Of a stretch of 64,000 bases of DNA, positions 1-64,000 are shown piece by piece; the stretch's first letter is position 1; each line of letters starts with the position of its first letter. The position numbers were made by a program, and so were the translations under genes. The notes beneath the pieces are model-generated. The model did no database searches and was not told the DNA's origin. It saw nothing but the letters and a program-made list of their open reading frames with translations. The stretch covers positions 4,340,001 through 4,404,000 of the forward strand of contig NC_134678.1 in the NCBI RefSeq assembly GCF_024713945.1. Direction: 5' to 3'. This stretch comes from Dermatophagoides farinae (taxonomy: Eukaryota; Arthropoda; Arachnida; Sarcoptiformes; Pyroglyphidae).

Positions 1-641
1 TGATCGATGTGTAATGTGAAAATGTAAATGGAAATTTTTTTTTTTTGCTGACGTTCGTTTTACGATTCGTACTAATTAAGCATCATTTCGGTCAATCAAT
101 GAATGAATTTACACTATTCATTCGAATCTATGCCAAAAAAAAAAGATTTGGACTTATTTGTGCGTGAAAATAATTCGATTTGTTCTGTAGAGAATTTCGA
201 GTCCTCTTAATAATAATACGTTATTATTATTATTGAGCTGAGTGACCAGAATTTTCATTCAATCCATACAGCTTAATCGAGATATAAAACCGATTGGACT
301 TTTTTTCACATGGTAATGGTGATTCAATCATTACTATTAGTTAATTTTTGTTGCCAATAAAATTTTACATACATTCTATACCGGAACATGAACATAGTTA
401 TAAACAGATAATCATTCAAAAGAAAACTGCATATGACAAATACAGCAAATATATATGGATTTTATTTATTTTCTTGTTTCTTTTTTTTTATTCTATTGGA
501 TCATCTTTCTTCTGTGATTCCATTTTGTTCTCGCATACAGCAACAACAGTTCAATAATGCCTCACAAAAAAAAAGATGAACAATAGGGATGAAAATATAC
601 AAAATACTCGATGATAATAACCGAATTGTGAATCATTGTCC

Positions 642-682
642 CATGATGATGATGATGATGATAATAATAATAATGATGATGA
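642..682. repeat. ATG/ATA trinucleotide microsatellite
   Basis: A run of ATG units passes into ATA and back into ATG. The same ATG/CAT class recurs at about 7632-7653, 10323-10346, 10771-10792, 30280-30299, 30879-30904 and 62608-62628, so it is a genome-wide simple-repeat habit, not a local element. It creates spurious poly-His and poly-Asp frames. Confidence 0.9.
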
Positions 683-1599
683 TTTTTGTTGTCATTGTAA
701 GAATCATTCATGTGTAGCAATGCGTTCATAAAAGACGAAAATCTTTCGTTTTTTAAAGAAAAAAAAAACCGGCCAACAATAAGATGGACTAACATTGTAG
801 AATCGTATAACGAAATTCAAAACAAACGGCAACGATGATGGTCATGTCCATATTGGTCATGATGCTCATTGATTTTGAGTATTCACTTGAGTAATTTCAA
901 TTCTTGTTTTTTCGTATTTCAACATTTCAGATTTTTTTTTTTGCTTCACTTTTTTCTAATGTTCTTTTATATATATTTTTTTTTGTTCATCTCCTTTTTA
1001 TTGATTCATTAAAATTTGACAAATGTTTTTGGGATTCAGAGAATTTTTTTTTCTTTACTTCTACTGTTGTATGTGTGTGTAGCAATTAGGATTAGGCGGA
1101 TGGATACTTTGGAAAAAATGATGTTTTCAACAAAAAAAAAAATCATCTTCGATTCTGTATAAATCGTCTTGTTGTTCAATTCCAGTTCGTTTCATTGTTC
1201 AGTCCGACCTCGAATGACAGCAAAAGTCCGATAAGATTAATTTTTTATTTAAAACGATGATGAATTCTTGAAATAAACTTCGGTCGAATAGGTTCAAAAA
1301 TGAACCAGTGAAAATTGAAATGTGATGATGCATCAGCTTATAGCAGGATGAGAAAATAATCAATTTCGATTTTTGAAAAGTGACCATAAAATGATAATAA
1401 ATAGTCATTGGGATAAAGTTTTTTTGACAACTTAGCCTTTTACTATGAAGAGAATCTATAATTAAATTTTTTTTTTCAAAAAAATACAAGACCGAATTCC
1501 TGACATCACTCATTACTATTGTTGGATTGGCCCGATGGGTGGATAGATGTTGTCATCAAATAAAAAAAAAATAATTTTTTTTGTATTTACCATTTTAAG

Positions 1600-1669
1600 A
1601 CATTGTACATATTTTCTTCTGTTTCTTCGGAAATTTTTATGTAATTTTTTTTTTTTGCTGTTCAAAATT
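1600..1669 (+). repeat. Direct repeat, copy 1 of about 70 bp
   Basis: This unit starts ACATTGTACATATTTTC and ends GCTGTTCAAAATT. It reappears almost exactly at 1982-2047, the main difference being four fewer T in an internal T run. A shorter sequence, TTTACCATTTTAAGACA, lies just before this copy and again just after it, so the locus has been duplicated in more than one step. No coding content is seen. Confidence 0.9.
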
Positions 1670-1981
1670 TACCATTTTAAGACAATCGTGATCAAAATCA
1701 ATGTTTTGTTATAACGATGTATCGATTGTCTGAATCGATAGATTCGTCACTTTTTTCTGGTTATTTTTTTTTGTTTGATATCCGTTTGTTATGTATTCTA
1801 TCAAAATTGAAGATTCAAATATGATGAATGAATGTAGAATTCATTGAAATAATGGAAAGAATTTCATGTTCTGTTCAATGTCATTCACGCGTTTATTGAC
1901 CCACGATCAACATTCGTTTCATATATGATAACACATAACACATGACATGATTGACATCAAATCCAAATGGCTTGATCAAAC

Positions 1982-2047
1982 ACATTGTACATATTTTCTT
2001 CTGTTTCTTCGGAAATTTTTATGTAATTTTTTTTGCTGTTCAAAATT
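1982..2047 (+). repeat. Direct repeat, copy 2 of about 66 bp
   Basis: This is the second copy of the unit at 1600-1669, in the same orientation about 380 bp downstream. It is identical apart from the length of one T run. Identity this high in non-coding AT-rich DNA suggests a recent tandem or segmental duplication, or two copies of a short interspersed element. Confidence 0.9.
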
Positions 2048-5000
2048 ATGGTCTCGTTGAAAGCTTGGCATGTTCCGTTTTATTATTATTGTAAGTCTTG
2101 TCAAGATGTTCATTTAATAGTTCACAATGGATGTTAGAATGGATGCTATTATGGTTGATTTTCATCTGGTTTATGAGCATATTATCCATTTACTATGATC
2201 ATAATATGGTTTGTTGTTCGACGAGAGGTTAATAAATCAAAATTTAGCTCAAAGCTTTATTGACAAATTCCGTCGTCTTATTTTGCAACATTTTTTTTCA
2301 GGATTTTAGTTTTGGATTTTTTGTCATGGTGTATATGCTGGATATGTGGATATTCTGGCAAAGCTTGACATTTTATTTTTTTTTCGACAAATATGATACC
2401 TGAACTTGCTATTTGTCTCATTATATCATCATCTCATTATAATTGCATGCAATTCACAATATATTTGAGGCTAACAAAAATTGTTGTGTATTAAAGCGAC
2501 TTTGATTAAATTTTGTTCCTTATATGGAACGCAGAAAAAGAAATGGATAAGATGTTTGAGATTCCAGAAACAAAATAATTTTCATTTCAAATTAAAATGT
2601 TGATGAAATAAGTGAATAAATTAATGCCAAAACTAATGCCATAAGAGCCATGGCTTGCAGGTAAATGAAATCAAATTACTTATGTCGTTTCAAATGGAAC
2701 AAAAATGAAACCGTTTTTATATTTCTTTTCATTCTATAGTAACAAAGATAAAAAAAATGTAAGAAATTCTAAATATTCGTTTCGTTTATTCAGAATGAAA
2801 TTTTCATTCATTTAATCCAGCCACACGAAAATATAGAAGCAAATCAAAAAAAAAGCCGGCAATAAAAGACCTGTTTTCGTAACAAATAAGTAATTGATTT
2901 TCTAGTCCACTACTACATTATGCAATTCATCAACATTAGTAAAACAGAAAAAAAAATCTAATTGAATCAATTTACTTTATAAATGGACTGAATTCAATGG
3001 TAATTTTTTTTGTAAATACATAATTTGACATAATAATCAAAAAGAAAAGGAAAAATTTTCTTAATAGAATATTTCTTCAGTTTAACTTCATTGACTATAC
3101 TTGAATACACATTTGATATGAATTATGAGAAACAAAAAAAAAACGATGATAATGTGACAGACATAATCATCTCTAACAATAACATTGTTATAATGGGTCT
3201 TGATTCGATTAGAGTGATCATCATTTGTTTCCGCCATTATGATTATATGTGATTATCATTATTGTTTGCAGGGTTATCAATCTATGTGAAATTTCTTTTT
3301 CTTTCAACTATTAGAATCTTGAGAATATGTTAAATGGTTGATTTGAATGGCAACAAAAAAAAATGAAATGAAATTCAAAACGAGCATCATCAAATTCAAA
3401 TATAAGATTGGTGTAAACGGAAATTGTCCATATTTTTCAATGACAGAATGTATAACTTTTTTTTATATTGTCGCTCAATATTTTCAGAATTGTCATTCGA
3501 TGAAGAAAGAAAGAAAGCAAAAAGCTCCAATGATCGAAACTAAGTTTGTTCATACATAATATTTTTATTATAAACGAGAAATTAATTTTCTTCACACTAA
3601 TCATCAAGTCTTCATTTCGGTAGATGAAATAAAAATCAGAAAAACTTTCGTTTCAAACGACATCGTTTTTATACGAACAAACGATTATGGTCATTATTCA
3701 TCTTTTGAATTTTCAATAATGTCGTATATAATTGAAATCAGGAAATTGAGAAATGGAATAATAAAGGAAAAAAAACTTGGCTAATTGTTTAATTATGATA
3801 TAGCATGGATGGATGATGGAGAATAAAAGTTTTTTTTTTTGACAAGTGAATGATGATAAATGAAATTACGATTAGATTACCCGAAAAAAAAACTTTGCAC
3901 ATCGATCCAAAACAAATTTGAATCAAAACATAAGTTTCGATATATTCTAATTTGAAATCGACCATCATATCATAATCATGAAATAAATATTTGATTTTTT
4001 TTTCTCAATTCTATAAAAAAGACTTCAGCTAGCGAACCAATCTATAAAGAGAACAAGATTGAAATTCGGAAACAAAAATAGTGAAATGGAAATTTTTATG
4101 ACCAGTATTCACACACACAAATATACAGAATAAGAATCATGTCGAATTTCAAATGAAAATGATTCATTGAAAATATTTCATTGTCATTTAGGGAATCAAG
4201 AAATCATATAATAAAAAATTTCTTTCGTTATATTCATCATTCATTCGTGGTCAAAATCATTTCAAAAAAAAAAAAAAATAAAATTCATGTATGTCACATA
4301 AAAAAATAGTCGACTACAGACCAAAATAAAGCTTGAAATGTTATGAATTTTAATGCCTTGACTATACACCAACTATTACATAATCATGTTGATATCGGCT
4401 AGTTCGTGTCGTCGTTTGGTAGTTAAAAAGATGACGATGATGACGAAAACAACTGGAGATTTACTGGATGAAGACACGAAGAATAGCAAAAAAAAAAAAT
4501 TTCCTAGTTCATTGATGTGACAAATTTATTACACGCGCTATATACATAACAATATAGAAAGTGGGGACAAATCCCGATCCATGATGATGATCCAGAATTT
4601 TATATGAAAACATGATAATATCATGTAAATTGTATGTAAAGCTCTTTACTTGTCATCGAATAAGGGATTTTTGTTTTGTTTTGTCTCGAAAAAATTTAAA
4701 ATATTTTATTTTAAAAAATACTTTTCAACATACAAAAATACAAACCTTTATATTTTCATCATTAAACAAGAAATACAAATCACAATTATTATATGTCATA
4801 ATATACTGTACATTCTTATTCATTTTATATTAAGCTGTTGCTTAATTCCTGTGTGTCAAAAAAAAGGAATCAAGTAATTCTAAGTATTTTAAATGCGCAT
4901 GTCCAAATTTATTTTGTGTGTGCACACACATGTGTGTGTGTACTTTTCTCAAATTCATTGTGCGTTGTTTGATGATTCGATCTTGTTCATTCATCGTTTA

Positions 5001-5339
5001 ACCACCAACCAAAACAGAATCCAGATCGCGTGAAACGTAATTCTTGAATACTGCTAATTTTTTTTTTGTTTGTGCGCGCCAAAAACAAAACAAAACAAAA
5101 CAAAAAAAAATATCAACAGCCTGTTTCTTCTCATCGACCTGTGTGTGTTCCATATAATTGTGAAAAAATTATCGCTCATTTCCTAATAACATTCATTCCT
5201 TGTTTTCAATATTTCCCATCTGTCCATTACACTTGAATGCATTTCACTACTTGCTCTTTAATTAAATTAACCGGAAGAAAAGGGTCCGTATTCAATTTGT
5301 TGTTTAAATCAAATGTTAATTGAATCTATTGTTTTGTTT

Positions 5340-5430
5340 CCCATTTCGCCAACTATTGTAGATGATTTATACCGGCGAGCAACGACGAGTCGATCCGGAC
5401 ACTCTCGGGAATTGAATTCGGTTAAACTTT
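5340..5430 (+). promoter_or_regulatory. Putative promoter/5' UTR patch of the Beat-like gene
   Basis: About 90 bp containing several CpG dinucleotides (for example CCGGCGAGCAACGACGAG followed by TCGATCCGGACACTC) stands out from the surrounding AT-rich DNA. It lies about 320-400 bp before the putative signal-peptide exon. Position and composition suggest a core promoter or 5' UTR. No TATA box or initiator was assigned, so this is inference. Confidence 0.3.
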
Positions 5431-5745
5431 ACCGTTTTGATGATATAAAATTTTTTTTCTTTCACCAATTAGTAATTATCGATTTTTTTTCATCAGTATT
5501 TGTTTGGCTGAACCGTTTCGTCCATGTCATTTGTTTTTTTTCCGTGTATTTTTGTTCCAAATGATTGGTCAAGTGAACAATATTTATATTTTTTCCCTTT
5601 GTGTACACTATAGATAAACTTGGTCAATTTACCAGGATGAATTTCAATCTAATTTTCTGACATTTCAGCCACAACAACAATAACAACAGTCTTCAAATCC
5701 GATTTTTTCAAATACAAATTATCCGTAACGGTCATCATCGTTAAC

Positions 5746-5854
5746 ATGATGTTCATATCGGATTGCATTCCATCAATGACCAAAAGGATTGAATCAATAC
5801 AATCCTTTGTGTTTGGCATCGTTCCATTGTTGATTGTTCACTCATTTCTGTTGG
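5746..5854 (+). CDS. Putative first coding exon (signal peptide) of the Beat-like gene
   Basis: Two adjacent ATG codons (5746, 5749) begin a frame that ends in a strongly hydrophobic segment, VFGIVPLLIVHSFLL, at a GT donor (5855) in phase 1. Exon 2 (26172) needs exactly a phase-1 partner and starts by completing a Gly codon, then Cys-Ser-Ala-Leu-Lys-Leu. Joined, they give a signal peptide with an AXA-like site (C-S-A) just before the LKLISV start typical of mature Beat proteins. The donor sequence GTACAG is only moderate and the implied intron is about 20.3 kb, so another upstream exon remains possible. Confidence 0.6.
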
Positions 5855-8800
5855 GTACAGTATTTTTTTTCGTTTTTTTTACTATTAATTAACAATATCT
5901 AGATTGATTAGCATATGATTTTACTTAAAATTCTGTTTATTGATCTTGATTGATGTTCATGTTGAATTTTTCATGTTTTAATTTTCAATTTTTTTTATAT
6001 ACAGCTGTCTATTCGATAATCATCATCATTATTATAAAGCATTTCATTTGATTTTTTTTGTTCATCATTAATTTTGTATATTTTTGAACGTCATGAGATC
6101 ATATTTCATATTTTTTTAACGTTTTTTGTTCATTTGTTTTTTTACACAATTAATTAACAGAATGAAAGGACATATACATGCGAGCTTTTTTTTGTTTTTT
6201 GTTGGATCGTTAAACAGCGATTATAATGATACGATGTTCTCACCATCATGATAATCATCGCCCATTATTCTGAAAATTCAAGTTACACACACGTGTTTTT
6301 TTTTACCTTGCCCTTTTTAAAAAAGCTGTCAAATGCGTGTTTTGTGTTTGTGTGTTCATAAATCATCCATGATGACGATACTAAAATCTTAAATGTATAC
6401 AGTATACTAGTAGAGAATTATTCGTTGTTCTAGTTTATTTCATTTCTCATTCTTGTTCTATGCAATCTTAATTAAGCTCATTGAATATAAAAGAAGAAAC
6501 ATAAATAAACACAAGAAAAAAAAACTTTACATTGGATTCCATTAAAATTTTTTTTTTGTTGTTCGGTCGTCATTATCATCATCGTCGTCGTATGAAAATG
6601 ACATCATTTTCTTTGTTTCTAAATTAACATGTTGACTGTCAGCATTTAAAATGAAAAACCAAAAACAAATAAGAGAAAATTTTCTCATTTGAATACTAGA
6701 GACTTTGATACTTTCAATTTTATCCATTTATTCAGTATAGTAGCCATTCAACTTACAGATTTTCTTGGTCTTTGATGAGATAAAAATGACAAATAGAATC
6801 TTCTGTAGTTATATAATAATAATATACGGAACAATTTAATCCATTAATCAATAATGTGTACTTGTTTTTGTGTTTTTGTTCAGGAAACTATTTCCTATTC
6901 ATTATATTTTGAGTATTCATTTAATCATCGTACTCCAATACACACACACTGGGTATTTGAAATCGACTAATACCTTGATAAGATCTTAGAATTCATGTTG
7001 TTGTTATTGTTGTTTGTCATGGCTTATAACTATAACTTTATTCAATTGTTGTGAATGAAAAAAACATAGGCTGAAATACATACAAACAAAAACTACAACA
7101 ACAAGAAAAGAAAGCGAATTATTATTATTACTTAATTCTGTAAAAAATAAAAACCTTAACATCAACCGTGTGTATGTGTATACAAAGGGCACACTGATTT
7201 GTTTATATAAAAGATATAAAAAAATTCTATAACCAACCAAATAAACGACCAATAAACCGGCTATAAAAAAAATATACAAGAATAAAAAAAAAGAGGAAAA
7301 AATTGATCCCATTTATTCTTTATCGTAAGCCAAACAACAAGAGAAAAACTTTTCATGTTTTTTTTAGCTGTTGATGATGATATATCATAATTTATGATAT
7401 GCAATAAACAACACACACACATACACACACATTGGATAAATTGCCGGTGAGGTATGGATCGTTTTTTGTTCTCTGTTTATTTGTTTGTAACGGTTGATAC
7501 GGTTATGATCCTTATGGAATATATTTTAGATTTCACTTGCCATTGTCTAATCATAGTTTTTCTCGATGACTTGTATACATGCCGAATAAAAAAAAAGAAG
7601 AATCTTTAGTTATATTATTCTTGTGAATGATCATGATGATGATGATGATGATGTCGATGATTGTTATGTTGTCGATAGATATATTGGCTGTCGTTCATTT
7701 GAATTGTGCCTAAAATGTGTCAACTTAATAACTAATCGCATCGTTTTTTTCCGTTTTTTTTTTCGTTATTGTTGTTGATGACACTTTTATTCTCTCTTTC
7801 CCTCTCTTTTTTTTTTTTTTTTTTTTTTTGGTGAACATTTCAAACGCAAAAAGAAATGGCCAAATCTTTGAAAGAAACATTGGGATATAATACAAAAACT
7901 ATAACATCATTATTTGACAACAACGCGGCAATACGGCGGCAGCAACAAAAATTTGTTTGTTTTGTGACTTGTCGTAGTCAACATTCAAAATGTCTGTCGA
8001 TTATATTCTTGCTTTCTGTTTTTTTTCCTGTATCTATCAAGTTGAATCACTATTTAAAAATGATTGATTCGAACCTATTAGTTTATTCGACTAGCACGAT
8101 CGTTTTTTTCATTCACTATTTTCATAACTCTCTCAATAAGACAGCTTTTTTTTCGTTACTTGTCGATTCTTTGATACACTTTCATTTCAATGCGTTCACT
8201 TGATCTTTTTTTCTATTTATTATCATTATGGATATATTACTTTTTTACATATTCAACATTGAATATGACGATCAAAACATTGGAAAAAACGTCTTTTTTC
8301 CACTAAAATGGAAGGAATGATTACTAAGACAGACAAGAGAGGGAATATTTTGGCTTAATTATCGAGCCTAGTCGATAAAACTTTGATAGCAACTAAAGGT
8401 TTTCTTCAATTTAATGAGTCAGTCTAAATGTATGGTATTTGTTTTTTTTTTAGTTCATCAACAAACATTGCTTCTAACGATTTTTTGTTTCAAACAGCCA
8501 ATAATAATAAAAATAATAAAACTCGATTATTTACCCCAAATCGATTCTCAATGAGCAATAGATGATGACGATGATGATCTAGCTTTTTTTTTGTTAGGGT
8601 ACAAATTTTTTTTTTCTTTTGAAAACAGAAAAAACGGATAAATCAAATGTGAAACGAAAAAAAAACATTAGACAGGAAGTACACATACACATAAGTGTGT
8701 CTGTCATGTCAGTTAATTTTGTGTGATTAGATAATGGAATCTATTCCTTTATCAATAATGGTCTGTTTTATGTTATTTCATCTATATACCAAAAAAAAAA

Positions 8801-11800
8801 AAAGTTTTCTTCTTTTTCTGTTTTCGTTTCGTCCATATTTTCTGTTGTTTGTTATCATCATAATCATTTTGGATGATACTAATCGAATAGAACTTTTATT
8901 CTATTTGTCTTTATTCATGAACTGTTTACCTTTTTTTTCTCTCTCGAATGACCAATGAACTATGATCGACCAAGTCAAACCATTTAACACTCGACAATGT
9001 TTAATTAACAAAAAAAAATTTATGTAAACCTTATATATGAAGAAATGATTGATTGAAAGATTTGATGGATGATATGAATTGAAATATGACCATAATGAAT
9101 GAAAATATGTTCATTTTTTTCACATAGAAATTCAAACTGAATTGATTTCTGGCTTTCATTTATTTTTTATTTACAAAAATTGTGTCACACATATATGGAT
9201 AGAATCACCTTTCTTGTCTACTGTTATGGATTGGTTTGTTATACCATAGGCATGATGGGAAAAATTCGTTTTCATTTGATTGGTGTTGTTGTTGTTGTTG
9301 TTGTCATTTTGTTCATCCTCTTTGCACTTTTTGTCCATAGTCATCATCATCATCATCATTATTATTAAGATGTATAATGCATGTTTTTTTTCACTAAAAC
9401 TATATTGTGTTTGTGTCTGTGTATTTAGTATAGTGTTTCGTTCCAAACGATTTGCTATGAATGAATGAAATGAAATGAATTGAATGGACCATTTTTGCTT
9501 GTTGAAAACAACAAACGACACATTAACGATCATGTTTATTGTCTTCATTCTTTTCTTCATTCTCTGCTTTCTGTTGTTTCTCTCTCTCTTTTTTGTTTTT
9601 GCAGATAGATCTCTGGATTCTATCCATGTCCATGTGACCATTTCTTTAGGAGGGGTGAAATGGAATATTTTTTTACCCTTGGCTTTTTTTTGTTATTGCA
9701 GATTTTGTTTTTGAAACACGTGCCGAAACTGAATGAAACATTTTTCATTGTGATTCTCTTTTCGGGTCATTGTTATTGTTGTCGATGGTGATGGTGATTT
9801 TATATTTGTTTTTTTTTGGGCCTGGGGGACATTTTTCACTTTCACTTGTATTGCATGAATGATTCTAACCAAAAAATAATGTGCATAACATTTCCGTATG
9901 TCTAGGGTATTAGTTTTCAAGGCACGAATCTTTGGAAACAAAAACTAAATATAACAACAGATTTTTTTTCTCTGTTGGTTTGTTGGAACCATTTTGTTTT
10001 TGTTGTTGTTGTTGTTTTACACACACACACACATACACAAACACATAAGGACAAACAAACAAACAAAAAATTTTTTTTCACTTTATCCACTTGTCGTCGT
10101 CATCGTTTTCATTGTCGTAATAATATTGACATTCTATTATTTCAGCCTATACCCGATACAAGTTTAGATTTGAAATACACTTGTCCATTTTTTTCAGCCA
10201 GTTTCATTAAAGTTAATTTAGTGAGATTCCAAACAAAATGGATGAATGTATGAATGATCCAATTGTGGTGATGGTAAACGTACTGAACGCGGTAATGTCT
10301 TGCCCTATGAAGCCCAAATCCTGTCATCATCATCATCATCATCATTGTGATTGTCTCGTCATTTGTTAAATCCTCCCCATACAAAAAAGCTTTTTGACTT
10401 GTTTAGTTCATTTTTTTTAGTGTTTCTTTTCGTTGGTTCAAATTAGCTGCTTCATTTAGCTGTTATGGGCCTTTTGTTTTTTCCAGTTTCTGGATCTCTT
10501 CAGAATTTGTCGATGAAGTTGTATATGTGTGTGTGTGTGTGTGTGGTGTAGTATGGTAGATTTGTCAATAAATTATTTATTTTAAGTTTCATGGATGATG
10601 AGTCTTTTTTTGATTCATTTGACCCATCTGAAAATCCTGAAATGTTTTGTTTTTTTTCGTGTTTTGATACCGTTCGAATTATTTTTTTTTAATCTATTCG
10701 AATCAATCCATGTTCTAAATACAATCTATCGATCTATTATTTTTTTTGATTAGATTTAGCTGATTCTTGATCATCATCATCATCATCATCATAATCAATG
10801 TTTGGAGAGGTAAAAATAAAAATTTTAAAAATCTTATCTCTTATATTAAGTCATGGAATCTAAGATTAAAATGATTTTGATAAAATACCAACAACAAATT
10901 AGTGATGAAAAATCTAAATGCATTATTTATTTTTTTTTTCATTCATTTTCTTGGACATTCGATTTTTTGTGGAATTAGATCTTCCAAATCATTACATCTG
11001 TCTTGTAGAATTATTAGTCAATCTTAATGGTAGTAAATCTTTGTTTTTTTTGTATTTCTTACTGAAACAATAATCTTTATTATCATGGTCTCTGGAATCG
11101 ATGATTGACTTTTTTGTTTTGTTTTGATCAATGTGTGTATGGATTGGTTGTTCAGATTTTGTTCATTTCTACGAAATTATTTCCTTTCTTTTTTGTAACG
11201 ATAAAGAGTACATAGAATTTAAAGGCAATAATTCATTCGATAAATGAAAATGGGTTATTCAATTTCAGAAATAAAAAGATATGGATATGTAATTTTTCTT
11301 GTTCTTTTTTTTGCCGGATCTTCACTCACTCATTCTCAAAATGATTTTCATAGCTATCTATTTTATTTCCATCCATTGGGGCCTTGAGTTGTTTGGTGGT
11401 TTTTTTCCCTTTGGTTCGGCTTCTTTTCGCTCTATTGCCAAACTCACCGGACCGTTGCACGTTAACTCGATTGCTTTTGTCACATGGGTTCTTTTCGGGT
11501 TTTTTCTTCATAATTTTTTTTCTGGCTTATATATTTGCTAGGAATGTTATGTCTGTGTGGTTTCCTCATTTTTTTTCTCAATCAGCCTTTATCCGACAAA
11601 ATTCTGTATGTGTGTGTGTGTGTGTGGTTGTCGCGCGTGGTTTATTTTCGTTTTTTTTGCGGATATTTTCGTTCATTTCTTTTTCTCCTCTTTTCAAAAC
11701 TGTGAAGAAAAAGAAAGAAAAATATATTCTGGTTTGTGTTCAGGTGACTTTCTCTCACCAAAAAAAAAAAATATATGTCCTGTTATATTCCTGAAACAGA

Positions 11801-14800
11801 TGATTGAGTTCCTGTACTCCTAAATGTCTCAAATGTAGTGTAGATAGTCATGGTGTTTTTTTTGTTGCCTGTCAAAATAAACTTGGCCTACACATGATTC
11901 ATACAAATAGACACAAGTCATGCATTTCAGAATGTATAAGACAGCACAATTCAATTAGTTTGCTAATGCAGGTTTGCCTTGTTTCTCGGGTCCCATTTGA
12001 ACTTAAAAAGGCGAATAAAAAAGGATAAAAAATTCTTGATATTTCGATTTTGAATAACAAAATGTTTCAATGTTTTTTTTGCATTATCGATATATATATG
12101 GTATTCAACCAACCCTAAAAAAATACTTTTTCAATCAATTTGATTTTTGAATTCAGTTTAAAAATCTAGAAATTGTAACGGAAAGAATATATCATTCTTC
12201 ACGTTCTTGTGTGTATGTGTGTGTGTAACAAAATGACAATAGTAAAGATGCGATATGTACCATATGATGATGATGATTATCATTTTCATTCCCATCACTC
12301 TTATGAACTGTATGTGTGTGTATATAATCAAATGCTTTTATGTAATTTGTATGATATTGTTAATAAGCTTCATTAATCTTTGGTCTCTGCCGATCCCGAA
12401 TGAATTGTTGCCCAATTCATGTCTATTGGTGATGATGATGATGATGATGTATTGGTTTGAGATACTTTTGGATTTTTCTTTTCTTTTCTCATTTTTTATG
12501 AGAAAAAAAAATAATATCAAATCACAAACCAGAATCAAAAGAATGAGTGATGATATAAATTAATAAATTTTTTTTTCTTCGTCAATCACTTATCAAACTC
12601 TCGATTCTTTGCCTGTTTTTTTTCTTTTTTTCTCATATTCATTCAACTAAAATTCTGTATTTTGTGCCTGAATTGGAAAGAATCTTCAATTTTTTTTTTT
12701 GGTTGTTGTTGTTGTTATTTCGATGACACATTTCATTCGTAAAACGTTTAGCCCCTTGTTCTTTTCTTTTCCAAAAAATTGTTCATCGTTATACAAAATG
12801 GCAATTTTATTTGCCCTTTTATATTTGATGATCAATTGATCTTTTTTTTATGTCGCCATTGTATCGTTGATGTCGAAGTTGTATAATATTAATACAAGAA
12901 AAAAAATACGATCATTCTGTTTGCATGAAGTGTTTACAGTACCTTGTTTTTCCCCTAAATATCTCCAATTTTTTTTTTGTCGAATAGCCATAACCATGAT
13001 ATGAAGAGAATGAGAGAAAGAAAAAAAGAATATTGCCGACGCCAATGATTCCAGATGTTTGATCATAATCTATTAATTTTTTTCCTTTTTTTATATCAAA
13101 CAAATTGGTTGTATTATTCAATTTCTTTCATTCTGGTTTGTTCACATATATTCTGGTTGTATATATTATTATTATTATTATTATTACCAATCACCACCAC
13201 TATAGTTGTTGGCATGGCTTATGTATTTTTGAAGTGATGAAAATCTTACATTTTTATTTTTATTTCATTCATTCATTCATTCATTTTTAATGTATAATTT
13301 ACCATTGAATCAAAGAATGTATATTTTCATGATAATAATAATTTCTTGTTATTGTAGTTGGTGTTTATGTGTTTTTGATTTGTTTTCATTTTTTTTCATC
13401 ATTTGATCCTATTTAATTTGTTATTGGTTATTTTGGCAAGTAGATTCGCATTTGATGATTGTAATTTTCCATTTTTTTTTCATCGGTAAAAAAACATTTC
13501 ACATGAGAGCCGCTACGATCATTTCATGTTTTCAATTATATTGTGCTAAGATGAGTATAGATATAGATGAATATAAAACAAAAAAGTATTCAAAACTGGT
13601 AGCAAAATGGGTTGTTCATAATCATCATTTCAAAGTCAATGAACGTATTTGATAACAATCAAATTAAAACAAAGTTCTTCCATTGAGTTTTTCTAGCTAA
13701 AAGAGTTAATTATTGAATCCAATTAGTCTGATCCATCCATATGGCCTGTGTGATTAACGGTGAACGATGCAATATGACAATTGAAAGAAAAAAGTGGCGG
13801 TCTCCATTGAGTTTTGGGATTCGATTCTTTGTTTTGTGCATTATCATTTGGGTTACATTCATTCAACTAATTTTAATGAATGAATGAATGAATGATTTTT
13901 TTTCGCTTTGCTTCTTCCTGCCATGAAAAAAAACCATATGATTCCTTGCAAACGAATTTCGATTTGCTTTGTGTTGTCGGTCCACCACTTGAAAAATGTC
14001 GAGACCATTGAGAAATTCATGTGCATAACATTAATCATTGAAAATTTCTATCGAATTCTTTCAATTTCACTTTCAAATAATAATAATTAATTTATTTTTC
14101 TAAAATTTTGTTCCCTTGTCGAAACCGATAACCCCCAACACACTGATTGTACACTTGCGGTGGTTTTTCTTTTTGTTTGGTTTTTAGAATTATAATTTAT
14201 AAATCGACATTCCATTTAATCCGAAATTTGTATAATCAATCTATGCTATGACCTCAATGGTGAGGTCGTATCAGCGAAATCGTTTTTAGATTCAATTATA
14301 ACATGACCATCGAACGTTCGTGTAACATTGTACAATTCAATCATCGAGCTCAAATCACAAGATTTCAACCATTAATGGATTGATGTGGGGGGATGGTATA
14401 ACATACAATGTCCATTTGTATATATACAGGATGGGTTCAAATTTTCATGTTGATTTTGAACTCATAATGATGATATCATCATTAAATTAAATAAAACTGT
14501 GCAACGATTTTGAAACTGAACATGATGGAAATTAAGCGTGAAAATAAATTTATGAATGAAAGTAAAGAATGTAAACGATGAATGATGATATGAGTCAAGA
14601 CAATGGAATATTCGATTGTTTGTTTCTTTTATTTTATTTTTCATTGAAAACAATGTGGACAATATAAAAATCTGAATCTTTACATATGAATAAATATAAC
14701 CATCATAATGATGATGACCGCATGTTCCATTATAATTGTATTCATAAATTTCTTGCACTTCAATGTTTCTATTACAATAATAACTAACAATCCTTTTGGT

Positions 14801-17800
14801 ATTTAGTAATGAAATCAATTTCACGAGAATTTTTCTTTCTATCTATGCACATAAACAGCCTACTAAAGAATCTGGTGTAATCATCAATCTGAGTCATATT
14901 TTTGTTGTTATGTTGTTCTCTAGAGTCCAATATTTTTTTTTGTTATCGATTATGTGAATAACAAATAATGTCTTATTATAAACAATAGAAAAAAATGTCG
15001 CCATCATCAACATCATCTTTGGTCATACAAAATGATATCAATTGTTTTTTCTCCAAACAAAAAAAAAATGACAATGAATTAATGTTATATAAAAAAACAA
15101 AATGAATTGTTTTTATTTTGCCGATTTGTAAAACAAGGAATCAACAAGATACTAGAACCAATACCTCTTGTATGTGACATATGGATACCAGAAATATATG
15201 TTTGTCTTGCTGCTTGTACATAGTCAAAAGAATGATGCCTAAGAATTTCAAATAAAAAATTTTTTTTCCGATAGTTGTCTTGTCAATTATCAATTTTTTT
15301 TTTTTCAATATAAGTGAGCATAAAATGATTATTCCAATTTGTTATATAAATATCAATTTTTGAATAGAATTATTGAATGTTTTGATTCGCTTTTATTTGT
15401 GTTGTTAAACACTGTTTTTTTTTATAAAATAATAGAAATATTGATAATTTTTTCTGTTGTTATTCTAATTGGATACATAAAAATATCATCAACTAAACTA
15501 TAGCAACCATCTAAATTGATGGGCTATATGAGCGGATAGACAAAAAGCAATTATATTGTGTTCAATGAATGTCATCATTTGAGAAAAATAATATAAAATA
15601 ATAATTTGTCAATTGACAATTGGAAATTGACTTAATCAATCACACAACAACACATTTTTTTTGTGCAACATTGTATTGCAAATTGGTAACTGAGCAACAA
15701 AAGGATAATTCTGGATTGATTCTGTGAAATGATGATTTGAAAAAAATAGAATGATTTTCAATATATGCCACACAAAACATTGATCATTAGCCATAACCAA
15801 TCGATTGATTGATTGATTTTGGTTCAGTCTAAATTCAAAAACTAGACCATCATTCTTAAAGGTAGAATTGGAAAAAAATCGATAATGAATTTCATCTAAA
15901 CAAATTCATACACATACACACACACACACACACCAAGAATTCTTATGTATGGAAAACTTTCCTTAATTCTTTTTTCTTGGCATTTCTTGTTTTTCTCTGA
16001 TAATGATGAAGGTTCGGCTATTTTTCTATTCTTCTTATTTTTTTTCTACCATGCTCATTATTTTTACAGACGTAAATATATTGCCATGCTCATTGCTACA
16101 AGTGCCGCATTTTTTTCAACTATAACCCGCATTATTCTCTATCTCTCTATAGGCCATTTTGTATGCTATGAATGTAATTCATGAATATAACCCGTGTGTT
16201 ATTAGTCACAAAAGTATGGTATTATGATTATTTTGAGTAATGCACACACATCAAGTCCGAATTCAGCATTGAGAATAGATTCAAAAAAAAAAAAAAACAT
16301 CGAGAAACGAAATGTTGGATATGATATAGATTAGAATCAACTTTTGCATAACAAGATTCCTGTATGGTTAGTAGCTTTTTAGTTGCTTTTCGATTCTTTT
16401 TTTCCAGTACTATTCGACAAAATATACATTTACTTATGTGTTTGTATATATAGTGAAACTAAATTTATTTGACTTTCAAATTGGCTCACTTTTTTTTCTA
16501 TCTTATGGTTTCTTTAAGTCTTGTGTTGTCGCCATTCATTGTATGTTATAGTGAATACAACATAAATAGAAAAATAATAAGAATTATAGATAGATAGATA
16601 AAAACAAAATAGTTTGGTTTATCCTTGGTTTTTCTTTTTTTGTTGTTGTTGTTGTTGTTGAATAATTGTTGGTTGCTTTCATTCACAATCATTTTGTTCA
16701 TCAGTTGTTGTGGTTGTCGGTTTCTATAGAAAGAATCGTTACCGTTTTTTATTGGTTGTGTTTATGTTTTTTTTTTTTTTTTTTTTTGATCGAGAAAACT
16801 AATGTGGAATGATGGCCATTCAAAAGAAATATAAACATTGTCTGGCTTGCTGACTGACTAAATCCGTCATACGTCATTCTTATAACGGGGATTTAAATGT
16901 TTAAAATACGAATAAACAGTGTAAAAGGCGCCATTTTTAAATGAAAAGATTGAATTTCAATGTGTTTAGATATTGAAATGTTTTCGATATTTTTTTTCAC
17001 AACTATAATATGAACTATTTATAAACGAAATTCTATCCTAGATTTATTTTAAATTGTTTATTTTATAGCTTAATTTTATGGATTACTATACTCAAAAAAA
17101 AAAACAATTCTAATTAGCCTCAAAAAGGAAAAAAATAATTAATTGATTAATCGTGTTTAGTCTCACGAGATATAAAGAGAACGTTGAAAACCCTAAGGGA
17201 TGAAATTCGCCATTTTACTGAAACAAACCATTCGATTTGTTGACGATTAATAAAATCGATCGATTTGAAGCAAAGGATTCAAAGAGTTAATTTACTTTTT
17301 ATCTTTCTTCTTTTCATGTCGTCATCGTCAACGACAGCAAAATGATGTCAGTTGTAATTGGGTTCTGCCATGCGAAATTCATGTAATCGATTGATTAATT
17401 GATTAAAAGTTAAGATGTTGCTTGCTTGCTTGTCTGAAAAAGAACAGATAGAAGAAGAATGAAAAGCAAAAATAAATAAACTCCTGATGATAGAATGGAC
17501 AAATGAATCGGACAAGACACGTGGTGCTATTGACACAATGATAATTAATTCCCAATCTTTCTATTGACAGTATTGAATTGAAATGATCGATTCTATTCGA
17601 TTCGAGAACATCAACTCAAAATAGACATCAGCCAAAAACACCACAGGCAATATATATTTTTTTTGCCTTTTTTTTCTTTATTTTTCTCATCTGCCTTCAT
17701 GTACATTCTTGACGAAAAATATTTTGTCTAGAATGGAATATATAAATCTCAATGTTTGTATCCCTAGTATTGTCACGAACATTCGCCGTCATTGGTCATA

Positions 17801-20800
17801 TACATTGATTTCATTAATAGCAACAGTGGGTGTGTGTGTATGTGTGTATTTATGTTTGTATCTATTCAGCGATGGTCATCCTAGAACAAAAAAAAAGCAG
17901 CAAACACATCAAAAAACATGGAATGAATCCGAAAAACACAATGAACAAACAAAACCAAACAATTTAACTGTCATTAGCTTATTAGTTTCTTATTATTAGT
18001 TTGCTTTTGCCATAATATTTCCAATATTTTGACTTTGAGATTTGCCTCTTTTTTTCTAGTTATTGTTTACAACGCAATTTATCTAAACATATTTCATTTC
18101 CTAACATTTATTCCATATTTCCGTCCGTTCGATTGTCTATTTGGTCATTTTGCTACTCGCTGCGGATGACACACCCGAAAATTTATTGGACTCATCTTCC
18201 AGTGTGTTTTTTTTCTGTATTCTTGCAAACTACAAAAACACGATGATTTGTACGATTGTATATTTTCACAATGAAACTTGATTTTGTACATTTGAAGGAA
18301 AAAACTGACGATCAACAACAATCATTCGGATTTTTTTTTCTCTCTTTCGCTTTGTTTTGATTATCGTGTTATTATGAGCCACGTATGGTAGCTTTTTGCA
18401 ATTTATGTGTTCCATATAATATGGCCAAAATAATTCTAAACCAAATTCTGTCCCAAAAACAAGATCATTTTCGAATTTGCAAATTCGAATATTTTTCTTT
18501 TCAGGCTTTTATCCTAATAACTCATCAACTAACATTACAATCAACAATCGAAAAACTTGGCTTTGACCAAAAATAAAAAAAAATTGTAATCTCACTCAAT
18601 TGATTTGCAATCAAAATGGACATTTCTTTGTATTCTACCTGTGTCTAGCATGTGTGTATATATGTGTTTGGATATAAAAATCGTTTCAAACTCATACAAA
18701 ATTTCAATGAACAATCATTTCATAAGTCCATATGTTTGATCCATTTATTTATGTGAATTTAAACGGTCGCCATTCCGATGAGACAGAAATTTTTATTCCT
18801 TTGAAAAGAGTTTTTTAGCTCATCATGAGATTCAACAAGACTATCAAACATTTAATACACATGCTCATCAATCAATCATTTATTTATTTATTTTTTCGAC
18901 TTGATACTCATTTCCGCTTTTAGAATTTGAATTTCTATACTTGTCGCATACTTTTCTTATTTGGAAAATCATCTTCTTAAACATCAGAAAATTTTTTCGG
19001 TATTCGAAACTTTTTTCGTTTACTTCTCTTGTTATTATCATAGTCAACCATAGCTACATACACCGGGATAGAAAAAAAAATTTGTGATAGGCCAAGATGA
19101 TGACAATGATGATGGTCGATAGGATTATTATCTTGACTACCGAATCACACGACAAATTAACATTTAGCTACTACATATGTTGTTGTTGTTGTTTTCCTTT
19201 ACTTTCGATTATTGTCAAATTAGAGTTTCTAATTTTATCTGATTATATTTGTTGTATTTCTTTCTTTTTCTATCTTTTTCATTCTGTATACGAAATCATT
19301 CACTCAACGAATCAGTCATTTCCATCATTACCAAATCTCTTTTTTCCAGACATAAGTAGTATGGAACCAGAAGCCAATCGACTTTCATTTATATAAACAA
19401 ACAGCAATATAGTTTGATACAAATCACATTGGCGGCTAATTACATTCTTGTGTCGTTTTTGAACATATATAAGATACTATCTTGGTGATGTGTGTTAACC
19501 AGTATGATGATTTGATATTCATTTGTCTGTCTATATTTGTATGTAATTCGAAATGTTCCGTATTTTTGTTTATTTGTTTGTTTTCATCCTGATTCCGGAT
19601 TCACACCTAAACTTTTTTTCTGTTTTTTTTATTTCCTTTATTCATCCAAAGTTTTGGCTTTGAAACTTGAAGCTGAATGAATTTTGATCCGCCATCCACA
19701 TGTTACTTGGTTTTTACCCCTCTTTTAATTTCAAATACACATTCAGTATCACTTTTGATGTGTTCTATTGGTGTTTTCTGCTGTTTTTTTCCAGATTTCG
19801 TTGATGCCAAGTTTTTTTTTCTATTTGGTATAACGAGACACGAGACTATGGAAAAGAGGAAGCCAATTTAAATTTTATTTGAATTAAATTCAAATCTGAA
19901 ATGAATGAGATCGTTCAAACGAATTGAAACAAGCCATACAGTATCTAGTTATAAATATGACAACGACAATGACGAAAGAATCTAAGGAAACCAATGAAAA
20001 AAAAATTCTGGGCTCCATACATGTGGTATAAGGATTTTGAATAAATAAAAATGTAAATTTTAAGTTGCAATTATTTATTTATCTCTCTTCTAGATGTTTT
20101 TCTCATTTTTCGTTCAAGACAGATGAATGAATCAGGGATGAATCGTATTTATTTTTCATGTAGCTAAAGTTTGTATTTGGTTTTTCATATTTAAATCTAA
20201 AAAACAGAATGTTAGATTCTACAGCGATATAAATATATATATTTCGTATAGATTTTGATGAAATGGATCAACCGACGACATGTTATATTATGGCAGCAGA
20301 AAAATACTGTTTTTTCTCTCTCACTGTGTATACAATTGTGACATTCATGTGTGAAGAAAAAGCTAAGGGCCTTGTCATGTTGTCTGGTATATGAATAGAT
20401 TAATGGAGCTCATATCTTGAATCATCATCATCATAGTGATGATGGTAGATGAATGCGATAAATCTACTCTCTCATAAAAAAATCTTAGGTTCGAAAGAAA
20501 TGAAATGAAATGAAATTTCTGTGGTTCAACCCGGATTCAAATATTATATTCTTTTTATTGAGCCAAGCTTAAGATGAAAAATTTGTTCAATGTTCACCAC
20601 ACCAGTCCCATAGACTTATTTCACACTTGGTTTGTTTAGCTTTGTCTTCTGCTCGACTATTGCGGCTATTCATTTCGAAAAATGATTCAAACTCATATTT
20701 TAATTATCAAAGCGATTTAAGGTAGTTGCGTAGTTTTGGTGCAATTAAACCAAAAAAACAAAAGGAAAAATTTCATTTTTTCACGCACAATTTCCGTGAC

Positions 20801-23800
20801 CAACTACATTTTATATTCCAGTGGAAAAAAACTATCCCAACCCCTTATGAAGTAAAAAAAAAGATTGATCGACAAATATGAAGTTGATGATCATCGAGGT
20901 TCTATCCGAACTCGATACAGTAGCATCACAATCACAAATGTATGATCATATGGCCATAAATGCTTGAATGGCCATGTCTGGTCAGATAATGTTTGTCGAT
21001 AAATTATCGAAAATGATCTCTATGACAAATTTATAAGAATGTGATCCAGTAGAGATCTTTTTTTTCAATTTTGTTAAAATCATTCCTTTGTTACTGTTGT
21101 TATTGCGAATTTGTTGTCAATTCAATTTACTAGTTACCCATGTCAGGGAATTGTACTGACTGAATGATCATTATGTTATAATTGTCTAACATGTTATGAT
21201 TAAATTCCAAATTGCATTCAATTTGCATCAATCGAATTGATTTCCATATTTTCGATATATCCATATTCTTACTGGTAGAATTACAATCTCTGCCTGTCTA
21301 TCTTATTGAAACTCATTCACACCATATGGATATGATATGATAACTTTCAATCATAATGATCATAAAATGATGACCATTGATTTTATATTTACTAGATAGT
21401 TATCATGTTTAGATGTGGTAACCAATCCACTAATCATATCTAACATATTATATCGTATAAGGGTAACAGCAACCATAACAACGATAGCAACCAGATAGAT
21501 AGTGTGCATGTATAATTAATTAGTTTGTCCATGTCCGACATTCACATATACACAAATATCCATAACATTCATGTGAGAATTATTCGTGACTTAATTGAAT
21601 CAAATTTGGCTTACCAATTTTTTTTCTGCTCTAATTTTGCTGCCATGAATCATGTTATCGAATATATGACCACGTTTTTTTTCATAGGAATATTTCGACA
21701 ATATTTCGAGCAAAAAGAATATTCTATTTGATTGTATTTTGTGGTTGATCATATGTGAAGAATGAATGAATGGCCATCAAAAATATGGATACATAGAAAT
21801 ATAAATTTACTCCGTTCACTTTTCTCATACATAAACCGACTTTCATCTTTTAATTGTTAATAGAATTTATTATTATTATGGTCATCATAGCATCATTTTT
21901 TTTTGGCCAACCTTATGTGGAAAACAAAAAGTATAACCTAAAGGCTAAACACGTTCACATATAAGTTGCAATTAACCACCATTAGTAATAACAACCATTC
22001 CATATCTCTCCTCATTCATCCACACACCTACACACAAAGAATCTAATAAAAGAAACATCAAATGCACTCACACTCGTATCGACACTCATAAAAAATTAAG
22101 CAATTTTTTTTCATTCTTTAAAATTCTTTCTTTTACTACTACTATAACCGAATCATTCACGCGCAATCAAGATTGAATTAGTATCGATATTTGTGTAAAA
22201 AAAAGTCTATTGTTATACCCGCTAGTTTCACCAGAGTTTTTCTCGTTTTTTATTGTGATTCTATACTGTTTTAATTTTTTTTTTCGTTCCTTCAGCACCC
22301 ACCTTATAGTAGATTAATTGATCATCTTCATCAATACATTGCATTATATCGATTTTAAATTGGCATAACTTTTACTCTTACTATTGCCAACTGTAGGTAG
22401 ACAATAAAAAAACCTATACCTTTCATTTTTTCCGGGTTAGAAAAAATGATTTGAACTTTTATTATTATTATTATTATGTTCACATTACTTGAATTTGAAA
22501 ATCGATTTTTTTTATCATATTTATTGTTATCGATCCATTGATTATTCTTGAATTACCATTATTACTATTCATATGATTTAGTATTGTGAATTGTTTGTAT
22601 TATATCGATTATATACCATATGATGATGAATAACCATTTTGGAAATTTAGAAAAAAAAATGGTTTCACTTGGAAAAATTATCATCATGGTTAACAGAGTT
22701 TTTTCCCTTTAAACTTTCTTTCTCATCCTGGAAATCTGAAGAATATACCGATGAATTATCATTATCTATGAGAGACATATGAAAGTATAAAAAAAACAAC
22801 AACAACTAGATTAAGATTTTTTTTTGCTTTACTTAATTCTTTTTTTTTTTTTTGAATCTTTGTTGGCATGGCTAGGGCCAAAGATGAATATACCATATGA
22901 AAACGATTGTGCTTAACCCATTCACGACCAAGCGTCACATATGTGTGCCACTCAAATTTTCCACAATAGACCAGCGGCTCATATATGAGCCACAAGCATA
23001 TCCTTTTTTTGTTTGGCTATAACTTTTTCAGTTTTATTCCGAGATGTTTCATACTTTGTGCATTTGAAGAAGAATGCTTGATTAATATCTGGGCCAACTG
23101 GTCTCTGGATCAGAAAAGTGTTTTTGAGACAAGGTCATGTCAAATACAGACATATCATAAGTCAGTTGTTGACTATCATGGAATGGTCTTTAAAATGAAT
23201 TTATAGAATATTAATTTGCCAAACGATAAAGTATGCGATAATCTAAATGTAAAAGATAAATTGTTCTGGTGATTTGTGTTGATCTTCGACGATTATGTAC
23301 AGATAAACACTAGTTATCAATTTATCGACGACATGGATGGAGAACTCAGATCACCTTATATTTGGAAATTAGAGATTTATTTCTCAAAGAATGTTTACTG
23401 AAAATATGATTGGTTTTAAAATCAAAAATTTGACCAATATCGCAAAAATTCATCTTTTTTCTTTTATTATAATGCCATTAATAATTACATGTAAAATAAA
23501 GTTTTTTTTATATTCATGTCAATTGTATTTTTTTTGTTTTGTTTTTTTATTTTGATTATTATTGTCTGATTATACTCTTGATTTGCAAAATTCAAAATTT
23601 TTTCATCTTAATCAGACAGTTATTCAGGCTTTTGGATTCATTCATTCAAATTATATATATGAATTATGCGCATTCTCAAATAGAAGGATAATAAAAAAAT
23701 TCGAATTTGAATGATTCGAATCTTTGGATGTTTGAATTACCTTTGTAACAAGTGTCATTTTATGAAACAACTTTCAATTCAAATATTACAATTTACATCA

Positions 23801-26800
23801 CTAATATTGATCAAATTTAAACGTGAAAATGTATTTAAGAAGTGGTAAAAGTAAAAGAACAGCGCCAGAATCAAAAAAATCTTTCCAAATATTTGAAATT
23901 GAACAAAATATCGATGAAATATCTAGTGATGATTCAACTGGTATCAACTCTGAAAATGAATCCTGTGAATCATCTATGTCTTCAGATTTGGAAGAAAGTA
24001 ATATGACAGAAAGTGATGGAGAATCTACCGAAATAGATGAATCAACAAATGAAGATGAAGATGCAAATGACGATTGGTTGGACGTTGAAAAAATACCCGA
24101 AATATTTGATTTCAATGGATGTGAAGGTGTAAAACAAAATTGGCCATCAAATATTGCACCATTCGAAGCATTTTCATTAATTTTTGATAATGTTTTGGTA
24201 GAAAAAATTGTCAAATGGACGAATCACAAAGCTAAAATTCTTCGTTCAAGTCGTACAAGCCGACAATCAACTATGCGTATGTGGAAAGACACTGACGCTC
24301 AAGAGATGAAGAAATTCTTAGGAGTGTGTATCGTCATGGGAAATGTCAAAATGCCATCTTTGAGACATTATTGGGCCACTAACTTTATATATAATCATCC
24401 GTTTTTCGGCAGATTTATCAGCCGCAATCGATTTGAAGCAATACTACGTTGTTTATCATTTTATGATAATACCGATGATACATCCAACAGATTACATAAA
24501 ATCAAAAATGTTGTTGAACATATTGTGACTAACATCCAAGAAATATATTCTCCAGGCCGGAATTTATCATTGGATGAAGCATTGCTTCTTTGGCGTGGAC
24601 GATTATTTTTCCGCCAATATATTCCAAACAAAGCTGCAAAGTACGGAATCAAATTGTATGAATTATCAACACCAAACGGTTTCATTTTGAACATATTAAT
24701 CTACGAAGGAAAAGGAACAGTATACAATCAAAGTTCGAGTCATGCACATGGTGTGGTTCAAAAATTAATGGATCCATATTTAAATAAAGGTCATGTCGTT
24801 TATATTGATAATTTTTATACAAGTGTAAATTTGGCTGAATCACTACTGCAACAAAAGACTCATATTGTAGGCACTTTGCGGAAGAACAGAAAATTCAACC
24901 CAAAGGAAGTGATCAATAAAAAACTTGCAAAAGGTGAATCAGTCTGGAAACGCAAAGGAAATGTTGTTGTCGGCAAATGGAAGGACAAACGGGAAGTTTG
25001 TATGATTTCCACATATCATGAATTCAAAATGGTGAATTGGAAAAATAGCCGTGGCATTGAATCCATGAAACCAAACATCATTATTGATTATAATCAATTC
25101 ATGGCCGGTGTTGATAGAGCAGATCAAATGATGTCTTATTATTCAACACCACGAAAAACAGTTAGATGGTACATCAAATTGTTTTTCCATTTATTTGACA
25201 TGTGTATTTGGAATAGCATGATCATATTTAAAAAAGTCACTGGTAAAAAAATCTCATATCTTAATTTTAGAGATGAACTGACTAAATCTTTACTCGAATC
25301 CAATCAAAATACAAGCAATGATAACATGTTTGCTTCACATTATTTAAAAAAAATCAAAACGTGTACGCTGTCGCAAACAACTAACATCTTATAAATTAGC
25401 AGTTCAAACAAAACTTCGGACTCTGTCCAACTTTACTTCTCGTTCATTTTTCAGTTTTTTACGTGTTTTTGAATTCCGGCTCTTTGTTGGCAAAGAGCTA
25501 TCCATGACCAGTGGCTATGAGCCGGGAGGAAAATGAATAAATCAAAATGTAACAATGAAATAGGTGAAGCCAATAACAAAAAATTATGCAATAAAAAAAC
25601 GATTGTGCTTAATTAAGTGAGTTGATAAGTTTTACGTTATTTTTCAGTCACTGAATTTTTTTGGTACATTTAGGCTGAGCATATCCTACCAATAAATCAA
25701 ATTGGTCTTCGGAGACAACCGAATCGAATTCAGAGAGCGAAAAGAAGAGAGAAATAAATGCCAACAGCATTAATTTCATCATCGTCAATAAATTAATAAA
25801 ATCCACTTGGATTTACTTTCGACTTTTTTTTTGTTGGTGAAGTTGGGCCCTGTAAATGAATGATCGCGTGGGATTTTTTTTCTTGACTAAACGCCAATAT
25901 ATACAGACATGACAAGACAATCAATAAATTGTCCTTAACCAGCATTTACGATTATCTCTGCAGGCTTTTTTTTAGTTTTTTCTTTTGCCACTTTTGTTTC
26001 CGGTGTTTAACGCCCTGTTCTAATTGAACTAATTTTTTATCTCATCTCTGAAATGAATGATTTGTTTTGTTTGACAAGGAGAGAAATAGAATGGAAAAAA
26101 TTGTTCGATATACAATAGAATTAAATATTCTTTTCATTTCATTTCATTTATTTTTTTCAATACACACACAGGTTGTTCTGCCTTGAAATTAATTTCGGTC
26201 AATGTACCTACGATGGTAGTAATGGGTCAACCAGTATGGCTTAATTGTAGCTATGACCTTGAAAATGAAGAATTATATTCAATCAAATGGTATCATTGGA
26301 ATGCCGATTCTGAAGCTAAAGGAGAATTTTATCGTTGGATACCGAAAGATTCACCACCCGGACAAATGTTTCAAATGGAAGGAATCTATTTGGATGTAAG
26401 TTTGAAAATGAATTTTTTTTCCTCTCTCAAAATATTTCACTATTTTTGATTTGGATTCCGATTGAAATTGTTAAAAAAAATTATATGTTACACTTGTTCG
26501 ATTAGAAAATAGAATTACAATGTGTACACTGTTTGATTTCCGACAATTATATAATATTAGACGATGATTAAGATAATAGGTTCACTCATAAATTACGTGC
26601 AATTAGATTAATGATGATATGTGTGTGTGTGTGTGTGATAAAGTGAAAATTCAGATCCATTTTGGTGATTGATCTATGGCCATCCATTATCGTTGTACAC
26701 ACATTGGATATATGTATGTATGAACAAAATATTGGAGCTTATCATTAGATCATATTTTTTTTAAACGATTTGAAATAAAAAAAAATTTTAAATCGAGATT

Positions 26801-29800
26801 CACTATTCTTTTGGATTATGTTATCGTCAACGCCTGTTTTTTTTTTCTCTCTGGTTCTGTGTTCAGCCTTTATTCAGAGGTGGCAACTTTTTCATTAATC
26901 TTTTGGCATCAGAGATTGTTGAAAGAAAAGTTTAATAATAATGGCAAACACACACACACACACAATACGAATGATGTCAGTACCCGCACAACGATCACCA
27001 TTAATTTTAATGTGTGTGTGTGTGTGTGTGTTACTGTTACTTGGACCATTGAATTCACATTTAACACACATTTTTTTGGCACTTGTTTAAATGTAATATT
27101 TTTTTCTTTTTTTTGGTCTGTAACAAGACAATAATAATAAAAAAAAGGGACAGAGAATATATTGGTTTTTAATTAAAAATCATTCCAAACAACAACCATG
27201 AATTGTTGTCAATGAATGATCTAAACAATATCTGAATCATTTGTTTTAATAGTCACAACCCCACAAATGTTTTTTTTTCATTTCTGACTGTCTGTCTGAA
27301 ATCCGATATTCAATTATGGCCGTCAATTTGATTATATCACACAAAAAAAAATTGTGGAAAGAATTTTTCCAAAAAAAAAATCTCATTTTTGTCCATGTGT
27401 GTTTTTTTTCTTGATTTTCAATTTTTCTAACAGCTTCAACGATCATCGTTTGGAAATGTCTATCTGACCAAGACTGATGTCTATACAGATGGATCATTTC
27501 GTTGTGAGGTGAGTGAAAAAAAAACCATCAACTTATTTCTGATTCATAATAATCATTCATTTATTTCAGGTGAGCGCCGAAGCACCCAGTTTTCAAACCG
27601 TTCGTAAAGAAAAAGAATTACATATTTACAGTAAGTTTAATTCTCATATATCAATTTTATTTATTATAATTTCATCATTATTATGATTACGTTTAACTTT
27701 GTGATCATTTCTGCAATTGAATGTTCATATTTGTCATATTGATGATTTCATTGATTGTATTATTATTGAATGAATGAAATCTCTGTCAAAGAATTAAAAA
27801 AAAATTCTTAATACCAAAATAGACAGATTTTTTGTTTGCATGTTTTTTTTCGCTTTCATGATGATCAAGTCATGATCGTTTTTTTTTTTTGGGTGTGTGT
27901 GTGAGTGCATTTAATATTAGATTCGATTATGCATTTAAAATGAACAAACACGCGATAAGGCGTGTATATGTTGCAATTTTGCATTTGGTATTGGAAACCA
28001 GGTGCCGGTTTTGGCAGCTGATGATTTGCTGCTGTTCTTTTTTTTTTTTTTTTGCTTGCTTAAGTAATAATAAAACCTATCAAACTGACTGTCCATTCAT
28101 ATATTTGTTATCAGTATAAATTGAGTGAATGAGAAACATTATTTCACACACACACACACATACACAAACAAATTGATTCCAAATAGAAACACTATCAGAT
28201 TAATTAATAGTTATATAATAGCGGAAATTTAAAGGCAATATCTTCATTATCATTTTTTTTAGGACTACACGATCAAAATAAAATTCAATTTTGTTCTAAT
28301 AATATTGACTATGTGAATCGATTTATAGTCAGCAAAATTTTCCACATTATTTAGACCTCCATTTAAGAAAACATGTGGTTTATCATGGAAAGCCTTGTCA
28401 AGCTATAACGATGATATCATAATTTACGAGATGATGATTATCATGTTGCTGTTGTGATTTTCATTTCTCGTAAAGCAAAAATAGTCTTTTTTTTGTTTGT
28501 TTGTTCGAGGTAATTAAAATAATTGATTTGACCGCGACTATTCTCATATCCTAATATGTTTTCTCATTACTGAATTCTTTCTTTTTTTTGTCACTCTTGT
28601 TGAAAAAAATTGTCGTGTTAAATGGGCCGATTTTTTAAACATGTCATCAATATTTGTGGATGTTCTTGTCAAACAAAAAGAATTTTTTTTTTTGAAATCA
28701 AAGCTTGTTTTTGCAATTTTTTACGATGAAAAAAATGACTAATTTAACATTTAGCAATGGTTAGAGAATCACACTTTACGGCTGTCTAACATAGTAAATG
28801 AAATTGTTTTTTCAAAAATTCAGAATTCATTACTACTAGGTTTTCGCTACTTAACTCTATGTTGCCAAATCAATTTTTTTTAGCATGCAAAAAAATTTTA
28901 ATTTTAATTGAAATTCAAAAACATCTTTGAATATTATTATTAGTTTTTTTCTTTGATCTATAATTTGGATTTTTTCCAAGTTCATTCATTCAAGCATTTG
29001 AATTGAGTAATTGTAGTGTTAAAGTGACTGTTATGTAGTTGTGGAGCATACCTTTATTATAAACACTTTTTCTAGTCTTGATTACTTATTTTTTTTCTCT
29101 TGACAATCAATCGATCGTTCGATCATCTTAAAATTTATTAATAGAAAGATTTTTTCCGTTTTTTTTCTGCTGAATATAATGAATGTGTCATTCAAGTGCT
29201 TACACATACATGATTCGCCATTTTTTTTCATTCATTCATGAACTTAGGTATGAATTCGATTCTATTGAGCAAACGAATAAATGAATTTTTTTTCATATTT
29301 TCAACGCAATAATAAATATTGTATCCCAAGTGTTTCAGCAAACATTACTCGATATAACATTTTTGAATCCTGTGAATGTATGTTTGCATGTGTGTGTGTG
29401 TGTGTTTTACTCTTCTCATAGGACTATCTAAAAAAAATAGTTTCTCCTCGAAGCAAAACTAAAAATGAGAATAAAAAAATTTTTCCTGATAAATAATCAT
29501 ATCGATATCGTCCGGTTTCATTGTATTCACAATACAAATTCACTGGCGGTAGCAAACCGTTTTTTGGTGTGGCTGTTTTTATATTAAAAAATCATTTGCA
29601 AACGCATGTAGAAATATTGTATATTAACAATAATGTTTATAATAATAATAACAATAACAATCGAGAATCAAACTCGGAAATCATCATTGCAAATGGAATA
29701 TTCTTTTCGGCTGGTTAAGGCCATCCGAAAAAAATATGGCGACAAAATATACAAAAATCATTACCTCATTCTGTACATACACATATGTGTAGTTCTAAAT

Positions 29801-32800
29801 AAGCCAAAATAAATTCACAAACAATCCATTCATCCGACCCACCATTTCAAATATATTGATGACAACTGTTGTGTATATTATATATGTGGTGAGATTTTGA
29901 TGCATTCAGTCATTCATCTCGGAATTTTTTTTTGTGATTCCGGCCTCCCTGATGATGATGACGAATGGCGAAGAAGAAAAAAAAATGAAAAAAAAATCAA
30001 AATAAAACAAATCGATTTTGCCATTCGGGCATTATTAATGTATGTTCATGTGCGGTACGCAAACAATTGAAGAAAAAAAAACAAAGATCTTGAAAATTGA
30101 GTCTTATTGGATTTTCTCTTTAGTCCAAAATCAAATCAACAAAAACAAAAAAAAAATCTTGGCTTGTATTGTTAAAGATTTTTCTTTACTTTTGACCGAT
30201 CATCAATTTTTTTCGCCCCTATTTTTCGGTTTGATACTTTGGCTTTTAATTTGCATTTCTTTTTCATTTCACCCTCTTTGATGATGATGATGATGATGAA
30301 CCGTCAGAACTGGCCTATATCCTCATTCGAATGAAACTATGAACGAAAAAAGAATCCCGCCACAATTCGATGATTTATCCGATTCTATTTCCAAATAAAA
30401 TCAGAAATACAATAATAACAATAATAATAGAATATACAGTCCGTTATGAATGATTTATGTTTGTTATGTTACCATTTGTTATGATGAATTTTCACAACCA
30501 TATGAAATTAATATGAAATTTTTCTTCATCTTGACCGATTTTTCTTTTGTTACGAAATTTAATTATTCAAAATGAATTTTTTTTTCATTCACAATATGAG
30601 CATGGAAAAGAAAATTTGTTTGTCGCAACTATAATTCTTTCTATGGCCAATAATAATGATGTCATCTTTTTTCTTTTTTCTCAATCTTAAAAGATTTATT
30701 TACTCAAATTACTAACAACAGATCTTTACTTTCTGTTTTCAATTCTTAACCATTCATGATTGTTTTTATTTTTTTTTCTTTATTCATTTAATATCTTTTT
30801 CTATTTTTTTACTTAAATTCTCGATCTTCTAAAGTTCAAAAAATGAACAAAAAAAATTCCACATCAGTAAAATTTATTGATGATGATGATGATGATGATG
30901 ATGAAACAAGAGTGTTGGAATCTATAGAATTTAAGTTTAAAAATATATATGAAAAAAAAACTATATTTTCATTTGAAACACCATCACACAAGAACTTTCA
31001 TTTGATCCATAGAGTAAGAATGAAAGAAAGTCTAAATGGACTCGAGAGAATTGGCATATTAAGATGTTATGACTTTTGGCTCTATTCGTTTTTAGTAAAA
31101 ATGGTTACTGCTTTTGTTTTTATTCTATTCTTCATATTACCATCGTTTTGTTTGCTTCTTTTTTACGGGGTTGCAAAGTGAGCTGAACCAAAAAAAAAAA
31201 AAATTTGTGCTTCATATCCTAATAATAATGTGTGTGTATGTGTGCAAGCTTGTTTTTTGGTAATGTCGAAATGATCCGAAAACTTCTTTATGGTTAAGAG
31301 AATTGGTCAAAAAAATGAATGCATTCATTCTAGGCATTCCGGTATCCAATGGATAGTTACATTTTTGCCCTTTCCTATTACCGTACACTTTGGGATTACA
31401 AAAACATACTTACAGTCTTGGGAATTTATCTTAATCTTTGGCTCTAGATTTTCATCATCATGAAGCAAAAAACTATAGGAAATAAAGGTTCTGGATGAAT
31501 TTTTTTTTTTTTTTTTTTTGAAAACTTTTAGTAAATTATGCACAAATAAAAGACTTTTTTTGAAGATTCATTCTCATCAACGTGATGAAAACGAGAAAAG
31601 AAGTTTTATATCAGTCTAAGATGAGTGAATCGTATGTTTTTTGCCATTAAAAAAAACATAAATACTGTATTCTATTACGGTCTTGTTTTTGTAGAATTTT
31701 TTATCTTTTGGTCTTTTATCTATTTGTTAGAAGTATGATGCTTTCATCATTTCATACTTTATGATTTATATGGATTTCGCTGATCATGTGGTTTTTTTTC
31801 TTTGCGGTTTTAACTTTATCATGTTTCAGATTGATACATCCGAAAAAAAAATTTCAAATGAATTCTTTTTTTTATAAACTACATTAATAATTGAAAAAAC
31901 ATTCAAAATTTTTTTAAATAAACAATGTCCATGTATATCTCGATTGAAAATGTCAATCTTATGTGTAAAACATAAAGAACGAATTTTGTTTTGTTTGCAA
32001 TGAATCGCTGCTCATCGTCGCTGTATTTTGATTCTTTGAATCGTTATGGCTGCCGACAAAATGAGAATAAAAGCCGTAAAAACTAGCAGTAATTGTACCG
32101 ACATTATTATTGGTGGAATACCGTTTAAGATATTTTCCTTTCAAATTCTATGTCTTTGGGCCATTTTATCCCTTCCCATTAGTGACATGAACCGAAATCG
32201 ACAAATTGTCTATGGGGAAAAAAAATATGTTAGCTTTTGTCGAACGATTTTATGTCGTTGTTTTCTTGCTTTCTACTTGGAACAAACTCTTACTTGTTCG
32301 TTTCTTATGAGTTGTTTTTTTCTATTTATTTTCCAAAAACCAAAACGAAAAAAAACAAAACAAAAAAAATAGTTAGTAAAAAAAAATATTTGATTTCCAT
32401 CGTTGCACGTACGAACAAAAAAAAAACGAACTGGATTTCAATATTTCAACATTCCATCTATTCATATAGTCAAAAAAAGCATTCATCATTAACTATTATT
32501 ATTATTATTGTTGTTGTTATTGTTGTTGTTGTTAAATCAAACCCTAGGAATCGACACAACAGCCAATTATTAGAATTGTTTCCCTATTCACAATAGAATC
32601 ATAATTAAATAGGCATTAATTAAATAGACAAGCTTTCGAAACAAAACAAAAAAAAATGTTGCGTGTTTTAGATCATTAGTTTCACTACTGTACTACTCAT
32701 CATCATCATGATGATAATAATGAAGATCCTAGTATCATATAACAACTAATAAATATAGATTTTTATAATTTTTTTTTCATATATCTCAATTTCTTTCAAC

Positions 32801-35800
32801 TTGAGTATATGTTATAAGATATAGAAATTACAAATAAAACCGATTCTAGCTCATCTCATAAGTATATATGTTACTTTTCTGTGTGTGTGTGTTCGTATTT
32901 TTGTTGATTTCTACCTTCATCAATAATGAATCAACCATGAAATGTTTATCCATTTTTCACTTTCTTTTTTTTCATATCAAATAGAATCATCTTTTTTTTC
33001 TTTTGTCTTTTTTTTGATGTTTTGTTTTGTTTTTTTTTCGTTCCATTTCTACATTTTTTATCTGTTTCATTTTCAGGTCTGCCCAAAGAGAAGCCAATTA
33101 TCCATACCATTGGTAACAACGATACCAGCTATTATAGACCAGGAGATTTAAGTAAGTTTTTTTGTGGCCAATTTTGCAGTTTTTTTTTGTTGATGCTCTT
33201 TTCATTCACCCGATGACAACAACAAACTAATTCTAAATCCAAAAATGAACTCATTCTTTATTTTGTTATTTTTTCTCATTCGAATTAAAAATTTAAATCT
33301 TATTAGTTTTTGGAATTTTATTTATATTTCATCTTATATTTGTGTCAATATGTATTTCGAATATATAGGATAGAATATCATTAGATTGGTTGAGAAAATC
33401 AGGTGATGATGTAAATGGAAAGGGTCAGAAATTAGATTGAAATAAACACACATATTGAGTCATGGAGGAAGAATATAATAATAAATATCCGATTCGATTC
33501 ATTGGTAGAAATATTCTAACCGAGCCAATACCTTTGGGATTTATGGTAGATCCATTTAATATGTGTGAGTGTATGTATGTGATAATAAATTTGTTCAGTT
33601 CGTTGATATTGTTGGTGTTGGTTAGTGAAGCTGACAATGATGATGATGATGATTTCCATGCCAATCTCAAAAAACCGCTAACTGAATCGAATCGAACATT
33701 ATTCACGTCATCCATCAAATATTATACTAAATAAATTTGATATATTCGTGAGAGAACGAAAGAGAGACAACTAAAAACTATCAATAGGAATTATTTTAAT
33801 TCATATGATTCCATATATATATGTAAAAGGCAATCATTTGTCGAATCCATAAGAGAAAAGCTAGAGATGACGACGATGATGGAAAGAATTTTGTATAAGC
33901 CAAGATGATAATAAAATAATATGATGATGATGATTATGATTATAATTCGATGGAAGCATTCACCTCTAACGATTAATGAACGTGCTATAGCAAATCATTT
34001 TTGACACTCATTAATGGTCGAATGATTCTTGTAATCTTGGTTTCGATATTGCAATTTTCCTACAGGTCAATTGATTTGTATCTATCAATATACTCCAAAT
34101 TTTCGGTGTGTGCATTTGGTTTTAATATATTAATTCAAACAGATCACATTCATAAATGAAATGAAATCAATTGCTCATCATGTGCCAATTCAATTTATTC
34201 ATAAAATAAAATAGCTGCAAAAAATTCATTTTTAAAATGAAAACAATGTTGCTAGTGTGCACATCTTTTATTTTACTGATCCATATCTTCTATAGCGTGT
34301 GTTTAATTAATTTACAAACATTTACTGTATTTAATATATTTGAAGACTTTCGGCCTTTCGACAAATATATTTCCGGTTTATATTTATATGATTCGGGTTC
34401 CATTCGCGCTTAATTGCAGAATTCATAAACACAGAATAAAATGAGCTCATGAGTAGCTCTTATTATACAGTATTTATTCATATAGTATATTGTATTTAAT
34501 CGTTAGGTTTCATAGTTTGACACTTATGACTTTATTATTTATGTAAGCGATCTATTTAATGAATATTTAATTTCACATTTTCTATCATTCTCATTATTTT
34601 ACTTTTCACATATTCTTTGTATTCTTTTGGACCACTTTTCTGGAAACAGTCAATTTGACTTGTCGAACCATGCCATCCAGGGTAAGTGCTTGTTTGCTAT
34701 TTTTTTTCTTCATGTTTTTCTTTGTTGTTGCCTTTTTTTTGACTGTTGTTTCTGTTGTCATATGTATACATCAATGTTTTTACATCTGGTTACATTACCT
34801 ATGATATGCTGGAAGTAATTAAGTTGCCTTCTAACAGCTATTTAATGGCTCGATGATCAAATAATCTTCAATACTAGATAAATAGGAATTTATTAAGCCT
34901 TTATATGACAGATTACAAATGAATTGACAAACATGTATACAACATTGATCTGATTAAATAAATGTTGGACATATACCATTGCTATAAATAAGTCGCAATT
35001 TGAATTTGTTAATATATGATTAAAAGATGTTTGCGATTTGTTTATTACAAACTCCACACACAAATACAGAATTTTTTTTTCACTTTATTGTGAATCCTAT
35101 AAAAAAAACTAGAGGAATAATGATGATCTGTATGTACTATGTACTGAGATTTTTTCCATGAACTCGTTACATGTATTATTGTTTGTTATATAAGCTATAG
35201 AAGTTCATATTCTCATTATTTTCTCATTTTTCTTTAAATTCTGTTTTTTTCTGGTATTTTGGTTCAGTCACATAATTCGGTCATATGCGTTATAGCTTAT
35301 ATACACACGTAATTTTTATTTTTTTTTTTTGTTTTGTTTTTGAAACAGCGGCAGTAGATATGTCTGTTGAATTTTAAAATTGTAAACCCCCGGCCATATA
35401 AATCCCCATCTGCTTTTGGATCCTTTTAAAATTAACTTTGTATCCAGTGTTTGTAAAAGAACAAAAAAAAGCCTTAACTTAATTTGTAGTTTGATACTTT
35501 TTTTCAAATATTATCGACCTTATAAGACAGACAACAACAACAACGACAACAATGTCTATTATTCTAATTGAAATTTATGATGAACATTCGTTTATTTACT
35601 TGAAAGAGGTTTTCCTTCTTCATGTTTCTGGTTTTTAACTTGAAATATTTATGCTTTTAATTTTTTTTTATCTTTTTTGATGATCTGGTTCAGCCACCCG
35701 CAACATTAACATGGCATATCAATCAGGAGATTGCCGATTCTCGTTATGTTAAATCATTGTCAGTTCTGTCATCATCATCCGATGGTCTAATCGGTTCAGC

Positions 35801-38800
35801 ATCGCAATTATTTTTCTATTCTGAAAGCAGCCATTATCATGGTGGTCTATTAAAAATAACCTGTTTAAGTGATATTATTCTACAATATACGGTGGCCAGT
35901 GAAGAGGTTATGATCGGCGGTGCCAATGATCCATCATCATCATCGTCGTCGGATTTATTCAACAGATATAGAAATTCAGCTCATCAAATGAGTAAGTCAA
36001 AAAGATCAATATTAGTTATACCACAAAAATTTAACTGATTCATTCATAAACAGTAACCGATTCTATGAGCAAAGATATTCCCATTATAACCGGAATATCA
36101 CATCAACGATATTATAAGCCTGGTGATATTGTCAATTTGACATGCATTTCACGTGCAAAACCTGCTCCAAAGCTCAGCTTTATGGTCAATGATGAAGAGG
36201 TATGTTTAACCTTATGAATCATACATGTCACATTCAATTCACCATCTCCATGGGGGAATTCAATTAGCTACCAAATTTATGAATCCACAAGTTCTTTTAT
36301 GAATAAAAGAAGAGAGAAAAATTGAATTGGAATTACTTTTTTTTTCTCATTACATGCAACAAATCAATGCAATTTGACATGTGAATCTAGTGTAAATTAT
36401 TATTTAGAAAAGAACACATTCAAAAAAGGCTTATTCGATTCGGAAAAGAAAATTTTGTTTCTGCAACTATGAACTGATTGCTTTTCGAAGCGAATCGATT
36501 CAATCGTGTATTGAATGGATTCTATTTCTTTATTTCGAAATGTTTGAACTTTCGTACATACAATTTATTTTTTCTCATTCTAACTTCTATTTTGGTAACG
36601 GTGATGGTGATGGTTGTTATTATTTCTTTATATATAGTATCTATCTATTAATAAGATGACAAATGGCAACATAAACAACCAGACAACAAAACTTGTATAA
36701 TATACAATCGGTTACGATTGGAAATCTCGTCCCGTGGAATCGTCGATCCATCCATACTCATAGACAAACATGTTGTTTTTTTTCGGTATACGAAACAACA
36801 ACATAATTTATACGGCTTTGCACAAATTTTCTTCTTTTTTTTGTTTCTCATTCGACTATGTTAGAATATATTCAACGCTGTGTGAATAAAATTTCAAAAC
36901 AGACATCATTATTGTTGTTTGGATCGTAGTCTTCGTTGTCGTCGTGTGTACGTTTGTATCTATGATCATGAAAGTTGCCAGTTGTGTTTTTCAACAAAAT
37001 CCAAATAGGATCCGATATTCAGAATTTTATGAAACAAAACAGACCGAAGACAAACAAAAAGGGGCTCAACAATGACATGATGTGATATACACACGACAAC
37101 GAATTAAAAAGAAAAGATTCCAGCCTCGAAACTTGCATAAAGACATGGAATTTTTTTTTTGAATACTATAAAGACGAATATAATAATAATGACACAATGA
37201 AAGAGTCATTAGATAGGCATTAAAATTGTTTGTTCATTCTATATATCGTTGTTTTTTGGATGTTTTTGTTTGTCAAAACATTGTTGTTATATAAGGTATA
37301 TAACAATTGAATTACATTTTGAATCGACATACTCGTTCATGCATGCGTGCATGTCGATTCTTTTTCATTTTATGAAATCGAATGATCGTATACCGTTTGA
37401 CAATGAAAAAAAATTTGTGATGCGACAAATATATTTGATCGATCGCAAAAAAAAATCTTGATCGAAAACTAGTTCAAAACTGATTATATTAGATTAGTGG
37501 CTTAACGGACAAGCATCCAGTTATTCATTCGATGTGTTAGTTTGTCGGTTTGTTTGTTGGTCATCCCAAAATTTGTTTTTTCTGTTTGTTTCATTCTTCA
37601 AATTCTTTTTTTTTCTATATTTAATGGAAAATTTATTGAAATATTCGTAATATATAGACATGTGGATTAAATTTTTTATTTTCGCATTTATTTTGTGGAA
37701 TTTTCCTTTTTAAAAAAAATCTACAGTATTGATTATTTTCATCTTAAACATTACAAATAATCATTTCTATCGATAACTTGACATTTATTCAATGTTTTCT
37801 TCTTTTTTTTTATTTCCATAGGCCAATCCAGCTCAAATTCGCGAATATCCAATATTTCCATTAAGTGATGGATCATTTGCCTCTAAACTAGGCCTAAAAT
37901 TTAAGGTGAAAATGGAAAACTCGGTTTCATCATCATCATCATTATCGCATAGTGGCAAACATTACCACCATCAATTGTCAAATCGTTTGTCCAGCAACAG
38001 TAAAAATGATCGTACATCATCGAACATTAAACAATATCGTATCAAATGTTTAGCATCAATGGAGAAAAACATTTACCATGTTAAGAATGAACTTCTTCTT
38101 GGCACATCGAAACAAAGTTCGGGTCTGCATTTTTCCGAAAACTTTGCTGTTAATATCAATGGTAATCATAATAATCATTTGATCATTCATTCTTTTCATT
38201 CAAAAAAATTCCACTTCTCACTACACTCATTCAGCATTTCAAATGTCCGACAAGAACAAAAAATTGTCTAATTTCTTGTTTCATCATTGTTCCTTTGAAC
38301 ATGTATATAATGTGCATTATGTTTGTAATATAGAATCATTTCCATTGATGATGAACTTAAAATCCTTGTACGATTTTGACTCATTGCTCGTGTGATTTAC
38401 TTTTTCAGATTACACATTTTTTGTTCGATTTTTGTGCAGAAGTTTTTTTAAGTTGTATTTTATTTTCGATGATCAGACACGGGGTACACTAACTAATAAT
38501 GATGATAGCTTATATTTAGAGAGAAAGGAAAAAAGAGAACATATTCGTGCAATGAGACATTCTCCGATTGTCCAGTCGGTATCATCATCGTCCTTAATCG
38601 TTAATAGGGCTTCTTCATCATCATCATCATCATTGTTGGTCATTTGAGCGAATCACATTTATAGAGAATCAAAGAAAAATGAAAAAAAAACAAAAATTAT
38701 TTACTAACTAACCAAACAAATAATTCATTGAAGCAGACGAAAAAAATGAACTCAATCCATTTTCTTCCCCCGTCATCAGAATCTCACTATGTCATCAACG

Positions 38801-39248
38801 AAAATAATAGCAAATCACAACATATATCGTAAACTGATCGACATTTACAAAATATAACAAGATACCGAGAATTCTTTGTCTTCATTTAATTTAATTTAAT
38901 TTCAAAAAAAAAAAATATATAAAAGTGTTTGTTTCTAAATCATATTGTGATACAGTTTTTTTTTTAATTTTATTTATTTATTTACAGAGAAATTCTTCAA
39001 TTTATTTTTATTTTTAGCCATTTTCCTGTGTTTATGTTTCAATGTTGTTGTTTTTTTGATGATCATGATCATCACGATTTAAAATAATGATGATCAAAAT
39101 AATTACCTCATAAATTTTACTCAACTATATCTAATTTTGTTTTTTTTTGTTTTTCATTTTAATCATTTTCATAGTTACATCCATAATGCTGATTCAAACG
39201 ATGGCCATTATTTGCTGGTTATTCCTGGTGCCGGTTGTTTTAATTTGA
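5746..39248 (+). CDS. Beaten-path (Beat)-like cell-surface immunoglobulin-domain protein, 10 exons
   Basis: Exons phased by reading frame are 5746-5854, 26172-26395, 27434-27508, 27570-27630, 33077-33151, 34650-34681, 35694-35991, 36054-36199, 37822-38161 and 39175-39248, giving 477 residues. All introns are GT...AG. The product has a hydrophobic signal peptide (about 17-40), a V-type Ig domain with C62 and C135 (motifs WLNCSYDL, FRCEVSAEAPSF), a second Ig domain (C186, C249) and a third (C322, C416). The second and third share YY(R/K)PGD..NLTC. The protein ends in a hydrophobic stretch (about 457-477) with no cytoplasmic tail, which suits a GPI anchor or tail-less membrane anchor. Domain 1 is a close match to the Beat family, arthropod neuronal guidance proteins that bind Side-type Ig receptors. 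Family Beats usually have two Ig domains, so the third is unusual. The transposon at about 22.9-25.6 kb lies in intron 1. Exons 2-10 are secure; exon 1 is less so. Confidence 0.8.
22900..22916 (+). repeat. Left 17-bp direct repeat flanking the transposon
   Basis: AAAACGATTGTGCTTAA, ending in the TTAA target, is identical to 25596-25612. A piggyBac target duplication is normally only the four bases TTAA, so thirteen extra matching bases are unexpected. Confidence 0.85.
22917..25608 (+). mobile_element. piggyBac-type DNA transposon (3' limit uncertain)
   Basis: The left end is TTAA (22913-22916) followed by CCCATTCACGACCAAGC. TTAA plus CCC is the usual start of a piggyBac-family element. Its subterminal DNA has short palindromes (CACATATGTG at 22936, GGCTCATATATGAGCC at 22976). 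Near the right side are a hairpin (GCTCTTTG TTGG CAAAGAGC, 25479-25498) and GACCAGTGGCTATGAGCC (25506-25523), which resembles the left subterminal GACCAGCGGCTCATATATGAGCC. No GGG-TTAA right end is visible. Instead a 17-bp copy of the left host flank, including TTAA, is found at 25596-25612. Right end deletion or aberrant repair is likely. It lies inside intron 1 of the Beat-like gene, in the same orientation. Confidence 0.75.
23829..25394 (+). CDS. piggyBac-family transposase (DDE_Tnp_1_7), C-terminus shortened
   Basis: An intronless frame of 521 residues from ATG 23829; an in-frame GTG six bases upstream is not a likely start. The N-terminus is acidic and disordered (about residues 20-80, Ser/Glu/Asp-rich). 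The DDE domain follows. Putative catalytic aspartates are D249 in SLDEALLLWRGR, D327 in VYIDNFYTS and D429 in the GVDRADQM motif. Spacings of 78 and 102 are close to those of the Trichoplusia ni transposase (D268, D346, D447). The enzyme cuts and pastes the element at TTAA sites. The frame ends at ...CTLSQTTNIL without the C-terminal Cys-rich, end-binding domain usual in this family. The +1 frame reads R-V-R-C-R at the same place, so a frameshift in the preceding A run could have cut the domain off. The catalytic core is uninterrupted, which suggests a fairly young insertion. Confidence 0.93.
   Translation: MYLRSGKSKRTAPESKKSFQIFEIEQNIDEISSDDSTGINSENESCESSMSSDLEESNMTESDGESTEIDESTNEDEDANDDWLDVEKIPEIFDFNGCEGVKQNWPSNIAPFEAFSLIFDNVLVEKIVKWTNHKAKILRSSRTSRQSTMRMWKDTDAQEMKKFLGVCIVMGNVKMPSLRHYWATNFIYNHPFFGRFISRNRFEAILRCLSFYDNTDDTSNRLHKIKNVVEHIVTNIQEIYSPGRNLSLDEALLLWRGRLFFRQYIPNKAAKYGIKLYELSTPNGFILNILIYEGKGTVYNQSSSHAHGVVQKLMDPYLNKGHVVYIDNFYTSVNLAESLLQQKTHIVGTLRKNRKFNPKEVINKKLAKGESVWKRKGNVVVGKWKDKREVCMISTYHEFKMVNWKNSRGIESMKPNIIIDYNQFMAGVDRADQMMSYYSTPRKTVRWYIKLFFHLFDMCIWNSMIIFKKVTGKKISYLNFRDELTKSLLESNQNTSNDNMFASHYLKKIKTCTLSQTTNIL
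25596..25612 (+). repeat. Right 17-bp direct repeat flanking the transposon
   Basis: AAAACGATTGTGCTTAA, identical to 22900-22916. It is followed by a second TTAA (TTAATTAAGTGAG). The interval between this repeat and the last palindromic element sequence (25523) is about 70 bp of AT-rich DNA of unclear origin. Confidence 0.85.
26947..27031. repeat. CA tract and TG tract in inverted arrangement
   Basis: A (CA)n tract at about 26947-26964 and a (TG)n tract at about 27011-27031 lie about 46 bp apart in intron 2 of the Beat-like gene. Together they can pair into a long hairpin in RNA or single-stranded DNA. An isolated TG tract is also present at 26620-26637. Confidence 0.8.
27631..33076 (+). other. 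Intron 4 of the Beat-like gene, about 5.4 kb
   Basis: No further exon, transposon or RNA gene is recognisable. It is AT-rich with ATG microsatellites near 30280 and 30879 and a T tract near 31500. The exons on both sides join in phase (phase 1) without needing any sequence from here. Confidence 0.6.
33152..34649 (+). other. Intron 5 of the Beat-like gene
   Basis: About 1.5 kb of AT-rich sequence between the 75-nt and 32-nt exons. Nothing else is recognised in it. Phase 1 on both sides gives Ile182 across the junction. Confidence 0.6.
34682..35693 (+). other. Intron 6 of the Beat-like gene
   Basis: About 1.0 kb between the 32-nt exon and the 298-nt exon. It is AT-rich with no other recognisable content. 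The junction is phase 0 (Arg192 then Pro193). Confidence 0.6.
36200..37821 (+). other. Intron 8 of the Beat-like gene
   Basis: About 1.6 kb splitting the third Ig domain between its first Cys (C322) and second Cys (C416). No other feature is recognised. The junction is phase 0. Confidence 0.6.
38162..39174 (+). other. Intron 9 of the Beat-like gene
   Basis: About 1.0 kb before the last exon. Donor GTAATC and acceptor CATAG join so that the next codons are Val-Thr-Ser followed by the hydrophobic C-terminal segment. A Ser-rich open frame near 38432-38647 has no support as an exon. Confidence 0.6.
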
Positions 39249-40259
39249 TTGCCTTGTTCTTTGTTGTATTCGGCATCGTTTCAGAATTGATTCTCTTCAT
39301 TTTATCAATTCGACTAACATAAACTTCTTGTAAACTGGATTCGCCTGTAAATTTGAAAATTTTTTTTCTTTTTTTTTTGAAAGCGAGAAACTTTTTTCCA
39401 ATTTTTGTGCCACAAATTATTTCTTTTCTGTTTATTAAATGATCATTTCTTGTAAATATCATTCATATGCCACCGTGGAATCATCATTTCTTTCTTTTTC
39501 CGTTTTGTCCAAATTTCATAAAATACAGTAATTCTATTGTACTTAAATGTTCCATCCATAAGCAATGACGGTAAAATGTATCAGTTTTTTTTTCATTCTG
39601 CCTGTTTGTTTTTTGATTTTCCAACTTTGATTTTCGTTACGAGCACATACGCACATATATGTCATCTATTCTACTTTTAACTTGGATTTTTTTTTGTTGA
39701 TTCAATCATGTTCTTGTTGTAAATATACATCACTGACCAATGAATATTTATTCAATATATATAAAATGCATTGAGCAATCTTAAATATGGTTAATCATTT
39801 AAAAATAAACTGATAATAAATATTTCTAAATAAATACGTTTATCAATTTTGAATTTTTTTTAATACTAATAAATATTAAAAGTTAGGTGTATAATTTTGT
39901 TTGATATGATGTTTCAGAGGAATATTCTAATGTGAAAACTTTTAAATTGGATTTATTTTCAGCAAGAAATGTTTTCGCTTTTTAATTCATATTTTTACAT
40001 TGCAATTCTGACATCCAAGACGATGGGAACTGTTGGTTCAGATCATTTATTACTACAATGTACGACCTCTCTTTTTCTTATTCTTGTATTTGGAGAAATT
40101 CAAATTTTCATATAATACGTCTTATATGAACGATTATATATAGTCCCAAATTAAAATTCACACGTGAATCACATTTTAGGATTGTTGATTCTTATTTATT
40201 TTGTTGTTTTTATTGATTCTATATTATTTTGACAAGATTTTTCATGAAAATCCAAGATA
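39249..40259. other. Intergenic region between the Beat-like gene and UTP23
   Basis: About 1.0 kb of AT-rich DNA. It should contain the 3' UTR of the Beat-like gene and the UTP23 promoter. No coding or RNA gene is recognised. Confidence 0.6.
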
Positions 40260-41109
40260 ATGAAAATAACTAGATACAAACGAGCCCAACGGCATTTGTT
40301 ATTTTATCGTAATTATTTCGATTTTCGACCACCGTACCAGATAATTTTGGATGCAACATTCTGTCAAGCTGCTTTGAAGAATAAAATCAACATTAAAGAA
40401 CAAATTCCAAAATATTTAAATGATGATGTTAAATTATTGACAACTGTTTGTGTTGTCAATGAAACAGAAAGACTTGGTAAGTGTATCTCTATCATGTTTA
40501 CAAAAATTTTAACCGATTTATATACTTGATTCAATAGGCCATTCGATTTATGGTGCAATGCTAGTTATCAAACAATTTCCAATCCATAAATGTGGCCATG
40601 AAAAGAATCCAATTTCAGCAAATGATTGTATTTTTTCTTTACTACAACGAAAAGAAGAGCATTATTTTTTGGCCACCCAAGATCAAGATCTTACGGAGAG
40701 AACGCGATCGCTTGCCTATGTTCCTATTTTATTCATTAAAACGAATACCATAATTTTAGAGCAACCAGCTGTCGAAGCCAAAGACAAAGCTATTGAATCA
40801 CAACAACGTTTTCATCAAGTCGATTCTCATCAGTTTCAAACGTTGAAAAAATTGAAAAAGATTGAATCCTTAGACAAACCAGCACATGTCAAACGGAAAC
40901 GTAAAGGTCCAAAAGGCCCGAATCCATTATCATGCAAAAAGAAAAAAAGCGTGGCTCCAAATAAGGCATCATCGAACACGAATGTGGCTGTGAAACAGGA
41001 TGGTAAAAAGAAACGAACACGAACCAAACGTATACCTAACCATATTAAGCGAATGTTTCAGAAAATTGAGTCAGATCTAAGCCTGAAACAACAATCATCT
41101 TCATCGTAG
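40260..41109 (+). CDS. UTP23: rRNA-processing protein UTP23 homologue
   Basis: Two exons, 40260-40476 and 40538-41109, joined in phase 1 (Gly) across a 61-bp intron, give 262 residues. The start MKITRYKRAQRHLLFYRNYF and motifs PYQIILDATFCQAAL and FLATQDQDL match UTP23, a PIN-like protein of the small-subunit processome needed for early 18S pre-rRNA cleavage in the nucleolus. In this family the PIN fold is considered catalytically degenerate. A CCHC zinc finger normally follows. Here Cys, His and Cys are present (KCGHEKN...NDC), but the first Cys of the human protein aligns with Phe. The C-terminal third is Lys/Arg-rich with a conserved GPNPLSCKKK motif, suiting nucleolar RNA binding. MRPL17 follows on the same strand after 231 bp. 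Confidence 0.93.
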
Positions 41110-41340
41110 TTTTTTTTATACATTTCGATTGTCAATTTTTTTATATAATCTAATATCTAATAAATTGAGAAAATTTTGGAATTAATTTCAAAATAATTCT
41201 TATATATGAGAAAAGTTTACGGAAAAATTCGCACAAGAATTTTTCCGAAAGTAGCCATGCTTCTGCATGCAAATTGGTTAATCTTAAATCAATTTGTTTG
41301 GATCGTGTTGAAATTTTTGTTATTTTGAATCTCAAACATA

Positions 41341-42224
41341 ATGCCTCGTTTAGTTATTGGTAAGATAATTGATATGATCATTTTGTTTTAATAAATCTTT
41401 GATTTTTTACTAGCCAAATGGCGAAGGATACGTTTTCCCACGGTAGGCCAGAATTTATCTATTGATTTTCCATCAATAAAGCTAATTTTATTATGAATTG
41501 ATTTTGTAGACCAAAGTCGAAAAACTTATGCCTCAAATGCCTTACGTAATTCCTGATAAAGCAATCAAAGTTCGAGGCGGACGTAATCTCGAACATTTAC
41601 GTCGGATATTTCCCTATCAAATGCGATTGATTGCGATTGCCCATTCGGTCAATCGATTGATTGATCAAGAACGAGTCGAATTCAGTTATTACAGAGGATA
41701 TGAAGTTCGGAATTATACTGAGCGGGTAATTATATAAACGAAAATTTAGTTTTACTTGTATTTCAATTTTTTTTTATTCAGTTGATAGCCGAAGCGATGC
41801 GTTATGGTGACTGTCATGTACCAACAATGGAACTTGCCAATTTCTATTTGAAAGTATGATCATTTTTTATGAATTTTAAAAATTTTGTCTTCTAAAATGA
41901 TGAAATTCGTATTGTGAATAGGATAAAACCTTGATCCATAAATTGTTCAAAGTATTGGTACCACGTTATTTAAACTATACGACATCATTCACATCGATGC
42001 ATTTACTCTCGAATCGTGACATCGATTGGTCAAATTATAAACAACGATCGTACGTTAATCAACGAGTACTGATCGAATTGAAAGGCAATCCGTATCCGCC
42101 ATTATTGAATCATGATTTAAAAAGAAAAAATTTACTACATAATATTCTTCTTAGTCAAGTTAGTCGAGATTATTACATGAACAAAACAGATGTGAATTGT
42201 GAAACATTAAATGAACAAGATTAA
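41341..42224 (+). CDS. MRPL17: Mitochondrial ribosomal protein L17 (bL17m)
   Basis: Five exons (41341-41359, 41414-41442, 41510-41725, 41782-41853, 41922-42224) give 212 residues. All junctions keep the frame, and the introns are very short (about 50-70 bp). The core (GGRNLEHLRRIFPYQMRLI, a YxEKLI-like segment NYTERLIAEAMRYGD, then LIHKLFKVLVPRYLNYTTSFT and IELKGNPYPPLL) matches bL17 of the mitochondrial large ribosomal subunit. The basic N-terminus (MPRLVIAKWRRIRF) is compatible with mitochondrial import. The C-terminal tail after the conserved core carries no known motif. It converges with the glycolipid transfer protein gene, 89 bp apart. The first 19-nt exon is small and less certain than the others. 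Confidence 0.88.
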
Positions 42225-42313
42225 CTCGAATGGCAACAAATGTTCTAGTGTAGTAATTGTAATATCGAATATAAATCCTTTCTTTGTAATTAAATAAGAC
42301 ATTGTTTAAATGA

Positions 42314-43040
42314 TCAAGGCTGAAATCCATGAGCCAATAATAAAATGGCCACTGCTTCGGTGTTTGATTTTAGATGTTTAAGATAATTATCGATAGACTT
42401 GATGATCACTTGTCGTAATTCGATCAATGGCATGTTTAAATTCAGATATCCAAGATATTTTAGAAGATTGGTTCTACTTGGAACAGCCATCAGACAACAA
42501 CTGAATATCTTTCTTACTAACCATCCATGGTATTTCTTCAATGTTAACTCGTAAGCTGAATCAAAGTGTTTGGTCAAATCTTCGGGCAAGTTTTGCAAGC
42601 TTTCTTCATCGTCAACTTGTTTGTAATCTTCTAGAAATAACGAGAGGAAAATTTGATTGTAAATCAGAGCTCGATTTAGCCATGTCAATGCATCCGTTCC
42701 GACGTGTAGGTCTTCATCTTTAAGTGTCTCTTTTTCAAGTTTCACTATCGTATTCAAATGCTAAAATTTCATATCATTCAAAGAAAAATCACATATTTTA
42801 ATTATATGATCTCACCTTAAACATGGATTTATCCGTATCAAATATGTTCATTAGTTTATTGATGTTGCCATCGATATCGTTTTTAACAGGCTTAAAAGTG
42901 ATGCCGAAAAATTCGACAAATTTAACTATACATTTGGAGGCTTCAAGGAATCTTTCTGTATCTATTAAACCATCTGTATCGATGTCGACGAAAGGAACAA
43001 CCGTTTCAAAGAACACCGGCTCATTATTGCAGATTTCCAT
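42314..43040 (-). CDS. GLTP: Glycolipid transfer protein (GLTP domain)
   Basis: Two exons on the minus strand (42816-43040, 42314-42760), joined in phase 0 over a 55-bp intron, give 223 residues. The all-alpha GLTP fold is covered completely. The sugar-headgroup recognition residues of human GLTP are all present: D, N and K in DIDGNINKLM, W in ALTWLNRAL, and H in KKYHGWLVRKIF. The protein is expected to move glycosphingolipids such as glucosylceramide between membranes in the cytosol; Leu/Ile-rich helices form the lipid pocket. Its start lies 173 bp from the divergent gene at 43214, so the two may share a promoter. Confidence 0.92.
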
Positions 43041-43213
43041 TTTGATTTTCAGATAATTTATGTGAGGAAAAAGCTGATTATTCTAACATATTATTTTAAT
43101 GATAAATTACCAGATGGCAGTATTCGATTCATAAACAGCTGATTGCGAGTGTCGACGAGTCTGACCTCTGAGATTGATTTACTATAGATTGTCCATCAAT
43201 TATCGTAACGAAT
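43041..43213. promoter_or_regulatory. Putative bidirectional promoter
   Basis: Only 173 bp separate the start codons of the GLTP gene (minus) and the 62-aa protein gene (plus). Both 5' UTRs and promoters must fit here, so shared regulation is plausible. No specific box is identified. Confidence 0.5.
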
Positions 43214-43402
43214 ATGGCGAATTTTCGAGTATATCCAGATAAGAATAACTATTCAAGTTCACCAGCCGGAAGAAAAATCTTCGTGGGCATGGTTTTGGCC
43301 GGTATAGCTGGCCATTGGCTACTATATCGAAATCACTATAGTCGTCAAGATCGATTCAGCACCGTATTAGCTCGGTGGATGTCGAAACGTTCGGATTATT
43401 AA
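43214..43402 (+). CDS. Small single-pass membrane protein, unknown
   Basis: A 62-residue single-exon frame starting MANFRVYPDKNNYSS. One hydrophobic segment (about residues 22-37, IFVGMVLAGIAGHWLL) is preceded by GRK and followed by a basic tail with RARWMSKR-like charge. Size and layout resemble accessory subunits of mitochondrial inner-membrane complexes, but I do not recognise the family. Support for a real gene: higher complexity than random frames here, a position between two divergent or convergent genes in a compact cluster, a short likely promoter, and AATAAA about 40 bp after the stop. It converges with the YAE1-like gene 52 bp away. Confidence 0.65.
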   Translation: MANFRVYPDKNNYSSSPAGRKIFVGMVLAGIAGHWLLYRNHYSRQDRFSTVLARWMSKRSDY

Positions 43403-43454
43403 TTCCATGTATTGTTTTTGTTTTATTAGAACAATGTTGTAATAAATAAAAATT

Positions 43455-44020
43455 TCACAAATTTATATCATTAATTTTACCGATGATTCGCTCATCGAAA
43501 TTTAAATCAGCCAATTTTGCACATTCAATGATTTCGGCTTTGATCTGATTGAATTCATTGATCAATTCATTACTCGGCTTAATGTTTTCCATCATCATTT
43601 CTTCGGATATTTCATACAATTTTCGCTCAACATTTGAATTCATCTGCTGTTCAAATTCTTGATCTAGTTGCATATACAATCTTGATATCCGAGATTTGAT
43701 TTGTTTCATACGATTAAGAACTTCATCCTGATGTCTCATTTTATAAATCAAAACATCATTGAATCCTTCTAGATGTCCTATCTTTTCGAAATATGGAAAA
43801 GCAATCGAATATCCATCATCGAAGGATTGCTGTGTCAATTTGTCTCGTGTTTCCTCAAAAGCGTCATGGAATGCTGACTAAAAAGAATTTAAAACAAAAC
43901 CCGATTTTTTTTCAATGGATAACTTACATTTTCAATACGATTCAAATCTCTTTCGAATTCTCTTGATGCCAAGGCTAATTCATCATCACCATCTGAATCA
44001 CCGAAAACATCATCGGCCAT
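43455..44020 (-). CDS. YAE1: YAE1-like protein (Fe-S adaptor for ABCE1)
   Basis: Two exons on the minus strand (43928-44020, 43455-43877) with a 50-bp intron, phase 0, give 171 residues. The N-terminus is acidic (MADDVFGDSDGDDELA). A Yae1-type segment follows, SFDDGYSIAFPYFEKIGHLEGF, in which Gly or small/aromatic residues recur every fourth position as in the deca-GX3 motif, though partly degenerate. The rest is helical with coiled-coil potential. Yae1 with Lto1 brings the cytosolic Fe-S assembly machinery to the ribosome-recycling ATPase ABCE1/Rli1. The assignment rests on the short motif, size and acidic start, so it is moderate; another small Yae1-domain protein is possible. Confidence 0.62.
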
Positions 44021-44253
44021 CGTTCGACATGTTCAGCGATATTTCATCATTATCATCACTTACTGCCATCTATTGGGCAGATCATATTGATTTTCAATCT
44101 TTGTTTTGTGGATATTTTATATCGTAAAATGAATAATAAAAAAAGTAAAAGGAATAAATTGAAAAAACGGAATTTTAATTATTACTTCGAAAAATTATTC
44201 AAAAACAATTTCTATACACGCACATAGCTTTGGCTTCCAAAAAACAATGATGA

Positions 44254-45481
44254 TTATTGTTTAAGAAGAAGGCATCGACGTTTAAGACATTTTTGTTTCT
44301 TGATATCATTGCCACCGAATTTTGGTTTATCCAAACAATATAAACATGTACCACAATCATCTTGTAAACATCCTTCACAAACACGGCAAGCCATTCGACG
44401 AAATTTAGAATTCATCCCAAGTGAATTGTCACCCTTTGAAGTAGTACTAGATTTTTTCTTTAATAGATCCTGTTTGGATTTGGATTTTTTAACTCCCAAA
44501 TTCATTGATCGATGTCCAGGTTGTTTGATTTCAGGATTGGGTTTTATAAACTTCTGAACAATACTCTCATTCAAAGATGAACCTGAGGCTATGGTTTCCT
44601 TTAAAAGTATTTGATCATCTGAGGTAATATGGTTATTATTGTTGATATCGTCTACCGTGAGAATATTCGATGTGGAAGCATTAAAATGTTTTTGGTATAT
44701 GTTGGCATGTTTCTTAGGATCTAATATATATTTCTTTAAACAAGCATTGAGTAGACAAGATTTACAACGTGCACCAGGCGAATCAATTTTCAATGAACAA
44801 TTTCCATCATACAAACATATGTATTGCACTGGTTTCTGAGTGTAACGATAGAAAAATTTGGCACAACTTTCACAGCTGAACACACCATAACGACGTGATA
44901 TATGAGAATAATATTTGGTTAGTCCACAAACTTCACATGTAACGGTTCCGCCTTTGGAATTTTGATTGGGCATCGATGAATGAGTTGGCGAAGATTTAGT
45001 CGATTGTGTTAAAGACGAAACAAAACCTATGATAAAAGGGAAAAATATTAATATATTAATACGTACTGTTTTCAATGATAAAAAATCACTTACTTTCATC
45101 AACATCGAGGTTCTCATGTAATTGCATGGACATAAGATGTGAATTATCTTCAAAATAATCTTCAACACTGTTAGAAACTTGGTCAACAATCGCATCATCA
45201 TCATCAAAGACCTTTTCAATAGGATCATCAAAATCATCTTGATCATAATCGATAATTGGTCTTTTTCTTTGTTTTTTCTGATGACCGATTTTTTTGAAAG
45301 ATATTTCCTCTTCATAATGTTCACAATGATAATGTAATTGTATTTGATCCATTGTGTCAAAAATTTTGGCGCAAAACATACAACGGTAAACTGTTTCGGC
45401 AATGATGATGCCGTTATTGTCACATATTATTGATCGAACATTTAATGCTGATCGAGATGGATCATTGACCAATTGCATCAT
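44254..45481 (-). CDS. Zinc-finger protein with C2H2, nuclear-receptor-like and CXXC fingers
   Basis: Two exons on the minus strand (45094-45481, 44254-45026) with a 67-bp intron, phase 1, give 386 residues. Finger 1 is C2H2-like (C34, C37, H50, H55), followed by a basic KKQRKR and a strongly acidic region. Finger pair 2 matches a nuclear-receptor DNA-binding domain: C160-x2-C163-x17-C181-x2-C184-x15-C200-x5-C206-x10-C217-x2-C220-x4-C225, with a P-box-like CESCAKFFYR after RYGVF. The first loop is four residues longer than usual. No ligand-binding domain follows. A Ser/Lys linker leads to a C-terminal CXXC finger (C343-C381) with CRVCEGC, DCGTC, KFGG and KQKC, the elements that contact unmethylated CpG in KDM2, CFP1 and MLL. 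The protein is probably a nuclear CpG-binding regulator. I do not recognise a named orthologue. A 5' UTR intron probably lies between about 45493 and 45570. Confidence 0.85.
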
Positions 45482-45839
45482 GATGAATTTTCTATAATTA
45501 AATTTAAAATAAACCAAACAAAAGAAAGATAGATCGTTAATCAAAAAACAAGGTTTTGGTGATTACCGATGCTCTTGATGTTTTTGTGTGTGTGACCAGA
45601 ACGTTTTTCTATAGTTACGATGATGATGATATCAATTGATGGATAAAAATATGACAAACGTATTCACTGTTTACAGTTTGAGTTCGTTATTCGAATGGCT
45701 GATATTTTTTGGCCAGTGACGTATTGTCACGAACTAACAAAATTAACAGCATTGGTAGCAGATAGATTTGAAGGCAACTGCTAACTTCTTGTTAGGAGAA
45801 AAATAAACGGCACGCAAATCATCATCGACAGCAGCCACG

Positions 45840-45875
45840 GCTCGATGTCGTCGTCGCTAACCAACGACATCGAGC
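45840..45875. repeat. CpG-rich perfect inverted repeat (12-bp arms, 12-nt loop)
   Basis: The arm GCTCGATGTCGT at 45840-45851 is exactly complementary to ACGACATCGAGC at 45864-45875. A related half-site, GGCTCGATGATG, occurs at about 45989. The location between divergent genes suggests a dimeric protein-binding site or a cruciform-forming hairpin. Confidence 0.85.
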
Positions 45876-45886
45876 AACGCACGTTT

Positions 45887-45909
45887 ACACACACACACAC
45901 ACACACACA
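45887..45909. repeat. CA dinucleotide microsatellite
   Basis: About eleven AC units directly after the CpG-rich inverted repeat in the divergent promoter region. Confidence 0.9.
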
Positions 45910-46656
45910 TGCTTTGCAAATGTGATGACTATGGCTGTGTGTGTTTTATAGGACGCCACCACGGCATTTTTATCGTTAACTTGATGTGGCTCGATGATGC
46001 CGTTCTCTTTTGAACCTCAAACCGATCCATACCGAAATCCACTGGTATAATGATTTGATGATGTAGCAATATAAAGTAGATTTTGAAAAAAAGGATCCAT
46101 AACAAGAAAATATTTTCGCAGATTATTTCCGTAGCTGTAATTTATTGAAAAATTTAATAGTCTTAGTTCCACTAATGATAGGATTTTATTCTTTGTAAAC
46201 GGCGCGAAAATTTTCAATTATATAATACAGAAATCTATAGATTGGATGAAAAATACATTTCTCATTTAAATAGTCGTGATATTTAATAGCGGGTATACCC
46301 GAACGCTTATATTAATCTGCGACTGCGAAAATCTGATAAAAAATATTAACCTTAGTAAGCATGCTCGAATCTTGATAATTTTTGTCCGTCGTCCTCATCT
46401 GTATGAGTCATCTTTCTGTTGGTTAGTCCGAATCGAATTTTTATGGTCAATTTTCTACAGCATCCTTATCATCATACGGACTTATTAGTTTGCAATGCTT
46501 TTTATGTAAATTATTAAAAGTTCGAATGATCGAACTCAAATAAAAAATTTGCCTGTTTTTCCGAATATAAAAAAATATATAAATCCAATCAAACGACAAT
46601 TACGACAAATGTACAAATTATTATCTGTCATTAACAATTTTTGCACATAAATACAA

Positions 46657-49600
46657 ATGCCAAAACATAATGCAAAAACAGAATGTTCAACATCAACAAT
46701 GTCTGATATTCGTAGCAATGAGAATTGCATTATCAATCATAATAATCGAATAAAAAATTCAAATAGCCTTAAACGAGACTATTCTGGTGACGGTACGATG
46801 ATCATCAATACGAATGGACGTAGTAAGATACCCATTTATAATGGTAATCATACAGATATGGCCACTAATGGTCGAAATTCTATGAATGTATTGGCCATAA
46901 ATAATCTAATCGGATGGAATATCGGTTACCATCATCATCAGCAACAACCACAGCAGATGATTACTAATTTAAATAATCTACGAATAATGGATTTACCCGA
47001 ACATGTACGAATCCATCAGAATATACATAATCGTCTTAATCATCCACAACGTCATCATTGTCAACAACAACAACAAGCACTACGATATTGTCAACATAAA
47101 CTCAGGTAAGATTCTCAGAAATGTGTTTGTTTCACTTGGAACAGAACAGAATAAATGAATGAATCGCGGCTAAACAGAAAAAAAATGAGTAGAAAGAGAA
47201 TCTAATAGGCTTGTTATGCATTGTCATAAGAGCAAATGAGTGTTGAGAGACACTCTCTCTGCTCAATTATTGTAATGTGGCTGGCTCATTCGTTGTAGAA
47301 TGTAACAACGTGTAGAGCTTATGTGGCTATTACATTGCTTACCATAGTGATGATAACATGAAAATTGATAATTTTTTATCATAATTTTACAGACCAAAAG
47401 AATTGAGTCGATCATTACCATCGACACCTGGATCATCTACACCGAAAGTAACACTTGAAGACGAAAGTTCTAACTCAATCATGTCATCATCAACCACGAC
47501 CGCCGCAACGACAGCTACCATGATGACAAATGCAACCAAAAATAGTTCCCGGTAATTAATTTAATTATTTTTTTTATATTAACGATAGAATAATTTTTTT
47601 ATCGAAAGAAAAAAACGTATGGCCAACTATGAGGAATATCTACCACTTTGTGAGATGCAAAAAGGTCTACAAAAAGGAGAAATCGTTGAGGTAAATTGAA
47701 TGAATTTATTCATTATTAATTAATATCTCAAATGTCTTCATACAGGGAATATTACGGATCAATCAACGAAATTATAACGATGCTTATATCAGTGCTCCGG
47801 TAATATCTGGTATTTTCATATTATCCAACTTTATCCAATAGTGTTTTTAATCTAAATCTTTATCTTATTGTATCGTGACATGGATTCGCTTATAGGACGG
47901 AGGCTTAGACATTTACATTAAAGGTTTGATTGACCGAAATAAAGCATTAAATGGTGATCTTGTTGCTGTGAAATTTCTGGATGAAAAAGAATGGAAGGTA
48001 TGATCAAAATATCTAAAATTTTCTTCGACAGTTTGATCCCAGATCTTTTCTTGAATCATATAGATTTCCTACACGGCAATAAATGCGAATTGGGAAGAAT
48101 GGAAAGACGATTTCATGCGATTGATCATGGCAAATAATGAAGAAATAGATCTTTCAAAATTGAAACTCAATTCAAAAGATATGGGATTAATTAGTATGGG
48201 TTCAAAATCCACGTCATCACCAATGACAAACGAGACATCCAAACAGTTGTTACTGGATGAATTTGAAAATCTTCCATTGGAAATTTTCACCTTACAAAAT
48301 TCCATTGTAAAAGAAGAGATATCTTATTGGCCACGATTAATTCAACGTACAGGAAAAGTGGTTGGAATTTTGAAACAAAATCATCCCAGAATGTTTGCTG
48401 GAACATTGAAATTTGATGAAAATAACGATAACAATATGAATCAAAAGAAAAAGAAAATAGAAAATGACAACAAATACGTAAAATTCACATCATGTGATAT
48501 TAGAAATCCTCAATTAATCATACCAATACAAACATTACCCGAATTCTTACTAAAAGACCATATCAAATTTAAGAATCATTTATTCTTAGCTGAAATTACC
48601 GATTGGAAATCAGATAGTCTCTATCCATCTGGTAAAATAATCAAGAATTTTGGTAAAATGGGTGACATTGATGTTGAAACAGAAATTATGCTCATATCCT
48701 TTAGTATCAACAAAGACGATTTTCCAGACCAAGCATTAGCTGAATATCAGGAAATATTTCCGGATAAAGACTGGCATATTCCTGAAACAGAAATTGAACA
48801 ACGGAGAGATCTTCGTAAAGAATGCATATTTACTATTGATCCAGAGACGGCTCGCGATCTTGATGATGCTATTTCTTATCGACAATTATCCGATGATCGA
48901 TTTGAAATTGGCGTTCACATTGCCGATGTATCATATTTCATCAAAGAGAATACATTGTTAGATCTTATCGCCAGTGATCGTGCAACTTCTGTTTACCTGG
49001 TTTCCAAAGTGATCCCGATGTTGCCACACATATTCTGTCAAGATTTATGTTCACTAAATCCTGGCCAAGATAAGCTTACATTCTCGGCTATCATAACAGT
49101 GAATAACTATGGCCAGGTTCTGGATCGATGGTTTGGACGTACAGTTATAAATTCATGCTGTAAGCTTTCCTATGAATTGGCACAAAAACTTATTGAATCC
49201 GATGATGATAACAAATTGGACGAGTCTATCTTTCCTCAGCTTTATGGTCCATGGTCTTTATCCGAAATCGGTCAACGTGTTCGCCATTTACATATTATAG
49301 CCAAAACTCTGCGACGAAATCGACAAGAGTCTGGCTCCATTCGATTGGATAAAACTAAAGTTTCATTTATGCTAAATGAAGAAGGCATGCCATTGGCATT
49401 GTCCAAATATAAGCTCCGCGAATCGAATTGGCTCATCGAAGAATTTATGCTTATGGCAAACAAATGTGTCGCTGAATTTCTGTATGATAAATTTGCTCCC
49501 GAAGGAAGAGCTTTCTTGCGATGTCACCCATCATTGGATAAGTTTGTTCTACGTGAATTTCTAAAATCAATCAAAGATATTTGTCCCATTGAATTTAAAA

Positions 49601-50407
49601 GTGAATGTTCACGATCAATGGTCGAATCCTTAGAAAAGTTGGCCGATATCGATAGAAACTTTTGCCAAATGTCTACAATGTTTTTGATAAAAGCCATGAA
49701 ATTGGCTATGTATACCTGTGTAAGCGATCAGGATAATCCCCTGTCATATCATCATTTTGCGTTGAATTTTTCCACATACACTCATTTTACATCACCAATA
49801 CGCCGATACGCTGATATTATAGTTCATCGTTTACTTTCCGTTGCTCTTGGATACGAATCAAGTATATGTTCAAAAACGAATGAAGAATTGAAAAAGATAG
49901 CTGATCATTGTAATACGAAAAAATATAATGCGATGTTAGCTTCAGAGAAAAGTACGGAAATCTATCTTAAGGCATATATATCGAAAATTGGATCACTTAC
50001 ATCGAAAGCAATCGTATTTCAAGTATATGATCATTCATTTGATGTCCTGACGCTGACATTTGACACCATCAATCGTATTTATTTGGATCAACTATATATT
50101 GATGATTATCAATTTATTCGTGATAATAGTAAACGTGAATTGAAATTGAAATGGAAACCAATCGACAAACAATCGATGCCCGACACTTGTTCTGAAACCT
50201 TGTCAGATGACAACAAAATGAATTTAATTCAAACTATAAAAAGTTTTGCTATACTTGATATTGAAATGATTGTAACGGATAAATTTGAATTTAAGGTAAG
50301 ATGCTTTGTTATATTCTCTTGTAGATTTTCATTCTTTTTCATCTGTCCATTACATCCAGGTCATTACTGCTCATCCAAACGGAAAATTTATTTATAATTT
50401 GAAATGA
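46657..50407 (+). CDS. DIS3L2: DIS3-like exonuclease 2
   Basis: Seven exons (46657-47105, 47393-47551, 47609-47690, 47746-47799, 47896-47997, 48064-50295, 50360-50407) give 1041 residues. DIS3L2 is a cytoplasmic 3'-5' exoribonuclease that degrades oligo-uridylated RNA without the exosome; unlike DIS3 it has no PIN domain, and none is seen here. The N-terminus (about 1-200) is a Asn/His/Gln- and Ser/Thr-rich extension. The first cold-shock domain starts near [26 protein letters not shown]-type sequence spread over exons 3-5 and continues in exon 6. The RNB catalytic domain starts near residue 529; D541, D547, D549 and D550 in the [11 protein letters not shown] motif are the metal-binding aspartates. 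ADVSYF, RATSVYL and SPIRRYAD motifs follow, then an S1-type end. The large 2.2-kb exon carries the whole RNB domain. NAA20 follows after 259 bp on the same strand. Confidence 0.95.
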
Positions 50408-50666
50408 TCTTATTATTTTGAATTTTTTTTTATTTTTATCGAATTATTTTGCCAATTTTCTGATATATTTGAGCATGAAATATTTTATTATTAGTAAAAA
50501 TAAAAATGCTAAAAATGCAAATTATTCCTTTTGGCGCCATCTTTTATCTAAACGATTGACGAACAGGTTTGATATTCGCACGAGTTAATCGAGTCCTATA
50601 GCCAAACATTTGAAACAATAAACAGAACAATATCTGAGAAAAAAGCAAATTCTCTTCAATCAAATA

Positions 50667-51432
50667 ATGACTAATCTTCGACCATTCAAATTGGACGATT
50701 TATTTCGTATCAACAATGTGTTCGTATCAATAAAAATTAAACGAATCTAATTTTGTTTGTTTTTTTTCCTAAAGAAATTTAGACCCATTCACTGAAACCT
50801 ACGGTTTATCATTCTATCTACAATATTTAACCCATTGGCCCGAATATTTTCATATAGCTGAATCATTAAATGGTGAAATCATGGGATACAGTAAGTCATG
50901 TATTATAGTCATATTGTATAATTATTACAACCATATTTTGTTCAAGTCATGGGCAAAATTGAAGGTACCGGTAATAATTGGCATGGACATGTAACCGCTT
51001 TGACTGTTGCCCCACAATATCGTCGATTGAATCTAGCTGCTAAACTAATGTATTGTCTAGAGTTGACATCGGAAAGGTTATTATTCACTATTTACAAGAT
51101 TTAATTACTATAAATCTGTTTTTATATTTTGAAACAGGAAACAAGCTTTTTTTGTTGATTTGTTTGTTAGAATTTCGAATAAGATTGCCATTGATATGTA
51201 TAAAAAACTTGGCTATAGTGTATATCGACAGGTATTGGAATATTACACCGGGGATCCGGATGAAGACGCATATGGTAATTGATTATCAATAATTTACAGT
51301 AAATTGAACTAATTAAATTTTTTTCACGTTGATCGAATGCATATAGATATGAGAAAAGCTTTATCTCGTGACAAACTTAAACAATCAATCATTCCATTGC
51401 CTCATCCTGTCCGAATTGAAGATTTAGAATAA
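50667..51432 (+). CDS. NAA20: N-alpha-acetyltransferase 20, catalytic subunit of NatB
   Basis: Five exons (50667-50719, 50775-50890, 50947-51076, 51138-51274, 51347-51432) give 173 residues, close to the 178 of human NAA20. The GNAT domain covers nearly the whole protein: MTNLRPFKLDDLF start, NLDPFTETYG, YLQYLTHWPEYF, HGHVTALTVAP, FFVDLFVR and LGYSVYRQVLEYYTG. The protein joins NAA25 in NatB and acetylates nascent chains starting Met-Asp, -Glu, -Asn or -Gln. The acetyl-CoA loop, usually R-R-x-G-x-A, reads RRLNLAA, so Gly is replaced by Asn. The C-terminus keeps the family tail DMRKALSRD...SIIPLPHPVRIEDLE in short form. The exon 3 donor (GTTATT) is weak but needed by the frame. Introns are 55-72 bp. 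CDK10 starts 171 bp downstream. Confidence 0.95.
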
Positions 51433-51603
51433 ATATTCCTTAATTTATGGCCTTGGTCTTCTATCCATTATAATGACTCATTCGGAATTTTCCAATCTTT
51501 ATTTTTTATTTATTTCCTAAATTCGAATAAAGATGTCGCTTTTGATGTATGTTTTGATGTTTGTTTATCTTATTTTTTACAAAACTCAAATCTGATTATT
51601 ATC

Positions 51604-52794
51604 ATGACGACAATAACAGATAATACCATTTATTCATTTGAAGATCTTTCTTCATTCGAAATTCCGAAAAGTCATCTGGTATGTCAATGTTGTTATTATT
51701 GGAATTTCTCTTTTAATATTCCTTTTTAGCTTGGTTCATGTGATCATGTGGGAGACTATGAGAAATTGAACAAAATTGGACAAGGAACATATGGAGTCGT
51801 TTACAAAGCTAGAAATATTCAAACTAATGAAATAATGGCTTTAAAAAGGATTAAGATTGAAAAACTTAAAGATGGATTCCCCATTAGTAGTGTTCGTGAG
51901 ATAAATATTCTGAGAACAGTTCATCATCCAAATATTGTCGAATTTAAAGATGTCGTCGTCGGTAAATCTTTGGACAACGTATTTTTAGTCATGGAATATT
52001 GTGAACAAGATTTGGCCACATTGATTGACTGCCAAATTCACTTCACCGAATCACAAGTAATCAATTCAGTTGCACAATTAAATGATTAAATTTTTTTCTT
52101 TATAGATCAAATGTCTGATGCAACAACTTTTTCGTGGTTTAAAATATTTACATAAAAACTTTATAATTCATCGTGATTTAAAAGTATCAAATTTATTGTT
52201 AACTGACAAAGGATTATTAAAAATCGCTGATTTTGGTCTTGCACGAAACTATGGATTTCCAAACGATCCAATGTCACCATGTGTCGTGACATTATGGTAT
52301 CGAGCACCGGAATTATTGTTTCAATCGAATTATCATTCTACAGCTATCGATATGTGGGCAACCGGTTGTATATTTGGTGAATTATTGTTACAGAAACCAT
52401 TACTGCCTGGACAGAGTGAAATGCAACAGATAGATTTGATTATTGATTTGATAGGCACACCAAATGACAAAATTTGGCCAGGATTTTCTGACTTGCCTAT
52501 TGCAAAAACATTCACTGTTAAGCATCAACCATTCAATAATATATCACATCTATTTTCATGTGTATCAAAAGCCGGTATCCGATTATTGAATTTACTTTTA
52601 ATGTACGATCCATGGAAACGAGCAACGGCTGATGAATGTTTACAAAGCTCTTATTTTCGTGAATCTCCTTTGCGTGAGTATTTTTTTTTTGCATCAAGAC
52701 AAAAATTCTAAAATTTTTTTGATCGTTTTTTTATCTACTAGCTTGTGACCCAAGCGTGATGCCATCGTTTCCTCAAAGTCGTAAAAACCGATAA
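51604..52794 (+). CDS. CDK10: Cyclin-dependent kinase 10
   Basis: Four exons (51604-51678, 51730-52056, 52106-52673, 52742-52794) give 340 residues. It is a complete Ser/Thr kinase: Gly-rich loop [10 protein letters not shown] (41-50), ATP lysine K64, PISSVRE cyclin-contact helix (76-82), HRDLKVSN catalytic loop (H156-N163), DFG at 176-178, and the activation segment with [17 protein letters not shown] in place of [16 protein letters not shown] and the short C-terminal [11 protein letters not shown] tail identify CDK10, not CDK11. CDK10 pairs with cyclin M and phosphorylates ETS2 in vertebrates. The final exon is only 53 nt, but its junction recreates Pro-Cys-Asp-Pro as in the human enzyme. 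The basic extension after this tail in mammals is missing. Confidence 0.95.
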
Positions 52795-52938
52795 ATACTT
52801 CTCTGTTATAATGTGATATTTTTAATTCTCAAAAATATTTCTACAGCATTGTGTTTTCCAAGGAATATAGAATGATTGACATACATAACATCGAAAACGA
52901 TAAAAAGTTACAAAACGTATTGACAAAATTGTAAATTT

Positions 52939-53235
52939 TCAAAACTTTTTCTCTTCTTCAAGTTCGTTCAGCCTTTCCACCACTGTTTGTCCTAGAACTT
53001 GATCACGGATGTAACGTTTTTTTTGCACCATGGACGGTGGTCCATATCCTCGTCCATCTAAATAACTCCATTCTGGCATGAAATCCAAACGATTTTTCGG
53101 TCGATTATATTTCTTTCGCCATTCTCGAACACCAATCATACGTTTATTTTGGTTGAATATCAACGGAGTAATGATTTGGTTTCGGAAAACACCATAAATC
53201 CATGAACGATGGGACAAAGATTTCAGTGAAGACAT
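52939..53235 (-). CDS. MRPL52: Mitochondrial ribosomal protein L52 (mL52)
   Basis: A single-exon gene on the minus strand, 98 residues. The basic N-terminus (MSSLKSLSHRSWIYGVFRN) fits a mitochondrial targeting peptide. The central block FMPEWSYLDGRGYGPPSM corresponds to the DLPDWSYADGRPAPPMK signature of MRPL52, and a Glu/Lys-rich helix follows. MRPL52 is a metazoan-specific large-subunit protein of the mitoribosome. It converges with CDK10, 144 bp away. The gap of 376 bp to the exchanger gene downstream on its other side shows no supported gene. Confidence 0.82.
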   Translation of the reverse strand: MSSLKSLSHRSWIYGVFRNQIITPLIFNQNKRMIGVREWRKKYNRPKNRLDFMPEWSYLDGRGYGPPSMVQKKRYIRDQVLGQTVVERLNELEEEKKF

Positions 53236-53611
53236 CCTGATGAAATCAATGAATCAAACTATTTAATAACCAAAATTCATAAATGGACATGAACTTTTCG
53301 CATGTGAGAACAATTGATTGGAAACTTTTCTACTATTTTACATTAGAATTTTCCGTAAAGATTTCGGATAAAGTTTATTCATTTTTTTTAAAAAAAATAA
53401 ATTTTTCATTTTACAATTTTTTTAAATTTATTCGTAAATCCGAATATACGGATACGATCATATTGAAAAATAACAATGATCAAATGATAAAACAATTTTT
53501 TTCGCTTGATAAATTTTTCCCGATAAAAATCATGGACAAAAAAAAGGAAGGAATGGATGATTAATTTGAATTTGAAAAAGATGTGTGAAATGTCGAGTAG
53601 TTTTTTGTGAG
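53236..53611. other. Intergenic gap between MRPL52 and the exchanger gene
   Basis: This gap should contain the MRPL52 promoter and the 3' UTR of the minus-strand exchanger. A 93-codon plus-strand frame here is Phe/Lys-rich with no recognisable motif and is not annotated. Confidence 0.6.
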
Positions 53612-56600
53612 TTAGAAACCTTGGATATAACCATAAGCTTCAAGTGTTGACATAATCAGATAGAATAGCCATAAGAATACGAAAAAACTGACCGTCGTGA
53701 TTTTCGGTATGATCGGTCCTCCAAGTTCACCGCCTAAATATGCACGTCGTATCATTAATACAGCTGCACATATAAAAGCACAAATGCAATATAAAAGTAC
53801 TGAAAATCCAAGACTTCCCGGCTCTACTTGAAATCCTCCTTGTGTACCTTTTATAGCATGATAAATGGCAGCCATTGTCCATGCTACACCAATACCAAGA
53901 AAAACATTCACAGCATTACTTCCGGTTACATTTCCGACAGATGAATCTGCATTTTTTTCATTTTCCGCAGCAATTTTAGATGCGAATGTATCCGGTACGG
54001 AAGTACCTAATGCTACCAATGATATAGCTGTCACTGAATCTTTTAGATGAACAGTAGCCCCAAAATGTGATGCTAGATCATTGATCAATGCAGTCAGTAC
54101 GCCAATCATTGTAATGGATACAAGAAAACAGGCCCAACCATTCCAAATGGTGGCTGGTGGTACAAAAGCAAAGGCAATTTTCCAGAAAAAGGTGGCATAA
54201 TGGATGAAATAATCGCAACAGGTACGTTCACCTTCATCTGATTCTTCATCTTTTGATCCATCCAATGTTTCTCGTTTTGAACATTCAACATCTTCACTCA
54301 ATGATGAAGATGCACTTAATTTGTGCATCTTAACGGCCGTTATGATTTGATTTTCCCATGAACCGGCACGATCAGCATAGCCTAATGTTTTCTTTCGTCG
54401 CATCAAACTGTCTACAATTTGTTTGAACTCTTTAGATTCACGTATCCGAATCATACATTTTGTTAGGTCACCTAAACGTGGAGCACCACGTTCATTCAAT
54501 TCATTGTGGACATTTTGTTGATCACGGCGATGTGGTTCATAAAGTTCAACATAAAATATGGAATTTTTTTCATAATTTACATTATTAATTATGGAAAGGT
54601 TGATATGCTTTTTTGTTTCATTATTGTGAAATAATAAATGTCCTTCGCTCATTTCAAAATCTTCACCTGGTTTTGCTGTTGCCGGAATAGTACGATATGG
54701 TACGGCAACCGTACCGCGTGCACCACAATATCGGATTACATCCAAACGATAAACACCAATGGTTTCGGGCATTTGGAAGACATTATTGACAAATGAAAAT
54801 ACACCCGAATGATCATCATCCAGTATATTGATACGGGCACGGTCATCCATAATGTTAATGATTGGTTTTTGATTTTCTTCCGAATCCATGGCTACTGATG
54901 CATATTTAGCATCAAATAGTCGTACATAAAAATGTTCATCCTCTTCGAATTCATCATCATTGATGATAGTCAATATTATTTGTTTATACGATTCTCCAGG
55001 TCCAAAAATTATTGATCCAGAAGCTGGTTCATAATCAGTGCCCACTTTAGCGGTACCATCCTCTGTACGATAATGAACAATAATAGATGAATCAAGATCC
55101 GGACCAGAACGACGAACAGTCAATGACATTTGTCCAACATCTTCCATTACCGTATATTCTTTAGGATCAAATTTTACATGAATCATAAATTTCTCCTGAA
55201 CATCATGGGAGGAAATCATTTCCAATTCATCCGGTTGTTTACTATTTTTTGCCGATGGTGTAGGGGGTGTTTGAATCGATAGAGAATCACGCGAACTATA
55301 TGAATCATTAGGTAAATCTGTACTTGAGCCAAGCATTCGTCGTGCGGCAATCATTCGATAATATGCACGACTTTTGGGCTGAAGTTTTTGAATCTCGGCG
55401 CGGCCAATCGCTTCAAGCTCTTCTAATGTTGCATTCGGATGACGTGAATATACATCTTTCAAAATTTCGATCACGTTCTCACGATGATCTTCAATCAATT
55501 GTAAATCTTCTTCACTGGCATCAATATACTAAAGTTTTGTGTTCAAATAAAACGGAAATGAGAAAATCAATCGAATTTGTCATTATTACAAACCTTGACA
55601 TTTTTGTTGAGCATTTCGATCGGATTGTCTTGTGTTTGTTGAGCGGAATATGAGCCATCTTTGACAGGTACTGGATCTATTATGGATTGAGGTTGCTGTT
55701 GAGGCGGCTGTTGTTGATCAACTTTGTCTTTGATTTGCCCATTAACATTGTTCAATTCCATTTTTTCCTCACCCGTACCGTCTTCGTTTGATGTCGAACT
55801 TAGTGTTTGCATTTTGCTAGGTGGTTTCGATTGCGGCGATTCATATAAGCGATTACGTCGAAAACGATAATGTTTATCAAGATATTTATAGATTAATAAA
55901 CGTTTATCGGCAATATAAGCTAATTGTACAGTAAGATAGAAGAAGAATAAAGTCATTAATCCTTCCCATACTTCGATAACACCCGGGGATGACCATATTA
56001 ATATAATCAATAACCAAACATAGGCAAACACAGAGAAAAGCATTGTTATGATGAACACACGAAGGTATTTAATTTTTTTAATCTGTGTACTAGGTACAGC
56101 CCATACACATATTGCAATAATAACAAACATGTTGAAAGCAGCCGATCCGACAATTGTACCGGGTCCCAATTCACCCGCTTCAAAATTTTGTGCATAAATT
56201 TCAATTGCAGAAAGTAGAATTTCTGGCGCAGAAGATCCTAAGGCCATTAATGTAAGATTAGAAACGGTTTCATTCCATATCCGAACAGATACGATTTCTT
56301 TGCGACCATCTGGACGACGTACAATAATATCACGTTCTTGACTGGTAATCTGTTCAATTGAGGACATAAAACGATCTGCAATTATGGCCACACCGACAAA
56401 CATATAGATCAATGCAAATAAATAAACAACTCCATGTAATATCATTGTTTGTAGGGAGTCATCAGAATACCAACATGGTAGTATGAGACCATCTTCACAA
56501 TGAAATGTAAATGAATTTTGATGATTGAGTGATTGATTTGCAATTGAAGTTAATGATGGTGATGGCAATACAGTAGTTGTGGATTGAAAAAAGGAATTTA

Positions 56601-56889
56601 AATTCGATATGATCGAATTATTTGTGAGCTCATCATCTGGAGTAGATGAAGATGATGATTGTAAATGTGAATAATAATGTTGTTGCAATAATGATAATGA
56701 TGAATGATTGTCATTAATTTGATTATTCGAATCGGATGTCGGTAACGTTGATGATGATGGCATAATATGCGAACCAATGGCTGCCGTTGTATTCACAATG
56801 AAAGACAATTGATTTGAATAATTCGTTATTGGGGACATCATTGATAAAGATGACGATGATGATGCAGGTGTTGTTATTGAATTCATCAT
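53612..56889 (-). CDS. Sodium/calcium exchanger (NCX/Calx family)
   Basis: Two exons on the minus strand (55594-56889, 53612-55528) with one 65-bp intron, phase 0, give 1070 residues. The protein exchanges Na+ for Ca2+ at the plasma membrane. The first membrane cluster contains the alpha-1 repeat [20 protein letters not shown] (about 210-230) and [11 protein letters not shown] cytosolic loop follows, with a Gln/Pro-rich stretch and two Calx-beta domains (about 545-665 and 668-790). The first has the acidic Ca2+ site [11 protein letters not shown]. The second membrane cluster contains the alpha-2 repeat [17 protein letters not shown] and [17 protein letters not shown]. The extracellular N-terminus (about 140 residues) is Ser/Thr/Asn-rich with several N-glycosylation sequons and keeps [11 protein letters not shown], but no signal peptide is visible. 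An additional upstream exon is therefore possible. Confidence 0.96.
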
Positions 56890-59800
56890 GATATAAAATC
56901 GTATATGCTATAAAACAGTTAAAACTTCATAGTGAAAATGGTGTCAAACGGAAAATAAATTAAACTCGACATCTGATCAAAAATTGATGACACGGATGAT
57001 CGATGATTCAATTGACCAGAATCGGAAGAAAATTGAACTGAAAAATGGTAAATAAAAAAAAATAATCAGTAAAAGAATTTTGTTCACTTTAAAAAAAAGA
57101 ATGACGTCAACACAGAAAAAAATGTTGATTTTTTCATTGAAAAAAATATTTGAAAATAACAGGTCTGTAGTAATTTGACTGTACCAAGCCATGCATTCAT
57201 ATTGAATTGAATCGAGAATGATGATGATTCATGCAAATTATTTGAAGCTTATCGAACCGTATTGAATTGAGAAAAAATACTAACTGTGTTCAATGAATGA
57301 ATGAACACAATGAAAAAATTAAAGTATCTCATTTTCTACGGCCAAAAATAGGTTTAAGTATGTTTCTTTTGATGATGATGATAAGACATTGGTTACTGAC
57401 TGTCTCCCACATAATTAAATTAGAAATGTTTGTAAGCGAATAAAATGAAAGAAAACAAGCTAAATTATAACCGAACAATAATGATGATTAGATTGTCAAT
57501 CATCATAATCATTTATTATTCATCATCGATATCTTTAGCCTTTGAAATATAACGATGACGAAAACGAATTGGAAACTGTAGGATATAACTTTAGAATTGT
57601 TCTAATCGTATGTCAAAATCAATAAAAAGTAAAGTAAAATAAAAGGATTACAGGCATACTGACAAAAAACTTTTTCGTCAAAAAAAAACGAGTAAAGTCT
57701 AACAAGAAAAAATCGAATGAAAAATAGCTCGGTTCATTGATAAAATAGGTAAATTGTTTTAGTTGATTTGTTTAGAGATTTGGCATGAATTTTTCGCCAA
57801 ACTTCAGAAAAAAAGAGACAAATAAAAGATATGGATGAGTGAAATATCTTGTATTTTTTCTCTTTCACTCTCGATATTTTGGCCGATTTGTCTATTCGAT
57901 TTGAGATTGACGTAATAATGATGATGAAAAAAAAATATCGCACAAATGCACACACATACATAAATAAATTGACGATTATAAACGGAAATCAAATATAAGA
58001 TATATGTTTCATTCAATGATAATTGAATTGAAAAAAAATTGATCAATCAAAATGAAAAGAATTTCAAAATTGTATTTGATTGATCGATCGTGATTTTTTT
58101 TCTATTTCTTAAGCATAGAAAACTGCAGATAATTAAGAAATTTTGTAATTCAATACAGGACAAATAAATAAAACAGAAAAAGACTAAGTTCAAGTTAGAT
58201 ATATTTTGTAAAAATAATATAAACCTAAGAGTGAACAAAATTTAAAAAATCAACAAGTGATCACATCATCTTCGATGATAATCGGAATAATCATATTGTG
58301 TTGATTTTGTTGATGAGATTAAGCAAACTTTCGGCTATAATAATAATCATTATCATAATAAACTTTGTCTACACTGAACACCAATTATTCAAAATGGCAA
58401 TGACCAAATAAGAACAAAGCGAAAGTCAAAATACAATGAAAGAGAAAAATCTTGAAAATGAGAAAATCAATAATAATTTGGTGATAAAACCAAACATATA
58501 ACAAATAAATTGTGCAATGAGAATGAAGTGGAAACTAATAAAATCAAATCCAATTCGACATCTCATATAAATAGAACCTGGTTGGTTCCATTAGGTTGAC
58601 ATTTCGATATTACAATTTACACACAAGCAAAAATTAAGTGAAAACACTCATTTATGAATTGATAACTTATTAATGAGATGAGTGATGATTGAGATAGAAA
58701 CACTTAAAGGTATATAAATTAATGGATGAAAATAATGAATTGATGATTCCAAGTAATTATTGTAAGTGAGAATGATGAATAAGCTATTTTTCCAACCAAT
58801 GATTTCGAAATAGGAATTCTTTTCATGATAATTATACGAATAAAGTAAAAAAAAAGCAAACAGAATTAATTGATTGAATGCGGCGGTGAAATAAATTGTC
58901 ATCGCTACATACGTGATATGATGAAATAGTTTTTACATTTTGTCCTAAAATCACGCACAATAAAATGAATTCAGACAAAATGACACATTTTATCGACATT
59001 ATATCCTCAAGATAATATGTCAACTTTTTGTTTTTCATTTCAATATTAAAAAATTTAAACTACATTTAAGAGGATTATTATCATACTTGATAATAAAAAA
59101 AAGTCTTTTATCACCAAATTTTGATTGATTTAATTGAAAATGGTATACAAGATCTCGGTGGCCAACCCTGGAACAATAAATCAATCATTTAATAATGATT
59201 AGAAAAATTTTCCAATTTACTTATCAATATACTTGATGTAGCCATTATGGATGAGTTGAAAAAGCAATTAATAGCACAAACAAAAATTCCAAATAATATT
59301 CGAATTATAAAACAAATATAACTTGTTGATCATCGATCGTGATCGATTTATAAACACAATTTTAATTGATAAAAACCAATATGATCCAATCAGTTCAACA
59401 ACCAAACAATGTCGATATAGCTGAACATATTTTTGAATTGAAATGTGATCACCAATGAAATGAAGTATTTTATTGCAGATTAATCTCTACCTTTTGGATG
59501 AGTTTTTTAATTGAAATAAATAATAATCATATAAAGATCAGGATGAAATAGTAGTTTTAGTTCTAAATGTAGTTAATACAATTCTCACCGTATATAATGA
59601 CAATGTGACAAGTGAAAGTAATTTCACAAATTGAAAGAATTGAAATCGAGCCAGTGTGAGTTCAACAAAATGTCATGAGTAGGAAACTTTTTTGTCAATT
59701 GAACCGAATGAATTCACGGTGGTAATAATTGTCTTCTAGCAACATTCATAAACATGTTTTAATATAATGAAAAGCGACAAAAAAAATCGGAAAATGAAAA

Positions 59801-62800
59801 ATCTATAAGGTGACTATCATTTTTCGAGTAAGTTTTAAAACGATAGAATTCTTTCTATTCAGAAAACTTTTTTTTTGTCACCAAAAGTTATTTTTGATGA
59901 TTTTTTTTCACTATTATGTCGTCGAATATAACAAAAGATAAACATTTTTAACAAAAAAAAAAAAAAAACAAAAAAGTTTCAATCAAAATTTGAAGGACAA
60001 TGCTGCACCTATTTTTTTCGAATATTTCTCTTTGGAACAAAATCATGAACAATCGTAAATAAACAGATTCAATGTGAATGATTAAGGCAGGTGGCCAGCA
60101 AACTTTTCAATTGTTGTTTGGTGGCCATGATGGCATCATCACGATAATTAACATCAAACATTATCAAAAGCTACATCGAAGAACTTGTTTATTCATTCAC
60201 AATGCTTCATAAACTTGTTACACTCAAAATCGTCCATTCGCCACATCAATTTATCCTCCCCCACATAAACAAGTGAAATTTCCATTCAATTTTGATCTTC
60301 TTGTACATTGTAACGAAAACACAAGAAAAAAATGATTTCTAAATATGGTAACAATTATGTGTGTGTTTGTTGTGATGAGAGAAGCCCTGAGGATAGGCTA
60401 AGCTTACTTGTTTTGGTTGTTGATGTTAGAATTCTATGATTTGAACATGTGAATTTAAATTTTATTGGATTGTTTTTTTAGCTTTTCCATAATTTGCTTG
60501 AATTCCAATTCTTTTTTATTTCAGTACAGTAAATAGAATTTACCATAATTCTTCTGACCATAACATTATTTAAATAATGTTAAGGTTAAAAGTAAAACCA
60601 AAATTTAAATGACTTTTTCAAACATATTTGTGCAAAAATTTTAAAAAGTTTTCTCTATCATTTATATGATTGCAAACAAAAATGGCCCATAATCGAGAAT
60701 GAGTTTCGGCCAAAATTTTTGAAAAGATAAATCTTCATATTTGAAAATCGAAATTTTGATTGTAAATTGCATTGTACGACAAAAAAAAACGGCTTTGACA
60801 GTTAAATGGAAAAAATCGTCCCAAATCACAAATGACAATATATTTGTTATAAAATGAAAACGATTTCGATCAATGGGTGTGGACAAAACAAAACAAAACA
60901 AAAAATGGAATTCGAATTCATTAGCCTTTTTTTGCTATTCACAATCATCATCAGAATACATTATAATTTAAACGAAATATTTAACTGTTTGCTATCTTCT
61001 GTGTATACAAATCTTGCTATACAAATAAAATACAATAATTCAAAATGTTCGATAATAAGTAGTCGATCGATTCCTATATTTTTTTCGATTTTTCATTGAA
61101 TCATCATCTCGTTTCATTCTATATTATAATAACGGTAAAACAAACATCGTTGATAATTCCAAATGATTCTGCACACTTAATGGTTCTCAGAATTTAATGG
61201 ATCGATTGTTACACTCATATTCATAGAAAATAACTTTGACAGCTGCAAACTTTTCTGCAAATCTTTTTTTTTCGATATGAATTTTTTTTTGACCATCTAC
61301 ATATTAAAAAAAAAATATTCTGGATGGCATCAATTTCATTTTTATTATTCTTTCAAATTCTAGATCATGGCCTACATCATCACTGGATTTTGTTTTTCTG
61401 CATGCCTGCATGACGTTTATAGTTTGATCGTTGAATACTTGCAAAGAAAATCAAATCATCCGTTATAAGATTATGTCCTGTCACGTACAAAAAAAAACAA
61501 CAACAAAGACTAACAGACTGTTGACATACGAATAATCAATCAAATTCTCGTCACTTTATATGCAATCATTTAGCAACAAGATAAACAAAATTGTTTCTAC
61601 TCATTGAACATACCTACATAAAGAATCATATAACATTGAATATGGTTTATTTTTGTTTCATTTATAATTCTAATAAAGAAATTATCGAATGAATGAACAC
61701 CAACACAGAAATAAATTATTGCGGGTGATTCTTTATATTCCAATGTTAACAATGACCATGATAAAAATTTATCCATGGATGTATAGTTTCAATTCTACAT
61801 TAAATGAATGGTTTTTTTTTTTTGCTTACGAAAAAATGTTTGTCTGTAAAGAATCCAAATTTCAGAACCTGTGGATAAATAGGCACATAAATAATAAATA
61901 TATGTGTGTTTGAGACATATTTTTTTTCTGTGCGTAATCACACCAAGACAAACTTTTTATTCATTCATATGAATAAATCGAAATTGAAAAAAGGAAGAAA
62001 AAAGTGATAAATAAAAAAAAGTAAAATTTTCATTGTATTTCAATTTTTTTTATTATTATTATTCAGATGAACACAAAAAAAACGAATTGTTTGCTTTGAC
62101 ATGTTTTTTTTCCCATGATTCCATATTGTGAATAGAATGTATGCATATTTATATTGAAATGAATTTGTATTTTTATTATTAAATCACACCATATCAATGA
62201 TGTAACAATAATAAATTTTTGTCTCTAAGCCTTTGAGTAAAATAATAGAATTGAGTGAGGAAAAAAACCAATACAGGAACACATAAAAAAAACTGCCAAA
62301 CTCATTTCTTCGAAATGAATCATATATTCATTCTATTGCTTTATAAAATAAAATGGAATTTTATTTTTTTTTTTATCAAGAAAACAAAATATGCAAAACA
62401 AAATGTGAACAGTTACAGTGCCATTTCGTACATATTTTGGATGACAGTCCATAGACGAACAATATTTCTGTTCATTGGTGATCGAATTGAATTGAATTAA
62501 TATATTCAAAAATGAAACGGTAAAATTTTGCCGAAATTTTTCGGATCGTTTTCAGAGAATACATAATTTGATAAACACAAAAATTCCAGAGGCACATTGT
62601 CCAACTTCATCATCATCATCATCATCGATTTTTGTCATTCACAAACCAATTTACTAACCGACCAATCAATTATTATGACTTCAAGTGAAGCATATCATAT
62701 CTGATATATACATCATTATTCACGCATCCATCCAAAGTATTTTTAGAACTTTGATGCTAATGAAGCAAAAAAAAAAAAAACTTTGTTCAAAACGATAAAG

Positions 62801-64000
62801 TCATGTAATCACTTTTTCTCAAGTGATTTCTCTCTACATTTCATTTTTACATTTCTGATTATTATTATTAATTTTTTGATGATGATGAAAATTCTAAAAG
62901 AAATGAATACTTGTGTGTGAAGAAATATGAAATTAATATTTGTTCCATTGAATACACACAAACACACACACACAAACATAATCTTGGTTACACGTACATA
63001 TAATATTTAGCAGAAAAATGTAACAAAAAAAAATGGAGTAAGCTAAATTATATATTTACCATGAAAAGAATTTAATTGGTAAATATCTTATCGGTAAAAA
63101 ATGAAAATTCCATTTCTACACGGAGAAATTCTATGATAAGCCTTCATCCAGTGGTTTCAATTTTCAACTTCCCTTTTATTCTTGATAACATCATAACGAG
63201 CATTCAAAAGGATCTGAGATTAATTCCATGCAAAAGCCTCGTGAAGTAAAAAAAAGGAAAGAATTCACATCATTATTATAATAAGAGCTATATTATCGTA
63301 AAGAAGAAAAAAAATGAATGAATGAACACGCTAATGTGGAAAAAAAAAATTCTAGACGGCTAATTTTGTTTCAAATAAATATGTTCCATTATTATATAAA
63401 TAAAATGTATGTTCTGTTTTCATAATCTCCTTACAACATGTATATCCAATATTATTGTTATAATGAAAAATAAAGTGAACATAATGATATTTGTATTTGT
63501 ATCTATTTCATAAATTTTTTTTTGTATGTGCATTTTTGTCATACCATCATAGCCAGGCAAACAAAAAAATGTTTCTGCAAACCAATGTCAATGCCAGAAA
63601 GCCGCTGGCCATTGTTTATACAATTTCTTAATCATATTCATTATTAACTAAATTATTCGAAATTTCTGCATTACTTATTCGAACTATTTTGACTATTCGT
63701 CATTTTGTTGTTATTGCTATATTGTCATTGGTGTCAGCAACAAATTCTTATTGTTTACATGCACATTTGATCAACATTTAAATTTAAAAAAAAATACATT
63801 GATATTCAAATAGTATAATAGAACATCAATGTCATCATTTTATCAACAAGGAACAAATATTTGCATACATTTAAATGAAACAAAAAAAAAAAAAATTGCA
63901 CCAAAGAGAAAACATTTTTTTTCCTGGATATAAAATGAAAATAAATAAATTCATGACAAACACAATAAGAGTAAACAAAAAAAAAATGAAAATGAAAAAA
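56890..64000. other. AT-rich non-coding region upstream of the exchanger
   Basis: About 7.1 kb without a recognisable coding exon or RNA gene on either strand. It contains A/T homopolymers, a CAT microsatellite near 62608-62628 and short low-complexity frames. It probably includes the promoter and possible 5' UTR exons of the minus-strand exchanger gene, which I cannot place. Confidence 0.6.

Follow-up and report, generated by a model that had tools for sequence, protein, structure and literature searches.

A small C4-CXXC protein of the mite Dermatophagoides farinae and its paralogue, possible DNA-reading derivatives of Trithorax

The gene described here lies on the minus strand of a 64,000-nucleotide window of the Dermatophagoides farinae genome (NC_134678.1, positions 4,340,001 to 4,404,000) and, with two predicted exons, encodes a product of 386 aa. 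The combination of a nuclear-receptor-type C4 domain with a CXXC finger in this product is confirmed. A second gene of the same genome, on contig C3, has the same domain order, common C4 residues and identical CXXC spacing, and thus, judged from sequence, the two genes form a small family and not a chance frame. As for their origin, the reading to which we give about even credence is that both encode SET-less DNA readers derived from Trithorax. The features of the focal gene, in coordinates of the window, are as follows.

45094..45481, minus strand: coding part of exon 1, with start codon, C2H2 motif and acidic stretch (open frame and GT..AG site, joined in frame)
45027..45093, minus strand: predicted 67-bp intron GTAAGT...TTATCATAG, placed by consensus splice sites only
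44254..45026, minus strand: coding part of exon 2, 773 bases, with the C4 and CXXC domains followed by the stop codon
45317..45388, minus strand: C2H2 finger motif, aa 32-55 (YRCMFCAKIFDTMDQIQLHYHCEH), strict consensus, weak in Pfam
45095..45259, minus strand: acidic stretch, aa 75-130, with 20 D/E and 1 K/R among 56 residues
44734..44940, minus strand: nuclear-receptor-type C4 domain, aa 159-227 (Pfam zf-C4)
44272..44409, minus strand: CXXC finger, aa 336-381 (Pfam zf-CXXC), with CLDKPKFGG...KKQ, nearest to the KMT2A/B kind

According to the reading frames and the predicted splice, the coordinates, strand, two exons and 386-aa length given in the original prediction are correct. The splicing is predicted from consensus sites. 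Upstream of its acceptor the frame of exon 2 remains open, which would allow an unspliced product with a different start. C4 and CXXC both lie inside exon 2 in one uninterrupted frame, and their pairing is therefore independent of the splice; even exons belonging to different transcripts would leave it intact. About 230 bases downstream, the minus strand carries its next gene (43455..44022), which resembles a Yae1-type protein, with a Yae1_N match on the ORF 43455..43877 that stays under the Pfam cut-off (E 0.005). Elsewhere in the window, a long plus-strand frame (48064..50397) reads as resembling a DIS3-type RNB exonuclease.

Pfam reports zf-C4 in the focal protein with 35.4 bits (cut-off 21.1, E 1.4e-8) and zf-CXXC with 51.2 bits (cut-off 26.5, E 1.3e-13), and a genome scan with zf-C4 gives 39.9 bits at the same place in the gene. 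Profile scoring had been proposed as a check of the C4 assignment, and the region scores above the cut-off and not at background level. The C-terminal CXXC finger with KFGG and KQ is also borne out, having both motifs and eight zinc cysteines with spacing 2,2,4,2,2,15,4. As for the N-terminal C2H2 finger that had been claimed in addition, the motif itself stands, since the strict consensus, which lies at aa 32-55, arises once when the protein is shuffled 200,000 times (136 of 50,000 for the loose consensus), while the Pfam match is under the cut-off (E 0.26), and it is thus kept as a motif only. The acidic stretch at aa 75-130 may be an activation-type region, and a basic linker contains 13 K/R in aa 301-350. 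In agreement with the reported absence of a ligand-binding domain, Pfam reports no such match for the 386-aa product up to an E of 10, and SET, PHD and FYRN/FYRC likewise have no match at this threshold. Some true nuclear receptors also have no ligand-binding domain. AlphaFold2 runs on single sequences produce low-confidence models, with pLDDT of 42 for C4 and 57 for CXXC. The focal product is very likely a DNA-binding protein.

Across all 22 contigs of the genome (62.4 Mb), the zf-CXXC scan reports four places over the cut-off, namely the focal gene, the C3 gene, a KDM2-like gene on C7 and a second C7 locus. The C3 paralogue (matched pieces within C3:6894416-6895905) contains C4 and then CXXC, the same order as in the focal gene, and the protein is thus not the lone case it had been taken for. 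Its C4 is split by introns, whose placement was done by eye; the unspliced exon scores 19.8 bits, under the cut-off, and the spliced domain scores 29.8 bits and passes on the first finger only, the second finger containing a 29-residue loop. Its CXXC is over the Pfam cut-off (49.6 bits), with cysteine spacing identical to the focal one. The zinc-binding cysteines of the focal gene are all intact, and in both C4 and CXXC they recur in the C3 paralogue. Between the two C4 domains 34 of 70 aligned residues are identical, including TKYYSH and RRYG, and the first loop of 17 residues (x17) is common to both. In a midpoint-rooted C4 tree of eight rows, with the focal gene on a long branch, the two form a group of their own (100/97, starred), separate from the six receptor DBDs of the genome that were included. 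When the whole 386-aa sequence is used as the query of the genome, two ordinary receptor loci outscore the C4 exon of the C3 paralogue. A candidate third paralogue at C1:1856199 (46% identity over 35 aa) was rejected, as it reads as an ordinary receptor finger; around it (C1:1855200-1858200) a nuclear-receptor DBD appears split by introns, with CPSCRLQKC as its second-finger text. The C4-CXXC genes counted are therefore two, although a third one could have escaped the count if introns interrupt both its C4 and its CXXC. The 10 kb that follow the C3 paralogue downstream contain ORFs that, read by eye, show no PHD, FYR or SET pieces and resemble unrelated genes.

Regarding the affinity of the CXXC fingers, the focal one has its best PDB scores with KMT2B (46.6 bits) and KMT2A (43.8-44.9), followed by KDM2A (42.0) and MBD1 (41.1). 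For the C3 paralogue the values are 45.4 for KMT2B, 43.7-45.0 for KMT2A, 43.7 for CFP1 and 41.9 for MBD1, CFP1 thus being equal in score to one KMT2A chain. The CXXC tree separates the focal gene, the C3 paralogue, KMT2A and KMT2B from KDM2A, KDM2B, FBXL19, CFP1, DNMT1 and the genome's own KDM2-like row at 93/93, an unstarred value in a tree of 10 rows and 47 columns that has no starred branch, carries long-branch warnings (the focal gene included) and leaves out MBD1 and TET. The same division is seen in the residues, with CLDK-x-KFGG in 4/4 rows of the KMT2A/B group and C[RK]DM-x-KFGG in all 6 other rows. These comparisons point, weakly, to a focal CXXC of the KMT2A/B kind. As for the C7 genes, the KDM2-like CXXC has KDM2B as its best PDB match (104.8 bits, after joining two exons), and at C7:2819798 a CXXC in a long proline-rich frame reads as TET/CXXC4/5-like, with Tet_JBP having no match in the genome.

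In vertebrates, the orthologues of Drosophila Trithorax are KMT2A/B (PMC9813062). For the fly protein, a variant nuclear-receptor-type DBD is reported in the title of Stassen 1995, a paper cited by PMC6647185 and PMC6829142. Descent from Trithorax is proposed because both kinds of finger are recorded in this family in the cited sources, C4 in flies and CXXC in vertebrates. The original prediction stated that no known CXXC family has such a partner, and in doing so it missed Trithorax, for which the sources just named report a nuclear-receptor-type DBD and whose vertebrate orthologues KMT2A/B have the CXXC nearest to the focal one. The focal C4 is set beside that of Trithorax by domain kind only. 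According to PMC6647185, Drosophila trx has no CXXC; the presence of C4 and CXXC within one Trithorax is therefore assumed for an ancestor and not seen.

The remaining parts of a KMT2A/B gene were sought in the genome exon by exon with SET, ePHD and FYRN/FYRC probes. In the assembly, which may be incomplete, these searches detected no such domain of the KMT2A/B kind. With E limited to 0.01, a SET scan gives 33 matches, and the subset classed by reading includes Ash1, NSD, E(z), Set1, Pr-Set7, Trr and SETD2 kinds. With the Trr SET as query, the best matches after itself are NSD-like (61 bits), Set1-like (57) and Ash1-like (50), followed by weaker ones, vs 106-113 bits for human KMT2A/B chains. 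The human KMT2A SET (identical to 2w5y) finds Ash1-, Trr- and Set1-like sequences first, at 39%, 47% and 50-58% identity, respectively. A KMT2A ePHD query of provisional sequence has its only strong match in Trr (81.5 bits), the next ones scoring 27 bits and less. FYRN is found at one strong and three weak places and FYRC at one place; the strong FYRN and FYRC adjoin each other in the Trr-like gene on C8 and nowhere else. Two candidates for Trithorax were rejected: the best SET match, at C6:886172, reads as Ash1-like, and the C8 FYRN locus, with its adjacent FYRN and FYRC, as Trr-like. The KMT2/SET1 genes detected are thus Trr-like and Set1-like only (C8:1406918 and C7:1397775, respectively). 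Two Trx-group SET genes, these same kinds, are seen in D. farinae, and insect genera have from 1 to 9, most often 3, in Table 1 of PMC5459927, which as given holds no mites. None of the literature matches listed was recognised as dealing with a C4-CXXC protein or with a loss of Trithorax in mites.

The most likely origin of the pair is therefore Trithorax, given a C4 of the kind reported in the cited title for Drosophila Trithorax, a CXXC nearest to KMT2A/B, and no KMT2A/B SET, ePHD or FYRN/FYRC detected elsewhere in the assembly. Under this reading the proteins would come from the N-terminal, DNA-reading half of Trithorax/KMT2A-B, the targeting part having been kept and copied and the methyltransferase part lost, with H3K4 methylation left to Set1 and Trr. 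Unmethylated CpG is the established target of CXXC fingers that have KFGG and KQ. From its family and the kept KFGG and KQ, the focal CXXC would bind it too, and the variant nuclear-receptor-type C4 would add a second DNA contact. The acidic N-terminal stretch might recruit co-activators or chromatin enzymes, and a recruiter of other proteins fits the acidic stretch together with the basic linker. The focal protein, in which no enzyme domain is detected, would then act as a nuclear DNA-reading adaptor, whether in activation or in repression.

As for the methylation setting, DNA methylase is over the cut-off at two loci (four exon pieces). The gene at C2:6133700-6136700 combines BAH and methylase domains and is thus DNMT1-like; the genome-wide scan gives no zf-CXXC match at this locus, and the genome search gives none for Tet_JBP. 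The CpG observed/expected ratio equals 1.07 for the window, and six 10-kb pieces give 1.02, values that argue against strong germ-line CpG methylation and suggest that there is little of it.

Among the other explanations, a lineage-specific transcription factor, in which a nuclear-receptor DBD was fused to a CXXC with no relation to Trithorax and then duplicated once, is unlikely, although it keeps a real share of our belief. The focal C4 matches receptor DBDs with solved structures (4oln, E 2.4e-7; 1a6y, E 6.7e-7), and raw material for a fusion is at hand, since the genome scan reports 52 receptor-exon zf-C4 matches at E up to 1, of which 48 are over the cut-off. All eight zinc cysteines are found in order, with spacing C-x2-C-x17-C-x2-C-x15-C-x5-C-x10-C-x2-C. 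This spacing departs from the canonical receptor one at x17 and x10, as does the P-box, which is CESCAKFF in the focal gene and CEPCFKFF in the C3 paralogue, the usual receptor form being CEGCKGFF. The first-finger loop is x13 in 11/11 other fingers of the genome, and x17 belongs to the focal gene alone among the 12 distinct first fingers readable in one exon, taken from 30 zf-C4 loci and the C3 paralogue locus; the latter contributed no finger to this count, an intron splitting it. Identity to the six receptor DBDs of the genome is 34-42%. The recognition helix retains E and R of the receptor pattern, and the residues between them are altered. The original description of a match almost residue for residue thus overstates the likeness, given the x17 loop, the 34-42% identity and the variant P-box. 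On the sequence evidence, the focal C4 is a variant and not a near copy of a receptor DBD. Had the fusion been recent, the C4 would be expected to look like that of a particular receptor subfamily; instead, the C4 domains of the focal gene and the C3 paralogue stand apart from six receptor DBDs, have the x17 loop in common, and occur with a CXXC closest to the KMT2 kind.

An older and widely conserved invertebrate C4-CXXC family, undescribed and independent of Trithorax, is rather improbable. The paralogues are only about 50% identical in their domains, which suggests that the architecture is not brand new. However, no such family is seen among the literature matches listed, which is weak evidence against it. 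Identical residues of the focal gene and the C3 paralogue have the same codon in 43/57 cases, with about 34/58 expected from independent usage; given this excess, the duplication need not be very old. Relatives were also searched for in viral and prokaryote collections, where the C4 alignment found 90 and 20 pattern stretches and the KMT2-kind CXXC alignment found 115 and 78, respectively, none of them confirmed; these scans carry no information on conservation in animals. A pseudogene or gene-model artefact, in which the exons or domains do not belong to one protein, is highly improbable, for although the splice is predicted only and the open frame upstream of the acceptor allows another start, C4 and CXXC share one uninterrupted 773-base exon, the zinc-binding cysteines are intact, and the C3 paralogue keeps the same ones.

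The original reading thus survives as to a small C4-CXXC protein with no detected ligand-binding domain, and not as to a partnerless lone novelty, given Trithorax and the C3 paralogue. In animal development, Trithorax/MLL serves as a core memory regulator. Within the Trithorax reading, a fuller history can be put forward tentatively, one that we would sooner doubt than accept: the catalytic half of Trithorax may have been lost, the DNA-reading half being kept and duplicated as free small proteins that perform targeting with no methyltransferase of their own, and the pair may record an ancestral Trithorax with both the fly-type finger and the vertebrate-type CXXC. If true, this gene pair would link the two in one protein, and it would offer a natural test of Trithorax action apart from H3K4 methylation.

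In comparison with known systems, CFP1, KDM2A/B, FBXL19, DNMT1, MBD1 and TET belong with the focal protein to the CXXC family by sequence. Among these, however, CFP1, KDM2A, KDM2B, FBXL19 and DNMT1 group apart from the focal CXXC (unstarred tree), and the consulted portions of PMC3685328, PMC2993927 and PMC10538959 name no C4 partner for any of the CXXC proteins listed. Nuclear receptors have the same C4 double finger with eight zinc cysteines in order, and the focal protein differs from them in its first loop (x17, not x13), second-finger loop (x10), CESCAKFF, lack of a ligand-binding domain and lack of GM after the second finger. It resembles Trithorax/KMT2A-B in its CXXC, which comes closest to the KMT2A/B kind, and its C4 is of the domain kind that the title cited above reports for Drosophila Trithorax; in contrast to them, it has 386 aa only and no PHD cluster, FYRN/FYRC or SET. 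Finally, Drosophila Lpt/Cmi and Trr, as described in PMC9813062, are halves of KMT2C/D that both survive as separate proteins, whereas here the catalytic half of KMT2A/B was not detected; they nevertheless offer an earlier example of a KMT2 protein divided into reader and catalytic parts.
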